A stretch of DNA of 64,000 nucleotides, from the NCBI GenBank assembly GCA_019637355.1, contig JAHBVT010000001.1:372001-436000 (forward strand). Reading direction: 5' to 3'. The notes beneath the pieces are model-generated. The model made no database searches, was not told the DNA's origin, and saw only the letters and a list, made by a program, of their open reading frames with translations. Position 1 is the first letter of the stretch; the number at the start of each line of letters is the position of its first letter. Shown here piece after piece: positions 1 to 64,000 of the stretch. The stretch comes from Gemmatimonadaceae bacterium. GTDB lineage: Bacteria > Gemmatimonadota > Gemmatimonadetes > Gemmatimonadales > Gemmatimonadaceae. The position numbers were made by a program, and so were the translations under genes.

Positions 1-111
1 ATCGGTCGCACGGAACACGCTGCCCATCCCCCCTTGGCCGAGCAGGGACTCGATCTCGTACTGCGAGCCGAGCCGGGCCTCGAGGGCGCTGCGCAGTGCG
101 TCGCTGTTCAT
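1..111 (-). CDS. Ser/Thr protein kinase, N-terminus only (runs off the left edge)
   Basis: Thirty-seven codons are visible before the window edge. Residues 24-33 read LGQGGMGSVF, the glycine-rich nucleotide loop of Hanks-type (PknB-like) bacterial Ser/Thr kinases, preceded by a short lead containing QYEIESL, also typical of the family. The start is ATG at 111-109. The stop of the upstream agmatine deiminase gene is embedded in it (ATGA), so the kinase is probably translated by coupling. The catalytic loop, any membrane segment and any sensor domain lie outside the window, so substrate and signal cannot be judged. Family is confident; role is unknown. Confidence 0.8.
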   Translation of the reverse strand, partial: MNSDALRSALEARLGSQYEIESLLGQGGMGSVFRATD

Positions 112-1211
112 CCGGTCGCCTTGCCGCGGCCGTGGCGCGCCGCCGGCTGTTGCTGCGTGAGGCAGTGCAGGGTGCCGAGACCCCAGACGAGGTCCACGGC
201 GTGGATGCCTACAATCTGCCGCGACGGCATCAGCTCGGCGAGCGTGTTGAGCGCCACACGGTCGTTGGCGTCGTTGAACGTCGGCACCAGTACCACGCCG
301 TTGGCGATGTAGAAGTTGGCGTAGCTCGCCGGCAGCCGCGTGCCGTCCATCACGACGGGTCGCGGGTACGGCAGGGTCACGACGCGGATCGCATTGCCCT
401 CGGCGTCCGTCGCGCCCTCGAGCCGCGTGAGGTTGTCCAGCGAACGCGCGTGGTTCTCGTCGGACGGGTCCTCTTCGTGCGCCAGCACCATCACGCCCGG
501 CGCCACGAAGCGCGCGATGTCGTCCACGTGGCCGTGCGTGTCGTCACCGACGCAGCCCTCGCCGAGCCAGATGGTCTTGGTGATGCCCAGCGTCTCAGCG
601 AAGATCCGCTCGTAATCGGCGCGCGTGAAGCCGGGGTTCCGCACCTGCACGTCGCTGAGCAGCCACTCCTCGGTCACGAGCATCGTGCCGCGGCCGTCGG
701 TCTCGATGCCGCCGCCTTCCAGCACCACACGGCCCTCGCCGTCGTGCCGCTGCGGTTGCGTGAGCGGGAGGCCGGTGTGGTCGGCGATGAACGCGCCGAT
801 CTTGTTGTCGCGTTCGAAATTCTCGTATTTGGCCCAGGCGTTGAAATCCCAATTCACCGCGTGCACGACGCCGGCGGCGTCGTGCACGAAGGTCGGGGCC
901 GAGTCGCGCAGCCACACGCGGTCCGTCGGGCACTGCATCAGGTGGATCCGGCCCTGCTTCACCTCGTGCATCCGCAGGCAGTGCCAGGCCGCTTCTTCCG
1001 TCTTCTCGTCGTGCACGAGGATGTTCACGCGCTCGTGCTCGGCGAGCGCACGCGCGATCTCGGCGTACACCCAGGGGATCGGACCGAACTTGCCCGGCCA
1101 ATCGGGTTCGTGGTGCGGCCACGCGATCCAGGTCGCGTCGTGCCGCTCCCACTCCGCGGGCCAGCGCACGCCACCCGCTGCCGCGCGCGGCGCCGCCTTC
1201 CGCGCGGCCAT
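108..1211 (-). CDS. aguA: Agmatine deiminase
   Basis: 367 residues, the normal size for this family. The enzyme hydrolyses agmatine to N-carbamoylputrescine plus ammonia. Family landmarks are present: VWLRDSAPTFV (about 99-109), the LEGGGIETDG block (164-173), HGHVDDIARF (226-235) and GTLHCLTQQQP, whose Cys350 is the expected catalytic nucleophile. The start is ATG at 1211, overlapping the aguB stop by one base (TGATG). Its own stop overlaps the kinase start (ATGA). Together with aguB it makes the two-step agmatine-to-putrescine route; arginine decarboxylase is not in the window. Confidence 0.93.
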   Translation of the reverse strand: MAARKAAPRAAAGGVRWPAEWERHDATWIAWPHHEPDWPGKFGPIPWVYAEIARALAEHERVNILVHDEKTEEAAWHCLRMHEVKQGRIHLMQCPTDRVWLRDSAPTFVHDAAGVVHAVNWDFNAWAKYENFERDNKIGAFIADHTGLPLTQPQRHDGEGRVVLEGGGIETDGRGTMLVTEEWLLSDVQVRNPGFTRADYERIFAETLGITKTIWLGEGCVGDDTHGHVDDIARFVAPGVMVLAHEEDPSDENHARSLDNLTRLEGATDAEGNAIRVVTLPYPRPVVMDGTRLPASYANFYIANGVVLVPTFNDANDRVALNTLAELMPSRQIVGIHAVDLVWGLGTLHCLTQQQPAARHGRGKATG

Positions 1212-2149
1212 CAGTGCCCGATCCAGCGCGAGAGGATCGGTTCGTAGGCGTCCACGCGGCGGTCGCGCAGGAAGGGCCAGTTGCGCCGCGTGTACTCGAT
1301 CAGCGCCGGGTCGCAGCTGGCGATCAGCGTGTCCTCGTCGGTGCCCGCCTGCGCGAGATAGCGGCCGTAGGGATCCACGATGAAGCTGTGCCCGAAGAAC
1401 TCGATGCCGTCCGTGCCGGCCTCGGGCTCGAGGCCCACGCGGTTGGGTGCGGCGACGAACACGCCGTTGGCGATCGCGTGCGCGCGCTGCGCGGTGCGCC
1501 AGGCGTCGGTCTGCGCCGCACCCCACTCGGCCTTCTCGGCCGGATGCCAGCCGATCGCCGTCGGATAGAACAGGATGTCCGCGCCGAGCAGCGACGTGAT
1601 GCGCGCACCCTCCGGATACCACTGGTCCCAGCAGATGAGCACGCCGATCGTGGCGTAGCGCGTCTTCCAGACCATAAAGCCGCCGGCCTCGCCGCTGGGG
1701 CCGCGCATCCCGGCGGGCTGCACCGGATGGTCGCTCTCGCCCGGGGCGAAGTAGTACTTCTCCTCGAACATCGGGTCGTGCGGGATGTGCATCTTGCGGT
1801 ACACGCCCAGCGGCGTGCCATCGGCGTCGATCACGACGGCGCTGTTGCGGTACACGCCCGCCGCCTGCTTCTCATAGATGGGCACGACGAGCACGACCTG
1901 CAGTTCCTTCGCGACCCTCGCCAGCGTCGTCACGGTCGGACCATCCACCGGTTCGGCCAGGTCGAAGCGCGAGGCGTCGAGCTTCTTGCAGAAGTAGGGC
2001 GCGTTGAACAGTTCCTTGAGGCAGATGACCTGCGCGCCCTTCTTGGCGGCGTCGCGGATGCGCGTGACGGTCGCGTCGAGGGTCTGCTGCGGCGTGTCGA
2101 GGACGCCGTCCTGGATGGCGGCGACGGTAAACGGAGGGCGGGGACTCAT
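1211..2149 (-). CDS. aguB: N-carbamoylputrescine amidase
   Basis: 312-residue nitrilase-superfamily amidohydrolase that would convert N-carbamoylputrescine to putrescine, CO2 and ammonia. The Glu-Lys-Cys triad is visible as Glu46 (CLKELF), Lys119 (YRKMHIP) and Cys173 (ICWDQWYPE). It sits directly upstream of aguA with a one-base overlap, which strongly supports this assignment over other nitrilase-family amidases. A short Gly/Pro-rich insertion around residues 146-157 is slightly longer than I would expect. The start is ATG at 2149, 16 nt after the stop of the glycerate kinase gene. Confidence 0.92.
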   Translation of the reverse strand: MSPRPPFTVAAIQDGVLDTPQQTLDATVTRIRDAAKKGAQVICLKELFNAPYFCKKLDASRFDLAEPVDGPTVTTLARVAKELQVVLVVPIYEKQAAGVYRNSAVVIDADGTPLGVYRKMHIPHDPMFEEKYYFAPGESDHPVQPAGMRGPSGEAGGFMVWKTRYATIGVLICWDQWYPEGARITSLLGADILFYPTAIGWHPAEKAEWGAAQTDAWRTAQRAHAIANGVFVAAPNRVGLEPEAGTDGIEFFGHSFIVDPYGRYLAQAGTDEDTLIASCDPALIEYTRRNWPFLRDRRVDAYEPILSRWIGH

Positions 2150-2165
2150 AGCGCGGAATTTCGCC

Positions 2166-3482
2166 CTACGGGCCGCGCACCGCTACCACGATGTCCATCA
2201 CGTTGGTGCCGGTGTGCCGCGCCGGCAGGATGGCGTCGGCGGCAGAGAGCGCCCCGTAGGCGTCGCAGCGCGCAAGGGCGCGCGCTGGATCGGCGCCCGC
2301 CCGCTGGCTCGCGCGCCAGGTCTCGCGCCCGACGAGTGCTCCGGCCGCCGGGGCGGGCCCGTCCCGGCCATCGGTTCCCGCCGCCAACACCCAGGCCTCC
2401 GCTGCGAGGTCGTCCAGCGACTCGGCGGCGGCCAGCGCAAGCTGCTGGCAGCGCCCGCCCAATCCGTGGTCCTCCGGCAGGCGCACCGTGGTCTCGCCGC
2501 CCCAGATGAGGCAGGTCCCGGGTGTCGCGCGCGCGAGCGAATGCGCAATCACGTGCCCCGCCGCCGTCGCGTCGCCGGTCAGCGTCGTACGTGAGAGCAA
2601 CACGGGTGCGTATCCCAATCGTTGCGCCTCGGCCGCGATGCCTTCGAGCGCCGAGGAGTTGCCCACCACGAAGGGCTCCTCGATGCGGGCGAAGACTTCG
2701 CTGCCCGGCTTCGGCGTCTCCGGCAGCGCACCGGCGCGCATCGCACCCAGCGTACTGGCAATGGAGAGCGGAACCTGCTTGGCGAGCCCCGCATCGCGCA
2801 GGATGCGCTCCACGTGCCAGGCACTCAGCGGGTCCGGCGAGACGGGCCCCGAGCCGATCATCGACGGATCTTCGTTGGGCACGTCAGCGAGCAGGATCGG
2901 GATGACGCGCGCGCAGTCGAGTGCGGCGGCAAGGCGGCCGGCGCCCCAGCGCGAGAAACGCTTGCGCACGGCGTTGATCCGTGAGATCGGGACGCCCGCA
3001 CCGAGCAGCAGCGCGTGCAGCTGCGCGAGATCCTCCGGGCGTACGCCGGCGATCGGTGCGCCGATGAGGCTCGAGCTGCCGCCCGAGATGCAGATGATCA
3101 CGACATCGTCGCGACCGATGCGCTCGAGCAGCGCGCTGACGCGGTCGGATGCCTCCAGGGAGCGGACGCCTGGGACCGGGTGGTCGCCGAGGACGTACTC
3201 GAGCACCGCGTCTGCGTGCCGCATCTGCCCGTCAATCGGTGCCTGAGCCACCACCAGCCCGCCGGCCACGTGTAGCCTGCGCGCGCGGCACTCCAGTGCC
3301 GTCGCGGTTGCCATCGCGTGCGCGGCCTTGCCGATGGCGAGGATCCAATGCGGGCGGTCGCGGCCGAGCTCGAGCGTGACCTCGCTGGCGGCAAATCCGC
3401 GCCGCACGGTGGCGGACGGGTCGGCGGCGGCGAGTGCGGCGTCGTATAGGGCGCTAGCCGTCGCTCGCGCTGACGGCGTCAT
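2166..3482 (-). CDS. Glycerate 2-kinase (DUF4147/MOFRL family)
   Basis: 438 residues. The N-terminal DUF4147 domain shows ILAIGKAAHAM and CISGGSSSL, and the C-terminal MOFRL domain shows GTDGRDGP followed by HTGTNVMD. This is the layout of GckA/TtuD-type glycerate kinases that phosphorylate D-glycerate to 2-phosphoglycerate. The chosen start is ATG at 3482; in-frame sequence further upstream looks non-coding and would run into the neighbouring gene. It is followed at 16 nt by aguB on the same strand, so the two may be co-transcribed, although no shared pathway is obvious. Family assignment is strong; the exact substrate is inferred. Confidence 0.87.
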   Translation of the reverse strand: MTPSARATASALYDAALAAADPSATVRRGFAASEVTLELGRDRPHWILAIGKAAHAMATATALECRARRLHVAGGLVVAQAPIDGQMRHADAVLEYVLGDHPVPGVRSLEASDRVSALLERIGRDDVVIICISGGSSSLIGAPIAGVRPEDLAQLHALLLGAGVPISRINAVRKRFSRWGAGRLAAALDCARVIPILLADVPNEDPSMIGSGPVSPDPLSAWHVERILRDAGLAKQVPLSIASTLGAMRAGALPETPKPGSEVFARIEEPFVVGNSSALEGIAAEAQRLGYAPVLLSRTTLTGDATAAGHVIAHSLARATPGTCLIWGGETTVRLPEDHGLGGRCQQLALAAAESLDDLAAEAWVLAAGTDGRDGPAPAAGALVGRETWRASQRAGADPARALARCDAYGALSAADAILPARHTGTNVMDIVVAVRGP

Positions 3483-3495
3483 TGCAGCAGCGGGG

Positions 3496-4068
3496 CTAGT
3501 TGCCGCTCCGCGCGCGCCGCACCGCCTCGCCCAGCTCCGTGTAGGAGTCCGCCGATAGCTCCGCAAACGGCCGCATCACGTGGGTGATCCGCCCGTCCGG
3601 CCCCACCACGTAGAGCACTCGCCGAAGCAGGTTCATCGCCGGATATTTCACATCGTAGAGCTGCCCGACGGTCGCCTCGCGGTCGCTGAGGAAGGTCATC
3701 GGGAAGTTCTCGTCCTTGGCCCAGGCGGCGATGGTGTCCACCGGATCCGTGCTCACGGCCAGGACCGTGACCCCCTCGCCACCACTAAAGAGGCTCGGGA
3801 ACTGGTCGCGGTAGGTCTGCATCTGGACCGTGCAGCCTCGGGTCCTGGCCCGCGGGTAGAACGCGATGACAACGACTTGGCCGCGCAGGTCGGACAATTT
3901 GACGGGGTTTTGACTCACGCCCACTTTCGTTGCCGCAGGCAACGAAAAGTCTGGCGCGAGGTCGCCAACGCCCGGGGTGCCCCCCTGCGGGGCCTGTTGG
4001 GCGACGAGGGGCCCGGCGGCCAGGATGAGGGCCGCCGCGGTGATGGAACGAACGAGAGAAGTCTGCAT
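3496..4068 (-). CDS. Secreted or periplasmic peroxiredoxin, BCP/PrxQ-like, with a divergent active site
   Basis: 190 residues. A signal peptide (about 1-23, ending LVAQQ) precedes an AhpC/TSA thioredoxin fold. The peroxidatic cysteine is probably Cys79 in RTRGCTVQMQTYRD. Family members usually have TPGCT here and many have a second cysteine five residues on. In this protein the proline is replaced by arginine and the resolving-cysteine position is not Cys, so it would be a 1-Cys type if active. The start is ATG at 4068; an in-frame ATG at 4122 would add 18 residues before the signal peptide and is less likely. It lies head-to-head with a LuxR-type gene. Confidence 0.8.
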   Translation of the reverse strand: MQTSLVRSITAAALILAAGPLVAQQAPQGGTPGVGDLAPDFSLPAATKVGVSQNPVKLSDLRGQVVVIAFYPRARTRGCTVQMQTYRDQFPSLFSGGEGVTVLAVSTDPVDTIAAWAKDENFPMTFLSDREATVGQLYDVKYPAMNLLRRVLYVVGPDGRITHVMRPFAELSADSYTELGEAVRRARSGN

Positions 4069-4131
4069 ATCCGTAGTCTGGGCTCCCTCGGAGGCCGGCG
4101 CAATGTCAGTCCAACTCTTCATTCTCAGGGA

Positions 4132-4569
4132 ATGAACACCTCCAGCAACCCAGCGCCCTCCGCGCAGAGCATCGGTGGCGAGATGGTCTCGCTGCTCCAT
4201 CGGCTCGGCTTCGACGTCGTGGTCCGGGATCCGGACACTGTCGATATCCTGGCAGCCAGCCCCGGCGCCGAGCGCGCCCTGCTCGCGGCCACGCCCGGGG
4301 CCGTCCGCGTGGCCACGGCACGAGTCGCTGGGGTGGCCGTCCGGGTCGAGCTGCTGCAGGCCGCAGCCGCCACCCCCGTGCTCACGCCGCGGCAGATGGC
4401 CGTCGGCGCCCTCCTCAAGGACGGGCTCCGGAACCAGGACATCGCCGACCGGCTGGGCATCAGCGTCCACACGGTCCGGCGGCATATGGAGCAGGTCTTC
4501 CGACGGCTCGGCGTCTCGGATCGCGAGGCTGCCTCGGCGTTGATTGAGTCCATCAGCGCCAAGTCGTAG
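4132..4569 (+). CDS. LuxR-type helix-turn-helix regulator (first of a tandem pair)
   Basis: 145 residues. The C-terminal half (about 84-140) is a LuxR/GerE helix-turn-helix: LTPRQMAVGALL, GLRNQDIADRLGIS, HTVRRHMEQVFRRLGV. The N-terminal roughly 75 residues resemble a degenerate small sensory domain and have no receiver aspartate, so it is not a classical response regulator. It is divergent from the peroxiredoxin gene and 119 bp upstream of a paralogue with almost the same recognition helix. The intergenic gap from 4570 to 4688 contains TAGCGTT near 4656, a possible -10 element for the second gene. Confidence 0.83.
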   Translation: MNTSSNPAPSAQSIGGEMVSLLHRLGFDVVVRDPDTVDILAASPGAERALLAATPGAVRVATARVAGVAVRVELLQAAAATPVLTPRQMAVGALLKDGLRNQDIADRLGISVHTVRRHMEQVFRRLGVSDREAASALIESISAKS

Positions 4570-4688
4570 GTCGCGTCCGGAGGCCCCGCCGCTGGCGGAC
4601 GCTCCCGGGACGCCCTGCGGACGCTGGCCGGACAGTCGGGGAACTGGGCGCTCCTAGCGTTGAGGCGTACACCAACCCGGAGTCGCCG

Positions 4689-5201
4689 ATGCTGAACGCC
4701 GCCTACCCCCGCCCGTCGCTGTCTGTCGCCCGCCGTCCGCTGCCGTCCACGCCCGGTGCGCTCGGCACCGAGCTGGCCACCCTCCTCCGTGCGATCGGCG
4801 TGCCGGCCGTCGTGACAGACTGCGCCGGCCGCGTGATCGCCGCCACACCGGAAGCCGCGCACGACCTCGCCTGGCGCGGCGGCAGTCTGGGGGACGGAGT
4901 GGAGGTCCGCATCTGCGGGCAGACCTTCAAGCTCGTGATGACCCGCGGCGCCTCGCGAATGCAGGGCCTCGACCTCACGCCGCGCCAGCGGGTGGTCATC
5001 GAGCTCGTCGCCGAAGGACTGCGCAACCAGGAGATCGCGGACCGGCTCGGCATTTCGCTGCACACCGTGCGTCGCCACGTCGAGGCCCTGCTCAAGCGCC
5101 TCGGGGTGCACACCCGCGCCGCGGCGGCCGTGCTGCTCAAGGAAGCTCAGCGTCACGAGCAGCTCGGCGGAGCCTCCAAACACCCGTCCCGGGCCGCCTG
5201 A
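4689..5201 (+). CDS. LuxR-type helix-turn-helix regulator (second of a tandem pair)
   Basis: 170 residues. An N-terminal PAS-like segment (about 27-85: VPAVVTDCAGRVIAAT) is followed by a LuxR HTH (about 94-150) reading LTPRQRVVIELVAEGLRNQE, then IADRLGISLHTVRRH. The HTH is nearly identical to that of the gene just upstream, which indicates a local duplication followed by divergence of the input half. The stop at 5199-5201 is 3 nt from the stop of the convergent diacylglycerol-kinase-like gene. The ligand or signal is not apparent. Confidence 0.83.
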   Translation: MLNAAYPRPSLSVARRPLPSTPGALGTELATLLRAIGVPAVVTDCAGRVIAATPEAAHDLAWRGGSLGDGVEVRICGQTFKLVMTRGASRMQGLDLTPRQRVVIELVAEGLRNQEIADRLGISLHTVRRHVEALLKRLGVHTRAAAAVLLKEAQRHEQLGGASKHPSRAA

Positions 5202-5204
5202 GCG

Positions 5205-6116
5205 CTACGGCGCGCTCGGGGCGTCCAGCACCCGCAGCGCGCCGGGCACGCAGGCGATTGTCACCGTGGCCGACTCGGCGCGGTGCAGTTCGCCGTCGAG
5301 CTCCAGCCACGGCGGGGCGGGGCAGGTCACCGTGAACTCGGGCGCGGCCGTGTGCCGCACGGCGGGATGATGCAGGTGCGTGCCGGTCAGGGCGCGCACG
5401 AGCAGGGGCAAGCGTCCCAGCCGGATGCCGTCGCCGAAGAGCACGGCGTCGAGGCGACCGTCGTCCACTCGCGCGCCGGGTGCGATGCGGAACGTGCCGC
5501 CGAACTCCTTGCCATTGGCGATGACGAGCATCAGGCGCCGCGCGGAAGCCGACGCGCCCACTCCGGCGATGCCGCGGACCTGCGCGTCGAGCCCGGCATA
5601 GGTGAAGAGCTCACCCAACGCCGCCGCCACATAGACCGCCGGCCCCCGCAGCAACGGAATGCGCTTGGTGGCCTGCAGTACGGCCACATCGAAGCCCATC
5701 CCCGCGACGTTGGCGAACCAGGCATCGCCGGCGCGGCCGAGATCGACGCGGCGCTCTTCACCGCCGGAGGCGACCAGCGCGGCCATCGCGTCCACGTCCC
5801 GCGCCGACGCGCGGAGGTTCTTGGCGAAGTCGTTCCCCGTGCCTGCCGCGACGAAGGCCATCCGCGCCGGCGAGCCGAGCTTGCCGAGCGCGACGGCGCA
5901 CTTGCCCCAGGTGCCGTCCCCGCCGGCGACGACAATGGTGTCGATGCCATCATCGAGGGCCTCGTGCACACGGCGCGCTTCGTCCCCCGGCGCAGTCGTC
6001 GCGACGAGGTCGGTGATGCCCTGCCGCGCGAAGGCGGCGCGGATGCGCGCGTGCATCCGCGCGCCGCGGCCGCGACCCGAGGCCGGGTTCCAGATGAGCC
6101 GCGTGCGCAGGGTCAG
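5205..6116 (-). CDS. Diacylglycerol/lipid kinase family protein (DAGK catalytic domain), apparent CTG start
   Basis: 303 residues if started at CTG 6116. The diacylglycerol-kinase catalytic motifs are present: WNPASGRGRG near the N-terminus, VVAGGDGTWGKCAV and AAGTGNDFAKNL, followed by the usual beta-sandwich half. The conserved WNPASG block lies upstream of the first in-frame ATG (6056). No ATG, GTG or TTG lies in frame before it. A CTG, however, overlaps the stop of the upstream BTAD gene as CTGA, mirroring the GTGA/ATGA couplings used elsewhere here. Lipid specificity (diacylglycerol, sphingoid or other) cannot be read from the sequence. Confidence 0.82.
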   Translation of the reverse strand: MTLRTRLIWNPASGRGRGARMHARIRAAFARQGITDLVATTAPGDEARRVHEALDDGIDTIVVAGGDGTWGKCAVALGKLGSPARMAFVAAGTGNDFAKNLRASARDVDAMAALVASGGEERRVDLGRAGDAWFANVAGMGFDVAVLQATKRIPLLRGPAVYVAAALGELFTYAGLDAQVRGIAGVGASASARRLMLVIANGKEFGGTFRIAPGARVDDGRLDAVLFGDGIRLGRLPLLVRALTGTHLHHPAVRHTAAPEFTVTCPAPPWLELDGELHRAESATVTIACVPGALRVLDAPSAP

Positions 6117-6850
6117 CCGGAGCGCAGCTGGTCGGCCAGCGCGCGGGTCTCGGCGTCCGGCGCGGCGTCGAGCTCCTGCCGCATCGAGCGCGCGAAGTCG
6201 TCGTAGAGCTTGAGGGCGTCGGCGCGGGCGCCGGCGCGCGCCAGCAGTTGCATCAGCTTGCGCACCACGCGCTCCTCAAAGCGCACGAGCCGGGCCACCT
6301 TGCGCACCCACTGCGTGGCCATCGTGAGGTTGGCCTCGCGCTCGAGCTGCTCCACGTAGCGCAGCGCGTGCTGGAGCGCCGTCTGGCGAACGGCCTCACG
6401 CTCCTCCTCCAACCACTGCTCGAAGCCCGGGGCGTCAGCGAAGAATCCCGGCAGCAGCGGGCCTGGGTACAGCTCGATCGCGCGCAGGAACTGCCCGGCC
6501 TCGCCGGCCGCCTCGAGCGCATCCACGTCGCACCAGACAAGGTCACGGTTGAGGGCCAGCTCTTCATCGCCGCGGCTGAGGATGACCTCGTCGCCGATCG
6601 CCTTACGGACCGCGTGCACCGCCTTGCGCAGTGCCGTGCGCGCCGACTCGGTGTCCACCTCGGGCCAAAACAGCGTGGCGATGAGGTCGCGGCGATGGTA
6701 GCCGCGCGGCCGCGCCACGGCGAGGTACGCCAGCAGCGCCACGCGCTTCGTCTGCGTGAGCAGCGCGTCCGCCTCCGGATGCCCGACCAGCTTCACCCCG
6801 CCGAGGAGGTGAAGCTGGAGCGGACGATCGGGCGAAAACGGGAGCGCCAC
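6113..6850 (-). CDS. BTAD-domain (SARP-like) transcriptional regulator
   Basis: 245 residues. The N-terminal winged-helix region (about 10-95) contains LLTQTKRVALLAYLAV and RRDLIATLFW, as in SARP/OmpR-type DNA-binding domains. A bacterial transcriptional activator domain (about 105-240) of helical TPR-like repeats follows, ending ARSMRQELDAAPD. The start is GTG at 6850 because GGAGG lies six bases upstream; TTG at 6853 is the alternative. It sits 24 nt after aconitase and overlaps the lipid-kinase gene. There is no ATPase or sensor domain, so the signal is unknown. Confidence 0.85.
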   Translation of the reverse strand: MALPFSPDRPLQLHLLGGVKLVGHPEADALLTQTKRVALLAYLAVARPRGYHRRDLIATLFWPEVDTESARTALRKAVHAVRKAIGDEVILSRGDEELALNRDLVWCDVDALEAAGEAGQFLRAIELYPGPLLPGFFADAPGFEQWLEEEREAVRQTALQHALRYVEQLEREANLTMATQWVRKVARLVRFEERVVRKLMQLLARAGARADALKLYDDFARSMRQELDAAPDAETRALADQLRSG

Positions 6851-6874
6851 CAAGGACCTCCGACCGACGGGTGG

Positions 6875-9631
<2,757 letters not shown>

Positions 9632-9737
9632 CGGGAGTCCCAGGGGGAGTTCGGCCGGAGCCACTGAATCGGAGCGGCGCTCGACTCAGGCTGACTGGAA
9701 TCTAAGGCTCGAACTGGTCCAATGCAGGACGGACAAT

Positions 9738-9787
9738 GACGGAGGACGGATGCCGGTCGGCGCCGTAGTTGGCATCCGTCATCCGTC
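9738..9787. repeat. GACGGAN heptamer inverted repeat R1
   Basis: Left arm 9738-9754 starts GACGGAGGACGGATGCC and pairs with right arm 9771-9787 over 17 bp with one mismatch, around a 16-nt loop. A further GACGGA lies at 9729-9734. The right arm overlaps the end of the patatin-ferredoxin gene and supplies its stop codon. It could act as a transcription terminator for that gene, although no T-run follows. Confidence 0.8.
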
Positions 9788-10909
9788 TTCCGTCTGCTCC
9801 TCCAGGATTGGCATCTCCATCGTCACGTGCCGCTCCCCGTCCTCGATCGCCTCCACCTGGATTGCCTCGGCGTGGCACTGGTGCACGAAGTCCCCGTCCG
9901 AGCGGCTCCATTCCGTCGGGCTGTGCAGCACCTGCGCCTTGCCGTTCTGGTCCATCGCCATCATATGCGGCGCCAGGGTCGCACAGAGCGTGCAGCCGGT
10001 GCATTTGTCCCGGTCCACGCGCACCTCGACCATCCGGCGCGGCCAGACGCCGCCGAGCAGCAACGAGGCGCCCACGCGGTCGAGCGCCTGCACTGCCGCC
10101 TCGTAGCCGAGGTCGATGATGCGCGAGACGTGGCCGAAGCTGAACCAGTTGTAGTGCCACACTGCCGGCCGCACGAGCAGCAGGGGCGGGCCGCCCCAGT
10201 TGGCCAACTGCAGTGCCTGCAGCGACTTCATCATCACCTGCGCGCTGCGCACATAGATGGCGGCGAAGCCCTTCTCGCCGATGCGCCGCGCGCGCGCGAT
10301 GTTGCTCGAGCCGACGTCCACCGCGACGACGGCGTCCATCCCGTGACTGGCGGCGAGGGCGGGTACGTTGTCGGCAATGCCCCCGTCGGCGCAGGTGCGG
10401 CCGCCGATCTTGCCCGGCGGAAAGAAGCCCGGCAGCGCACAGGAGGCGTACACCGCCTCGCGGACCGACACGTCCTCCAGGCCCGGCAGTCCCCAGAGCA
10501 CCAGCGCCGCGCGCTCGAGGTCCACCGTATTCACCAGCAGGCGCCGCGGCAGCTCGCGGAAGGTGCCCGCCGGCACGATGTCATCGATCAACGCCTGCAG
10601 CGGCCGCGCCAGGTACAGCGAGGGCGAGAGCATCCGCTTGGTCACCATTCCCACGTGGTTGATGCGGAAGAGATCGTGCTTGGTCAGCGCCTTGGCCCGC
10701 GCGACCATCTCGGCGATGGGCATCCCACCGGCGTACGCGGCGGCGATCAGCGAGCCGATGCTCGTCCCGGCGACGACCGTCGGCGAGATGCCGCGTTCCT
10801 CGAAGGCCTTGAGCACGCCGATGTGCGCGAAGCCCTTGAGGCCCCCGCCGCCGAGGACGAGGGCGAGCTTGGGGGGAAGGCTGAGGGACTGGGGGGAGTG
10901 CGCGTGCAT
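9779..10909 (-). CDS. Patatin-like phospholipase fused to a C-terminal ferredoxin-type Fe-S domain
   Basis: 376 residues. The patatin domain (about 13-215) has the oxyanion loop LGGGGLKGFAH, the nucleophile elbow GTSIGS with Ser50, and the dyad aspartate in ADGGIADN (Asp175). The last roughly 80 residues read VDRDKCTGCTLCATLAP (Cys303, 306, 309) with a fourth cysteine, Cys345, in HQCHAEAI. This is the pattern of a single-cluster ferredoxin, with the usual CP replaced by CH. I see no stop, frameshift or start between the halves, so this is one polypeptide. The start is ATG at 10909; the C-terminus (QTEDG) is encoded by a repeat. Confidence 0.88.
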   Translation of the reverse strand: MHAHSPQSLSLPPKLALVLGGGGLKGFAHIGVLKAFEERGISPTVVAGTSIGSLIAAAYAGGMPIAEMVARAKALTKHDLFRINHVGMVTKRMLSPSLYLARPLQALIDDIVPAGTFRELPRRLLVNTVDLERAALVLWGLPGLEDVSVREAVYASCALPGFFPPGKIGGRTCADGGIADNVPALAASHGMDAVVAVDVGSSNIARARRIGEKGFAAIYVRSAQVMMKSLQALQLANWGGPPLLLVRPAVWHYNWFSFGHVSRIIDLGYEAAVQALDRVGASLLLGGVWPRRMVEVRVDRDKCTGCTLCATLAPHMMAMDQNGKAQVLHSPTEWSRSDGDFVHQCHAEAIQVEAIEDGERHVTMEMPILEEQTEDG

Positions 10910-11049
10910 CGGTGTCGCGATTCGCCGTGGGTCGTCAGTAGAGTAAGATGCCCGTGCAACCTCCCGTCCGCGGAACGGCGTTGGCGGCGGCGGGGTTCAC
11001 CAAGTGTGGGCTGTGGACCTCGCCCTGCGCAACGCCCGTTGACTCCTCG

Positions 11050-11577
11050 ATGCCCGGTTCGTTCCTGACGATATTCGCTGAGTTGGAGGCCGCCGTCGCG
11101 GATGGCGCGCTCACGCGCTACGCCGTGGGTGGGGCGATTGCCGTCACGTTCTATCTTGAGGCGACGGAAACCGAGGATGTCGATGTCTTCGTGGTCGCGG
11201 ACGACCACGGGAGCCTGCTGAATCCGTTTGGCGCGGTGTACCAATGGTTTCGTGAGCGAGGCGCCGGCTGGCAGGACGAGCACCTTGTGGTGGCTGGCTG
11301 GCCCTTGCACCTTCTCCCGTCCACCGGGCCACTCGTTGACGACGGGCTGCGGCACGCGCGGCGCGAGACCGTCGAGGGACAGCCAGTGTGCGTTCTCAGT
11401 CTCGAGCACTTGGCGGCCATCGCGCTCGAGACCGGTCGAGGCAAGGATCGCCTGCGCCTGCTGCAGATGTGGGAATCGTCGCTGCTCGATCGCGAGCGTT
11501 TCCTCGCACTGGTGGAGCGGTTCGGTTTGACCGATCGCTGGCAGAGGTTTCTCCTGCTCATCGAGGATTCGACGTGA
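11050..11577 (+). CDS. Nucleotidyltransferase-fold protein (AbiEii/MNT-like), first gene of a possible toxin-antitoxin pair
   Basis: 175 residues. The segment YAVGGAIAVTFYLEATETED followed by VDVFVV resembles the GG...DxD active site of small nucleotidyltransferases (the AbiEii/DUF6036-like group). The start is ATG at 11050. An in-frame ATG at 10948 would add 34 residues with no resemblance to the family. It overlaps the next small gene by GTGA. Its base composition looks somewhat less biased than that of neighbours, which may hint at transfer. Activity and target are not shown by the sequence. Confidence 0.65.
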   Translation: MPGSFLTIFAELEAAVADGALTRYAVGGAIAVTFYLEATETEDVDVFVVADDHGSLLNPFGAVYQWFRERGAGWQDEHLVVAGWPLHLLPSTGPLVDDGLRHARRETVEGQPVCVLSLEHLAAIALETGRGKDRLRLLQMWESSLLDRERFLALVERFGLTDRWQRFLLLIEDST

Positions 11578-11741
11578 AGAAGTCGCTGCAGCGCGCCCTC
11601 GTGTCCAAGCGGACACAACGACAGACGTCGGCGAAGCAGAGCGTGGCCAAGAAGCTGGCGGTCGTCGAGCGGATGCGTGACCGGAAGGCGTCAATTCAAG
11701 GCCGCGCGGCGCCAGCGAGGCGGTCCGGCGCGTCGCGCTAG
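11574..11741 (+). CDS. Small basic protein coupled to the nucleotidyltransferase
   Basis: 55 residues, GTG start at 11574 within GTGA at the end of the nucleotidyltransferase gene. The protein is Lys/Arg-rich (KKSLQRALVSKRTQRQ...) with a short predicted helix around VAKKLAVVERMRDRKA. Small proteins with an EKLRxLExLRER-like helix accompany such nucleotidyltransferases in other bacteria, so a cognate-partner role (antitoxin or cofactor) is a reasonable inference. I know of no enzymatic motif in it. Its stop codon TAG at 11739 is also the first part of a TAGCTT promoter-like element. Confidence 0.6.
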   Translation: MKKSLQRALVSKRTQRQTSAKQSVAKKLAVVERMRDRKASIQGRAAPARRSGASR

Positions 11742-11744
11742 CTT
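11739..11744 (+). promoter_or_regulatory. TAGCTT -10-like element, upstream copy
   Basis: TAGCTT overlaps the stop of the small basic protein gene and lies seven bases before GTG 11752. That GTG opens a 10-codon frame ending at TAG 11782-11784, which is the start of the second TAGCTT. It is one of two tandem copies ahead of the response regulator. Confidence 0.45.
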
Positions 11745-11781
11745 GCCGGGCGTGTGCCCGCGCACCGCGAGCCCGGGCCCA

Positions 11782-11787
11782 TAGCTT
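11782..11787 (+). promoter_or_regulatory. TAGCTT -10-like element for a leaderless response-regulator mRNA
   Basis: TAGCTT is followed by seven bases and then ATG 11795. With normal -10-to-start spacing, transcription would begin at or beside the A of ATG, giving a leaderless message. There is no Shine-Dalgarno sequence before this ATG. Confidence 0.6.
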
Positions 11788-11794
11788 TCTGCAG

Positions 11795-12478
11795 ATGCGC
11801 CTGCTCCTCGTCGAAGACGACGCCCGGATGGCCGCGACGGCCAGCCAGTTCCTGCGCAACCACGGTTTCGCCGTGGACCACGCAGCCACCGGCCGTGCGG
11901 CGCTCGACCTCGCCGCCCTCAACCCCTACGATGCCGTCGTGCTCGATCTCGGGCTTCCCGACCTCGACGGTCTCGACGTCTGCCGGCGCCTGCGCCAGGC
12001 GCAGCCCTCGCTCCGCATCCTGATGGCCACCGCCCGCGACGCCGTGGACGCGCGCATCGCCGGCCTCGATACCGGCGCCGACGACTACCTCGTGAAGCCA
12101 TACGCGCTCGGCGAGCTGGTCGCGCGCCTGCGCGCGCTGCTCCGCCGCCCCGCCGACGCGCTGCCGCCGGTGCTTCACCTGGGCGACCTCGCACTCGACA
12201 CCGGCAATCGCAGCGCGCGCCGCGGCCCGCGCGAAATTCCGCTCACCGCCAAGGAATACGCGGTCCTCGAAGTCCTGATGCGCCACCCCGGCCAGGTGCT
12301 CACGCGCGAGCACATCAGCCAGCACGCTTGGGACGACAACTACGATCCGCTCAGCAACGTCATCGACGTCTATATCGGCCGCTTGCGCCGCAAGGTCGAC
12401 CCGCCGGGCGAGGCGCCGATGCTGGAGACGATGCGTGGGGTCGGGTACCGGCTGGCCCCGCCCGGAGCGGCGCGGTGA
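11795..12478 (+). CDS. OmpR/PhoB-family response regulator
   Basis: 227 residues. The receiver domain (1-115) has acidic residues E7, D8 and D9, phospho-acceptor Asp51 (VLDLGLPDLDG), Thr79 and Lys101 (YLVKPYAL). A winged-helix domain (about 128-224) has LTAKEYAVLEVLMRHPGQVL and MLETMRGVGYRL. It overlaps the histidine kinase gene as GTGA, so the two form a cognate pair. Promoter-like TAGCTT copies precede it. The CzcCBA-type efflux genes downstream make a metal-response role plausible, but that is inference from position. Confidence 0.92.
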   Translation: MRLLLVEDDARMAATASQFLRNHGFAVDHAATGRAALDLAALNPYDAVVLDLGLPDLDGLDVCRRLRQAQPSLRILMATARDAVDARIAGLDTGADDYLVKPYALGELVARLRALLRRPADALPPVLHLGDLALDTGNRSARRGPREIPLTAKEYAVLEVLMRHPGQVLTREHISQHAWDDNYDPLSNVIDVYIGRLRRKVDPPGEAPMLETMRGVGYRLAPPGAAR

Positions 12479-13803
12479 TCCGGCACTCCATCCGCGCGCG
12501 GCTCACCGCGTGGTACGCGGGCTCGGTGCTGCTACTCCTGCTCACCGGGACCTGGGCGGCCCGCAGCTACGTGCGGCAGTCCATCGAGGAGGAGTTCGCG
12601 CGCTCGCAGGACGCTGCCGCGATGCTCGTCAGCGGATTCTTCCGCGTCGAAGTCGCGGAGTATCGCGACATCGAAGGCACGCTCGGGCACATCGTCGGCG
12701 AGCTGGTGATTCCCGACCGACATATCCACTTCGTGCGGCCCGACGGCAGCGACTACCTGCCGCCCCCAGGCGTCCGTGTGATGCCGCTTCCGGTGCTCGC
12801 CCCGCCGCTGCGCACGGTCCATCGCCCCTTGGACCCCGACCTCGCCCCCGGCTGGCAGGTGCGGCTCACCTCGTCCGCAGCGCCGCTGGCCCGCCAGCTC
12901 GCCGCCGTTGACCGCGGGGCGCTGCTGGCGATCCCGCTCGCCGTCCTGCTCGCCATCGTCCTCGGCTGGGTGCTCACCGGCCGCACGCTGCGGCCCGTGG
13001 CGGCGATGGCGGACGCCGCCGACCGCATCAGTGCCGACGCCTACGGGCGCCTCCCCGTCGCCGTGCCCGACGACGAACTCGGGCGCCTTGGCATCCGCTT
13101 CAACGCCCTGCTCGACCGCCTCGACCAGGCGATCGCCACCCAACGGCGCTTCCTCGCCGATGCCGCGCACGAACTGCGCACGCCGATCGCACGGGCCCGC
13201 GGGGTCGGCGACCTCGCGTTGTCGCAGCCGGCCGGCGCCGAGGACCGCAATGCCCTGCAGCGCACGCAGCGCGAGCTCGAGGTGATGTCGCGTCTCGTGG
13301 ACGAACTGCTGGAACTCGCGCGCAGCGACGCAAGCCGCGGCGCGGCGCTGCAGCCCGGCTTCCTCGACGACGTCGTGACCGACGTGGTCGGGCGATTCGA
13401 CGGCCTCGCGCGCCGCAACGGCGTTGCGCTGCTCGTGGAGGTGCCGGAGGAAGCGCCGGTGCGGATGGACGCCGCGTCGGTCGCGCGGTTGGTCGGCATC
13501 CTCGTGGACAACGCCATCCGCTACACGCTGCGCGGCGGCTCCGTCCGCGTCGCCGTGAGTGCGGGTCCCGACGCCTCCACCCTCGTCGTCGAGGACAGCG
13601 GCATCGGAATCCCGGCGGCGGAGCGCCACCGGCTCTTCGAGCGCTTCTTCCGCGGCGCGGCCGCGCGTGAACTCGCGCCGGACGGTTCCGGGCTCGGCTT
13701 GCCGATCGCCCGCGCCGTCGCCGAGCGCCACGGCGCGCGGATCGAGATCGCCGAGCACGCGCCGCGCGGCACCCGCATCAGCGTCCGCTTCCCCCGCGCT
13801 TGA
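12475..13803 (+). CDS. Two-component sensor histidine kinase
   Basis: 442 residues, GTG start at 12475 inside GTGA. A membrane segment near residues 15-32 (SVLLLLLTGTWAA), a periplasmic loop of about 120 residues and a second membrane helix (about 147-165) precede a HAMP region. The HisKA box is FLADAAHELRTPIARARGV with phospho-acceptor His232. The ATPase domain shows DNAIRYTL, VEDSGIGIPAAE and GSGLGLPIA. The architecture matches envelope-sensing kinases such as CzcS/CusS/QseC. The sensed ligand is not evident from the loop. Confidence 0.92.
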   Translation: MIRHSIRARLTAWYAGSVLLLLLTGTWAARSYVRQSIEEEFARSQDAAAMLVSGFFRVEVAEYRDIEGTLGHIVGELVIPDRHIHFVRPDGSDYLPPPGVRVMPLPVLAPPLRTVHRPLDPDLAPGWQVRLTSSAAPLARQLAAVDRGALLAIPLAVLLAIVLGWVLTGRTLRPVAAMADAADRISADAYGRLPVAVPDDELGRLGIRFNALLDRLDQAIATQRRFLADAAHELRTPIARARGVGDLALSQPAGAEDRNALQRTQRELEVMSRLVDELLELARSDASRGAALQPGFLDDVVTDVVGRFDGLARRNGVALLVEVPEEAPVRMDAASVARLVGILVDNAIRYTLRGGSVRVAVSAGPDASTLVVEDSGIGIPAAERHRLFERFFRGAAARELAPDGSGLGLPIARAVAERHGARIEIAEHAPRGTRISVRFPRA

Positions 13804-13825
13804 CCGCCCTCCCTCCCTTTCAACG

Positions 13826-14323
13826 ATGACGTCCCCGACTCTGCGCCTGCTGGTGACCGGCGGCACCTTCGACAAACAGTACGACGAGATCCACGGCACC
13901 CTCGCCTTCGGCACCTCGCACGTCGAGGACGTGCTGCGCCGCGGCCGCTGCCTGGTGCCGCTGGTGGCGGAAGTCCTGATGCTCAAGGACTCGCTTGACC
14001 TCACCGACGAAGACCGCGCGCGCATCGTGGCGGCCGCACGCGCCAGCGCCGAGTCGCGCCTCGTGATCACGCACGGCACCGACACGATGGTCGAGTCTGC
14101 CCGCGCCCTCGCCGCGGCGGATCTCGACAAGACCGTCGTTCTCACCGGCGCGATGATCCCGTATGCCTTTGGGTCCTCGGATGGACTCTTCAACCTCGGT
14201 TCGGCGCTGAGCTTCGCGCAGGTGCTGCCGCCGGGCGTCTACGTCGCGATGAACGGCCGCGTGTTCCCCTGGGACAACGTGCGCAAGAATCGCGAGCGCG
14301 GGGTGTTCGAACCGGCGCGCTGA
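13826..14323 (+). CDS. Short asparaginase-domain protein
   Basis: 165 residues, corresponding to only the N-terminal half of a classical type I/II L-asparaginase. The two active-site threonine motifs are both present: VTGGTFDKQYDE near residue 12 and THGTDTMVESA near residue 84. Stand-alone proteins of this size occur in many bacteria, so it is probably complete rather than truncated. Deamidation of asparagine is inferred, not shown. The start is ATG at 13826, 22 nt after the kinase stop. It may be co-transcribed with the two-component pair. Confidence 0.8.
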   Translation: MTSPTLRLLVTGGTFDKQYDEIHGTLAFGTSHVEDVLRRGRCLVPLVAEVLMLKDSLDLTDEDRARIVAAARASAESRLVITHGTDTMVESARALAAADLDKTVVLTGAMIPYAFGSSDGLFNLGSALSFAQVLPPGVYVAMNGRVFPWDNVRKNRERGVFEPAR

Positions 14324-14370
14324 CGCCGGCGCATCCCGCGCGCGTTCATCGTGGGTTCATCCGGGCGGCC

Positions 14371-14376
14371 TAGCTT
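14371..14376 (+). promoter_or_regulatory. TAGCTT -10-like element for the metal-efflux operon
   Basis: TAGCTT followed by eight bases and ATG 14385. This is consistent with a leaderless transcript for the TolC-family gene; no Shine-Dalgarno is seen. No clear -35 hexamer is visible at the expected distance. Confidence 0.6.
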
Positions 14377-14384
14377 GCCCGTTG

Positions 14385-15655
14385 ATGCCACGATTCCGCT
14401 TCGGCGCCCTCGGCGCCATCCTGCTGGTCGCGCAAGCGGCCACCCCGCCGGCCGCCGTGGCACAGGCGGCACCGCGTGATGCGACGGGGCTGTCGCCGCT
14501 GACGCTCGAAGAAGCTGTCACGCGCGCGATGCAGCACGGCCCCGCCGCCCAAGCCTCCTCGGCGGCACGCCAGGTCGTCGTCGGGCGCGCGCGCGCCGAC
14601 GCGCAATGGGCGAACCCCACCTTCGAGCTCCGCCGCGAGAACGAAGGCTCCCCGCTGCCGTACGATGACTTCGCGACGTTCACGCTACCGGTCTCGTTCA
14701 CCGGCCGGCGCTTCGCCCTGCGCGATGCGCTGGGGGCCGCGCGCGAGCGCGGTGCGGCCGACTCGCTGTTCGTGCAGCGCGAGGCCGGCTTCGACGCCGC
14801 GCGCGAGTGGTGGACGGTCTGGGCGGCGAGTTCGATGGCCGACTTCGCTGCGGCACAGGCCACGCGCTTCGCCGAGCTTGCACGCTTCGATTCCCTGCGC
14901 GCGGCCGAGGGGGCCATCGCCGAGGCCAGCGCAATCCGTACGCGCCTCGAAGCCGAGCGCGCCGGCTACCACGCGGTGCAGGCGACCGCCGCCGCCGGGC
15001 GCGCGCGCGCCGCGCTGGCGGCGCGTATCGGGCTCGAGGATCCGCGCACGCTGCGCATCGCCGCCCCACCGCAACTGGACCTCTCGCCGCTCACGCTCAC
15101 GTCCGACGAGGCCGTGGCACAGGCGCTGGCGTCGCGGCCGGATGTGCGCGCCGCGCAGGCGGCCGTGCGCGAGGCCGATCGCCGCCGCGCCGCCGAGGAC
15201 CGCGGGTCCTTTGCAGACGTCGGCGTCACCGCGGGTTACAAGGGCACCAGCGGCTATGCCACTGGCGTGGTGGGCCTGTTCGTCACGCCGCCGGTGCTCA
15301 ATGCCAACGGCGGCAACCGCGAACGCGCGACGGGCGAATGGCTCTTGGCCGATGCCGAGCGCCGCGCGATCGAGATTCGCGCCCGCGGCGAGGTGCAGGC
15401 AGCCTACGATGCGGTGCGTGCGATGGACGCGCTCGCCGTCCGCGCCGACGCGGCCAGTCCGGCGCGTGCCGACGAACTCGCGAGCGCGGCCGAGGCGGCG
15501 TATCGCGAGGGCCACGCCACACTCACCGAAACGCTCGAGGCGCTGCGCGCCGTTGCTGACCTCCGCGCCGCGGCCCTGCAGGCCACCGCGGACCGCCACC
15601 TGATCCGACTCGACCTTCGGCGTGCGATGGGTGCGCCGGTCCTGGAGACCCCGTG

Positions 15656-15656
<1 letters not shown>
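14385..15656 (+). CDS. TolC-family outer-membrane efflux protein of the metal-efflux operon (CzcC-like)
   Basis: 423 residues with a signal peptide (about 1-27, ending AVAQA). Two outer-membrane-efflux repeats of long Ala-rich helices follow, with TLEEAVTRAMQHGPAAQ and AVAQALASRPDVRAAQAAVR, the diagnostic repeat cores of the family. It is the first gene of a three-gene tripartite pump, followed with a one-base overlap (TGATG) by the adaptor. The outer-membrane channel position in the operon matches czcC in czcCBA systems. The start is ATG at 14385, set by the leaderless promoter geometry. Confidence 0.9.
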
Positions 15657-16845
<1,189 letters not shown>

Positions 16846-16846
<1 letters not shown>

Positions 16847-19800
16847 TGCTCAAGCGCCTGGTCGACTTCGCGCTGCACCAGCGCTTCTTCGTCATCGGCG
16901 GCGTCCTCACGGTCGTCGCCTTCGGCTTCTACGCGCTCACGCACATCCCCTTCGATGCGTACCCGGACCTCACCGGCACGCGCGTCGAGGTCATCACCAG
17001 CGCGCCGGGGATGCCGCCGGAGGACGTCGAACGGCTCGTCACGTATCCGCTCGAGTCCACGCTGATGGGCATCCAGGGCGCCGAGAACGTGCGCTCGGTG
17101 AGCAAGCAGGGACTCTCGCTGATCACCGTGAGCTTCCCTGACAAGGTCGACGTGTACTTCGCGCGCACCTTGGTGCAGCAACGCGTGGCCGATGCCGTGG
17201 GCGCGCTGCCCGCCGGCATCGAGCCCGGGCTCGGGCCCGTGAGCACGCCGATGGGCGAGCTCTACCAGTACACGGTGACCAGCGACTCGATGTCGCTCAC
17301 CGACTTGAAGACGCTGCACGACTATACGATCCGCCCGCGGCTGCGCGTGATTCCCGGCGTGTCGGAAGTGAACTCCTGGGGCGGGTTCATCGAGCAGATC
17401 CACGTCGTCGCCGAGCCGGCGCGCCTCGCCGCGCGCGATCTCACGCTGCAGGAGGTGCACGACGCCCTCGACGCCAATAACCGCACATTCGGCGGCGCCT
17501 ACGTGGAGACCGCCGGCGAGCGCTTCACCATCCGCGGGATGGGGCGGGCCGAGTCGCTCGAGGAGATCGGCCGGATGGTCGTCGCCACGCGCGGCGGCGC
17601 GCCGGTGCTCGTGCGCGACGTCGCGCGGGTCGAACGCGGCGCGCTGCCGCGGCAGGGTGCCGTCACCCAGGACGGCGAGGGCGAGGTCGTCACCGGAATG
17701 GTGCTCAAGCTCAAGGGCGCCGACTCCCGCCGCGTCATCCGCGACGTGCGCGCGCGGCTCGACGAGGTCCGCGCCGGCCTGCCCGCCCACGTGCAGATCA
17801 CGCCGTTCTACGACCAGACGGAGCTGATCCAGCGCACGACGAAGACGATCACCAAGAACCTCATCGAAGGCGGGCTGCTCGTCATCGCCGTGCTGTTCCT
17901 GTTCCTGCGGAACTGGCGCGCCTCGCTCATCGTCGCGTCGGTGATCCCGCTCTCGATGCTCTTCGCCTTCGGCGGGATGCACCTCTTCGGCTACGGCGCC
18001 AACCTGATGTCGCTGGGCGCGCTGGACTTCGGCCTCATCGTCGACGCGTCGGTGGTGATGGTCGAGAACTTCGTGCGGCGGCTGGAGGAAGGCACACCGG
18101 AGGACCGGCGCTCGGTGTTCCTCTCCGCCGCGGTCGAGGTCGGCCGGCCGATTCTCTTCGGCATCGCCATCATCGTCGCCGTGTACATCCCGATCTTCAC
18201 GCTCGACGGGATGGAAGGCCGGATGTTCAAGCCGATGGCCTTCACGGTGGTGACGGCGGTGCTGGGCTCGCTGCTCCTGGCGCTCACCTACGTGCCGGCC
18301 GTCGCCTCGCTGGCACTCAAGCACGACCACGAGGAACGGCACCGGGTGCTCGACGCCCTGCGCGCGGCCTACGCCCGCGGCCTCGCTCGCGCCATCGTCC
18401 ACGCGCGTCGCGTCGTCGGCGTGTCGGCCGTGGCCGTCGTCGTCGCGCTGGTGTCGCTCGCGTTCATCGGCACCGAGTTTATGCCGAAACTCGACGAGGG
18501 GAACATCCTCATCACCTCGCGCCGGCTCCCCAGCATCTCGCTCGAGGAAGCGACGCGGCTCTCGACCGAAGCCGAGCGGATCATCCGCCGCTTTCCCGAG
18601 GTCATCACCGTCGTCACCAAGGAAGGCCGCCCGGACCTCGCCACCGAGGCGATGGGTCTCTACGAGGGCGACACCTACGTGATCCTCAAGCCGCACGACG
18701 AGTGGACCTCGGCGAAGACCAACGACGAGCTCGTGGCGCGGCTCGATTCCGCACTGGCCGCGATTCCGGGCCTGGAAATCGCCTTCACGCAGCCGCTGGC
18801 GATGCGTCTCGACGAGGCCGAGAGCGGCATTCGCACGGACCTCGGCATCAAGATCGTCGGGCCCGACCGCGAGGTGAACGAGGCGCTGGGTGCACGCATC
18901 GAACGCATCGTCGCCGGCGTGCGAGGCGCGGCGGACGTGTCGGTGGAGATCGCCGACGGCAGCGGCCAGTACCGCGTGCAGGTAGATCGCACCGCCTTGG
19001 CTCGCTACGGCGTGCAGGTCGCGGACCTGCAGGCGGCACTGGATCTCGCCACCGGCGTCGCCGTGGCCACGGAGCTCGTGGACGGCCCGCGGCGCGTCGG
19101 CGTGGCCGTGCGCCTGCCGGAGTCCGCGCGCAGCGACCTCGAGGCGCTCCGGCGCATCACCGTGCGCACGGCCAGCGGCGCGCGCATCCCGCTCGGCTCG
19201 TTGGCGACGATCGAGACGGTGATGGGCCCCGAACTCATCGCCCACGAAGACGCCCAGCGCCGCACCCTGGTGATGAGCAACGTGCGCGGCCGCGACCTCG
19301 GCAGCTTCGTGCAGGAGGTGCGCGCGCGCGTGGCCGCCGAGGTCACGCTGCCGCCGGGCGTGTTCCTCGAGTGGGGCGGGCAGTACGAGAACCAGACGCG
19401 TGCGCTGGGGCGCCTGGCGCTCGTCGTGCCGGCCGTGGTGCTGATCATCTTCCTGCTGCTCTTCCTCTCCTTCGGCTCCGTGACCCAGGCCGGTCTCGTG
19501 CTGCTGAACGTGCCCTTCGCGCTGGTCGGCGGCGTGGCGATGCTCTGGATGCGCGGGCTGAACCTCTCACTCTCGGCGAGCATCGGGTTCATCGCGCTCT
19601 TCGGCATCGCCGTGCTCAACGGCGTGGTGATGATGGAGCACATCAATGCCTTGCGCGCGCGAGGCCGCGTCCTCGAGGACGCCGTGCTGCACGGCGCCGT
19701 GGACCGCCTGCGGCCGGTCCTGATGACGGCGCTCGTCGCCAGCCTAGGCTTCGTCCCGATGGCCCTCGCCACCAGCGCCGGCGCCGAGGTGCAGCGGCCG

Positions 19801-19914
19801 CTCGCGAGTGTCGTCATCGGCGGGCTTGTGACCAGCACGTTCCTGACGCTGTTCGTACTGCCGGTGCTGTACCGGGCGCTGGCGCGTTGGGAGGCGACTC
19901 GTAAGGACGGATGA
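16846..19914 (+). CDS. czcA: Heavy-metal efflux RND transporter (CzcA/CusA family)
   Basis: 1022 residues, GTG start overlapping the adaptor stop by one base (TAGTG). It has the 12-helix RND layout with two large periplasmic loops. The transmembrane-4 proton-relay residues of the HME subfamily are present in LGALDFGLIVDASVVMVEN (Asp394, Asp400, Glu407), with the spacing known for CzcA. MPKLDEGNILI after TM7 is also an HME hallmark. Proton-driven export of divalent or monovalent heavy metals is well supported; choosing among Zn/Co/Cd and Cu/Ag is not. The last codons (RKDG) and the stop come from a heptamer repeat. Confidence 0.93.
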
Positions 19915-19980
19915 CGGAAGACGGATGATGTATGCTTAGGACGTTGCGTGCCGTTCGCATCCGTCCTCCGTCATCCGTCC
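19905..19980. repeat. GACGGAN heptamer inverted repeat R2
   Basis: Left arm 19905-19927 (GGACGGATGACGGAAGACGG...) and right arm 19958-19980 match over 23 bp with one mismatch around a 30-nt loop. The left arm overlaps the 3' end of czcA and provides its stop. The unit is 7 bp: GACGGAT, GACGGAA, GACGGAT. It lies between two same-strand genes and could terminate the efflux operon. Confidence 0.85.
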
Positions 19981-19995
19981 TCCCTCCGAAGTCCA

Positions 19996-21186
19996 ATGCC
20001 CGACCCGCTCCTCAAGTATCGAGAGGACTTCCCCATCCTCTCCACCTGCACCTACCTCGTCTCCAACTCCCTTGGCGCGATGCCGCGACGGGTGCCGGAG
20101 CGGTTGCAGGAGTACGCCGACGCCTGGCGCACGCAGGGCGTGCGCGCCTGGGCCAAGGGCTGGTGGGAGATGCCGGTCACCGTCGGGGATGTGGTCGCGC
20201 CGCTGATCGGCGCGGCGGCGCAGGAAGTGGGCGTCGTCCCCACGGTGACGATGGCGCAGGCCACGATCCTCTCGGCCATCCCGTTCACGAAGGGCCGCGA
20301 CACGGTCGTGATGACGGAGTTGGATTTCCCCAGCGTGCGCTACGCGGTGGAGCAGCTGGCGCCGAAGTTCGGCGCGCGCGTGGTGGTGGTGTCGAGCGCG
20401 GATGGCATCTCGATCGACCAAGCGGCGCTGCACGCGGCCATCACCGAGCGCACGGCCTTGGTGTGCGTCAGCCACGTGCTCTTCCGCTCGGCCTACATCA
20501 TCGACGCCGACGCGCTGGTGGCGCACGCGCACGCGCAGGGCGCGGTGGTCTCGCTGGACTCGTATCACGCCGTCGGAGTGATCCCGGTGGACGTGAAGCG
20601 CAGCGGGGTGGACTTCCTCGCCGGCGGCGTGCTCAAGTGGCTCTGCGGCGGTCCGGGCGGCTGCTTCGTGTACGCAAGTCCGGAGGCCAGCGCGCGCTTC
20701 GCGCCGGCGCTGACGGGGTGGCAAGCGCATCGCCGGCCGTTCGCGTTCGAGCCCGCAATGGATCCTGCCGACGGCATCTGGCGCTGGCTGGGCGGCACGC
20801 CGACGGTGCCATCGCTGTATGCGGCCACCGAGGGCCCGCGCATCGTGGCGGCTGCCGGGATGCACGCGGTGCGCGAGAAGAGCCTGCGGCAAACGGCGCG
20901 CTTGGTGGAGTTGGCTGACGCCCGCGGCTATCGCGTGCACGCCCCGCGCGATGCCGCCCGCCGCGGCGGCACGGTGGCCTTCGACGTGCCGCACGGCGCC
21001 GAGGTCGCGCAGGCCCTGCTCGCGCGCGACGTCGTCATCGACTACCGGCCCGGCGCCGGCATCCGCGTGGCCCCGCACTTCTACTCCAGCGACGACGAGG
21101 TGGAGCGCGTCGTCGGTGAGATCGACGACATTCTGGCCACGGCGGACTGGAAGCGCTTCGCACACTCGCGCCCGACCGTCACCTGA
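19996..21186 (+). CDS. kynU: Kynureninase-like PLP enzyme (aminotransferase class V fold)
   Basis: 396 residues. The near-N-terminal SNSLGAMPRRV resembles the NSLG block of kynureninases. SLDSYHAVG carries the PLP-pyridine aspartate (Asp188), and GGVLKWLCGGPGG contains the probable PLP lysine, Lys214. Kynureninase hydrolyses kynurenine to anthranilate plus alanine. No other tryptophan-catabolism gene is present in the window, so a related class V activity is possible. The start is ATG at 19996; upstream in-frame sequence is the repeat R2. Confidence 0.75.
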   Translation: MPDPLLKYREDFPILSTCTYLVSNSLGAMPRRVPERLQEYADAWRTQGVRAWAKGWWEMPVTVGDVVAPLIGAAAQEVGVVPTVTMAQATILSAIPFTKGRDTVVMTELDFPSVRYAVEQLAPKFGARVVVVSSADGISIDQAALHAAITERTALVCVSHVLFRSAYIIDADALVAHAHAQGAVVSLDSYHAVGVIPVDVKRSGVDFLAGGVLKWLCGGPGGCFVYASPEASARFAPALTGWQAHRRPFAFEPAMDPADGIWRWLGGTPTVPSLYAATEGPRIVAAAGMHAVREKSLRQTARLVELADARGYRVHAPRDAARRGGTVAFDVPHGAEVAQALLARDVVIDYRPGAGIRVAPHFYSSDDEVERVVGEIDDILATADWKRFAHSRPTVT

Positions 21187-21212
21187 CCCTTTCGCTCGCT
21201 GCGTCAGAGGGG

Positions 21213-21218
21213 TAGCTT
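21213..21218 (+). promoter_or_regulatory. TAGCTT -10-like element with a short leader
   Basis: TAGCTTCGCTAGAGACG lies 42 nt upstream of ATG 21261. The same TAGCTTCGCTAG string occurs on the minus strand at 32589-32578 ahead of the cNMP-binding gene, which supports a shared promoter type. Confidence 0.5.
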
Positions 21219-21260
21219 CGCTAGAGACGTGGTCCCCACCCGAACGCCCAGCCCACCCCG

Positions 21261-21488
21261 ATGCCCACGCCGCCGAAGAAGCTCCGCAAGCAGTACGTCA
21301 ACAACGAATTCCCGACCGCCGTCCTGCGCTTCGAGGATGGGCACGAGATCTCGATCAAGCGCGGCACCGGGAAGGCCTTCGATTGCTACGCCGGCGAGAA
21401 CATCAAGCTGCTCGCGGTGTTCGATCCGGACGCCCGCGAGCGCGACTTGATGGAGACGCGCCGCGCCGACGACTTCGACGACGCGTGA
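21261..21488 (+). CDS. Small conserved-looking protein of unknown function
   Basis: 75 residues, MPTPPKKLRKQYVNNEFPTA at the N-terminus, acidic C-terminus (RRADDFDDA). No membrane segment, signal or recognised motif. Codon choice matches neighbouring genes and a TAGCTT promoter precedes it, so I consider it a real gene. There is no convincing Shine-Dalgarno before the ATG. Function not recognised. Confidence 0.6.
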   Translation: MPTPPKKLRKQYVNNEFPTAVLRFEDGHEISIKRGTGKAFDCYAGENIKLLAVFDPDARERDLMETRRADDFDDA

Positions 21489-21507
21489 GCGGGGCCTGCC
21501 AGCGCGC

Positions 21508-23373
21508 CTAGGGCGCGAGCAGCTGCAGGGTCGTAATGGCCGCCTCTAGCCGGCTGGCCGTGCAAGGGAGGTTGACGAGTGCATCGCGCGCACCGAGCGC
21601 TCCGGTACTCCCGTGGTCGTGCGCGAGATAGATCACCGCAAGTTTCGGATGGAGCGTCCGAAGGAGCCGCGCGAGATCGCGGCCCGCCATCGTCGGCAGG
21701 ACCAACGGCGTGATCAAGAGCGCGACTGACGCGTCTCGCAGCGTGTGGACGTCTTCCGCCGCGGCGAACTCCCGGACTTGGTGCCCGAGGCGGACGAGCG
21801 CGCGGCGTGCGAGTTGCCGGATGTCCGCGTCGGGTGCCACGACGACGCCGACGGGGCCGCCCGTCAGCGGTTCGGGCGGCGGTGGCGCTTCCTCGGTGGC
21901 CGCTCGCGTCGGGAGGAAGATCGTCACCCGGGCACCCGCGCCGGGCGCGTTCTCCAGATAGAGGTTGCCCCCCGCGCGACGCGCCACGGCCAGTGCGCGC
22001 GGCAGGCCGAGGCCGCCGTGCTCTGCGGTTCCCTTGTTGGTGTAGAACGGTTCTGTTGCGCGCTCGAGGGCCTCCGGGTCGAATCCCGGCCCGGAATCCT
22101 CGACCACCGTCGCCACATATTGCCCCGGCGCGAGTCCGAAGCGGTCGGCTGCCGCGAGGTCAAGCGTTCGAACGTTGGTGCTGATGATGACACTGCCACG
22201 CCCGCCGATGGCCTCGGTGGCGTTGCGCGTCAGTACACCGACCAGGTCGAGTATGTGTTCGGCGGGCAGCCCGACCTTTGCCCCGGTGGCGTCGAGCACG
22301 GCGAGCACGCGGAGTGCCGGGTAGTCCCGCCTCAGGCGAAGGACGAGATGCTGCAACACGCCGTCCAGCACCACGTCCCCGGTGGCGAGCGGCTGGTTAC
22401 CGCCCAGAATCGCGAGCTGGAATGCGAGCGCTGCGGCCGCCGTCGCGTCCTGCAGGATCGAATGCGCGCGATTCGCCACCCGCACGTCCGAGGTCTCCAA
22501 CAACTCGGTGGCGTTCTGGATGATTGCCTGCGTCTGCCGCCCAAGGTCGCGCGAGACGCCCCGCGCAATCCGCGCGATCGCCTCGAGACGCTGCGCCCGC
22601 TCGAACTGCCGCTCGACCACGCGCTGCGCCGTGACGTCGGTGGAGATCTCGACCAGCCCGACGACGCGATCGTCGAGACTGATGACCGGCGCGATGGCGA
22701 CGCCCGTTTCGATCAAGCTGCCGTCCTTGCGCCGTCGAGTCGCCGATTGATCGACGAAAGTCTGCCGCGTCTGCAGGACTTCACGAAGCAAGGCGGCGTC
22801 GTCCCAGGCGTGTGGCAGGGTGGGCAGGTGGCCCCCGCGCACCTCCTCCGCGAGCCAGCCGTAGGTCTGCTCCGCCATCCGGTTCCATTCTGTGACCGCG
22901 AGCTGTTCGTCGAGCGTGATGATTGCCACCGGGCTTGATGCGAGGACGGCGTACGCACGCGCGTCCCGGTCCCGGATCATCTGCTCGGCGGCAGGGCGGG
23001 TGCGCATATCGCGGGCGATGAGCGCGAGGCGCGGCAGCGCGGAGTCCCGCATCAGCCACACCTTGCACTCCAGCGGCACCCAGGTGCCGTCGGCTGCGCG
23101 TGCCTTGACGTCAAGGACGGGCAGTGGATTGCGGCCAGAGTACTCAGCCTCGATCGCCAGGGACGACGCATCGCGATCGTCCTCGTGGACCCAGTCGAGG
23201 AGATGCGTCCCGATGACTTCGCTCGGGTCATACCCGAGGATTCGCATCGACGCCGGATTGGCGTACTCAACGCGGCCCCGCGACCCGATGACAAGAATCA
23301 GGTCGGACGCTGCGTGAACGATTTGCCGGAAGTACTCGTCGTCGGTGCTGAGGCCGAAGTCGGGTATATCCAT
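21508..23373 (-). CDS. PAS-PAS hybrid sensor kinase homologue with apparently lost phospho-acceptors
   Basis: 621 residues. Two PAS domains (about 13-125 and 136-255) precede a HisKA-like helix. Where GVAHDFNN-type kinases carry the phospho-histidine, this protein reads GVSRDLGRQ with Arg275. The ATPase domain is intact-looking: NATEAI (Asn384), VEDSGPGFDPEAL and GGLGLPRAL. The C-terminal receiver-like domain (about 507-620) has no phospho-aspartate: LLITPLVLPTMAG replaces a D-containing strand. The acidic pair is weak and no Lys follows. Start ATG 23373. It may be a pseudokinase signalling through binding, or a decayed gene kept in frame. Confidence 0.8.
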   Translation of the reverse strand: MDIPDFGLSTDDEYFRQIVHAASDLILVIGSRGRVEYANPASMRILGYDPSEVIGTHLLDWVHEDDRDASSLAIEAEYSGRNPLPVLDVKARAADGTWVPLECKVWLMRDSALPRLALIARDMRTRPAAEQMIRDRDARAYAVLASSPVAIITLDEQLAVTEWNRMAEQTYGWLAEEVRGGHLPTLPHAWDDAALLREVLQTRQTFVDQSATRRRKDGSLIETGVAIAPVISLDDRVVGLVEISTDVTAQRVVERQFERAQRLEAIARIARGVSRDLGRQTQAIIQNATELLETSDVRVANRAHSILQDATAAAALAFQLAILGGNQPLATGDVVLDGVLQHLVLRLRRDYPALRVLAVLDATGAKVGLPAEHILDLVGVLTRNATEAIGGRGSVIISTNVRTLDLAAADRFGLAPGQYVATVVEDSGPGFDPEALERATEPFYTNKGTAEHGGLGLPRALAVARRAGGNLYLENAPGAGARVTIFLPTRAATEEAPPPPEPLTGGPVGVVVAPDADIRQLARRALVRLGHQVREFAAAEDVHTLRDASVALLITPLVLPTMAGRDLARLLRTLHPKLAVIYLAHDHGSTGALGARDALVNLPCTASRLEAAITTLQLLAP

Positions 23374-23421
23374 AACGTCGTTTTGGCTCCCGAGTTCGGC
23401 TGTTATGAAGCGTGGACAGGA

Positions 23422-23440
23422 CTGTACAGGAAGTATACAG
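23422..23440. promoter_or_regulatory. Imperfect palindrome between divergent genes, candidate operator
   Basis: CTGTACAGGAAGTATACAG: half-sites CTGTAC and ATACAG are inverted with one mismatch. It lies in the 159-bp gap between the sensor homologue (minus) and psuG (plus). It resembles a LexA-like CTGT/ACAG pair, but the spacing is 11 instead of 8, so no regulator is assigned. The rest of the gap (23374-23532) shows nothing else recognisable. Confidence 0.35.
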
Positions 23441-23532
23441 ACGCCGAGTATCAGGGGATAGCTGACGCGGTTGCTCGGGCTCGGAGTCTCTCGTAGACTC
23501 GTCCCGATGATGTCTTCTCGCTGCAGGCCCTC

Positions 23533-24429
23533 GTGAGGGAAGCTGTGCGCGTCCAAGGCGTGGAGCGACTGGACGGTGCGGTTGTTGCACTCGAGAGTTC
23601 CGTGCTGGCGCAAGGGCTTCCGATTCCCGCGAACGCAGATGCCTCGCGCCGAATGCTGGCGGCCGTGCGCGCCGCGGGCGCCGTCCCGGCCATCACCGCC
23701 GTCGTGCGCGGGCAGGCCACGCTCGGGCTTACGCCGGAAGAGCTCGCGCGCTTCCTCCGGCGCGACGGCGTCCGCAAGGTCTCGGCCCGGGACCTCGGCG
23801 CCTGCGTCGCCGACGGCGCCGATGGTGCGACCACGGTAGCGGCCTCGCTGGCGATCTGTCGTGCAGCCGGTGTACGGGTCTTCGCCACCGGCGGCATCGG
23901 CGGCGTGCATCGCGAACCCGCCTTCGACGAGTCGGCAGACTTGCTCGAGCTCTCGCGGACGCAGGCCGTGGTGGTCTGTGCCGGCGCCAAGTCCATCCTC
24001 GACCTGCCCGCCACACTGGAACGGCTTGAGAGCTACGGCGTGACGGTGCTGGGCTACGGGGCCGATGAGTTTCCGGGCTTCTTCGCCGCGTCGACCGGAC
24101 TGACCGTGCCGCTCCGGGCCGACTCACCCGCCGCCGTCGCCCGCATTGCGCAGGCAAGCTGGTCACTGGGTCACCCGGCCGCAGTGCTGGTGGTGCAGCC
24201 GCCGCCCGCCGCGGCAGCGCTGGGCGCCGAGGAGGTCGCGGCGGCGGTGGACTCGGCGCTGGCCGCCGCCCGCCGCGATGGTGTACGGGGCGCCGCCGTC
24301 ACGCCATTCCTGCTCCAGCGGGTACAACAGGCCACTGGGGGGCGCTCGCTGTCGGCCAACCTGGCCTTGCTCGAGTCCAATGCCGCGCTCGCCGGGGAGG
24401 TCGCAGTGGCGTTGGCGGCCCTGACCTAG
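23533..24429 (+). CDS. psuG: Pseudouridine-5'-phosphate glycosidase
   Basis: 298 residues, close to the usual roughly 305. Family signatures are clear: ALESSVLAQGLP (Glu21, the base-side glutamate), RKVSARDLG (Lys82), FATGGIGGVHRE and CAGAKSILDLP with the second conserved lysine. The enzyme splits pseudouridine 5'-phosphate to uracil and ribose 5-phosphate. The GTG start follows GCAGG. The usual partner kinase PsuK is not adjacent, so substrate supply must come from elsewhere or from another kinase. Ends 84 bp before the TPR operon. Confidence 0.92.
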   Translation: MREAVRVQGVERLDGAVVALESSVLAQGLPIPANADASRRMLAAVRAAGAVPAITAVVRGQATLGLTPEELARFLRRDGVRKVSARDLGACVADGADGATTVAASLAICRAAGVRVFATGGIGGVHREPAFDESADLLELSRTQAVVVCAGAKSILDLPATLERLESYGVTVLGYGADEFPGFFAASTGLTVPLRADSPAAVARIAQASWSLGHPAAVLVVQPPPAAAALGAEEVAAAVDSALAAARRDGVRGAAVTPFLLQRVQQATGGRSLSANLALLESNAALAGEVAVALAALT

Positions 24430-24448
24430 GCGTGCGTCAGGATGTCTG

Positions 24449-24475
24449 TTGACTTCGTGGTCCGCATTATAGGTT
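24449..24475 (+). promoter_or_regulatory. Promoter of the TPR-ABC-M16 operon
   Basis: TTGACT at 24449-24454 and TAGGTT at 24470-24475 with a 15-nt spacer. TAGGTT matches the TAG(C/G)TT family seen elsewhere in this window. A real Shine-Dalgarno, GGAGG, lies 11 nt before ATG 24514, so this message has a leader. Confidence 0.55.
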
Positions 24476-24513
24476 AGTCGGACAACCCTAGCGCGCTGGA
24501 GGTCACCCGCACG

Positions 24514-25626
24514 ATGCCCTCTCCGTTCCTGAGTTCCGAGGAGTACGACGAGCGCGCGCACCAACTGTACAACGAAGGCAACTACGACGAGGCGCTCGCG
24601 CTACTGCGCGAGGGCCTCGGATTGTATCCCAATGCGGTGGAACTGCACGTCGGCGTGGGCTACGCGCGCCTCGCGCGCGACGAATTCGCCTGGGCGCGGC
24701 GGTCCTTCGAGGAAGCGCTGGTGCTCGACCCGGAGCACGAGGACGCCCTCGCCGGGCTCGGCGAGGTGCTGCTCAAGCTCGGCCAGCACAACGCCGGCCT
24801 GAAGAGCTTCCGGCGGATCCTCGAACTCGGCTACAACGATGACATCGAGCTGATGCTGCAGGTGGGGCGCGCCCTCTTCCGCGAAGGCTTTATGGAAGAC
24901 GCCAAGGACTTCTTCGAAGTCGCGGTGCAGCAGACGCCGGAGAATGCCGAAGCCGTCGCGATGGTCGGCTATGCGCAGCACCGGCTCGGTGACGAGGCGG
25001 CCGCCGTCGAGACGCTGCGCAAGTCGCTGCAGCTCGACCCCGAGCACAGCGAGGCGCGCATCTACCTCGGCAACATCCTCTATGACCAGGGCGAGTACGA
25101 GGCCGCGCTGTACCACCTCGACCGCACCAAGCCCGAGGAGCACTGGGACGAACTCGGCATCTGGCGGCTGCTGGAGCTGCGCAAGTCGCACCTGCGCCTG
25201 CGCGACGACGACCCCTCGCTGCGCATCTGGGAGCAGCGCCTCACCGAACTCACGCCGGCGCCGGACGCGTTGGACGAGATGCTCGGCGAGATCGAGCAGC
25301 GGGCGGCGGAGCAGGAGCAGGAGGACGCGCGTGCGCAGCTCGAGCTGTTCGGCGCATTGCTCAGCGACCTCACCGAGCAGAAGGGCGGGCCGGCGCGGCA
25401 CCGCGTGATCGGCCGCGACGGGCAGACCTACGACGGCGACTGGGACGAGATCGTGGCCGCGATGCGCGACGCCACGCCGGGACAGGCCGGGCGCAGCGTC
25501 GAGGAGTTTATGCAGTCCGAGGCGCGGCGCGGCTATGCTCTTACGGGCACCCTCATCCCGACCCGCGACGCGGAGAGCTTTCTCCGTGCCAGCGCCGACG
25601 CCGGCCTCTTGCGCATCCTCGCGTGA
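24514..25626 (+). CDS. TPR-repeat protein heading an ABC-transporter/peptidase operon
   Basis: 370 residues with no signal peptide, so probably cytoplasmic. At least five tetratricopeptide repeats occupy about 10-230 (for example YNEGNYDEALALLREGLGLY and ALVLDPEHEDALAGLGEVLL). A charged helical region (about 262-295, rich in Glu/Gln) and a C-terminal segment RHRVIGRDGQTYDGDWDEIV follow. TPRs mediate protein-protein contacts; the partner is unknown. It overlaps the next gene as GTGA, so it is stoichiometrically linked to the ABC ATPase. Confidence 0.85.
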   Translation: MPSPFLSSEEYDERAHQLYNEGNYDEALALLREGLGLYPNAVELHVGVGYARLARDEFAWARRSFEEALVLDPEHEDALAGLGEVLLKLGQHNAGLKSFRRILELGYNDDIELMLQVGRALFREGFMEDAKDFFEVAVQQTPENAEAVAMVGYAQHRLGDEAAAVETLRKSLQLDPEHSEARIYLGNILYDQGEYEAALYHLDRTKPEEHWDELGIWRLLELRKSHLRLRDDDPSLRIWEQRLTELTPAPDALDEMLGEIEQRAAEQEQEDARAQLELFGALLSDLTEQKGGPARHRVIGRDGQTYDGDWDEIVAAMRDATPGQAGRSVEEFMQSEARRGYALTGTLIPTRDAESFLRASADAGLLRILA

Positions 25627-26525
25627 TCGCGCTCCGGAACGTCGGCAAGACGTACCGATCGCTTTTCGGCGCCGAGGTTCGGGCCGTCACGTCGGTGACG
25701 CTCGAGGTGGCGCGCGGCGAGATCGTCGGCATCGCGGGACCCAACGGGGCGGGCAAGAGCACGCTCATCAACATTCTGCTCGGCCTGTTGCCCGTGGACG
25801 AAGGTGAGGTGAGCATCGACGGGCTCTCGCCGCGGCGCTTCGCGCAGCAGCACGGCGTCGCCTACCTGCCCGAGCTGATGACCTTCCCGCTGGAGTGGCG
25901 CGCCGAGGAGACGCTGTCGCGGATGGCGGCGCTGGCTGGGCTTGCCCCGGCAGCGCGCGTAGCAGCCGTGGAGCGCGTGATCGAGGCGGTGGGCATCGCC
26001 GAGCACCGGCGCAAGAAGCTGAAGGCGCTGAGCAAGGGCAACCTGCAGCGCGTCGGGTTGGCGCAGGCCCTGCTCGCGGACCGCGACCTCGTGGTCTTCG
26101 ACGAACCCACGCACGGGCTGGATCCCGTGTGGACGGCACGCTTCCGTGACATTGTCGCGGGGCTACGGCGTCCGGGTCGAGCGATGCTCATCGCCTCGCA
26201 CAACCTCGACGAACTCGAGCGCCTCTGCGATCGCGTGGCGATCATCGACCACGGCCAGGTGCAGCGCGTGGTCTCTGTCCGCGAGGCGGCGGGGCAGGGT
26301 GCGCCGCGGCGCTGGCGCATCCGCGTAGCGCAGGCGCCGGACGCCGTCGCGGCGCACTTTCCGGGGGCGACCGTCAACGGCCACGATCTCGAGTGCACGG
26401 CCGACGTCGCCGGCCTGAACGCCGGGCTCGCCGCCGCGATCGCCGGCGGGGCCCTCATCCTCGCGGTGGCACCGGCGGAGTCCTCGCTGGAAGAAGCCTT
26501 CCGCTCTGCCGTGACGGCCAGGTGA
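25623..26525 (+). CDS. ABC transporter ATP-binding protein
   Basis: 300 residues. Walker A GPNGAGKST (about 40-48), signature LSKGNLQR (a variant of LSGGQ), Walker B DLVVFDEPTHGLD and H-loop SHNLDELE are all present. The layout and C-terminal roughly 75-residue extension fit ABC-2-type exporters and their relatives. GTG start at 25623 overlaps the TPR gene stop. The cognate permease follows after 7 nt. The substrate is not inferable. Confidence 0.92.
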   Translation: MIALRNVGKTYRSLFGAEVRAVTSVTLEVARGEIVGIAGPNGAGKSTLINILLGLLPVDEGEVSIDGLSPRRFAQQHGVAYLPELMTFPLEWRAEETLSRMAALAGLAPAARVAAVERVIEAVGIAEHRRKKLKALSKGNLQRVGLAQALLADRDLVVFDEPTHGLDPVWTARFRDIVAGLRRPGRAMLIASHNLDELERLCDRVAIIDHGQVQRVVSVREAAGQGAPRRWRIRVAQAPDAVAAHFPGATVNGHDLECTADVAGLNAGLAAAIAGGALILAVAPAESSLEEAFRSAVTAR

Positions 26526-26532
26526 CGCCCCG

Positions 26533-27276
26533 ATGACGCTGCGCCCCCTACTTGCCTACGCTCCCTGGCACGCGCGGGATGTCCTTCCGCGCGCCCTGGT
26601 CCCCTTGGCGGTGTTCGCGATCGTGGGGGGGCTGCCCGTCTTTGGCTACCTGCGCAACCAAGAGATCATTGACCTCGCCAACAACGCCACGCAGGCCGAC
26701 TTCGTCCGGGCGATGTTCCGCGAGGTGCTGCCGCTGGCCATCACGCTCGGCGCCTTCCTGTTTATGACGCAGAGCGTCGCCCTCGACCGCGACCGCCAGC
26801 ACACGCGCTTCTTCTTCGCGCATCAGGTCCTGCCGGACGCGTTCTACCTGCAACGCTTCGTCGTCGGCCTGGTGGTCTTCGTCGCCTGCTTCGCGCCGGT
26901 GCCATTGGTGATGCAATGGTTGCTGCCCGACCTCCCGGTCCTCGGTGCCTTCGGGGCGCTGGTGATTGCGCTTGTGCTCGTCGGCGGGCTGACGGTGCTC
27001 GCCGGCTCGCTGACGCGGCGCGACGGGCTGGCGGTCATCCTGACGTTCATCGTCGTACGGACGCTGCAGCAACTGTCGCAGGCCGACGTGCTGGCCGACT
27101 GGGCGGACCCGATCGTGCGCGGGATGCCGCCAATCCAGACGATGGCGGAGCTGCAACGTGCCTTCCTGACCGCCGCCGCCTTCCAGTGGACGGACGTCGT
27201 GCACGTGGTCGGCTATGGGCTCGGACTGCTGGCCGCGGGCCTGCTCGTGGTCCGCCGATCTCCGCTGGTGCGGTGA
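26533..27276 (+). CDS. ABC-type membrane permease subunit
   Basis: 247 residues with about six hydrophobic segments (about 20-40, 70-88, 112-135, 137-160, 163-180, 222-240). No strong family motif beyond the general ABC-2-like membrane topology. Position directly after the ATPase makes it the membrane partner. The two TTT-ATG pairs here avoid CATG. Substrate unknown. Confidence 0.75.
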   Translation: MTLRPLLAYAPWHARDVLPRALVPLAVFAIVGGLPVFGYLRNQEIIDLANNATQADFVRAMFREVLPLAITLGAFLFMTQSVALDRDRQHTRFFFAHQVLPDAFYLQRFVVGLVVFVACFAPVPLVMQWLLPDLPVLGAFGALVIALVLVGGLTVLAGSLTRRDGLAVILTFIVVRTLQQLSQADVLADWADPIVRGMPPIQTMAELQRAFLTAAAFQWTDVVHVVGYGLGLLAAGLLVVRRSPLVR

Positions 27277-27280
27277 TTCG

Positions 27281-29902
27281 GTGACGTCTGCGTCTAGGTC
27301 CCTGCTGCCGGCCGAAAGCGTCCGTCGCGAGCGCCTCCCCAACGGACTCACCGTCCTCATCCGGCGCGACAGCACCGCCCCGGTCGTGGCGATCGTCACC
27401 TGGGTGAAGGCAGGGTACTTCGACGAGCCTGACTCCACCGTCGGCATCGCCCACGCGTTCGAGCATATGTATTTCAAGGGCACGCCGACGCGGGGCGTGG
27501 GCGAGATCGCGCGGGCCACCAAGCTCGCCGGGGGCTACCTCAACGCCGGCACCATCTACGACCACACGCACTACTACGCCGTGCTGCCGGCGAGCGGCTT
27601 TGTGGCTGGCCTCGAGGTGCAGGCCGACGCCTACGCCAACTCGGTGATCGATGCCGGCGAGCTGCGCCGCGAACTCGAAGTCATCATCGAGGAGACCAAG
27701 CGCAAGGCGGACTCCCCAGCGCCGCTGGCGCTGGAAACGATGTTCGAGTTGCTGCACGACCGGCACCGCATTCGGCGCTGGCGAATGGGTCGCGAAGCCG
27801 AGCTGCGCGCGCTCACCCGCGACGACCTCCTGGCCTTCTATCGCAACTACTATCGGCCCTCCAACACGGTGCTGGCGATTGTCGGCGACGTGGACCCCGA
27901 TGTCGCACTGGCCGAAGCCGTGCGGTGCTACGGGCACCTAGCGGACGCACCCATCGCGCGGAAGCCGGGCCCGCAGGAGACTGAGCCCGCCAGCTTCCGC
28001 GTGCGCGAGTGGGCCGGCGACATCGCCCAGACGGAGCTGGTCTTCGGCTGGCGCACGCCCGGCAGCGACCACCCCGACGCGCCGGTGCTCGACTTGCTCG
28101 GCACGGTGCTCGCCGGCGGGCGCGCCGCGCGCCTCACGCGCGCTACGCGCGATCGGCGCTTGGTCTCGAGCATCAGCGCGTACAACTACACGCCCACCGA
28201 GATCGGCGTGTTCGTCGTGCACGCCAGCGCGGCGGCGGAGCGCGCGCGCGAGGCCGCCCGCACGGTCGCCGACCAGCTACGCCGTGTCCGTGACGGCGAC
28301 CTCAGTGCAGGCGAGGTCGACCGCGCCCACCGCCTCGTAGAGGCGCAGTGGTTGCGGCGCCTCGAGAGCGCCGAGGGGCAGGCCAACTTTCTCGGCTCCT
28401 GGGAACTCGTCGGCGGTTGGCAGCAGGGCATCGCGTACCGCGACGCGATGCTCGCCGCCGATGCCGCGCGGTTGACGGAGGTCGCTAACCGCTGGCTCGA
28501 CCTCGACCGCGCGGCGCTGGTCGCGTACCGCCCGAGAACGGCGGAGCCGTTGGCGGCTGACGCGGCCGCCGTACGCGCGCTGCTCGCCGAACCCGGCATC
28601 CCGGCGCTGCCGCCGACGGCCGCGGTGCCGACGCCCAAGGCCCCGCCCGCCGCGCGCGCGACGCACGAGCGCGTCGTCGACGGCATCCACGTGTTCCGCA
28701 CGCCGGCGGGCATTCCGATCCTCGTCAAGCCCCGTCCCGGTGCGGCGCTCGCCCACGTCGGCTGCTTCATCGCCGGCGGCGTGGTGGACGAAGTGCCGCA
28801 GCGCGGCGGACTCTCGACCTTGATGGCACGCACGATGCTGCGCGGCACGGTGCACCGCGATGCCACGCAGCTCGCGGAAGCGGCCGAGCGCCTCGGCGGC
28901 ACGCCCGCCACCAGCGTCGGTACGGAAGCGATGCAGTGGACGCTCGGCGTCCCGACCGAGCGGCTCGCCGAGGCCGCCACCCTGCTCGCGGAGCTCGTGC
29001 TGGCGCCGACCTTCCCCGAGGACGGGCTCGAGGCCGAGCGGACGATTGCGCTGGCCTCGCTCGGGGCGTTGCGGGACGATATGTACCGCCAGCCGATGCG
29101 CTTGGCGGCAGAGGTCGCCTGGCCGGATCATCCGTACGGTCGCTCCACCCTCGGCAGCGAGGAGAGCGTGCGCGCGCTCGGGACGGCCGAGCTCCGCGAT
29201 TGGCACACGACGCGGGTGCTCTCGTCCGCGGCGGTAGTCGCCGTCGTCGGCGACGTGGATCCGCAACGTGCCGCCGACGTGCTGGCGACGCAGTTCGCGG
29301 GGCTGCGTGCCGCCCCTCGCCCGAACATCCCGCGTGCGGAGTGGCCGGCCGCGCACGCCATCCGCGTCGATGAGCGTGACCGCAAGCAGACGGCGCTGGC
29401 GCTGTTCTTCGACGGGCCGGCGCGCGACAACCCGGCGCGCTTCGACGCCGAGATGCTCGGCGGCGTCGCCAGCGGCCTCGGGGGTCGCTTCTTCGAGGAG
29501 CTGCGCGACCGCCAGTCGTTGGCCTACACCGTGATGGCGCGTCCCTACGCCCGCGCCGTGGGCGGGACCTTCGCGGCGTACATCGCCACGTCGGCGTCCA
29601 AGGAGGAGATTGCCCGCGCCGGCCTGCTCGCTGAGTTCGCCAAGTTTCGCGAGGACCTCGTGGCGCCGGAGGAGCTCGAACGCGCGCGGCGCTACGCCAT
29701 CGGTGCCTGGCAGATCCGTCAGGCCAGCGGGGCCGCCGTGCTCGGCGAGCTCGCCGATGCATTCCTCTGGGGGCGCCTGGAAGACCTGACGCGCTACCCG
29801 CAGGATCTCGCGGCCGTCACGCCGGAGCGGATGCGGGCGCTCGCGGCACGCTGGTTCGATCCGTCACGGCGCGTCGAAGGCGTGGTGCGCGGACGCGCCT
29901 AG
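27281..29902 (+). CDS. M16 (pitrilysin/insulinase-type) zinc metallopeptidase, two fused halves
   Basis: 873 residues containing two tandem M16 domains. The first carries the inverted zinc motif HAFEH (His58, Glu61, His62) with a downstream EVIIEETKRK glutamate. The second half (about 470-870) lacks HxxEH and has the substrate-side arginine/tyrosine motif region near LRDRQSLAYTV, as in pitrilysin-type or fused alpha-beta mitochondrial-processing-peptidase-like proteins. GTG start at 27281, 4 nt after the permease gene. No signal peptide is obvious, so it may be cytoplasmic. Its stop shares CTAG with the convergent gene. Confidence 0.9.
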   Translation: MTSASRSLLPAESVRRERLPNGLTVLIRRDSTAPVVAIVTWVKAGYFDEPDSTVGIAHAFEHMYFKGTPTRGVGEIARATKLAGGYLNAGTIYDHTHYYAVLPASGFVAGLEVQADAYANSVIDAGELRRELEVIIEETKRKADSPAPLALETMFELLHDRHRIRRWRMGREAELRALTRDDLLAFYRNYYRPSNTVLAIVGDVDPDVALAEAVRCYGHLADAPIARKPGPQETEPASFRVREWAGDIAQTELVFGWRTPGSDHPDAPVLDLLGTVLAGGRAARLTRATRDRRLVSSISAYNYTPTEIGVFVVHASAAAERAREAARTVADQLRRVRDGDLSAGEVDRAHRLVEAQWLRRLESAEGQANFLGSWELVGGWQQGIAYRDAMLAADAARLTEVANRWLDLDRAALVAYRPRTAEPLAADAAAVRALLAEPGIPALPPTAAVPTPKAPPAARATHERVVDGIHVFRTPAGIPILVKPRPGAALAHVGCFIAGGVVDEVPQRGGLSTLMARTMLRGTVHRDATQLAEAAERLGGTPATSVGTEAMQWTLGVPTERLAEAATLLAELVLAPTFPEDGLEAERTIALASLGALRDDMYRQPMRLAAEVAWPDHPYGRSTLGSEESVRALGTAELRDWHTTRVLSSAAVVAVVGDVDPQRAADVLATQFAGLRAAPRPNIPRAEWPAAHAIRVDERDRKQTALALFFDGPARDNPARFDAEMLGGVASGLGGRFFEELRDRQSLAYTVMARPYARAVGGTFAAYIATSASKEEIARAGLLAEFAKFREDLVAPEELERARRYAIGAWQIRQASGAAVLGELADAFLWGRLEDLTRYPQDLAAVTPERMRALAARWFDPSRRVEGVVRGRA

Positions 29903-30633
29903 CGCGCCGTCGCGCTGCCGTGGCCCATCGCGGCGTTGAGCCAGCGGACCATCGGAAGCAATGCCGCGTAGTCCTTCAGGATGTTGTCCACGAGCCGCGG
30001 CGAGAGCGCCTCGGCGTCGCTGAGCATCCGCGAGGCCGTGAACGAGTTGAAGCGCAGCAGCTCCGCCGCCGGATGATCCGGCGCCACGCCGCGCGGCACC
30101 CGCGTCAGCTTCACGCCCGGCTCGTCGTCGGTGAGTCCGCCGAAGCGCCGTACGAAGGCCGGGGCCTTGAGCAGCGTCGCGAAGGGGCGGTGATCCTCGA
30201 GCAGGCGCTCGCGGATGCGGTTCAGCGCCGGACGCGGCGGCATCCAGTATCCGGCGGCGACCATCGAGGCGCCGGGCTCGAGATGGAAGTAGAACCCCGC
30301 GCCGCCGTGCGCCTCACCCACGCTGCGGCCCACGCCCCGACCGGCATCGCGGTGGAAGACCCACAATGCCGCGTGCGTCTTGTACGGCGACTTGTCCTTG
30401 CTGAAGCGCACGTCGCGGTGGATGCGGAACAGCGCGCGCTTCGGCGGCGCGACGAACTCGGGCGCCAGCGTCGCAAAGCGCACGTCCAGCTCCTCGGCGA
30501 GGCGCCGCAACGGCTCCTTCACCGCGCGCTCGTAGACGGCACGGTTGGCCTCGAACCACGGCTTCTCGTTGTGCCGCTTGAGGCCCCGGAGAAACTTGAG
30601 CGACTCCGGCGCGAAGCCGGCGAACGCGCTCAC
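29899..30633 (-). CDS. DUF2461 family protein
   Basis: 244 residues. Matches the DUF2461 family (TIGR02453) by LKFLRGLKRHNEKPWFEANR, then RIHRDVRFSKDKSPYKTH and the GAGFYFHLEPG block. The biochemical function of the family is not established to my knowledge. GTG start at 30633 lies within GTGA at the end of the M28 peptidase gene, so it is coupled to it. The stop overlaps that of the convergent M16 gene through a shared CTAG. Confidence 0.88.
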   Translation of the reverse strand: MSAFAGFAPESLKFLRGLKRHNEKPWFEANRAVYERAVKEPLRRLAEELDVRFATLAPEFVAPPKRALFRIHRDVRFSKDKSPYKTHAALWVFHRDAGRGVGRSVGEAHGGAGFYFHLEPGASMVAAGYWMPPRPALNRIRERLLEDHRPFATLLKAPAFVRRFGGLTDDEPGVKLTRVPRGVAPDHPAAELLRFNSFTASRMLSDAEALSPRLVDNILKDYAALLPMVRWLNAAMGHGSATAR

Positions 30634-31952
30634 GGCGTCGTGCGCGGTGGGTTCGGCAGGCGTGGGGCGTTCGGCGCGCCCACGACCGTCGTCAGCGAGC
30701 GGTGCCCGTTCGCGCCCACCGTGCGCACGCCCACCCACACGTCGTCGAGTTGCTCGTCGAGCAGGAAGCTCGTAGCCAGGCCTGCCGGCACGATGCGCGT
30801 ATACGTCGGCGCCGTCGTGCGACGCACGAGCAGCTCGTAGCCGCTGACGCCGGGGACGCTGTCCCAGCGGATGTTGAAGCTCTGCCCGCCGGATTCACGG
30901 TCCCGGCTGTAGGCCGTGCGCGTCGGCCGCGATGGCGCCGCCGCCAGCGAGACCACGGTCGCCAAATTCAGGCGCGCCACCTTGGCGATGTAGCCGAAGT
31001 TGACGTGCTCGAAGGTGTCGGTGACGAGGTGCTGCCGCTTGTAGTTCTCGAGCCGCTCCGAGAAGCGCAGCGCCGGAATGCCCTGCCGATGGAACGGTGC
31101 GTGGTCGCCGCCGCGGCCCAGGCGGTCGAGGCGCAGCACCGGCAGGACCTCGAAGTCCGGCTGGTAGAGCGCACCGATCGCCCACACGTAGCGCGCCAGC
31201 TCGCCGCCGCCGACCGCCAGCGAGTCCACCGCGAACACGCGGACGGAAGTCGAGTCCACGCGGCCGTCGTCGGCCACCACATTGCCGATAATGTCGTCGG
31301 TGAACGCCGCCGTCACCGTCTTGCCCTCACGCTGCAGCCGTTCGGCGAACTGCGTCGAGCCCAGCAGGCCCTGCTCCTCGCCCGTGTAGAGCACGAAGGC
31401 GATCGTTGCGTCCAGCCCCTGCGGGAAGTGCTTGCCCACCACCCGCGCGAGCTCCATCACCGCCACCGTGCCTGAGCCGTCATCGTCGGCGCCGGGCGCG
31501 TCGCCGGTGGCGTCCATCGGGTTGGGCGACGAGCAGACGCAGGAGTCGAAGTGCCCGCCGATCACCACCACGCGGTTGGGGTCGCGCCCCGGCAGCCAGG
31601 CGACGACGTTCACGATCGGCCAGCGCGGACGCTCGATGTGGCGCGTGATGACCGCGGTCCCCGTGTCGTACTCCACGCGGAGGCAGCCCCCGCAGTCCCG
31701 CGACGCGCGCTGCAACTCAGCGTAGATCCACCGCCGCGCCGCCCCGACGCCTCGCGTGCTGGACAGCGTGTCGCTCATCGTGTGCCGCGTGCCGAAGGAC
31801 ACGAGCACCGAATCCATCGCGCGGAACCGTGCCGGCGAGACCTCCGCCATCGCCGCCGAAATGCGGGCGTCGCGCTGCAAGCCGAGCGTGGAGGGATTCT
31901 GTGCGCCCAAGCCGGACGCAAGAAGTAAGGAAGCAAGAAGCAAAGTGCGCAT
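30630..31952 (-). CDS. Secreted M28 zinc aminopeptidase with C-terminal Fn3-like domain
   Basis: 440 residues. A signal peptide (about 1-18, ending GLGAQ) precedes an M28 domain. Zinc-ligand motifs include GGHFDS, GADDDGSGT, TGEEQGLLGS and the late FEHVNF histidine. The last roughly 100 residues after RPTRTAYSRDRES look like a fibronectin type III module (YELLVRRTTAPTYTRI). Start ATG 31952 gives the signal peptide directly; an in-frame ATG upstream at 32015 does not. No Shine-Dalgarno is obvious. Confidence 0.9.
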   Translation of the reverse strand: MRTLLLASLLLASGLGAQNPSTLGLQRDARISAAMAEVSPARFRAMDSVLVSFGTRHTMSDTLSSTRGVGAARRWIYAELQRASRDCGGCLRVEYDTGTAVITRHIERPRWPIVNVVAWLPGRDPNRVVVIGGHFDSCVCSSPNPMDATGDAPGADDDGSGTVAVMELARVVGKHFPQGLDATIAFVLYTGEEQGLLGSTQFAERLQREGKTVTAAFTDDIIGNVVADDGRVDSTSVRVFAVDSLAVGGGELARYVWAIGALYQPDFEVLPVLRLDRLGRGGDHAPFHRQGIPALRFSERLENYKRQHLVTDTFEHVNFGYIAKVARLNLATVVSLAAAPSRPTRTAYSRDRESGGQSFNIRWDSVPGVSGYELLVRRTTAPTYTRIVPAGLATSFLLDEQLDDVWVGVRTVGANGHRSLTTVVGAPNAPRLPNPPRTTP

Positions 31953-32001
31953 AAGAAGAGACTCAGAGGAACCCGCAGTGAGCCAGCCAGAGAAACAACG
32001 A

Positions 32002-32034
32002 AGGGAGGCTCTCAAGTGCTGAAAGCGCCTCCCT
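32002..32034. terminator. Hairpin in the gap downstream of the cNMP-binding gene
   Basis: AGGGAGGC (32002-32009) pairs perfectly with GCCTCCCT (32027-32034) around a 17-nt loop. It lies after the minus-strand cNMP-binding gene and before the M28 gene, so it may terminate the former. No T-run is attached. The remaining gap 31953-32082 also holds the single-arm repeat R3. Confidence 0.5.
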
Positions 32035-32047
32035 CTACGCCGTTCCC

Positions 32048-32083
32048 TTCCGTCTTCAGTCTTCCGTCATCCGTCATCCGTCT
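32048..32083. repeat. GACGGAN heptamer tandem, single arm (R3)
   Basis: Reading the minus strand, the stop of the cNMP-binding gene is followed at once by GACGGATGACGGATGACGGA, then GACTGAA and GACGGAAG. Only one arm is present, so this copy cannot form the long hairpin seen at R1 and R2. Confidence 0.75.
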
Positions 32084-32547
32084 CAGAACATCGACATCGC
32101 CAAGAACGACCGCAGCGAATCATTCGTCGCGCGCAACCGGCCCGAGAGCAGGCGGACGCAACTCCACAGCACCTTGTACGCGATCTCGCGGTTGAAGTCG
32201 AGTAGCAGCTCGAAGTCGCTGCGCGAGATGGTCAGCACCTTGGTGCCGCCGTTGGAGATGGCGTCGGTGGAGCGCTCGGAGCGGTCGAACACCGACATCT
32301 CGCCGAAGAGGGCGCCGGGCTTGAGCACGGCCAGTGCTTCCTCGCCGCTGCCGGGCACCACGCGCGAGATGCGCACGTCGCCCTCGACGATCAAGTAGAG
32401 GCGGCTGCCGGCCTCGCCTTCCTTGAAGATGTACTCCCCCGAGACGAACTCCTTGGTGCGGCAGACCTCGGCGACGCGCGCGAGCTCGCCGTCATCCAGG
32501 TTCTGGAAGATCGCCACGCCGCGCAGGAGCTCGACCACATCCGACAT
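32083..32547 (-). CDS. Cyclic-nucleotide-binding domain protein without a DNA-binding domain
   Basis: 154 residues. A single CRP-type cNMP-binding jelly roll with GEYIFKEGEAGSRLYLIVEG and the phosphate-binding-cassette-like FGEMSVFDRSERSTDAI. The C-terminus is a short helix and no HTH follows. It is therefore a stand-alone ligand-binding module, not a transcription factor of the CRP type. Its promoter-like TAGCTT at 32589-32584 gives a 36-nt leader. Ligand and partner unknown. Confidence 0.85.
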   Translation of the reverse strand: MSDVVELLRGVAIFQNLDDGELARVAEVCRTKEFVSGEYIFKEGEAGSRLYLIVEGDVRISRVVPGSGEEALAVLKPGALFGEMSVFDRSERSTDAISNGGTKVLTISRSDFELLLDFNREIAYKVLWSCVRLLSGRLRATNDSLRSFLAMSMF

Positions 32548-32583
32548 TGCAGCCTCGGGTAGTGCAGGGAAGGAGACCTAGCG

Positions 32584-32589
32584 AAGCTA
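32584..32589 (-). promoter_or_regulatory. TAGCTT -10-like element for the cNMP-binding gene
   Basis: On the minus strand, TAGCTTCGCTAGG starts 42 nt before ATG 32547. The string TAGCTTCGCTAG is identical to that at 21213. Confidence 0.5.
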
Positions 32590-32641
32590 CCCCAGAGGCT
32601 CGGGGCAGGGCAAGCTGTGGTGCCGCAACCGGTTGCCGTTT

Positions 32642-32647
32642 TAGCTT
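32642..32647 (+). promoter_or_regulatory. TAGCTT -10-like element, leaderless
   Basis: TAGCTT, five G residues, then ATG 32653. This is the shortest spacing in the set. Confidence 0.55.
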
Positions 32648-32652
32648 GGGGG

Positions 32653-33198
32653 ATGCGACGGATCGGGCTTCTCGGCGGGGCTTTCGCGCGCCGCGCGGCA
32701 CGTGTGGCGGCGACGCTTGCGTGCTGGGGCGTGCCGGCGACCCTGGCTGCCCAGGTCCACGACGAACTGCGCCACGCGCCGCGGGTGCCGCAGTGGGAAC
32801 TCCGGGCGGAGGGGGTGGCTGCGCAGCAGCCGAGCGCGGTCGTGGGCGCGGGGGTCAACCTGCGCGCGGGCTGGTATGTGCGTGCGGGGGCGCTGCTTGC
32901 GGCTGGGGCGGCCTTCCCGGAATCTGGTCGGGCAGTCGGCCTAGCACGGCTCGACGCGACGCTGCGCTTCCACCTCGATCCGTTTGCCGACCGGCCGCGC
33001 GGACTCTATGCGGGTGGCGGGCTCAGCGCCGCGCACGTCGGCGGCGGAGACGGATTGCAGGATCCGCGTCTGATGCTGCTGGTGGGCGTCGAGGGCGAGC
33101 CGTCTGCCGGCCGTGCCTGGGCGTTCGAGGTCGGTGTCGGCGGCGGACTGCGCATCGGCGTGGCCCGGCGCAGCGCACGCCGCGACGGCTACCGCTAG
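32653..33198 (+). CDS. Secreted small beta-barrel-like protein, unknown function
   Basis: 181 residues. An Arg-rich start and signal peptide (about 1-33, ending ATLAAQ) precede alternating hydrophobic strands rich in Gly and Tyr (GAGVNLRAGWYVRAGALLAA, YAGGGLSAAH, FEVGVGGGLRIGVA). This suggests an eight-stranded outer-membrane barrel of the OmpW/OmpA-like size. No family motif recognised. Start ATG 32653 chosen from promoter geometry; a GTG at 32617 would place the promoter inside the gene. Confidence 0.6.
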   Translation: MRRIGLLGGAFARRAARVAATLACWGVPATLAAQVHDELRHAPRVPQWELRAEGVAAQQPSAVVGAGVNLRAGWYVRAGALLAAGAAFPESGRAVGLARLDATLRFHLDPFADRPRGLYAGGGLSAAHVGGGDGLQDPRLMLLVGVEGEPSAGRAWAFEVGVGGGLRIGVARRSARRDGYR

Positions 33199-33221
33199 CC
33201 GCCAGCGCAAGGCCTTGAAAC

Positions 33222-33254
33222 GACGAAGCCCCGGCGCGTGGCCGGGGCTTCGTC
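33222..33254. terminator. Perfect bidirectional hairpin terminator between convergent genes
   Basis: GACGAAGCCCCGGC (33222-33235), loop GCGTG, GCCGGGGCTTCGTC (33241-33254): a 14-bp stem with no mismatch. It sits between the 3' ends of a plus-strand and a minus-strand gene, so it can serve both. Confidence 0.85.
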
Positions 33255-33258
33255 TGCA

Positions 33259-33537
33259 TCAGGCGGCGCTGACCGCGTCTTCGGTCGCGCCCTTCTTCAC
33301 CGTCGGGGCCGCGAAGCGCTCACCGAGCACCCGCAGGTCCGCGATCTGCTGCTTGCTGAGCTCGTGGTAGCGTTCGGCGAGATACTGCATCGTCTCGTTG
33401 AACCACTCCGTCTGGTGCTCGGGCAAGGACCCGATCACGCCACAGCTCATAATGTGTTGGAACAACTCATTGCGCGCATCGTCGAACGGGGATGGCGCAG
33501 CGGTCCGTGCCGGACCGCGATTTTTCGGTCTGCTCAT
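33259..33537 (-). CDS. Small hypothetical protein
   Basis: 92 residues. Basic Pro-rich start (MSRPKNRGPARTAAPSP) followed by a predicted helical core FDDARNELFQHIMSCGVIG and ETMQYLAERYHELSKQQIAD. No signal peptide or membrane segment. A TAGCTT element lies 49 nt upstream on the minus strand and a perfect terminator lies 5 nt downstream, so it looks like a monocistronic gene. Function not recognised. Confidence 0.65.
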   Translation of the reverse strand: MSRPKNRGPARTAAPSPFDDARNELFQHIMSCGVIGSLPEHQTEWFNETMQYLAERYHELSKQQIADLRVLGERFAAPTVKKGATEDAVSAA

Positions 33538-33586
33538 CTCGTCCGTTTTGAGGTGAGAGTGGACGGTTCGTTCCGCCCACGGGCGA

Positions 33587-33592
33587 AAGCTA
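33587..33592 (-). promoter_or_regulatory. TAGCTT -10-like element upstream of the small hypothetical gene
   Basis: TAGCTT reads on the minus strand 33592-33587, leaving 49 nt to ATG 33537. The same gap (33538-33679) also holds TAGTTT at about 33635 on the plus strand, possibly for the DsbA-like gene. Confidence 0.45.
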
Positions 33593-33679
33593 ATCGAGGT
33601 GCGCCCATTCTCCTACCCCACGTGTGCAGATAGTTTGCGAGGGTTCACCCTCACATCGTGACCCCGTTCGGAGCAGCCC

Positions 33680-34378
33680 GTGGCCCGCAAGTCTCCCGGT
33701 TCAAACAAGTCCTTCGGCGCGATCGTCGCCGTCGTCGTGGTGGTCGGCGTGGCCGTCCTCGGGTACGTCGTGTCGCGTCCGCGCCAGGTCCAGCAGATCG
33801 ACCTCGCCACGATGCCCAAGGTCGAGGCGGCGGGAATCCTCAAGGGCAATCCCGATGCGCCGGTGCAGGTGATCGAGTTCGCGGACTTCGAGTGTCCCGC
33901 CTGCGGCAACTTCGCGATGGTGACGATGCCGGACGTGATGAAGCGCCTGGTCGAGACCGGCGTGGTGGCGTTCCGCTTCTACGATATGCCCGGGCACACC
34001 AATTCGATCCCCGCCCACAATGCGGCGCACTGCGCCAACGAGCAGGGCAAGTTCTGGGAGATGCACGACCTCATCTACGCGGGCCAGTTCGACTGGAACA
34101 CCCAGGCGACCCGGAACCCGAAGCGCGTGCTGCAACGCTATGCCGAGCGCATCGGGCTCGACGTGAACCAGTGGAGCGAGTGCGTGGACTCCGGCCGGCA
34201 ACTGCCGCAGATCTCCGCGAACCGCGAGGAGTCGGCTCGCTTCCGCGCCCGCTACACCCCGACGTTCGTCATCGGCGGCACCGTCGTCGATGGATCGATC
34301 CCGTACGACGAGTTCAAGCGCTACGTGGACGCGGCCCTCGCGCAGGCCACCACGATGGCGCAGCCGCCGGGCAGGTGA
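33680..34378 (+). CDS. Membrane-anchored DsbA-family thiol-disulfide protein
   Basis: 232 residues. One N-terminal transmembrane helix (about 13-31) precedes a thioredoxin-4/DsbA fold with active-site CPAC (Cys72, Cys75, in FECPACGNF) and cis-proline YTPTFVIGG. Likely a periplasm-facing oxidoreductase anchored in the inner membrane. GTG start at 33680 is supported by GGAG six bases upstream. It is convergent with the lipoprotein gene. Oxidase versus isomerase role cannot be told from the sequence. Confidence 0.88.
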   Translation: MARKSPGSNKSFGAIVAVVVVVGVAVLGYVVSRPRQVQQIDLATMPKVEAAGILKGNPDAPVQVIEFADFECPACGNFAMVTMPDVMKRLVETGVVAFRFYDMPGHTNSIPAHNAAHCANEQGKFWEMHDLIYAGQFDWNTQATRNPKRVLQRYAERIGLDVNQWSECVDSGRQLPQISANREESARFRARYTPTFVIGGTVVDGSIPYDEFKRYVDAALAQATTMAQPPGR

Positions 34379-34391
34379 GCATCGGGCGGTC

Positions 34392-35897
34392 CTAGTCCGG
34401 GGCGCGGCGGACGCCGCCCCAAGCGGCGCCCGTAGGCCCGGAACGCGGCCGCCCCGGCTTCGCCGACGGCGCGCTCGTCCCCTCGGGTGGCGCCATCAAC
34501 CCGGCGCCCGCCACCGCGGCACTGAGCGCGTACGAGCCCGTCACGCCGCCGTGGAAGCTCGTCGCCCACACGCGGTACGTGCCCGCCGGCAGCATCCGCA
34601 CGAGGCGTGAGTCGGTTCCCGCGCCTCCATCGTCGTCCGCGTCGAGGAATTCGTCGTCCGCGGTGCGCAGTTCCAGATAGGTGTCGAAGCCAGCGCTCGT
34701 CAGGTTGAGTTCCACCATCGTCGGAGCGTCCAGCGTCAGCGTCCACGGGTCGCCGAAGGCGCTCGGGTAGCCTTCCATCGGGCAGTCGGTAATCGCCAGC
34801 GCGCCGTTGACGGTGCTGGGCAGCGCCAGCACGCCGGCCGCCGGGCAGGGTACCGACTCCTCCACGCTGAGGGTTACGGTGCCGCTGTTTCCCGCGAAGG
34901 TGCCTCCCCACAGCAGGTACTCGCCCGCCTGCAGCATCCGCGTGACGGAGGTAGTTCCCGGAAGGAACGCGACGTTGGCGTCGAGGAACTCCAGCAGCGG
35001 ACCGGTGATGGCCACGACGGGCGCGAAGTCGGCCGACGTGGCCGAGACGCGCACGCGCTGCGGCGCGGCTAACGTGAGGCGCCAGCCCTCGGCCGCCGGA
35101 CCGGCCAGCAGCGTGCAGGAGGCATCGCCCACGGCTGCGCTGGCCTCGCCGCCCAGCGTGATCGTCGCGGTGATCCCGGTGCCGCAGTTGCCTCCGGTCA
35201 CGGCGCTGCTGAGTTCAAAGCTGTTCGTCACGGCCGGCACATCGTCTGCGCCCACGAACAGATGGTAGGTCCCCGCGTGCTGGACGGTCCGCATCGTGGC
35301 GGTGACGCCGTCGGTGCTGAACGCACCCTCCAAGACCCAGCCGTCGGCGTCGAGCAGGAAGAGCAGGGGCACGAAGCCCGTCGCCGAGACCGTGAAGCGC
35401 GCCCCGCCGCTCCCGCTAAACGTCACGGGGTAACCGAAGGCGCGGTACGCACCATAAAGGATGCAGCTGCCGGCCCCACCGATGCTCCCGTTGCGTGAGC
35501 CGCCGATCGCCAATGCCGCCTGTGTGCTCGCCGCGCAGGGCGGATAGCGCACGTGGACCGCCACCGAACGCGTGGCCGTGCCCGACGTCGCCGTGATGAA
35601 CGTGGATCCGACGCCCACCGCCGTCACGAGTCCGCCCTCGGACACCGTCGCGACGGCCGACGCCGACGTGGTCCACGTCACCGGGGCCCCGCTGATCGTG
35701 GAGCCGCTGGCGCTCGTGGCCGTCGCGACGAGCTGCCGCGTGCCGCCGAGGTCGAGAGAATCGCCCGCATTCGCGATGACCAGCGCCGCCACGCGCGGCG
35801 CCGGCGCCGTCGCCGTCTCGCAGCCGGCGATGAGCGGCAACGTGAGGAGCAGGGCGACAGCCGTGCGGGAAATGCGGCGCAGCGCGAACCGGACCAT
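34392..35897 (-). CDS. Lipoprotein with one Ig-like (BIG2) domain and three PPC-like repeats
   Basis: 501 residues. Signal peptide with lipobox LIAGC; Cys25 is the likely lipid site. Residues about 34-118 look like a bacterial Ig-like group 2 domain (SASGSTISGAPVTWTTS, GLVTAVGVGSTFITATSG). Three roughly 115-residue repeats follow, each opening with a Cys and containing strands such as TLTLDAPTMVELNLTSAGFD and MLPAGTYRVWATSF. These resemble pre-peptidase C-terminal domains. ATG 35897 is chosen because GGAG lies six bases upstream. Probably surface or periplasmic; binding role is inference. Confidence 0.78.
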   Translation of the reverse strand: MVRFALRRISRTAVALLLTLPLIAGCETATAPAPRVAALVIANAGDSLDLGGTRQLVATATSASGSTISGAPVTWTTSASAVATVSEGGLVTAVGVGSTFITATSGTATRSVAVHVRYPPCAASTQAALAIGGSRNGSIGGAGSCILYGAYRAFGYPVTFSGSGGARFTVSATGFVPLLFLLDADGWVLEGAFSTDGVTATMRTVQHAGTYHLFVGADDVPAVTNSFELSSAVTGGNCGTGITATITLGGEASAAVGDASCTLLAGPAAEGWRLTLAAPQRVRVSATSADFAPVVAITGPLLEFLDANVAFLPGTTSVTRMLQAGEYLLWGGTFAGNSGTVTLSVEESVPCPAAGVLALPSTVNGALAITDCPMEGYPSAFGDPWTLTLDAPTMVELNLTSAGFDTYLELRTADDEFLDADDDGGAGTDSRLVRMLPAGTYRVWATSFHGGVTGSYALSAAVAGAGLMAPPEGTSAPSAKPGRPRSGPTGAAWGGVRRAPD

Positions 35898-35995
35898 CGA
35901 CAACTCCAGTGAGGGATGTCTGAGATATGCCGAGTCGCGCCCGAGGTGCCATCACGCCCTAGGGCCACGCACCAAGGGAGCGTTTCGGCGCCTGC

Positions 35996-37960
35996 TCAGC
36001 CCTCGTCGGCCTCGTACTGCTCCTTCAGCGACGCCACCACGTTCGGATCCGCCAACGTTGTCGTATCACCCAGTGCACGGCCCTCGGCGATGTCTCGCAA
36101 TAGCCGCCGCATAATCTTGCCCGAGCGCGTCTTCGGCAGGTCCGCCGAGAAGAGCACGTCGTCCGGCCGCGCGAGCGCGCCGATCTTCTTGGCCACGAAC
36201 TCACGCAGCTCATCGCGCAGCGATGAACTCTTCTGGAAACCGTCGCGCAGCGTGACGAAGGCGCAGACGGCCTGGCCCTTGAGGTCGTGCGCCTTGCCGA
36301 CCACCGCCGCTTCGGCCACCGCCGGATGTTCGACCAGCGCCGACTCCACTTCCATCGTGCCGATGCGGTGTCCGGCCACGTTGAGCACGTCGTCCACACG
36401 CCCGAGCAGCCAGAAGTAGCCGTCGGCGTCGAGCTTGGCGCCGTCGCCGGCAAAGTAGAGGTCCGGGCGGCCCGGCCACTTGGAGAAGTACGTCTGCACA
36501 TAGCGGGCGTCGTCGCCCCAGATGGTGCGCAGCATCGACGGCCACGGCTTGGTGAGCACCAACAGGCCACCGCCACTCGTGAGTTCGTTGGCCGCCGCAT
36601 CCATCAGCTTGGCGGAGTAGCCGGGGAGGGCCTGCGTCGCCGAGCCGGGCTTAGTGGCGGTGAGCCCGGGCAGCGGCGAGATGACGATTGAGCCCGTCTC
36701 CGTCTGCCACCAGGTGTCCACCACCGGGCAGCGGTCGCCGCCGATGTGCTCGCGGTACCACATCCAGGCTTCAGGATTGATCGGTTCGCCGACGGAGCCG
36801 AGCAGGCGCAGCGTCGAGAGGTCGTGCCGCTGCGGGTGCTCCACGCCCCACTTCATAAAGGCGCGGATGGCCGTGGGCGCGGTGTAGAGGATGGTCACCC
36901 CGTAGCGCGCGATGATGCTCCAGAAGCGGTCGCGCTCCGGCCAGTCGGGCGCGCCTTCGTACATCACGCAGGTGGCGCCGTTGGCCAGGGGTCCGTACAC
37001 GAGGTAGCTGTGGCCGGTGATCCAGCCGACGTCGGCCGTACACCAGAACACATCGTCGTCTTTGAGGTCGAACACCATCTTCGTCGAACTGGCGACGCCG
37101 GTGAGGTAACCGCCGGTGGTGTGCACGATGCCCTTCGGCTTGCCCGTCGTACCGGAGGTGTAGAGGATGAACAGCACGTCCTCGGCGTCCATCGGCTCCG
37201 GCGCGCACTGATCGTTGGCGTGCTGCATCAGGCGGTGGTACCAGTGGTCGCGGCCCTCCTGCATATCCACGTGCGCCTCGCCGATCGGCCCGCCCGCGCG
37301 GCGCTGCACCACGACCACGTGCTGCACGCTGGGGCATCCTTCGAGCGCCTTGTCGGTGTTGCGCTTGAGCGGCACGACCTGCCCGCGACGATACCCGCCA
37401 TCGGCGGTAATCACAACCTTGGCCTCGGCGTCGTTCATCCGGTCGCGCAGGCTCTCGGGCGAGAAGCCGCCAAAGACCACCGAGTGGATGGCGCCGATGC
37501 GCGCACAGGCCAGCATCGCCACGGCCGCTTCGGGAATCAGCGGCAGATAGATGCCGACGCGGTCGCCTTTCGTGACGCCCAGTGACTTGAGCACGTTGGC
37601 GAAGCAGCGCACCTCGCGCGCGAGCTCCCAGTAGGTGAGCGTGCGCCGGTCGCCGGGCTCGCCTTCCCAGATGATGGCCGCCTTGTTGCGCAGCGCCCCG
37701 GCGAGATGCCGATCGAGGCAGTTCTCGCTGACGTTGAGTTGGCCGCCGATGAACCACTTGGCGTGTGGTGGTTGCCAGTCGAGCACGCGTTCCCAGGGCT
37801 TGGTCCACCGCAGCGTGGCTGCCTGCTCTGCCCAGTAGTGGATGAAGTCCCGGTCAGCCGCTTTGTGTCGGCTACGGTCGTGGACGTGGGCCTGCGCGCT
37901 GAACTCCGGCGCGGGCGGGAAGGAGCGATTCTCGACGAGCAGGTCGCGGATCTCTTGCAT
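35996..37960 (-). CDS. acs: Acetyl-CoA synthetase
   Basis: 654 residues, the normal length. It activates acetate to acetyl-CoA via acetyl-AMP. Adenylate-forming motifs are present: [19 protein letters not shown], and the C-terminal [11 protein letters not shown], whose Lys615 is the lysine acetylated for regulation in known Acs enzymes. Start ATG 37960 is set by TAGCAT seven bases upstream and by the position of the family N-terminus. An upstream in-frame start at 38017 would add 19 residues through the promoter. Confidence 0.95.
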
Positions 37961-37967
37961 AGGCAAA

Positions 37968-37973
37968 ATGCTA
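37968..37973 (-). promoter_or_regulatory. TAGCAT -10-like element for leaderless acs
   Basis: TAGCAT on the minus strand, seven bases, then ATG 37960. A TTGACA on the same strand (38005-38000) lies 26 nt upstream, too far for a standard -35/-10 pair. It may belong to an alternative start or be coincidental. Confidence 0.5.
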
Positions 37974-38187
37974 ATGACTGCGGTGGCGTATTCCGGATAT
38001 GTCAACATATGCGACACTGACGCATTTTTTGCCAGATTTACCGCAAGCCGCGGTGCTGATTGGGGGAAGTCACGCTGTGACAGACTGCTAACTGCTTGTT
38101 GAATATGATGTTACGGCGCGAGCTTGGTGGCACGGGTATCGCCATTGTAGCGAGGGCAGAAATGCACTCCGCCCATCAGGAGCCCTC
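37974..38187. other. AT-richer intergenic region between acs and the STAS gene
   Basis: This 214-bp gap is clearly less GC-rich than its surroundings (for example the CGCATTTTTTGCC stretch near 38021). It holds a 13-bp palindrome, GTCACGCTGTGAC, at 38069-38081, a candidate operator. AGGAG at 38178-38182 is the ribosome binding site of the STAS gene. No coding frame is convincing. Confidence 0.5.
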
Positions 38188-38520
38188 GTGGCCGCGACTA
38201 TGACCTATCACAGCCCGGACCCCATCCTCGTGCCCCTAGTGTGTCCGCCCCGACTCACCACTGAGCATCGGGTGGATTTCCGCCGCGATGCGCTGCACGC
38301 GCTCGACGCCGCGTTGGCAGTCGGCGCACGGGCGGTCACGCTGGACCTCGGCGCGGTCGTGGAGATCGACGCCAGCGGACTCGGCGTCTTGATTCTCCTG
38401 CAGAAGCGGGCCCGTGAGCTGGGGATGCGCACGCGTCTCGTGCAGGTGCCCGGCGTGGTCGAGCAGCTCCTCAAGGAGACGCAGATGGCTCCCCTCTTCG
38501 ACATCGTCCGCACCGGATAG
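38188..38520 (+). CDS. STAS-domain protein (anti-sigma-factor antagonist type)
   Basis: 110 residues. STAS core with VTLDLGAVVEIDASGLGVLI; Ser63 in the DASGLG loop is at the position phosphorylated in SpoIIAA/RsbV-type antagonists. GTG start with AGGAG five bases upstream; ATG 38200 is possible. No matching anti-sigma kinase or sigma factor lies next to it, so the partner must be elsewhere. Confidence 0.83.
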   Translation: MAATMTYHSPDPILVPLVCPPRLTTEHRVDFRRDALHALDAALAVGARAVTLDLGAVVEIDASGLGVLILLQKRARELGMRTRLVQVPGVVEQLLKETQMAPLFDIVRTG

Positions 38521-38561
38521 GCCCCGGGGCAGCGACGCCCCCGTTCGACGATGGCATCGGG

Positions 38562-38567
38562 TAGCTT
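38562..38567 (+). promoter_or_regulatory. TAGCTT -10-like element for the ccm operon
   Basis: TAGCTT followed by seven bases and ATG 38575, the start of a nine-codon frame rather than of ccmA itself. This suggests that transcription starts at the minicistron. Confidence 0.55.
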
Positions 38568-38574
38568 TCGCCCG

Positions 38575-38604
38575 ATGCCTCACACCCAGGACCCGACGCC
38601 GTGA
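38575..38604 (+). CDS. Nine-residue leader peptide overlapping ccmA
   Basis: ATG 38575 opens the frame MPHTQDPTP and ends with TGA 38602-38604, which overlaps the ccmA GTG (GTGA). The ATG is placed at the expected first transcribed base of the TAGCTT promoter. If translated, ribosomes entering at this leaderless ATG could reinitiate on ccmA, which has no obvious Shine-Dalgarno of its own. Existence of the peptide is inferred from geometry only. Confidence 0.45.
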   Translation: MPHTQDPTP

Positions 38605-39299
38605 CGGCGTTGCTCGACGCGTCCGGCCTCGCGCGCAGCTTCGGTACGCGCCGCGCCGTGGATGGCGTACGGTTCGCCCTCGCTGGGGGAGAGGCGCTGG
38701 CGCTCTTTGGCCCCAACGGCGCTGGCAAGACCACGCTGCTGCGGCTGCTCGCCGGACTGCTCAAGCCCGATGCCGGGCAGGCACGCATTGCGGGCGAGCT
38801 GTTGCCCGCCACTGCCGCCCGTGCGCGCATCGGGCTCATCTCGCATCGCACGATGCTCTACGACACGCTCACCGCGCGCGAGAACGTGTTGTTCGCGGCG
38901 CGGCTGTACGGCCTCGCCGACCCGGATGCCGCTACGCAGCAGGCCCTCGACCAACTGCGCGTGGCTGACCGCGCCGAAGTGCCGGTGCGGGCGCTCTCGC
39001 GCGGTCTGCAACAGCGTGTGGCCATCGCGCGGGCCATCGTGCACGAGCCGGATGTCCTGCTCGCCGACGAGCCCTACACGGGCCTCGACGAGCAGGGCGC
39101 CGGCGCGCTCACCGGACTCTTGCGCGAACGCCGCAGCGCCGGTGCGGCGCTGGTGGTCGTGACGCACCAGTTGCAGGAAGGCCTCGCCGTCGCGTCGCAC
39201 GCGGCGGTGATGCGCGCCGGCCAGTTCCTGCGCCTCGAATCCACCGCCGGACTCGACGCCGCACGCTATGCCACCGAGTACCGAGGAATGTTCTCGTGA
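38601..39299 (+). CDS. ccmA: Haem exporter ATP-binding subunit CcmA
   Basis: 232 residues. Walker A FGPNGAGKTT, signature ALSRGLQQRV (LSxGxxQ) and Walker B VLLADEPYTGLD. Assignment to CcmA rests on the following ccmB and ccmC genes, with which it overlaps (GTGA to ccmB). In system I cytochrome c maturation CcmAB hydrolyse ATP to release haem-loaded CcmE. GTG start at 38601. ccmE, ccmF and ccmH are not in the window. Confidence 0.9.
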   Translation: MTALLDASGLARSFGTRRAVDGVRFALAGGEALALFGPNGAGKTTLLRLLAGLLKPDAGQARIAGELLPATAARARIGLISHRTMLYDTLTARENVLFAARLYGLADPDAATQQALDQLRVADRAEVPVRALSRGLQQRVAIARAIVHEPDVLLADEPYTGLDEQGAGALTGLLRERRSAGAALVVVTHQLQEGLAVASHAAVMRAGQFLRLESTAGLDAARYATEYRGMFS

Positions 39300-39991
39300 G
39301 CCGCGGCGCGCCGCCCGCGGCCCTCGCTGCCGCCTGGCTCGTGGCCCGCAAGGACCTCGCGATCGAGTTCCGCTCGCGCTCGGCCTTCCTCTCCGCGCTC
39401 GTGCTCTCGCTGCTCTCGTTGGTGATCTTCTACTTCGCCTGGGACCCGACGGCCGTCGCCGCGGTGGATGTCGCGCCGGGGATCCTGTGGGTGACGTTCA
39501 CGTTCTCCGGCCTGCTGGGCCTGCACCGCTCGTTCGGCGTGGAGGCGCAGGAGCGCGCGATGGACGCGCTGCTCGTCGCGCCGATCGCCCGCGAGTCCCT
39601 CTTCCTCGGCAAGGCCTTCGCGAACCTCATCTTCGTGCTGGGCGTTCAGTTGGTGGCCCTGCCGGCGCTGGCGCTGTTCTACAACCTGCCGCTTGGCACC
39701 ACGCTGGGGCCGCTGGCGCTGGTGATGGTCGCCAGCGCCATCGGCTTGACCTGCGTGGGAACGTTGTTCGCCGGCATCACGTCCAACACGCGGATGGCGG
39801 AGTTGCTGCTGCCGGTGCTCGCGCTGCCGTTCTTCGTGCCCATCGTCTTGCCGGCGGCGCAGATGACGGCCAAGCTCCTCGCGGGGCGGCCGTTCGCCGA
39901 GTCCATCGGCTGGCTGCGCATCCTGCTCGCGTTCGACCTCGTCTTCCTCTACGCCTGCACCATCGCGTTTCCCTTTACGCTCGAAGACTGA
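39296..39991 (+). CDS. ccmB: Haem exporter membrane subunit CcmB
   Basis: 231 residues with six predicted membrane helices. Conserved CcmB features include WLVARKDLAIEFRSR near the N-terminus and FGVEAQERAMDALLVAPI after the second helix. GTG start at 39296 overlaps the ccmA stop. Forms the membrane partner of CcmA in haem handling for c-type cytochromes. Confidence 0.93.
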   Translation: MSRGAPPAALAAAWLVARKDLAIEFRSRSAFLSALVLSLLSLVIFYFAWDPTAVAAVDVAPGILWVTFTFSGLLGLHRSFGVEAQERAMDALLVAPIARESLFLGKAFANLIFVLGVQLVALPALALFYNLPLGTTLGPLALVMVASAIGLTCVGTLFAGITSNTRMAELLLPVLALPFFVPIVLPAAQMTAKLLAGRPFAESIGWLRILLAFDLVFLYACTIAFPFTLED

Positions 39992-39995
39992 CCGG

Positions 39996-40691
39996 ATGAC
40001 TCACTCCTCGATGGCGCGCCCGCGCGCCGGCTTCGATTGGCTGATGCTTGCCGCCGTCGCGCTGATGGCCGGCGCGCTCGTCCGCGCCATTTGGTTCACG
40101 CCGCCGGACCGCTTGCAGGGCTACGCGCAGAAGATCTTCTACATCCACCTGCCCTCGGCCTGGGTGGCCTTCCTCGCCTTCGGCCTCACGGCGATCGCCG
40201 GCGGCGTGTGGCTCTTCATCAAGGACGCGCGCCTCGACCGCTTCGCCGAGTCCTCGGCCGAGGTCGGGGTGATCTTCACCACCGGCGTGCTCATTTCGGG
40301 GCCGCTCTGGGGCAAGCCGATCTGGGGTGCCTGGTGGGTGTGGGACGCGCGGCTCACGCTGACGCTGTTCCTGTGGTTCCTCTACCTGGGCTACCTCGTG
40401 CTGCGCAGCGCCGTGGACGACCGCGAGGCGCGGGCACGCTACTCGGCCGTCGTCGGCATCCTTGGCGCGCTGCTGATCCCATTCATCCACCTCAGCGTGT
40501 ACCTGTTCCGCACGCAGCACCCGACGCCGATCGTGGCCAACACCGCGGGTATCCAGATGCCGCCGGTGATGATCACGACGCTGTTCCTCTCGCTCGGCGC
40601 CTTCACCGTGCTGTATCTCGCGCTGGTGCGGCAGCGGATGGCGCTGGCCGCCGAACGCGATGCGCTCCTCGACGCCTCGACGGCGGAGTGA
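39996..40691 (+). CDS. ccmC: Haem-handling protein CcmC
   Basis: 231 residues, six membrane helices. The tryptophan-rich WWD haem-binding motif is seen as WGAWWVWDARLT (about 110-121), flanked by the two conserved histidines His51 (FYIHLPSAW) and the one in PFIHLSVYL. ATG at 39996, 4 nt after ccmB. CcmC presents haem to CcmE in the periplasm. Confidence 0.95.
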   Translation: MTHSSMARPRAGFDWLMLAAVALMAGALVRAIWFTPPDRLQGYAQKIFYIHLPSAWVAFLAFGLTAIAGGVWLFIKDARLDRFAESSAEVGVIFTTGVLISGPLWGKPIWGAWWVWDARLTLTLFLWFLYLGYLVLRSAVDDREARARYSAVVGILGALLIPFIHLSVYLFRTQHPTPIVANTAGIQMPPVMITTLFLSLGAFTVLYLALVRQRMALAAERDALLDASTAE

Positions 40692-40693
40692 CG

Positions 40694-40828
40694 ATGCCTG
40701 ACAACGCCATCTACTACCAGATTGCCTACGGCGCGATCATCGCGCTGTTCGTGGGCTACGGCCTCTCCATCCGCCTGCGTCGCAGGGCCGTGGCGGCCAA
40801 ACGCGCCGCGCACGAGCGGCCGCGGTGA
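40694..40828 (+). CDS. ccmD: CcmD-like small membrane protein
   Basis: 44 residues: a single helix (about 9-27, IAYGAIIALFVGYGLSI) followed by a basic tail RLRRRAVAAKRAAHERPR. Position after ccmC, size, topology and basic cytoplasmic tail fit CcmD, which stabilises the CcmABC-CcmE complex. Sequence similarity alone would be too weak. Overlaps the pyrophosphatase gene as GTGA. Confidence 0.75.
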   Translation: MPDNAIYYQIAYGAIIALFVGYGLSIRLRRRAVAAKRAAHERPR

Positions 40829-41367
40829 TCCACCCCTGGAAGGACCTCGCGCCCGGGCGCACGCCGCCGGAAGTCGTCACGGCCGTCATCGAGATCCCGC
40901 AGGGCGCGCGCAACAAGTATGAGTTGGACAAAGAGTCCGGCCTGTTCCGCCTCGACCGCGTACTGTACTCCGCCGTGCACTATCCCGGCGACTACGGGCT
41001 CATCCCGCGCACGCTGCACGAGGACAACGACCCGCTCGACGTCCTCGTGATGATCAAGGAGCCGACATTCACCGGCTGCTTGATCGACGTGCGGCCGGTG
41101 GGCGTGCTCAAGATGCTCGACAAGGGCGAGCCTGACGACAAGATCCTGGCCGTGCCCGTGGATGACCCGATGCACGGCGAGTACTTCGACATCGCCGACC
41201 TGCCGCAGCACCAGCTCAAGGAAATCGAGCACTTCTTCGCGATCTACAAGGACCTCGAGGGCAAGCGCGTCGAGGTGGTGGGATGGGGCAAGAGCGACGA
41301 GGCGATGCGCATCATCGACGAAAGCATCGTGCGCTACGCCGAGGCCTACCTCTCGCAGGGACCGTAG
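40825..41367 (+). CDS. ppa: Inorganic pyrophosphatase, family I
   Basis: 180 residues, standard length. Contains the active-site block DYGLIPRTLHEDNDPLDVLV with the metal-binding aspartates, and KYELDKESGLFRLDRVLY. Hydrolyses pyrophosphate to two phosphates. GTG start at 40825 inside the ccmD stop (GTGA), so its translation is tied to the ccm operon. That arrangement is unusual for a housekeeping enzyme, though possibly only a convenience of gene packing. Confidence 0.95.
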   Translation: MIHPWKDLAPGRTPPEVVTAVIEIPQGARNKYELDKESGLFRLDRVLYSAVHYPGDYGLIPRTLHEDNDPLDVLVMIKEPTFTGCLIDVRPVGVLKMLDKGEPDDKILAVPVDDPMHGEYFDIADLPQHQLKEIEHFFAIYKDLEGKRVEVVGWGKSDEAMRIIDESIVRYAEAYLSQGP

Positions 41368-41390
41368 CGGGCCCGGCGGTCCCTCGCGGT

Positions 41391-42065
41391 CTACTCTCCG
41401 CTACCGAGCCAGCTCCGCATCCGCTCGCGGAACGCGCTCTCGCCTTCGCGCCGCGGCACCTTCGTGATCACGGTGATGCCGCCCATAATCGTGTTGCCGG
41501 TGACGCGGATGGTCGGCGCACCCGGCACGCCGGCCTTGGACTTGTCCGCCACCGAGCCCATAAACGACGAGCAGTCCACGTCCGCCGGTAGCCCAGGCGG
41601 CAGGATGATCTTGAGGTCGCCCATAAACACGTCGGCCTGGATGTCCACGCCTTCGGCCGGAATCGGCGTCTCGCGGAAGTCGAGCAGCACGCTGCCCATA
41701 ATCGTGCTCGCGAGAATCAACGGCGTCGGCGTCCACGCGCCTTCTTTCTTGATTTCGCTCATCACGGCGGCGTAGCGCTTCTCGCCGGGGCCGAGCCCTC
41801 GGCCGCGCTGGCGTTCGGGCGGCAGCGGACTGCGGGGTGCTGCCGGCACGGGCGCGCTCAGCGGTACCGGCGGCGGCGCGGGCTCACCGAGGCGTTGGAT
41901 CTGGATCGCCGGCAGTCCGTCGAGGACCGTATTGAGCTGTGCGCGGTCGGCGGACTTGTACACGCGCTCGAGGCGCGCCTCCAGCTCACCGGTGGTCAGT
42001 TGGTCGCGTGCGTACGCGGCGCAGAGCTTCTGGACGACGTCTTCGCGTTCGAGCTCGAGGGTCAT
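41391..42065 (-). CDS. DUF1707 plus LiaF-like C-terminal domain protein
   Basis: 224 residues. The N-terminal DUF1707 (SHOCT-like) helix pair (about 5-55, VVQKLCAAYARDQLTTGELE) is followed by a Pro-rich linker (61-92). A C-terminal beta-helix segment contains repeated IMGS/FMGD motifs (STIMGSVLLDF, ADVFMGDLKIILP), as in LiaF/cell-wall-active antibiotic-response proteins. No membrane segment is seen, so it is probably a cytoplasmic or peripheral regulator. TAGGTT lies seven bases before ATG 42065. Envelope-stress role is inferred from the family. Confidence 0.75.
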   Translation of the reverse strand: MTLELEREDVVQKLCAAYARDQLTTGELEARLERVYKSADRAQLNTVLDGLPAIQIQRLGEPAPPPVPLSAPVPAAPRSPLPPERQRGRGLGPGEKRYAAVMSEIKKEGAWTPTPLILASTIMGSVLLDFRETPIPAEGVDIQADVFMGDLKIILPPGLPADVDCSSFMGSVADKSKAGVPGAPTIRVTGNTIMGGITVITKVPRREGESAFRERMRSWLGSGE

Positions 42066-42072
42066 AGGTCGA

Positions 42073-42078
42073 AACCTA
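42073..42078 (-). promoter_or_regulatory. TAGGTT -10-like element, leaderless
   Basis: TAGGTT on the minus strand, then seven bases, then ATG 42065. It belongs to the same promoter set as the TAGCTT elements. Confidence 0.5.
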
Positions 42079-42103
42079 CGCGTTCAGCGGCCCCAGAGTG
42101 ACG

Positions 42104-42580
42104 TCAGCGTTCCAAATGGCGGTAGCCGCCGCGGTAGTACACCAGCGGATGGCCCTCGCGCAGGGCGGTCGCGTGCACTTCGCCGACGAGGATCGTGTGG
42201 TCGCCGGCCGGGTGCCGCGCCACTACGCGGCACTCCAGGTGCGCGAGCGCGTCGTCCAGCAGAGCCAGGCCGTGCAGTCCACGGCGCAGCGCCACGCCGT
42301 CGAAGCGGTCCACCTCGCGCTCGGCGAAGCGGCGCGACACCGCTTCCTGCCCCTCGGCCAGCACGTTGACGGCGAAGGTCTCGCAGTGCTCGAGCACCGG
42401 GGCCACGCTCGCGCCGTTATCGATGCAGACGAGGATCATCGGCGGATCAAGCGACAGCGAACTGAACGCGCTGACGGTCATCCCCACGTCGCGGCCGTCG
42501 TCGTCGCGCGCGGTCACGACGGTGATGCCTGAGGCAAAGCGCCCGAGAGCGGCGCGGAACTCCGCGGGATCAACCGGCAT
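42104..42580 (-). CDS. Flavin reductase-like domain protein
   Basis: 158 residues. FMN-binding split barrel of the flavin reductase family: FASGITVVTARD, GMTVSAFSSLSLDPPMIL and FAVNVLAEGQE. Such proteins supply reduced flavin to two-component monooxygenases, or act as flavoproteins themselves; no monooxygenase is adjacent. ATG 42580 lies inside the end of the zinc-finger gene (11-nt overlap), so the two are co-translated. Confidence 0.88.
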   Translation of the reverse strand: MPVDPAEFRAALGRFASGITVVTARDDDGRDVGMTVSAFSSLSLDPPMILVCIDNGASVAPVLEHCETFAVNVLAEGQEAVSRRFAEREVDRFDGVALRRGLHGLALLDDALAHLECRVVARHPAGDHTILVGEVHATALREGHPLVYYRGGYRHLER

Positions 42581-42839
42581 CGCGTGCCTGCTGCGCGAGC
42601 AGCGCCGCCTGCGCCCGCAGCGCCGCCGACGCCGGCTCGGCGTCGCCCAAGCGGCGCATCCGGCGGCGATACGACCGCGCCGATTCCAGCGCGAGCGCGC
42701 AGGCGACGCAGGCGGCCGCGTGCGCCTCGACGCGCGCCGACGTCAACGCATCCGTCTCGTCCGCGACGAAGTCGCCGAGGACGGCCCGGACAGCGCTGCA
42801 GGGCGTGGTGTCGTGGTGCGGGGGAGGCGTGTCGTTCAT
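42570..42839 (-). CDS. Small zinc-finger-like protein (zf-HC2/anti-sigma-factor type)
   Basis: 89 residues. VEAHAAACVACALA fits the HxxxCxxC core of anti-sigma-factor zinc-binding domains, preceded by a Cys at position 14 and a helical region. No transmembrane helix follows, and no ECF sigma gene is adjacent, so it would be an orphan soluble anti-sigma-like protein. ATG 42839 has GGAG about five bases upstream. Divergent from the V4R-like gene. Confidence 0.65.
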   Translation of the reverse strand: MNDTPPPHHDTTPCSAVRAVLGDFVADETDALTSARVEAHAAACVACALALESARSYRRRMRRLGDAEPASAALRAQAALLAQQARDAG

Positions 42840-42896
42840 TCTTTCTCCACTCAACCATTAACTTCCCCGACGGTTCCCACCAGCCTCCCACCCCCC

Positions 42897-43517
42897 GTGT
42901 CCGCTACCGTCGACCCCCTGCTCCCCCTGGCCCTGCTCGAGGCCGTCCGCACCGTGGACCTCCCCGACGCAGAGTACGAGACCGAGTTCGTCGAGGAGCT
43001 CCGGACCAAGCGCTTCGGGCTCAGCGACACGGTCCACGCGCAGATTCGGCGCTATCACGAGGCCGTCAAGCGCAACCAGCGGCCCAGCGCCGAGGAGGCG
43101 GCGGGCATCGCGCGGCTCATCGGGCGTCGGCCTGACGCCGAGGCCGTGTTCCGCGAGGCCGGCCGCAACCTCGCCCGCCGCACCTACGACCGCGTCTCGC
43201 CGCTGGTCAAGCGCCTCACGCACCTGCTGCCCTCGCTGTTCGCGCGGCCGCTGGCGCTGGGGCAGATCCGGCGCATCGGGGCGCGGTACCTCGCCGGCAA
43301 TGTGCGGCGCGTGGGGGCCTCGGTGCATCTCGAGGTGCGCGAGTCCGTCACGCTCGACGCCGCGCCGCGCCAAGCCGGCTGCAGCTTCTATGAGTCTGCC
43401 CTGCGCGAGCTGATGCAGCAGTTGGTGGACGGCGTGGGCTCGGTGGAGCACGTGCGCTGCGCCTCGCGCAGCGAAGGCAGTTGCGAATGGCGCGCCCAGT
43501 GGCGGACGGTGCGCTGA
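42897..43517 (+). CDS. V4R-like (4-vinyl reductase fold) protein
   Basis: 206 residues, GTG start. The C-terminal third reads CSFYESALRELMQQLVDG followed by HVRCASRSEGSCEWRAQW, the Cys-rich signature of V4R small-molecule-binding domains. The first roughly 110 residues are helical (RLIGRRPDAEAVFREAGRNL) with no recognised family. Possibly a ligand-binding regulator. It is followed after 2 nt by the M24 peptidase gene, so the two are probably one operon. Confidence 0.55.
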   Translation: MSATVDPLLPLALLEAVRTVDLPDAEYETEFVEELRTKRFGLSDTVHAQIRRYHEAVKRNQRPSAEEAAGIARLIGRRPDAEAVFREAGRNLARRTYDRVSPLVKRLTHLLPSLFARPLALGQIRRIGARYLAGNVRRVGASVHLEVRESVTLDAAPRQAGCSFYESALRELMQQLVDGVGSVEHVRCASRSEGSCEWRAQWRTVR

Positions 43518-43519
43518 CG

Positions 43520-44704
43520 ATGCTGACGCCCCAGATGCTTCCCGCCGTGCAGCGCGCCCTCGCCGAGGCCGGCCTTGATGGCTGGCTCGTCTACGACTTC
43601 CGCGGCCTCAATCCCGTCGCCGCCTCGGTGCTCGGCATCAAGGGGATGGTCACGCGCCGGATCTTCGCGTGGATTCCCACGGTCGGTACGCCGCAGGCCA
43701 TCACGCACGCCATCGAACCCGGCCCCTGGGCTGCGTGGCCCACGGAGTGGCCCAAGCACGTGTACTCCGCCTGGCGAGAGCTCGAGGCGCTGCTGCCCAC
43801 GCTGGTGAAGGGCAAGCGCGTCGCGATGGAGTACGCGGCCGGCGATGCCGTGCCGGTGGTCGACCGCGTCCCAGCCGGTGTCATCGAGATGGTACGCAGT
43901 GCCGGCGCCGATGTCGTCACCAGCGGCGAACTCGTCACGCGATTCTTCGCCGTGTGGTCCGACGCCGAGATCGCCAGTCACCGGGCGCACGCCGAGCTGC
44001 TGCGCGGCTTCGCCCACGCCGCCTTCGCGCGCGTCGGCGAGACCATCCGTGCCGGCACGCCGATCCACGAGCACGAGGTGATGGAGTGGATCCAGGGCCA
44101 GTTTGCCGCCCACGGCCTGTTCACCGACCACGGCCCCAACGTCTCAGCCAGCGAGAACGCCGCCAACCCGCACTATGAGCCCAGCGCGGCGCACCCGCGG
44201 CGCATCGTGAAAGGCGACGTGCTGCTCATCGACCTGTGGGCCACCAAGCAGCAGCCCGGCGCGATGTGGGCGGACCAGACCTATATGGCCGTCGTGGGCA
44301 CGCCCAGCGCCAAGCAGCAGGAGGTGTGGGCGACGATCCGCGACGCGCGCGACGCCGCCATCGCGCTGCTGATGCGCAAGCTCGCGACTGGCGAGGCGGT
44401 GCAGGGCCGCGAGGCCGACGCGGCCGCACGTGCCGTCATCGAGGCGCGCGGCTACGGCAAGTACTTCACGCACCGCACCGGCCACTCCATCGACGCGCGC
44501 GGCCTGCACGGGATGGGGCCCAACCTCGATGACCTCGAGACCCGCGACGAGCGCCAGCTACTGCCGGGCGTGGGGTTCTCGATCGAACCCGGTATCTACA
44601 TCCCGGGGGAGTTCGGGATGAGGACCGAGGTGAATGCGTACGTGGGGGCGAGTGGGCTGGTGGTGACGCCTGGGGAGTATCAGCGTGAGCTCGTGGTCCT
44701 TTAA
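43520..44704 (+). CDS. M24-family Xaa-Pro aminopeptidase-like metallopeptidase
   Basis: 394 residues. The creatinase-like N-terminal domain (1-165) and the pita-bread catalytic domain are present. Metal ligands are seen in LLIDLWATKQQ (Asp), MWADQTYM (Asp), HRTGHSIDARGLHGMG (His), FSIEPGIYI (Glu) and GMRTEVNAYV (Glu). No signal peptide, so cytoplasmic. Proline-peptide cleavage is inferred from the family. Its stop is 3 nt from palindromic element A. Confidence 0.9.
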   Translation: MLTPQMLPAVQRALAEAGLDGWLVYDFRGLNPVAASVLGIKGMVTRRIFAWIPTVGTPQAITHAIEPGPWAAWPTEWPKHVYSAWRELEALLPTLVKGKRVAMEYAAGDAVPVVDRVPAGVIEMVRSAGADVVTSGELVTRFFAVWSDAEIASHRAHAELLRGFAHAAFARVGETIRAGTPIHEHEVMEWIQGQFAAHGLFTDHGPNVSASENAANPHYEPSAAHPRRIVKGDVLLIDLWATKQQPGAMWADQTYMAVVGTPSAKQQEVWATIRDARDAAIALLMRKLATGEAVQGREADAAARAVIEARGYGKYFTHRTGHSIDARGLHGMGPNLDDLETRDERQLLPGVGFSIEPGIYIPGEFGMRTEVNAYVGASGLVVTPGEYQRELVVL

Positions 44705-44707
44705 GGG

Positions 44708-44842
44708 CGGTTCACCACAGAGGACACAGAGGACACAGAGAACTACAAAACCTAGGGGGTGCGCACCGATACGTCGGTGCGAACCCCCTAAGTACTTGCT
44801 CTTGCAGTTCTCTGTGTACTCTGTGCTCTCTGTGGTGAACCG
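44708..44842. repeat. Nested palindromic element A (CACAGAG arms, GGGGGT hairpin core)
   Basis: Outer arms 44708-44744 and 44806-44842 are 37 nt each and match at 34 positions as inverted repeats. They consist of CGGTTCAC plus 9-bp units like CACAGAGGA. The core 44755-44788 is a hairpin: GGGGGT, gc, GCACCGA, loop TACG, TCGGTGC, ga, ACCCCC, then TAAGTACTTGC. The element fills the space between two convergent genes almost exactly (3 nt from each stop). No ORF and no target-site duplication seen. Confidence 0.9.
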
Positions 44843-44845
44843 CAG

Positions 44846-45748
44846 TTACCCCAGCACCCGCCGATCCACCGCCATCGCCACGAACAGCAGCGCGAGATAC
44901 AGCAGCGAGTACCCGTACACCCACCACGAAGGCTTGGCACGGGCGCTCGGCTCCGCGACGCGCACCTTCCACACCCCCCAGAGCAATAGCCCGCCCAGCA
45001 GCAGCGCCGAGACGAGATAGAACAACCCGAAGGCCTCCCACGTCACCGGCAGCACCGTCAGCGCCACCAAGAGCACGCTGTACCACCACATCTGGTCGAT
45101 CGTCTCGCGTTCGCCCCACACCAGCGGGGCCATCGGGACGCCGGCCTTGCCGTAGTCGCCCTGCTTGTTCAGGGCGAGGGCCCAGAAGTGCGGCGGCGTC
45201 CAGTAGAACACGATCAGGAACAGCATCCAGGCCGTGAGGTCGAGCCGACCCGCCACTGCCGCCCAGCCCACCAGCGGCGGGAAGGCCCCCGCCGCGCCGC
45301 CGATGACGATGTTCTGCGGCGAGCTGCGCTTGAGCCAGCGCGTGTAGATGAACACATAGAAGTAGAAGCCGGCCAGCGCCATCGCCGCGGTCAGCACGTT
45401 CACGAAGCGCGCAAGCAGGAACGTGGCCGCCGTCGCGAGCCCCACCCCGAAGGCCAGCACCGCCAGCGGGTGCATCCGTCCGCTGGGGATCGGCCGCAGC
45501 CGCGTCCGCGCCATCACGTCGTCGATGTCGCGGTCGATGTACATATTCACCGCGTTCGCGCCGCCAGCCATCAGGTAGCCGCCGATCATCACGAGCATCA
45601 CGATGGACAGCGTCGGCACGCCCGCCACATACATCGGGGCGACGGTGGTCACCAGCAGCAGCGAGATGATCCGCGGCTTGGTGAGGGCGATCAGGTCCTT
45701 CGCCAGCGGGGCCTCGGCCCGCAGCTCGGCGCTCGCGGGTCCGGTCAT
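44846..45748 (-). CDS. cyoE: Protohaem IX farnesyltransferase (haem O synthase)
   Basis: 300 residues, nine predicted membrane helices. Prenyl-diphosphate motifs NMYIDRDIDDVMARTRLRP and the second Asp-containing loop LNKQGDYGKAGVPM identify CyoE/CtaB. It farnesylates haem B to haem O for terminal oxidases. ATG overlaps the stop of the small membrane protein gene (ATGA). No cytochrome oxidase subunits are in the window. Confidence 0.95.
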   Translation of the reverse strand: MTGPASAELRAEAPLAKDLIALTKPRIISLLLVTTVAPMYVAGVPTLSIVMLVMIGGYLMAGGANAVNMYIDRDIDDVMARTRLRPIPSGRMHPLAVLAFGVGLATAATFLLARFVNVLTAAMALAGFYFYVFIYTRWLKRSSPQNIVIGGAAGAFPPLVGWAAVAGRLDLTAWMLFLIVFYWTPPHFWALALNKQGDYGKAGVPMAPLVWGERETIDQMWWYSVLLVALTVLPVTWEAFGLFYLVSALLLGGLLLWGVWKVRVAEPSARAKPSWWVYGYSLLYLALLFVAMAVDRRVLG

Positions 45749-45999
45749 AGCGTGATCGACTGCGAGGCGGGGTCGAACTGCACCTCGACGATCGGCGGCC
45801 GGGTCGCGGCGCGCCAACTCAGCCACAGCACTAGCGCCAGCACTAGGGCCGGCCCCCACGCGAACACCCGTTCGACGAACGGGACGCGCGTGCCGGCCAG
45901 CGCCCAGGCGCGGGCGGTGGAGCGGAGGATGGCCACCTGCGCGACAATTACCGCGAGGACGGCCGCCCAGAAGAGCAGGGTCGGGAGGGAGGCTGGCAT
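45745..45999 (-). CDS. Small membrane protein coupled to haem O synthase
   Basis: 84 residues with two helices (about 6-24 and 48-64), a short basic loop between them, and a C-terminal tail IVEVQFDPASQSITL probably outside the membrane. Overlaps cyoE as ATGA. Could be an assembly factor or accessory subunit of haem-copper oxidase biogenesis, but I do not recognise the family. Divergent from the permease gene. Confidence 0.65.
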   Translation of the reverse strand: MPASLPTLLFWAAVLAVIVAQVAILRSTARAWALAGTRVPFVERVFAWGPALVLALVLWLSWRAATRPPIVEVQFDPASQSITL

Positions 46000-46051
46000 T
46001 GGTCTGGGTGAATAATCGCCCCATCCCCTCCCCGCAGGGAGTGGGCTTGCG

Positions 46052-46057
46052 TAGCTT
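46052..46057 (+). promoter_or_regulatory. TAGCTT -10-like element, leaderless permease mRNA
   Basis: TAGCTT, six bases, ATG 46064. There is no Shine-Dalgarno. Confidence 0.55.
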
Positions 46058-46063
46058 CGCCCT

Positions 46064-47407
46064 ATGGCAACCTCCCCCGAAGCACAGCCCACGCTTGCGC
46101 GCAGCATCGGCCTCTGGAGCGCGATGGCCGTCGTCATCGGCTCCACGATTGGCTCCGGCATCTTCCGCTCCCCGGCCGGCATCGCCGACAAACTGCCCGG
46201 CCCCGTGCCGATGCTGCTGGCCTGGGTGGCCGGCGGCATCTTCGCGATGTGCGGCGCGCTCACGATCGCCGAGCTCGCCAGCGCCTTCCCGAAGACGGGC
46301 GGCATCTACGTGTTCCTCAAGGAAGGCTGGGGTGACCGCACGGCCTTCACCTTCGGCTGGGCGCAGTTGGTGATGATCCGCGCGGCGTCGCTGGGCGCCA
46401 TCGCCATCACCTGCGCCGAGTACTTCTTCCGCGTGATGGGCTGGAGCCTGGACGAGGCGATGCCCGTGCGCTACGCCGCGGCCACGGCCATCCTGCTCAC
46501 CGCCAGCTTCAATATCCGCGGGGCCAAGGTTGGCGCGGCGTTCACCAACTTCACCGTGCTGGCCAAGTACGGCGGCCTGCTGTTCATCGTGATCGTGGCC
46601 TTCGCGGTGGGCCTGCCGACCAACGGCCTCAGCAACTTCACGCCGGCCATCCCGCCGGGCAGCCTGAGCATCAGCGCCTTCGGCCTCGCCTTGGTCAGCA
46701 CGCTCTGGGCCTTCGACGGCTGGGCGGACGTGTCCAACAACGGCGGCGAGGTGCGGGACCCGCAGAAGAACCTGCCGCGGGCGCTCATCGGCGGGACGCT
46801 CCTTGTCATCGCGATCTACCTGGCCGCCAACCTCGCGTACCTCTCGGTGCTGAGCATCGAGGAGATGCGCGTCTCGCGGCTCGTGGCGGCCGACGTGGCC
46901 GAGCGGGTCATCGGCTCGGCGGGCGTGGTGTTCGTGTCCGTGACCGTGATGATTTCGACGTTCGGGACACTGAACGCCGTGCTGTTCACCAGCCCGCGCA
47001 TCTTCTTCGCGATGGCGGCGGACGGGCTGTTCTTCAAGCAGGTGGCGTCGGTGCACGGTAGCTGGGGCACGCCGTGGGTGGCCATCGTGATGACGGCGAC
47101 GCTGGGTGCGCTCTTCGTGCTGCTGCGGACCTTTGAACAATTGGCGGACGCCTTCGTGACGGCATTCCTGCCGTTCTACTTCTTGGCGGTGGCCTCGATC
47201 TTCCGCCTGCGCCGCCGGCCGGATTACCAGCCGTCGTTCCGCGTGCCGTGGTATCCGCTGGTGCCGGCGCTGTTCATGTGCGCCGTGCTCTACCTACTGG
47301 GCAACGCGCTGATCAGCCCCGACAGCCGCTGGCAGACGGCGGGTGTTCTCGGCGCCTGTTTGATCGGTTTGCCGGTGTATTCGTTGACCGTGGGCCGCCG
47401 CCGGTAA
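46064..47407 (+). CDS. Amino-acid/polyamine (APC) superfamily permease
   Basis: 447 residues, twelve predicted helices. GSTIGSGIFRSPAGIA in helix 1 is the substrate-binding unwound segment of APC transporters; FPKTGGIYVFLKEGWGD and AFDGWADVSNNGGE (helix 6) are also characteristic, closest in style to LAT/SteT-like exchangers. The substrate is unknown. It contains one of only two CATG sites I found (TTC-ATG at 47275-47278), where other genes use TTT-ATG. Confidence 0.88.
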   Translation: MATSPEAQPTLARSIGLWSAMAVVIGSTIGSGIFRSPAGIADKLPGPVPMLLAWVAGGIFAMCGALTIAELASAFPKTGGIYVFLKEGWGDRTAFTFGWAQLVMIRAASLGAIAITCAEYFFRVMGWSLDEAMPVRYAAATAILLTASFNIRGAKVGAAFTNFTVLAKYGGLLFIVIVAFAVGLPTNGLSNFTPAIPPGSLSISAFGLALVSTLWAFDGWADVSNNGGEVRDPQKNLPRALIGGTLLVIAIYLAANLAYLSVLSIEEMRVSRLVAADVAERVIGSAGVVFVSVTVMISTFGTLNAVLFTSPRIFFAMAADGLFFKQVASVHGSWGTPWVAIVMTATLGALFVLLRTFEQLADAFVTAFLPFYFLAVASIFRLRRRPDYQPSFRVPWYPLVPALFMCAVLYLLGNALISPDSRWQTAGVLGACLIGLPVYSLTVGRRR

Positions 47408-47470
47408 CGGTTCGGTAGCCTCCGGCCTCCGTCGGTTGACGGGGGTGCGGCGGGGCGGCGAGCTTCGCAC

Positions 47471-47476
47471 TATATT
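47471..47476 (+). promoter_or_regulatory. TATATT -10-like element of the outer-membrane receptor gene
   Basis: TATATTTT at 47471-47478 is a conspicuous AT island in a GC-rich gap, 80 nt before ATG 47556. A purine-rich AGAGGAAA about 6-7 nt upstream of that ATG is the ribosome binding site. No convincing -35. Confidence 0.5.
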
Positions 47477-47555
47477 TTCGTCGGCTTTACAGCGCCGGAC
47501 CGACCCCCGGGTCTGGAGGCGCACCGCTGGTTCCCACCCCACAGAGGAAACCCCA

Positions 47556-50500
47556 ATGAAGCGTTGGATCCTCCGGTTGACGTTTGCACTGGCCGCGATG
47601 GCCGCCGCTGCGTCTGCCACCATCGTCTCCGCGCAGGTGACCACGGGCCAGATCCGTGGCATCGTGACGGACGGCGAGAACCGCCCCCTCGAGGGCGCGC
47701 GCATCACCGCAGTGCACCTGCCCTCCGGCACCCAATACGTGGGTGCCACTCGGGCGGATGGACGCTTCAACATCCCCGGTATGCGCGTCGGCGGCCCCTA
47801 CAGCGTCGCGGCGACGATGATCGGCTTCGCACGCCAGAGCCGCGACGACATCGAGGTGGTCCTCGGTGCCTCGGCCGACCTGATCTTCAAGATGGACGCG
47901 GTGGCCACCCAGCTCAGCGCCGTGACCGTGACCTCGGAAGGTGGCGAGCTCAGCTCGACCCGCACCGGCGCGGCCACCAACGTGCGTCGCGAGGCACTGG
48001 AGCAGTTGCCGACGATCACGCGTCGCCTGGCGGACTTCACCCGCCTCACGCCGCAGGCCAGCGGCAACAACTTCGCCGGCCAGGACAACCGCCTCAACAA
48101 CATCACGGTTGACGGTGCGGCGTTCAATAACTCGTTCGGCCTCGGCGGCCAGCCGGGTGACCGCACGCAGGTCTCGCCGATCTCGCTCGACGCGATCGAG
48201 GCGGTGCAGGTGAACATCGCGCCCTACGACGTGCGCCAGGGCGGCTTCGTCGGCGCCGCGGTGAACACCGTCACCCGCTCCGGCACGAACGAGTTCTCGG
48301 GCTCGCTGTACTACAACGTGCGCGACCAGGACTATGTGGGCCGTACCGCCGGTCGTAGCACCTTCAACCCCGGCACCTTCAGCTTCGACCAGATCGGCTT
48401 CCGCCTCGGCGGCCCGATCATCAAGGACAAGCTCTTCTTCTTCGTCTCGTACGAGTCGGACGAGAACACCGCGCCGGGCAACACCTTCCTGCCGCGCGAG
48501 GCGGGCCAGACGGCCGCCGGCAACATCACGCGTGTGCTGCGATCCGACCTGCAGAACGTGCGCGACACGCTGATTACGCTCTTCGGCTACAACCCGGGCC
48601 AGTTCGAAGGCTATCCGGGCGCCACGCCGTCGGCGCGCCTCACCACGCGCATCGACTACGCGCTGAGCGACCGCAACAAGTTCTCCTTCCGTTACTCCTC
48701 GCTGGACTCCGAGACCGACGTGCTGGTCTCGACCTCCAGCTCCCTGGGCTTCGGCCGCACGCGCAACCAGGGGATGAGCTATACCGGTTCCAACTACACG
48801 ATTCTCGAGAACATCCGCTCGTACGCCGCGGAGTGGAACTCGCTGATCACGGACCGGATGAGCAACCAGATGATCTTCACGTACACCAAGCAGGACGAGT
48901 CGCGTGGAGCCATCAGCAACCTGTTCCCCTTCGTGGACATCCTCGACGGGGGGCAGACCTACATCTCGTTCGGTTCCGAGCCCTTCACGCCGAACAACGA
49001 GCTGCGCTACAGCACCTGGCAGCTGCAGAACAACTTCACGATCTACGGGAACCGCCACGACCTGACCTTCGGCCTCAACATCGAGGGCTATGAGTCGGAG
49101 AACGTGTTCTTCCCGGGCAAGCAGAGCGCGTATGTGTACAACTCGCTGCAAGACTTCTACGATGACGCTCGCGGATTCGTGGATGCGTGCGGAACGGGAG
49201 CTGCAGCCCAGACGTGCTCGGCCTACGCTGCATCGCCGGCCGGTGTCGGGCCGCGCCGCTTCCAGGTGCGCTACGCCAACATCGCCGGGATGGAGAAGCC
49301 GGTCCAGCCGCTGGAAGTCAACTTTATGGGCGCCTACGTGCAGGATGAGTACCGCGTCGGTCGCGGCCTCACCCTCACCGGCGGCCTGCGTGTGGACGTC
49401 GTGAGCTTCGGCAACACGGCGGAGGAGAACACACAGGTCAACTCGTATACGTTCCGGGACGAGAACGGCAACAACGTGCAGTACAGCACGGCCAAGCTGC
49501 CGGATGCCACGCCACTCTTCTCGCCGCGCCTCGGCTTCAACTGGGATATGCGCGGCAACGGCCGTTCCGTCGTGCGCGGCGGCAGCGGCATCTTCACCGG
49601 CCGCCCGGCCTACGTCTGGATCTCCAACCAGATCGGAAACAACGGCATCCTGACCGGCTTCATCCAAGCGGACGGTCCGGGCGGGTCCGAGCTGACCACT
49701 CGTCCGTTCCATCCGAACCCCGACCACTACAAGCCGGCTACGGTGACGGGTGCGCCGGCCGCGTCCTACGAACTGGCCCTCACCGACAAGAACTTCAAGT
49801 TCCCGCAGGTGTGGCGCTCCAATCTCGCGATGGACCATCGATTCGAGAACGGCTGGCTCACCACGGTCGAGTTCATCTGGGGCCGTGACGTGAACGGCAT
49901 CTATTACATCAACGCCAACCTGCCAGCGCCGGATGCTGCCTTCACGGGCCCGGGTGCCCGTCCGCGCTGGTTGTCAGACAAGTGCCCGGCCACGACGAAC
50001 GAGCGCGAAACGAACCGCATCAATTGCAACATTACCAGCGCAATCGTCCTCAAGAACCAGAACGTCGGCCAGACGTATAACGCCGCCATCTCCCTTGAGC
50101 GCGCGTACCGCAACGGCTTCTACACCAAGCTTGCCACGGCCTACGGCACCGCCACCAACACCGTGGACGCGGGATCCATCGCCTTCGGTTCGTGGAACAA
50201 CAACCAGCACACCGGCAACCCCAACCTCCCCGGCCTCGGTGACGGTGCCGGATATCAGGGCCGCCGCTCCTGGATCGTGAGCTCCTACACGCGGGATTGG
50301 TTCGGCTGGGGCAACACCACGATCTCGGCCTTCCTTGAGAACTTCCAGGTCGGCCAGACCAGCTACGTCTTCGGTGGAGACCTCAACGGTGACGGCGGCA
50401 CCTCGAACGACCTGATTTACGTGCCGCGCGACCAGTCGGAGATGAACTTCGCGCCGATCACCGGTGCGACGCCGTTCACGCCGGCTCAGCAGGCGGCGGC

Positions 50501-50951
50501 CTGGGATGCCTATATCGAACAGGACCCGCACCTCCGCACCCGTCGCGGCCAGTTCGCCCGCCGCGGTGGCCTCAAGCTGCCGCAGGTGACGCGGATGGAC
50601 CTCAGCGCCTCGCAGGACCTGAGCGCGCTGTTCGGCGGAAAGAAGAACTCGCTCCAGGTCCGTGTGGACATCCTGAACTTCACGAATATGCTCAACAGTG
50701 ACTGGGGTCTTGCCCAGTTTGCCGTGAACAACGCGCCACTGATTCCGCGTTCGTTCCAGACCACGGGAACGGTTGGCGGTGTGGCGTGCACGGTCGTCGC
50801 GCCCTGTAACGGACCGGCCGACGGTACCGGTGCCGCGATCTACACGATGCGCGTCATCAACGGCCAGTTGCAGAACCGCACCTTCCAGAAGTCGGCGAAC
50901 ACCAACGACGTCTGGCGTATGCAGCTCGGCCTCCGCTACACGTTCAACTAA
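47556..50951 (+). CDS. Large TonB-dependent-type outer-membrane receptor with N-terminal carboxypeptidase-regulatory domain
   Basis: 1131 residues. Signal peptide (about 1-26, ending IVSAQ), then a CarboxypepD_reg-like domain (about 31-108: GQIRGIVTDGENRPLEGARI). A plug region with LPTITRRLADFTRLTP and VNIAPYDVRQGGFVGAAVNT follows, then a long beta-barrel ending in YTFN, where the C-terminal aromatic-rich strand suits BAM insertion. Typical of the OmpA/Oar-like receptors abundant in Gemmatimonadota, Acidobacteriota and Myxococcota. The ligand cannot be predicted. It is followed by a strong terminator. Confidence 0.9.
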   Translation: MKRWILRLTFALAAMAAAASATIVSAQVTTGQIRGIVTDGENRPLEGARITAVHLPSGTQYVGATRADGRFNIPGMRVGGPYSVAATMIGFARQSRDDIEVVLGASADLIFKMDAVATQLSAVTVTSEGGELSSTRTGAATNVRREALEQLPTITRRLADFTRLTPQASGNNFAGQDNRLNNITVDGAAFNNSFGLGGQPGDRTQVSPISLDAIEAVQVNIAPYDVRQGGFVGAAVNTVTRSGTNEFSGSLYYNVRDQDYVGRTAGRSTFNPGTFSFDQIGFRLGGPIIKDKLFFFVSYESDENTAPGNTFLPREAGQTAAGNITRVLRSDLQNVRDTLITLFGYNPGQFEGYPGATPSARLTTRIDYALSDRNKFSFRYSSLDSETDVLVSTSSSLGFGRTRNQGMSYTGSNYTILENIRSYAAEWNSLITDRMSNQMIFTYTKQDESRGAISNLFPFVDILDGGQTYISFGSEPFTPNNELRYSTWQLQNNFTIYGNRHDLTFGLNIEGYESENVFFPGKQSAYVYNSLQDFYDDARGFVDACGTGAAAQTCSAYAASPAGVGPRRFQVRYANIAGMEKPVQPLEVNFMGAYVQDEYRVGRGLTLTGGLRVDVVSFGNTAEENTQVNSYTFRDENGNNVQYSTAKLPDATPLFSPRLGFNWDMRGNGRSVVRGGSGIFTGRPAYVWISNQIGNNGILTGFIQADGPGGSELTTRPFHPNPDHYKPATVTGAPAASYELALTDKNFKFPQVWRSNLAMDHRFENGWLTTVEFIWGRDVNGIYYINANLPAPDAAFTGPGARPRWLSDKCPATTNERETNRINCNITSAIVLKNQNVGQTYNAAISLERAYRNGFYTKLATAYGTATNTVDAGSIAFGSWNNNQHTGNPNLPGLGDGAGYQGRRSWIVSSYTRDWFGWGNTTISAFLENFQVGQTSYVFGGDLNGDGGTSNDLIYVPRDQSEMNFAPITGATPFTPAQQAAAWDAYIEQDPHLRTRRGQFARRGGLKLPQVTRMDLSASQDLSALFGGKKNSLQVRVDILNFTNMLNSDWGLAQFAVNNAPLIPRSFQTTGTVGGVACTVVAPCNGPADGTGAAIYTMRVINGQLQNRTFQKSANTNDVWRMQLGLRYTFN

Positions 50952-50970
50952 GCCCAGTTCCCGCTCGGCA

Positions 50971-51007
50971 GACCGCCCCGTCAACCGTCACGGTTGCCGG
51001 GGCGGTC
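50971..51007 (+). terminator. Intrinsic-terminator-like hairpin after the receptor gene
   Basis: GACCGCCCCG (50971-50980) and CGGGGCGGTC (50998-51007) enclose a second stem CAACCGT/ACGGTTG, so almost the whole 37 nt pairs. TCGTTT follows. Confidence 0.85.
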
Positions 51008-51020
51008 TCGTTTCCGGGGG

Positions 51021-51300
51021 GAGAGGGAACGGCAATTCACCACAGAGGGCACAGAGGGCACAGAGAACTGCGCCGGAGAGCGGTGCTGGCGGTGCGAGAA
51101 CGGCAACCGCGAATCAACGCAGAGGCGCAGAGGACGCAGAGCACTACAACTGCCACTGCAAAAGCTTTGGGGGTCCGCGCGGATGCATCCGCGCGGACCC
51201 CCAAGTACTCGCAGTTGCACTGCTCTGCGATCTCTGCGCCTCTGCGTTGAAGGCAGTTGCGGTTCTCTGTGCCCTCTGTGGTGAAAAGCCGTTCCCTCTC
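51021..51300. repeat. Nested palindromic element B, three concentric arm pairs
   Basis: Outer arms: GAGAGGGAACGGC (51021-51033) with GCCGTTCCCTCTC (51288-51300), then CACAGAGGG-type units at 51036-51068 versus 51261-51285 (the left side has one extra 9-bp unit). Middle arms 51114-51153 and 51211-51250 are 40 nt and match at 36 positions, made of CGCAGAGGN units. The core 51169-51202 is a perfect 34-nt palindrome starting GGGGGTCCGCGCGGAT, followed by AAGTACTCGC. It fills the gap between the receptor terminator and the mlaD stop. No gene lies in this gap of about 350 bp. Confidence 0.9.
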
Positions 51301-51304
51301 CCCC

Positions 51305-52189
51305 TCAGAAGATCGACAGCTTGATGTACTTCCGCGGATTCCGCTGGAAGTCCGCCGTCAACGAATCGAGCCGCGTCAGCAGCGCCCGCGTATCGCGGTA
51401 GAGCCCCGCATCGTTGAGCAGCAGGCCCGCCGAGCCCTCGCCGCCCTCGAGCTTCGCCAGCACGCCGTTGAGCTGCTCCGTCGTGGCCCGCAGGTCACCC
51501 GCCAAGCTCCCCATCGCCGTCGCGGCGCCGGCCAGCGCCTTCACGGTACTGTCGACGCTGGCGGAGTCCACCGCGCTCACCACGCGCCGCACCGCCGCCT
51601 GCGTGCGCGACAGCTCCTCGGACTGCACCGCCGCGATGGTCGTCAGCTGGGCCAAGAAGCGATTCGCGTTCTGCACCGTCGCCCGCAGCTCGCGCAGCCC
51701 GCCATCCTGCACCAGGTCCCGGTTGAGCGCCGCCGTCAGCGACTGCAGGTCGCTGCCGATGGAATCCACGCGCGCCAGCACGTCGCCGATCTGCACCGAC
51801 GGCGGGCCCGCCGGGATCGTGTCACCCTGCGAGAAGTCCTCCAGCGTCAGCGGTCCCTCGGGGTTCACGGTCACCATCATATCGCCGAACACGCCGTTGG
51901 GGACGATGCGCGCGATGGCGTTGCGCGGCACCTGGTAGCGCTTGTTGATGCGCATCGTGACGAGCAGCGTGCCCTCGCGCCGGAACGCCACGTCGGACAC
52001 ATACCCCACGGACACGCCCGAGAGCAGCACGGGCTGGCCGGGCCGTAGTCCGGCGCCCCACTCGAACACCGAGTACACCGGATAACCCGGCGCGATGCCG
52101 CCGCGGGCCAGCAACAGGGAGCCGAGCACCCCGAGCACCAACGCCAGGGTGGCCACGATTCCCACGAGGACTTCGTCGCGACGCTTCAT
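51305..52189 (-). CDS. mlaD: MCE-domain protein MlaD
   Basis: 294 residues. One N-terminal helix (about 8-28), an MCE domain (about 36-110: VYSVFEWGAGLRPGQPVLLS and SVGYVSDVAF), then long helices forming the C-terminal tunnel part. Substrate-binding subunit of ABC lipid transport between inner and outer membrane. Overlaps mlaE by one base (TAATG). The cognate ATPase MlaF is not in this cluster. Confidence 0.9.
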   Translation of the reverse strand: MKRRDEVLVGIVATLALVLGVLGSLLLARGGIAPGYPVYSVFEWGAGLRPGQPVLLSGVSVGYVSDVAFRREGTLLVTMRINKRYQVPRNAIARIVPNGVFGDMMVTVNPEGPLTLEDFSQGDTIPAGPPSVQIGDVLARVDSIGSDLQSLTAALNRDLVQDGGLRELRATVQNANRFLAQLTTIAAVQSEELSRTQAAVRRVVSAVDSASVDSTVKALAGAATAMGSLAGDLRATTEQLNGVLAKLEGGEGSAGLLLNDAGLYRDTRALLTRLDSLTADFQRNPRKYIKLSIF

Positions 52190-53019
52190 TAGGCCTGAAG
52201 ATACGGGGCGAGGAGGACGGCCGTGATGGCGTCCAGGATCAGGATGGCGATGGACGACACCACGACGGCCTTGGCCGTGCTCTGGCCGACGCCCTCGGCG
52301 CCGCCCCGCGTGGTGTAGCCCTCGTAGGTGCAGAGGAAGGCGATCGCAGCCCCGAAGAGCGTCGCCTTGATCAACGAGTACGTCACCTGGAACTGGTCGT
52401 AGCCCAGGCGCACCCCTTCCATAAACTGCGCGTACTTCACGTCGGTGATCGTCACCGCCGCCATCAGGCCGCTGAGCACGCCGAAGACGTCGGCGAACAC
52501 CGTCAGGATCGGCAGCATAATCACCGCCGCGATGATGCGTGGGATAATCAGGTAGGCCACCGGGTCGAAGGCCAGGGTCTCCAAGGCATCGATCTGCTCG
52601 GTGACCCGCATCGTCGCGATCTCGGCGGTCATCTTCGCGCCGACTCGTCCCGCGAGCACCAAGCCCGTGAGCAACGGCCCTGTCTCGAGGATCACGATCT
52701 GCCGCGAGCTGAGGCCCACGATGCTGAGCTGGATGCCCGGAAACAGCTGGTAGCGGATCTGGATCGTGATCACGCCGCCGATGAAGGCGGCCACCATAAT
52801 CGCCAGGGGCAGGGAATCCACGCCGATGGTGCGCATCTGGTGGAAGACCTCGCGGCTCCAGGTGCGGCCTTCCTTGAGCGCACGGCCCAATTCGCGGAAG
52901 AACAGCACCCGCGCCCCGATGCCCCCGAACAGCGCCATCGCGCTGCGCCCCATTCCCCGGAAGAACCGGAGACCGGTGCGCGGCACGATCGGGAAAGTCT
53001 CGGTGGGACGTCCAGCCAC
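52189..53019 (-). CDS. mlaE: Lipid-transport permease MlaE
   Basis: 276 residues. MlaE-family permease with LVLAGRVGAKMTAEIATMRV, TEQIDALETLAFDPVAYLI (the conserved coupling/elbow block) and five helices. GTG start at 53019, one base after the lptG stop. Works with an MlaF ATPase and MlaD to move phospholipids; the ATPase must be encoded elsewhere. Confidence 0.95.
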   Translation of the reverse strand: MAGRPTETFPIVPRTGLRFFRGMGRSAMALFGGIGARVLFFRELGRALKEGRTWSREVFHQMRTIGVDSLPLAIMVAAFIGGVITIQIRYQLFPGIQLSIVGLSSRQIVILETGPLLTGLVLAGRVGAKMTAEIATMRVTEQIDALETLAFDPVAYLIIPRIIAAVIMLPILTVFADVFGVLSGLMAAVTITDVKYAQFMEGVRLGYDQFQVTYSLIKATLFGAAIAFLCTYEGYTTRGGAEGVGQSTAKAVVVSSIAILILDAITAVLLAPYLQA

Positions 53020-53020
53020 G

Positions 53021-54115
53021 TTAGGTCCGGACCTTGATGAGGAGGAAGGTACCGATGCCGGTGAACAGGGCGCCCGGCATCCAGGCGGCCAGTTCGGGCT
53101 TCACGAGGCCTCCGGCGCCGATGGCCTGCGTCAGCTGGAGCAACACGAGGAAGATAACCGTCACCGCGAGCGAGATGGCCACGCCGTACGCGGTTCCGCC
53201 GCGCTGGGTGCTCGTGGCCAAGGGCGCGCCGATGAGCATAATGATCACGCAGGTGACCGGGATGGCGATCTTGAGCATCCGTTCCACGCGCAGCTTCTTC
53301 ACGTCGGCACCGGAGCGCTCCATCGCCGCGATGAACCGCCCGAGGTCCTGGAATCCCATCTCGGCCGGCGCCTTGGGGTTGGCCATCAGGTGCTGCGGCC
53401 GTTCCGTGAAGTAGCGGTCGCGCAGGGAGTCGAACTGGACGCTCATCGACGACAGCGAATCGGGCATCAGGTGCAGGTACCCGTTCTTGAGCGTCCAGCC
53501 CCTCCGGTCCGCCCAGTCCGCCGACTCGGCGGTGATCACGAAGCTCGGGAACTCGGGGCCGACGCCGCGTCGCTCGATCTCCACGCGTTGCGCCGTCGCC
53601 GAGCCGACGTTGGCGTAGCCGATCTTGTAGACGCGGCCCTCGTCGGCGGCGTAGGCGAAGTTGGAGCGCTCGTTCGCCAAGCGCACCGACTTCTCCTGCA
53701 GCAACTCCAGCCGGCGCGCGTTCAGCGGCGGGATCAGCTCCGAGAGCGTGAGGCCGAGCAGCGTCGCGACGACGGCGCCGAAGCCGATCGGTGCGATGAA
53801 CCGGTGGAAGCTGATGCCCGAGGCCTTGGCCGCGGTGATCTCGCTGTGCCGCGTGAATCCGCCCACCGTGAACACCGTCGCGAAGAGCACGGCCGCCGGC
53901 AGCACGAGGAACATCGTCTCCGGGATGCCGAAGAGGTACGCCAGCGCGATGTCGGCGGGCGGGAGCTCGCGCGAGAGATAATTGTCGAGCTTCTCCGAGA
54001 TGTCGATGATGATCACGAGCATCGGGAAGCCCAGCGCGGTGGCGGCGAGGACCTTCCAGAACTCGCTCAGCACGTAGCGGTCCAGCGGGTGGATCCAGCT
54101 GCGCCGGCGGCTCAC
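53021..54115 (-). CDS. lptG: LPS-export permease LptG
   Basis: 364 residues. YjgP/YjgQ family with helices grouped at both ends and a periplasmic beta-jelly-roll in between; PLDRYVLSEFWKVLAAT at the N-terminus is typical. GTG start at 54115 overlaps the lptF stop (GTGA). With LptF it forms the membrane core that extracts LPS, driven by LptB (not in the window). Presence implies an LPS-type outer membrane. Confidence 0.9.
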   Translation of the reverse strand: MSRRRSWIHPLDRYVLSEFWKVLAATALGFPMLVIIIDISEKLDNYLSRELPPADIALAYLFGIPETMFLVLPAAVLFATVFTVGGFTRHSEITAAKASGISFHRFIAPIGFGAVVATLLGLTLSELIPPLNARRLELLQEKSVRLANERSNFAYAADEGRVYKIGYANVGSATAQRVEIERRGVGPEFPSFVITAESADWADRRGWTLKNGYLHLMPDSLSSMSVQFDSLRDRYFTERPQHLMANPKAPAEMGFQDLGRFIAAMERSGADVKKLRVERMLKIAIPVTCVIIMLIGAPLATSTQRGGTAYGVAISLAVTVIFLVLLQLTQAIGAGGLVKPELAAWMPGALFTGIGTFLLIKVRT

Positions 54116-55584
54116 GTGGGGCTCCGGCGCCACTTGGCCTTCGCGGCGTCGACGAGCCGCCCCCACCACTCGCTGGTCTCGCTGCCGCGGTGCGTCGAGC
54201 CCTCGCTGCCCAGTCGCGCCGTCAGCACGATGCCGACCGCGCCGAGTACGGCGTTGGCGCCCCACATCGCGAAGGCGGGGTCGAGCAGCCCGCGGTCGGA
54301 GAGCGCCTCGCCGGCCAGCAGGCCCACGTAGTAGATCGCGAAGACCCCGAGGCTCACGCCCAGCGTGAGGCCGACGCCGCCGCGCGGGAAGCGCAGGGCG
54401 ATGGGGGCGCCGAGCAGCACGAAGACCACGCAGGCCGCGGCGATCGAGAACTTCTTCTCGATTTCCACGCGGTAGCGGTCCATCTGTGCCTTCACGCTGC
54501 GCATCTCGAAGCGGTAGCCCTCGAGGATGACGGCGTCATAGTCCGGGAGTGTCTGGGGCGTGACGCGCTGGGGTGCGGGCACAGGCTCCTGCGCCGCCTC
54601 GGCCGACTTCACGCTGGTCCACTCGCGCCACTTGGCCAGCGCCCCGCAGTAGTACGCAGCGAGGCGCCAGCGCTCACGCGGCGGCACGGCCAGCGTATCC
54701 GCCGGGTTCTCGGCCAGATGCACCTGCCGCCAGACGACCGTCCAGGAATTGCGCGTGGACTCGACGCGTTCCTGCAGCTCGCAGATGGTGTACTCGCGAT
54801 CGGAGCGGTAGGCCGCGTTCCTCGTGGTGCCGCGGTCGAGCCCGGCGGCGATGCCGCGCACGACGATGCGATCCTCGGTGAAGAAGCTGCGCTGCAGCCG
54901 CTGTGGGGCGTCGGCGGCGCTTTCCACCGACTGACCGTGATAGAGCGTCAGCACCAGGTCGGTGCCGCTGGCCGAGAAGGCCAGGCCGCCACTGTCGGCG
55001 CGGATCGTGCGTCGCGCGGCCGCGTCGCTGAGGTCGTAGATGGTGACGTCGCGCATCCGGTTGGTGCCCGGCTCGATGCGCGCCGCCCGCAGGTACAGCG
55101 AGCCGCGCACGACCTCGTTGATGACCTGCTCGCTGAGCGCCAGCGTCGGCTTCACCCGCGCGATGTCTCCCTGCAGGGTGGCCAGCCGATGGTTGGCGCG
55201 CGGCAGCACTTGGTCGTTGAACCAGACCATCAGCAGCGCCAGCCCGATGGACGCGATGATCACCGGCCGCACCAACAGTTGCATACTCACGCCGCTGGCC
55301 TTGAAGGCCGTGATCTCGTTCTCGGCGGCGAAGCGTGAGAAGGCGTGCAGCGTGGCCATCAGCACGGCCATCGGCAGGGTCATCGCCACCGTGAACGGGA
55401 GCGAGAGCACGAGGAACTCCACGATCACCGACCACGGCAAGCCCTTCCCGACGAGCTCGGGAAACTTCTTGGCGATGAAGTTGAGCAGGAGCAGCGAGGT
55501 CAACGCCGAGACGGCGAAGAGCAACGGCCCGAGGTGCTCGCGGAGGACGTAGCGGGAGGCGATCTTCACTTGCGTATATTCCAC
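54112..55584 (-). CDS. lptF: LPS-export permease LptF
   Basis: 490 residues, longer than the usual roughly 365 because of an extended periplasmic domain (about 250-390). Family features: KIASRYVLREHLGPLLFAVS, then VAMTLPMAVLMATLHAFSRF. GTG 55584 is the longest start. GTG 55569 (five codons later) is attractive because TAGCTA at 55590-55585 would then act as the -10 with a short leader. First gene of a four-gene coupled operon lptF-lptG-mlaE-mlaD. Confidence 0.88.
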   Translation of the reverse strand: MEYTQVKIASRYVLREHLGPLLFAVSALTSLLLLNFIAKKFPELVGKGLPWSVIVEFLVLSLPFTVAMTLPMAVLMATLHAFSRFAAENEITAFKASGVSMQLLVRPVIIASIGLALLMVWFNDQVLPRANHRLATLQGDIARVKPTLALSEQVINEVVRGSLYLRAARIEPGTNRMRDVTIYDLSDAAARRTIRADSGGLAFSASGTDLVLTLYHGQSVESAADAPQRLQRSFFTEDRIVVRGIAAGLDRGTTRNAAYRSDREYTICELQERVESTRNSWTVVWRQVHLAENPADTLAVPPRERWRLAAYYCGALAKWREWTSVKSAEAAQEPVPAPQRVTPQTLPDYDAVILEGYRFEMRSVKAQMDRYRVEIEKKFSIAAACVVFVLLGAPIALRFPRGGVGLTLGVSLGVFAIYYVGLLAGEALSDRGLLDPAFAMWGANAVLGAVGIVLTARLGSEGSTHRGSETSEWWGRLVDAAKAKWRRSPT

Positions 55585-55667
55585 TAGCTATTGATGGCCG
55601 GGCAAGGTGCGGCGGTGTATACCCCACAGCACCGTGTTCGCCGCGCCACCACTTCCGCCCCGTCCCG

Positions 55668-56615
55668 ATGTCCCGGCTCCTGCGCCCGTTCCGTTGCGCC
55701 CCCGCGATCGCCCTGCTGCTGCTCGCCTGCGGCGGCGGGGAGGCCGCCCAGTCCGACGCCCTCGTGACCGACCGAACCCCGCCCGAGTTCGATGGGGCCA
55801 AGGCGATGGCCTATGTGCGCGCCCAGATGGCCTTCGGGCCCCGGGTGCCCGGCACGGCGGCCCACCGCAACGCCGGCGACTGGCTGGTCAGCGAGCTGCG
55901 CGAGCGCGCCGACACCGTCCTCGTGCAGACCTGGACCCACGTGACCGCCGACGGCAAGCGCCTCCCGATGCGCAACGTGCTCGCGCGCTTCAATCCGGCG
56001 GCCAGCGACCGCGTGCTGTACCTCGCGCACTGGGATTCGCGTCCGACGGCCGAAAAGGCCACGAACCCGGCGGACCGCGGCGGCCCCACGCCCGGCGCCA
56101 ACGACGGTGCCTCGGGTGTCGCCGTGCTGCTCGGCGTAGCCGACGCGCTCAAGGCGCAGCCGGCGGGCATCGGCGTGGACCTGCTCTTCGTGGACGGCGA
56201 GGACTGGGGTGACTTCGATACCGATACCGACGTGCTGATCGGCTCGCGCCACTTCGTCGCGAACCTGCCGCGCAACTTCGCGCCGCGCTTCGGCGTGCTG
56301 TTCGATATGGTCGGCAAGCCGGACGCGCGCTTCCTCTACGAGTCGCACTCGATGCGCGCCGCCCCCGACGTCATCCAGCTGGTCTGGGGCGCGGCCCAGC
56401 GGCTCGGGCACGGAGCGTACTTCCCGACCCGCGAGTCGTTCCCGATCACCGACGACCACCTGCCGTTTATCGAGAAGGGCTTCAAGGTGATCGACGTGAT
56501 CGACATCGACTACGCCTACCACCACACGCCGGAGGACACCGAGGACAAGGTCTCCGAGCGGACGCTGCAGGTGGTCGGGGACGTCGCAATGGCGGTGTTG
56601 CGCGCGATGCGATGA
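55668..56615 (+). CDS. Lipoprotein M28-family peptidase/glutaminyl-cyclase-like enzyme
   Basis: 315 residues. Lipobox LLLAC places it on a membrane in the periplasm. Zinc-site motifs: LAHWDSRPTAEKA, PGANDGASGVAVLL, FVDGEDWGD and the late histidine in YAYHHTPEDT. The HWDSRP block is characteristic of glutaminyl-peptide-cyclotransferase-like M28 proteins, so N-terminal pyroglutamate formation or aminopeptidase activity are both possible. Divergent from lptF. Confidence 0.85.
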   Translation: MSRLLRPFRCAPAIALLLLACGGGEAAQSDALVTDRTPPEFDGAKAMAYVRAQMAFGPRVPGTAAHRNAGDWLVSELRERADTVLVQTWTHVTADGKRLPMRNVLARFNPAASDRVLYLAHWDSRPTAEKATNPADRGGPTPGANDGASGVAVLLGVADALKAQPAGIGVDLLFVDGEDWGDFDTDTDVLIGSRHFVANLPRNFAPRFGVLFDMVGKPDARFLYESHSMRAAPDVIQLVWGAAQRLGHGAYFPTRESFPITDDHLPFIEKGFKVIDVIDIDYAYHHTPEDTEDKVSERTLQVVGDVAMAVLRAMR

Positions 56616-56652
56616 TGGTGCGCGGTGGGCCTTGCCGCGCGATGCTACGGCC

Positions 56653-57156
56653 GTGCCCACCCCATCCGAGCGGCGCGCGCTCCTGTTCGTGGCTGCCGTA
56701 GCGGTCCTGGGCGTGGGGGTGCGCGGTGCACGCTCCCTGCGCCCCCCGGCCACGGCTGTGACGGGGCCCCAGGCAGCCCTGGCCGCCCAGCTCGCGGCGG
56801 TGGAGTCTGCGGTCACGGCAGGCGGCCGACCGAGGTCCACGACCCAGCGGAGTTCCGCCGGGGTGACCAAGGCGCCGGTCGCAGCGTCGGCGCACGCTGC
56901 ACCGGTCGCCCCTGTGGACGTAGACCGTGCCGACGCGGCCGAACTCGAGACTCTGCCAGGCATCGGGCCGGCGCTGGCGCGGCGCATCGTCGAAGACCGC
57001 GCCGAACACGGGAGCTTCGGGGGCTTGTCGGGTCTGCAGCAGGTACGAGGCATCGGGCCGGCCCTGGCCGCCAAATTGGCGCCGCGCGTCACATTCTCTG
57101 GTCCGCCTCGTCCTCCACGGGCGGCGGCCAGTGGACCGCGCAGTCTACATCCTTGA
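56653..57156 (+). CDS. ComEA-like helix-hairpin-helix protein
   Basis: 167 residues. One N-terminal helix (about 7-22) anchors a C-terminal tandem HhH domain: ADAAELETLPGIGPALARRI and LQQVRGIGPALAAKL, the DNA-backbone-binding motif of ComEA. GTG 56653 is chosen; a TTG 21 bases earlier is possible. Lying just upstream of pilB, pilT and pilC, it suggests a DNA-uptake function for this pilus, which is inference from context. Confidence 0.82.
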   Translation: MPTPSERRALLFVAAVAVLGVGVRGARSLRPPATAVTGPQAALAAQLAAVESAVTAGGRPRSTTQRSSAGVTKAPVAASAHAAPVAPVDVDRADAAELETLPGIGPALARRIVEDRAEHGSFGGLSGLQQVRGIGPALAAKLAPRVTFSGPPRPPRAAASGPRSLHP

Positions 57157-57259
57157 CACTTGTGCGTTCCCCCGTCCACCTTCACGCTGTCACGCGACGC
57201 GCAGACCGGCCCTGGACATCTCCGGAGCCGGCAAGCGCGCCCTATCCCGTGCATCAGGT

Positions 57260-59089
57260 ATGACGGCAGCGGCCAGCGCAGGCGGTGAACGGATTGGCGA
57301 TCTCCTCCTCAAGGAGGGATTGATCACGCGCGAGCAGTTGCAGAAGGCCCTGGATGAGCAGCGGCAGCAGGGCACCCGTGTGGGCTACAACCTCGTGAAG
57401 CTCGGCTTCATCCAAGAGAACGAGCTCACGCGCACGCTGGCGCGGCAGTTCAAGATGCCGGCCGTGGACCTCTCGAAGTTCGAGGTGGACACCAAGATCA
57501 TCAAGCTGGTGCCGACGGACCTGGCCACCAAGAACCTGGTGCTGCCGCTGAAGCGCGACGGTCGCACGCTGACCGTGGCGATGGCGGATCCGACGAACCT
57601 CGGCGTCATCGAGGACCTCAAGTTCATCACCCGCTACGACATCTTCCCGGTGATAGCGGGCGAGTTCACGCTGCGCAACGTCATCGAGAAGCACTACGAG
57701 TCCAACGAGCAGCAGATGTCGGCGCTGCTGGACGAAATCGAGGGTCTCGAGGACAGCGAGGTCGAAGTCGTCGAGGAGAAGGAGGAGGAGATGTCGGCGA
57801 CGGCGCTGGCCGCCGCCGTCGACGACGCGCCGGTCGTGAAGCTGATCAACGCGATCCTCACCAACGCCGTGAAGCAGGGTGCCTCGGACATCCACTTCGA
57901 GTGTTTCGAGAAGGACCTGCGCGTGCGCTATCGCATCGACGGGCATCTCGAAGAAGTGATGAAGCCGCCGAAGAAGATGCAGCCGGCGCTGATTTCGCGG
58001 TTCAAGATTATGAGCCAGCTCAACATCGCCGAGCGCCGCGTGCCGCAGGACGGCCGCATCAAGCTCAAGCTGAGCGCCAACAAGGTCGTGGACTTCCGCG
58101 TCTCCACGCTGCCCACGCTCTTCGGCGAAAAGGTCGTGCTGCGCATCTTGGCGCAGAACAACCTGATGGACCTCGACAAGCTCGGCATCGAGCCGCAAGC
58201 CGAGCGCGACCTGATGCACGCGGTGCGGAGTCCCTACGGGATGGTGCTGGTCACGGGCCCCACGGGTTCGGGCAAGACCACCACGCTGTACTCGAGCATT
58301 ATGCTCATCAACAAGGTCGAGACGAACATTATGACCGCGGAGGACCCCGTCGAGTACAACCTCTACGGGGTCAACCAGGTGTTGGTGCGCAACGAGATCG
58401 GGATGACCTTCGCAGCCGCGCTGAAGGCGTTCCTGCGGCAAGACCCGAACATCATCATGGTCGGCGAGATCCGTGACCTCGAGACCGGCGGCATCGCCAT
58501 CAAGGCCGCACTCACCGGTCACCTGGTGCTCTCGACGCTCCACACCAACTCCACGGCCGAGACGATCACGCGTCTGCTGGATATGGGTCTCGAACCCTTC
58601 AACGTCAGCTCGGCGCTCAACCTCGTGCTTGCGCAGCGCCTGCTGCGCCGCATCTGCAGCACCTGCAAGGAGCAGTATCGGATCTCGCCCGAGGAGGCCA
58701 CGGCCGCCAAGTGGACCGAGAAGACGACGCTGCGCGACCTCCGGTTCAAGGAGGACGCCATCCACGGCCTCAAGACCCGCGCCCCGGACGACGTGAAGCC
58801 GCTGCTCGCGAACATCACGCTCGACACGCGCGTGATGGATATGCCGTTCTTCCGCGGCAAGGGCTGCGACAAGTGCAAGGGCTCCGGTTCCCGCGGCCGG
58901 CAGGGCGCCTACGAGGTGCTGAATATGACCCCGGGGCTCCGCAAGCTGATCCTCCAGAACGTCGGCGCCGCCGAGATCAAGGACTTCGCCATCGAAGAGG
59001 GGATGCTCACCCTGCGGATGGACGGCCTAGTCAAGGTGTGGAAGGGCATCACGTCGCTGGAGCAGGTGATTACGGAGACGAGCGCGTAG
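57260..59089 (+). CDS. pilB: Type IV pilus extension ATPase PilB
   Basis: 609 residues. N-terminal MshEN/GSPII_E_N domain (RIGDLLLKEGLITREQLQKA), linker rich in Glu (about 155-182), then the ATPase core. Walker A GPTGSGKTTT (about 333-342), Asp box, Walker B NIIMVGEIRD, His box STLHTNSTAET, and the zinc site CSTCKEQ...CDKCKG. Drives pilin polymerisation. The second of the two CATG sites in the window lies in its Walker B codons (58456-58459). Confidence 0.95.
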   Translation: MTAAASAGGERIGDLLLKEGLITREQLQKALDEQRQQGTRVGYNLVKLGFIQENELTRTLARQFKMPAVDLSKFEVDTKIIKLVPTDLATKNLVLPLKRDGRTLTVAMADPTNLGVIEDLKFITRYDIFPVIAGEFTLRNVIEKHYESNEQQMSALLDEIEGLEDSEVEVVEEKEEEMSATALAAAVDDAPVVKLINAILTNAVKQGASDIHFECFEKDLRVRYRIDGHLEEVMKPPKKMQPALISRFKIMSQLNIAERRVPQDGRIKLKLSANKVVDFRVSTLPTLFGEKVVLRILAQNNLMDLDKLGIEPQAERDLMHAVRSPYGMVLVTGPTGSGKTTTLYSSIMLINKVETNIMTAEDPVEYNLYGVNQVLVRNEIGMTFAAALKAFLRQDPNIIMVGEIRDLETGGIAIKAALTGHLVLSTLHTNSTAETITRLLDMGLEPFNVSSALNLVLAQRLLRRICSTCKEQYRISPEEATAAKWTEKTTLRDLRFKEDAIHGLKTRAPDDVKPLLANITLDTRVMDMPFFRGKGCDKCKGSGSRGRQGAYEVLNMTPGLRKLILQNVGAAEIKDFAIEEGMLTLRMDGLVKVWKGITSLEQVITETSA

Positions 59090-59090
59090 G

Positions 59091-59205
59091 GGACGGAGGA
59101 CGGATGAGAGAAGCTGCCTCCGTCACCCCACCCTCCGTCCTGCACGCCATCGTCTGCCGTTGCTGTCGCCCGTAGCCTCCGTCCTCCGTCCTCCGTCCTC
59201 CGTCC
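59091..59205. repeat. GACGGAN heptamer repeats flanking the pilB-pilT gap (R4)
   Basis: GGACGGAGGACGGATG at 59091-59106 directly follows the pilB stop. CCTCCGT units repeat four times at 59176-59205 in inverted orientation just before pilT. The arms are unequal and imperfect, but the unit is the same 7-mer as in R1-R3. Confidence 0.75.
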
Positions 59206-59210
59206 AAGTA

Positions 59211-60377
59211 ATGACCGCTCCCCAAGCCCCCGCCTCCCCCGCCAGCCAGCTCAACCTGCGCGTCCTCCTCGAGGAACTCCTCGAGCGCGGCGCCTCCGAC
59301 CTGCACATCACGGCCGGGGCGCGTCCGATGCTGCGCATCGACGGCGACATCGTCCCGTCGCGGCAGGAGGTGGTGCTGCAGCCCAAGGACACGCTGCAAC
59401 TGGCTTACTCGGTGCTGACGGAGAACCAGAAGAAGCGCTTCGAGATGGAGGACGAGCTCGACTTCTCGTTCGGCATCCAGAACCTGGCGCGCTTCCGCGG
59501 CAACTGCTTCAAGCAGCGCGGCTGCGTCTCGATCGTGCTTCGCGTCATCCCCTTCGAGATCCTGACGTTCAGCCAACTCGGACTCCCGCCGGTGATCGCG
59601 CGGCTGGCCGAGAAGCCCCGTGGCCTCGTGCTGGTCACCGGCCCGACCGGGTCGGGTAAGTCCACGACGCTGGCCGCGATGATCGACAAGATCAACAAGG
59701 AGCGAAAGGGACACATCCTCACGGTCGAGGACCCGATCGAGTTCATTCACAAGCATCAAGGCTGCATCGTCAACCAGCGTGAGGTGGGCTCCGACACCAA
59801 GAGCTTCGGCTCGGCCTTGAAGTACGCGCTGCGCGAAGACCCGGACGTCGTGCTGGTGGGCGAAATGCGCGACCACGAGACCATCCACGCCGGCCTGACG
59901 ATCGCCGAGACGGGCCACTTGGCCTTCGCGACGCTGCACACGAATTCGGCGGCCGAGGCCATCAACCGCATCATCGACGTGTTCCCGAGCCACCAGCAGG
60001 CGCAGGTGCGCGCCCAACTCGCCTTCGTGCTGGAGGGCATCATCACGCAGACGCTGCTACCCAAGCGCGCCGGCAAGGGCCGCGTGATGGCCGCTGAGAT
60101 CCTGGTGTGCACGCCGGCAATCCGCGCGCTGATCCGCGACGACAAGATCCACCAGGTCTATTCGATGATGCAGTCGGGCAAGAAGTTTGGGATGCAGACC
60201 CTCAACGACGCGCTCTACGCCCTCTATACTGCGCGCGAAGTCAGCGAAGAGGAGTGCTTGCGCGTGTCCGGTGACCCCACCGAGTTCCTGCGAATGATCG
60301 GCAAGTCCCTCGTGGACGAAGGACCGACCGGCGGCGGCCCGTCCAAGGGTGCGCCTGTGGCGGGCGGGCGTCGATAA
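59211..60377 (+). CDS. pilT: Type IV pilus retraction ATPase PilT
   Basis: 388 residues. Walker A GPTGSGKSTT (about 144-153), Walker B VVLVGEMRD, and the PilT-specific retraction signature AIRALIRDDKIHQVYSMMQ, where the classical form is AIRNLIRE. This distinguishes it from PilB. A low-complexity Gly/Pro tail ends the protein. ATG 59211 follows the repeat R4. Confidence 0.95.
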   Translation: MTAPQAPASPASQLNLRVLLEELLERGASDLHITAGARPMLRIDGDIVPSRQEVVLQPKDTLQLAYSVLTENQKKRFEMEDELDFSFGIQNLARFRGNCFKQRGCVSIVLRVIPFEILTFSQLGLPPVIARLAEKPRGLVLVTGPTGSGKSTTLAAMIDKINKERKGHILTVEDPIEFIHKHQGCIVNQREVGSDTKSFGSALKYALREDPDVVLVGEMRDHETIHAGLTIAETGHLAFATLHTNSAAEAINRIIDVFPSHQQAQVRAQLAFVLEGIITQTLLPKRAGKGRVMAAEILVCTPAIRALIRDDKIHQVYSMMQSGKKFGMQTLNDALYALYTAREVSEEECLRVSGDPTEFLRMIGKSLVDEGPTGGGPSKGAPVAGGRR

Positions 60378-60403
60378 TCGTCTAGGACACCAGAGGAGAC
60401 CAT

Positions 60404-61600
60404 ATGCCGACCTTTGTGTATACCGCACGCAGCGCCACGGGCGAGATGAAGTCCGCGACCATCGAGGCTGCGAGCAAGGAAGAAGGCGTCAACCAGCTCA
60501 AGCGGCTGCGGATGAACGTCGTCAAGATCGAGGAGCAGGCCAAGACGGCGCCCAAGACCAAGGGTTCGATCGCGATGCGCGACATCGTGATCTTTACCCG
60601 CCAGTTCTCCACGATGATCAACTCAGGCCTTCCGCTCGTGCAGGCCCTCGACATCCTGTCCAAGCAGTCCGAGAACCCGGTCCTGCAGGCGGTCACGCGT
60701 CAGGTCGTGTTCGACGTGGAGTCCGGACACACCGTGGCAGATGCACTCGGGAAGCATCCCAACGCCTTCACCGAACTCTACGTGAATATGGTGGCGGCGG
60801 GCGAGGCGGGCGGCATCCTCGATACCATCCTCCTGCGCCTCGCGACGTTTATGGAGAAAAACGACGCGCTCGTCCGCAAGGTCAAGGGTGCGATGATCTA
60901 CCCCGGCGTCATTATGGGTGTGGCCGGGACGGCCATCACGGTGCTCCTGCTCTTCGTGATTCCGACCTTCCAGTCGATGTTCGAGTCAGTGGGGCTCGCG
61001 CTCCCACTACCGACTCGCATCGTCATCGCGCTGTCGGAGTTCCTGCAGTCATACTGGTGGGCCGTCCTCGCAATCGGCTTCGCGGTCTTCAAGTCCCTGC
61101 AGAAGTACTACGCGACCAACAACGGCCAACTGGTGATTGACCGCCTGCTGTTGAGGGCGCCCGTGCTCGGCGATGTGCTCCGCAAGTCTGCGGTCTCGCG
61201 CTTCACCCGCACGCTGGGAACGCTCATCAGCTCCGGCGTCAGCATCCTGGACGGGCTGGAGATCACCGCCAAGACCGCGGGCAATCGCGTGATCTCGGAC
61301 GCCATTATGGCCTCCCGCGCCTCGATCGCCGGCGGTGACACGATTTCCGCCCCGCTCGCGAAGTCCGGCGTCTTCCCGCCGATGGTGATCTCGATGATCG
61401 CCGTCGGTGAGCAGACCGGCGGTCTCGACGAGATGCTCTCGAAGATCGCCGACTTCTACGACGAAGAAGTGGACGCCGCCGTCGGCGGCCTGCTCGCCCT
61501 GATGGAACCGATGATGATCGTGTTCCTCGGCGTCGTCGTCGGCGGGATGGTCGTGGCGATGTACCTGCCGATCTTCGATATGATCAACGCCGCGCAGTAG
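60404..61600 (+). CDS. pilC: Type IV pilus inner-membrane platform protein PilC
   Basis: 398 residues. Two T2SF-F domains, each with the FTRQFSTMINSGLPLVQALD / FTRTLGTLISSGVSILDGLE type motif, and three membrane helices. ATG 60404 has an excellent Shine-Dalgarno, AGGAG, five bases upstream. Completes the pilB-pilT-pilC motor set; pilin genes are not in the window. Confidence 0.95.
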   Translation: MPTFVYTARSATGEMKSATIEAASKEEGVNQLKRLRMNVVKIEEQAKTAPKTKGSIAMRDIVIFTRQFSTMINSGLPLVQALDILSKQSENPVLQAVTRQVVFDVESGHTVADALGKHPNAFTELYVNMVAAGEAGGILDTILLRLATFMEKNDALVRKVKGAMIYPGVIMGVAGTAITVLLLFVIPTFQSMFESVGLALPLPTRIVIALSEFLQSYWWAVLAIGFAVFKSLQKYYATNNGQLVIDRLLLRAPVLGDVLRKSAVSRFTRTLGTLISSGVSILDGLEITAKTAGNRVISDAIMASRASIAGGDTISAPLAKSGVFPPMVISMIAVGEQTGGLDEMLSKIADFYDEEVDAAVGGLLALMEPMMIVFLGVVVGGMVVAMYLPIFDMINAAQ

Positions 61601-61613
61601 CGAGCGGTCGGCC

Positions 61614-61637
61614 TTCCCCCCACAGCCGTGGGGGGAA
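61614..61637 (+). terminator. Hairpin terminator after pilC
   Basis: TTCCCCCCAC, loop AGCC, GTGGGGGGAA: a perfect 10-bp stem 14 nt after the pilC stop. Confidence 0.8.
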
Positions 61638-61681
61638 ACGCCGGCTATCGCCCTGCGTCCCCAGGTGTGAGCCTACACGGC

Positions 61682-62467
61682 GTGACTCCACGACCGCTCC
61701 TCATCTGGGCCCTTGCCGCCCTCCTCGCGTCGCCGCTCGCTGCGCAGGAGGAGGCGCCGACGGCACCACCGCGCCCGCCGTTCCCCCTCGGCGAGGCCCT
61801 GCGCTACCGCGTCCACGTCACCGTCGGGGGCAACGTCGGTGAGGGGCAGATGCGCGTGGAGGGACCCCTGGCCGAGCGCGACGTGGTCACCTGGCGCCTG
61901 GTCTTCGAGATGGAAGCCGGGCGCGGACCCATCCGGGCGATGGACCGCACCGTCTCGTGGCTCGATCCGGTCCGCTTCCGTTCGGCGCGCTTCGAGAAGA
62001 CCGAGCGGCATCCGCTGAGCCGCAGCGAGGAGAAGGTTCTCATTGACCTCGCTGCCGGCACCTGGCGCGACGGCGAGGGCCCGACCCACCGCCTCGGGCA
62101 CGCCGACCCCCTCGACGAACTCTCGTTCCTGTACTTCCTGCGCACCATCCCGCTGGACCGCGATACGACCTTCCAGATCTCGCGGCACTTCGACGCCGCG
62201 CGCAACCCCACCACCATCCGCGTGCTTGGCGAGGAATTGGTGGAAACCCCGGTCGGGATATTCCGCACCCGGGTCGTGGAGATGGACGTGCGGGACCCCA
62301 AGCGCTACCGGGGCACCGGGACCATCCGGTTGAACATTGACACCGACCAGTGTCGGGTTCCGGTGCGGATTGTCAGCCGGATGCCGGTACTCGGCACCAC
62401 GACGCTCCTGCTGATTGGCTGGGTCAGCCCGCCCCGGTACCCCGGCGCGATGAGTTGCGACGCGTAG
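61682..62467 (+). CDS. DUF3108 family secreted protein
   Basis: 261 residues. Signal peptide (about 1-22, ending SPLAAQ), then the DUF3108 fold with LGEALRYRVHVTVGGNVGEG, WLDPVRFRSARFEKTERHPL and TPVGIFRTRVVEMDVRD. Periplasmic or outer-membrane-associated; family function not established. GTG 61682 puts the signal peptide at the terminus; GTG 61667 is the alternative. No clear Shine-Dalgarno. The following gap (62468-62615) shows nothing beyond GGAG upstream of yceI. Confidence 0.8.
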   Translation: MTPRPLLIWALAALLASPLAAQEEAPTAPPRPPFPLGEALRYRVHVTVGGNVGEGQMRVEGPLAERDVVTWRLVFEMEAGRGPIRAMDRTVSWLDPVRFRSARFEKTERHPLSRSEEKVLIDLAAGTWRDGEGPTHRLGHADPLDELSFLYFLRTIPLDRDTTFQISRHFDAARNPTTIRVLGEELVETPVGIFRTRVVEMDVRDPKRYRGTGTIRLNIDTDQCRVPVRIVSRMPVLGTTTLLLIGWVSPPRYPGAMSCDA

Positions 62468-62615
62468 GGGAATCCCCTAGGAATTAGCCATCAGGGGCCT
62501 CACCCAAGTTCCGGCACCGCCTTACTGCCCGAGAACGCCCCCGAGCGGATACTCCAGTCACGAATCGCGCAGTCGGCGCGGCTCGCCACGCAGTCCCCCT
62601 ACTGGAGCAGTTCCG

Positions 62616-63206
62616 ATGCGTGTCTCACCTCCCCGCTGGGCCCTCGTTCTCACGATCCTGACGCTCGCCGCCGCAGCGAGCCCGATCCAGGATGCGCTCC
62701 GCCTCAAGCCGGAGAGCAGGCTCTGGTTTGAAGGCACCTCGACCGTGCGCGACTGGAACTGCAAGGCGCCGCAGATCGATGCCGCCATCGCCGCCGACGC
62801 CGGCGCGCCGGCGGCCGTCCTCGCCGGCACCAAGGCCGTGCGCACGGTGCAGCTGACCTTCCCGGTGGCCGCGCTCGACTGCGAGAACCGGACGATGAAC
62901 AACCATATGCGCACGGCGCTCAACGCCGAGCGGCATCAGCAGATCCGGTTCACGCTGACGGACTACGCGCTGACGCGCGGTGCCAACACGACCGGCACGC
63001 TGCAGGGTACGCTGCTGATCAACGGCCAGACGCGGCCGATTGCGGTGCCGGCGCAGTTCGCCGATGCCGGCGGCGCCCTGCGGGCGACCGGCCGCTATCC
63101 CCTGAATATGAACGATTGGGGCGTCCAGCCCCCGCGGTTGATGATGGGCACGCTCAAGGTGGGCGACACCGTCACCGTGCACTTCGACCTCCTGCTCCAA
63201 CCCTGA
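62616..63206 (+). CDS. YceI-family periplasmic lipid-binding protein
   Basis: 196 residues. Signal peptide (about 1-22), then the YceI lipocalin-like barrel: WFEGTSTVRDWNC, IRFTLTDYAL and TLQGTLLINGQTRPIAVPAQ. YceI proteins bind isoprenoid-type lipids in the periplasm in known cases. ATG 62616 follows GGAGCAGTTCCG. Its neighbour downstream is an outer-membrane protein, and 40 bp separate them, so an operon is likely. Confidence 0.85.
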   Translation: MRVSPPRWALVLTILTLAAAASPIQDALRLKPESRLWFEGTSTVRDWNCKAPQIDAAIAADAGAPAAVLAGTKAVRTVQLTFPVAALDCENRTMNNHMRTALNAERHQQIRFTLTDYALTRGANTTGTLQGTLLINGQTRPIAVPAQFADAGGALRATGRYPLNMNDWGVQPPRLMMGTLKVGDTVTVHFDLLLQP

Positions 63207-63246
63207 TCGGCGGTCAGCCGATTCTCTCTCCCTGAGGATTCCAACA

Positions 63247-64000
63247 ATGTCGTCGCTCCGTATCCCCCTCCTCGCCGTCGCCGCGCTCGCGTTCGCGGCC
63301 CCGCTCGCTGCGCAGCAGCCGGCGGTGGACGACGAGTCGAAGTTCCAGCCGCCGACCGTCGTGCAGTACCTGCGCCCCTACGACAAGCGCGGCATCAACA
63401 TCTTCGAGACCCCGAAGGTCGAGAACGTCCCCTACACCGGCTTCGCGCTGCAGTGGGGTGCCGCCTTCACCCAGCAGTTCCAGGGGCTCGACCACGAGAC
63501 CAGCGGCTCGACCGCGCTCAAGCCGATCGGCAACGGCTTCAACAACGCGACCGCGAACCTGTATATGAACGCCCAGGTCGCCCCGGGCATCCGCGTGCAG
63601 CTCACGACCTACCTGTCGTCGCGCCACCACCCGGAGACGTACGTGAAGGACGGCTTCCTGCAGGTGGATGCCTCGCCGCTCGACGTGCCGCTCTTCCACA
63701 AGCTGATGGAGTTCACCACGCTGAAGATCGGGCACTTCCAGGTGAACTACGGCGACTTCCAGTTCCGCCGCACGGACAACGGCAACGCGATGTACAACCC
63801 GCTGGTGGGCAACGCGTTGATGGATGCCTTCACGACGGAAGTGGGCGTCGAGGCGATCGTGCAGCGCAACGGCCTCTTCGGCGTGATCGCCGCGACCGGC
63901 GGTGAGATCAAGGGCCGCGTGGACCTGCCGGATGACCGCGCGCCGGCCTATATGGTGAAGGCGGGCTTCGACCGCCAGCTCAATGACGACCTGCGCGTGC
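63247..64000 (+). CDS. Outer-membrane porin-like protein, C-terminus beyond the window
   Basis: At least 251 residues, open to the right edge. Signal peptide (about 1-22, ending PLAAQQ). The mature part has alternating strands and aromatic-rich beta motifs (YTGFALQWGAAFTQQFQG, ANLYMNAQVAPGIRVQLTTY, IGHFQVNYGDFQFRRTDNG). This resembles phosphate-selective/Oprx-type porins or other barrel proteins. ATG 63247 follows TGAGGA. Family not certain. Confidence 0.65.
   Translation, partial: MSSLRIPLLAVAALAFAAPLAAQQPAVDDESKFQPPTVVQYLRPYDKRGINIFETPKVENVPYTGFALQWGAAFTQQFQGLDHETSGSTALKPIGNGFNNATANLYMNAQVAPGIRVQLTTYLSSRHHPETYVKDGFLQVDASPLDVPLFHKLMEFTTLKIGHFQVNYGDFQFRRTDNGNAMYNPLVGNALMDAFTTEVGVEAIVQRNGLFGVIAATGGEIKGRVDLPDDRAPAYMVKAGFDRQLNDDLRV

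Follow-up and report, generated by a model that had tools for sequence, protein, structure and literature searches.

Layered palindromes at gene ends in a member of the Gemmatimonadaceae, one copy of which encloses a gene for a GxxExxY protein

Between two convergent genes in the stretch of DNA analysed here (the window, 64,000 nucleotides of G000, a 3.15-Mb Gemmatimonadaceae genome that is 96% complete) lies a three-layer palindrome, element B, which belongs to a dispersed family of layered palindromes. One copy of the family encloses a gene for a GxxExxY protein, and such genes are associated with repeats of this kind both from genome to genome and at the level of the individual locus. The sites of the elements are occupied in some related species and empty in others, and at sites that are shared the arms are written in different 'dialects', one dialect having replaced another. 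The tie between the repeats and a nuclease gene, and the species-specific dialects, are new with respect to a preliminary description of this DNA. On balance, we are inclined to regard B as a non-autonomous member of a family whose coding form carries GxxExxY, and to infer that its members are copied, and overwrite one another, through the action of this nuclease.

The preliminary description had taken B for a three-layered palindrome, and an inverted-repeat search confirms that it is a genuine one, with outer arms of CACAGAGGN units, middle arms of CGCAGAGGN units, and a core. The parts of B and its immediate neighbours are as follows:

47436 to 50951, forward strand: gene upstream of B, of the TonB-dependent receptor type (name read from the translation), outside B and with its stop codon 5' of B
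50970 to 51008, no strand: GC-rich terminator-like hairpin immediately 3' of the TonB-receptor-type gene, outside B
51028 to 51293, no strand: element B as a whole, AACGGC-NN-TTCACC ... GGTGAA-NN-GCCGTT, defined by inverted repeats and with 27 related genome copies
51036 to 51071, forward strand: left outer arm of B, TTCACC and then CACAGAGGN units with a period of 9, AACTGC at the end
51114 to 51153, forward strand: left middle arm of B, CGCAGAGGN units
51167 to 51204, no strand: core hairpin of B, TTGGGGGTCCGCGCGGATG/CATCCGCGCGGACCCCCAA, from the 22-copy core alignment
51211 to 51250, reverse strand: right middle arm of B, from the inverted-repeat search
51259 to 51285, reverse strand: right outer arm of B, from the sequence and its inverted repeats
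51305 to 52189, reverse strand: convergent gene, MlaD-like (name read from the translation), outside B and with its stop codon just past B

B thus sits between gene ends at 50951 (TonB-receptor type) and 51305 (MlaD-like). Its left end has AACGGC from 51028 and TTCACC from 51036, and its right end GGTGAA to 51285 and GCCGTT to 51293. In the inverted-repeat search the outer arms (51017-51056 and 51265-51304, 40 nt) were 95% complementary, the middle pair (51114-51153 and 51211-51250) matched at 36 of 40 nt (90%), as had been described, and the two 19-nt arms of the core (51167-51185 and 51186-51204) were 100% complementary. The extra 9-nt unit that had been noticed in one outer arm is also real, the left arm being equivalent to the right arm plus one CACAGAGGN.

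Pattern searches (which may miss strongly decayed copies) found 27 copies of the family in G000. The string CCACAGAGG occurs four times in the window against an expectation of 0.63, and TTCACCACAGAGG 34 times in the genome, in which its reversed control has no occurrence. Full copies are ~125-320 bp long and end in AACNGC-NN-TTCACC. Middle arms (CGCAGAG) stand on both sides of the core in 13 of the 27, on one side in six, and on neither in eight, so that B and another element of the window, A, are simply two ordinary forms of the family:

44711 to 44839, no strand: element A, the two-layer form, with outer arms and core but without middle arms

The modularity attributed to these palindromes is supported by the existence of copies with and without the middle arm, by the tandem middle arm of one copy (L071), and by arms that interleave instead of nesting (Y X core Y' X') in the orthologue of B in the related genome G200 and in a copy, L150, in the sister species G128. 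A further proposal, that B arose from an A-like element as similar elements inserted into one another in turn, or as slippage enlarged it with compensatory changes, now seems very improbable. The tandem arm of L071, the additional 9-nt unit in the outer arm of B and the interleaved arms of G200 and L150 are features that such growth might leave, but the three-layer form is common in G000, as the counts given above show, and it is already present at the orthologous site of B in G128 and G200, which marks it as old. On the strength of these orthologous three-layer copies, the construction of B by serial insertion of A-like units was rejected. Nor did pattern searches of G000 find any free-standing CGCAGAGG element with a core: the middle arm there always lies within an outer-arm element, with one partial exception (L072, considered below).

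The nearest pair of copies, two 120-bp elements in G128, are 94% identical, and the best pair in G000 85%, values that give no proof of ongoing movement. The flanks of the elements often form an inverted pair of their own (TAAC/TGAAC at the two ends); a direct duplication is not evident, and the empty sites are too diverged for exact alignment. A second dispersed repeat, numerous in G000 and represented in G200 and G204 as well, was also seen; it has a 7-nt unit, often arranged as inverted pairs of short arrays, and looks like another short-unit palindrome family:

9736 to 9794, 19905 to 19980, 32063 to 32082 and 59089 to 59205 of the window, and 2199 to 2259 of L084: CATCCGT / CCTCCGT repeat

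In the cores, pairing and not sequence had been thought to be conserved. The first part of this stands, 93% of the cells in an alignment of 22 cores being paired. The second does not: the sequence of the core is strongly conserved across the 22 copies, with a consensus of GGGGGTCCGCACCGA-NNNN-TCGGTGCGGACCCCC. The core of A, described as perfectly self-complementary, contains one G/A mismatch (GGGGGTG.../...AACCCCC), and the AAGTACT beside the core is not a feature of the family, as CCCC-N-AAGTACT-N-GC occurs at only four places in the genome. Copies elsewhere generally retain layered arms and paired cores, the exceptions being L071, L074, L080 and L084, in which the core is decayed or missing. 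Covariation among the 22 cores is modest: double-sided changes are seen at four of the 14 pairs and amount to 13 cells, where shuffles give 6.8, and two sub-types, TCCG/CGGA and CTCG/CGAG, account for most of them. Because the elements are palindromes in DNA, the double changes could come from one arm having been corrected to match its partner, as a rival to selection on an RNA. On the test of covariation, a pure RNA function was rejected: double-sided change is found in so few of the pairs, and DNA arm correction could yield the same pattern.

A single coding copy was found in G000 (L088, 486 bp), and it carries a GxxExxY gene, not one for a transposase. Both outer arms are preserved in it, as are the core's G and C tracts, and the loop is replaced by an ORF, between TTGGGGGC and CCCCCCAAAG, whose GTG start lies just inside the core G-tract. 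The product (P0001) scores far above the curated cut-offs for the family (TIGR04256, 136.7 bits, cut-off 35; PF13366, PDDEXK_3, 134.7 bits, cut-off 22), and a profile search revealed no other GxxExxY gene in G000. The D...E-x-K motif is intact in P0001 (RLD...ELK), and D65, E75 and K77 are invariant in an alignment of eight homologues. When the structure of a Planctomycetota homologue (L187) was modelled (pLDDT 85, pTM 0.79), the best match was to the Cas4 protein SSO0001 (4ic1_G; Foldseek E 1e-3, Z 10.2 over 94 residues), ahead of lambda exonuclease and of RecB-type and Hjc nucleases; in PADLOC, P0001 gave only weak matches, of which Cas4 came first (Cas4 profile E 0.019). From the model, GxxExxY is predicted to be a minimal PD-(D/E)XK nuclease with a Cas4/RecB-like fold, which would suit DNA-end processing or structure-specific cutting. 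It shares the predicted fold and the D...E-x-K motif with Cas4, lambda-exonuclease and RecB nucleases, but differs from Cas4 in its small size (about 120 residues), in the weakness of the profile match, and in having no invariant cysteine in the eight-homologue alignment, so that nothing points to an Fe-S cluster like that of Cas4. No PHROGs match was found for the protein, and no solved structure matched it by sequence. Such passages of the open-licence literature as were available to us name GxxExxY in passing, and give it neither a function nor an association with repeats; descriptions of these repeat strings, of PDDEXK_3 or of Gemmatimonad repeats of this kind were likewise absent from that literature (weak evidence, as open-licence papers alone were covered).

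GxxExxY is present in 61 of 200 genomes of the phylum. All 11 of the genomes that contain the exact unit pair CACAGAGGNCACAGAG have it, as do 14 of the 16 with at least 10 hits to degenerate units (Fisher p about 1e-6 for each test, the genomes not being phylogenetically independent). At the level of the locus, inverted repeats scoring at least 16 flank 16 of 37 GxxExxY genes compared with 0 of 143 shifted control windows. A GxxExxY gene flanked by inverted copies of one repeat was seen in G000, G128, G004, G195, G025 and others, and in a separate collection like units adjoin GxxExxY in Planctomycetota, Cyanobacteria, Bacteroidota, KSB1 and Ignavibacteriales.

Could GxxExxY nevertheless be mere cargo, which has landed in the palindromes or shelters in them, while the palindromes themselves are spread and homogenized by something else (a host recombinase, an unrelated transposase acting in trans, slippage or template switching)? 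Insertion sequences certainly do enter the elements: an IS110-type gene is found at the site of A in G128, and two other elements (L156 and L164) contain long inserts. In addition, two repeat-rich draft genomes have no detected GxxExxY (G174 and G049, with 43 and 38 hits), for which loss, an assembly gap or another driver are possible reasons, and 21 of the 37 GxxExxY loci are without a strong flanking inverted repeat, although many of these seem to represent a divergent subfamily. The strong enrichment of the gene in repeat-rich genomes and the arm-like repeats beside it in several phyla tell against this, however, and the one transposase family that was searched for, the Y1 tyrosine transposases (Y1_Tnp, HUH; PF01797), has no match in the 96% complete G000, although it was found in five of 14 control genomes. 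We therefore view cargo as possible, but somewhat doubtful, and continue to prefer GxxExxY as the agent of spread.

The elements of G000 and G128 are mostly found where genes end. At 97 of 118 element ends an ORF of at least 110 aa stops within 200 nt, and at 50 of these 97 the stop codon begins 9-13 nt before CACCAC. TAA accounts for 31 of the 50 stops, against seven of 40 among the long ORFs of the window (p = 3e-5), which indicates that the AAC end of the element is often part of the stop codon itself. (ORFs that are read through element arms can be annotation artefacts.) Both selection against gene disruption and target preference are possible causes of this placement. The way in which the elements abut stop codons, and the great stability of the hairpin (as RNA, B folds at -195 kcal/mol, with z = -17 relative to dinucleotide shuffles), might also suggest that they are kept for some RNA or DNA role at gene ends, as bidirectional terminators, stabilizers of mRNA 3' ends or supercoiling boundaries, such as have been proposed for REP/BIME. 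This we consider distinctly unlikely. At B, the upstream gene already has its own GC-rich hairpin (50970-51008) on its 3' side, as it does, with different stem sequences, in G128, G200 and G004; a scan of 50900-51400 for sigma-70 promoters and T-tract terminators found none; and an Rfam scan of the whole 64-kb window gave no match at the gathering score. Moreover, the sites are empty in most congeners, so that any such function would be dispensable, and a conserved RNA would not be expected to have its arm sequence changed wholesale from one species to the next.

That change of arm sequence is clear when species are compared. In G000 the arms are built of CACAGAG with a period of 9 (85 of 85 unit pairs; CACAGAGGN, 9 nt), in G128 mainly of CACGAAG with a period of 8 (CACGAAGR, 8 nt), and in a third species, G004, of CACAGAG or CACGGAG with a period of 8 (CACAGAGR, 8 nt); the copies so counted were partly picked by such unit patterns, but an independent check found CACAGAGGNCACAGAG 69 times in G000 and nowhere in G128 or G004. 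The match between the dialect and the GxxExxY gene is imperfect in G004, most of whose copies have CACAGAG while its GxxExxY gene lies in CACGGAG arms.

Thirteen of the 27 G000 sites are also occupied in G128, with homology on both flanks, and eight of the 13 are occupied in G004 too. For 300-2500 candidate sites, the chance of 14 being shared (one of them judged from a single flank) is 2e-6 or less. At the site of B, G128 and G200 have a core of the same type as G000 within outer arms of CACGAAGG; G004 has a different variant, and most other congeners have no element. At the site of A, the G128 element (L133, C1) has CACGAAGG units, a core of another class and the IS110-type insert (identified by reading of the sequence), and in 12 congeneric genomes the site is nearly empty (0-65 bp spacer). 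A further case, L072 (1976-2020; G000 C1 about 1140675-1140720), is a half-element that lies in frame within a coding gene. It reads CAACGCAGAGGCGCAGAGGGCACAGAG in G000 (peptide NGDQRRGAEGTENG); in G128, G200 and G204 CACGAAG units start there at the same nucleotide as in G000, 14 nt after GGGCG. The half-element is thus found in four congeners and two dialects, and is absent from G004 (82% identical over the stretch) and ten others. A shared start would be hard to achieve by independent insertion, and points to the replacement of sequence at an inherited site.

Independent insertion at strict hot spots, which would be compatible with either driver of spread, is in our opinion an unlikely source of the shared sites as a whole. 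The elements do favour exact gene 3' ends, and at some shared sites the interior class differs between G000 and G128, as might result from separate arrivals. Set against this are the number of sites shared, the common start of the half-element in four species, and the retention of one core class beneath different arms at B and some other sites, all of which fit better with the overwriting of inherited elements. Dialect does not simply follow phylogeny: G202, which is farther from G000 than is G128, contains 36-nt stretches that are 100% identical to the outer arm of B, so a dialect may come from outside. As a separate observation, the GxxExxY element of G128 (L151) corresponds by its flanks to two loci of G004 (L243, L258): the left flank matches the G004 locus that holds GxxExxY, and the right flank another one, which contains a CACAGAGA array. 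This is a rearrangement whose breakpoint is marked by repeat arrays.

How might a nuclease spread and rewrite such elements? To our knowledge, a nuclease alone is not a known route of transposition. In the scheme that we infer, the tandem-unit arms would be the sequence or structure recognized by the cognate GxxExxY nuclease, which would nick or resect the DNA at an arm or an extruded hairpin. Recombination would then copy an element from another locus to fill a new site, usually the exact 3' end of a gene, and the same copying, acting as conversion, would overwrite an element already resident at a site. Such overwriting would explain the finding of the same sites in different dialects among related species.

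The best reading of the analysis may be that of a REP/RAYT-like pair, comprising a palindrome and its cognate enzyme, in which a nuclease would take the place of the tyrosine transposase. As with the REP/REPIN sequences and RAYT (PMC3116915, PMC3733652), short palindromes of species-typical sequence occur in many copies at gene ends, and the gene for the enzyme, here GxxExxY and not RAYT, is flanked by inverted copies of the same repeat. REP sequences, however, are palindromes of 20-40 bp tagged with GTAG or CGTC (PMC3733652), whereas the G000 elements are of 125-320 bp, have layered arms of 8-9-nt tandem units and are without such a tag; and the G000 partner is a predicted PD-(D/E)XK nuclease instead of a Y1/HUH transposase. 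REP/RAYT is therefore the closest working analogy, and membership of that group fails on enzyme, size and tag. MITEs and other non-autonomous IS derivatives likewise have terminal inverted repeats, many copies, a coding copy with the same ends and empty sites in relatives, but here the coding copy holds a nuclease-type gene and no recognized transposase, and the arms are arrays of tandem units in dialects. Also comparable, by description alone, are the multicopy intergenic palindromic sequences of Geobacter (PMC2700814, PMC2996986), which comprise repeat families that are palindromic or have short units and whose origin is given as unknown.

The replacement of dialects at shared sites, one of them in a coding gene, looks like a genome-wide concerted change of dispersed bacterial repeats, and leads one to ask what its driver might be. 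The GxxExxY proteins form an orphan family that is widespread, and linking them to the palindromes gives a testable hypothesis for both. We put forward, tentatively and as no more than possible, the wider idea of a transposase-free selfish DNA widespread in bacteria, consisting of a minimal Cas4-like GxxExxY protein and layered palindromes, in which nuclease-triggered homologous copying would allow a new dialect to overwrite older palindromes throughout a genome. If the nuclease does drive the change of dialect, this would be a palindrome-enzyme partnership parallel to that of REP and RAYT, but evolved around an unrelated enzyme.
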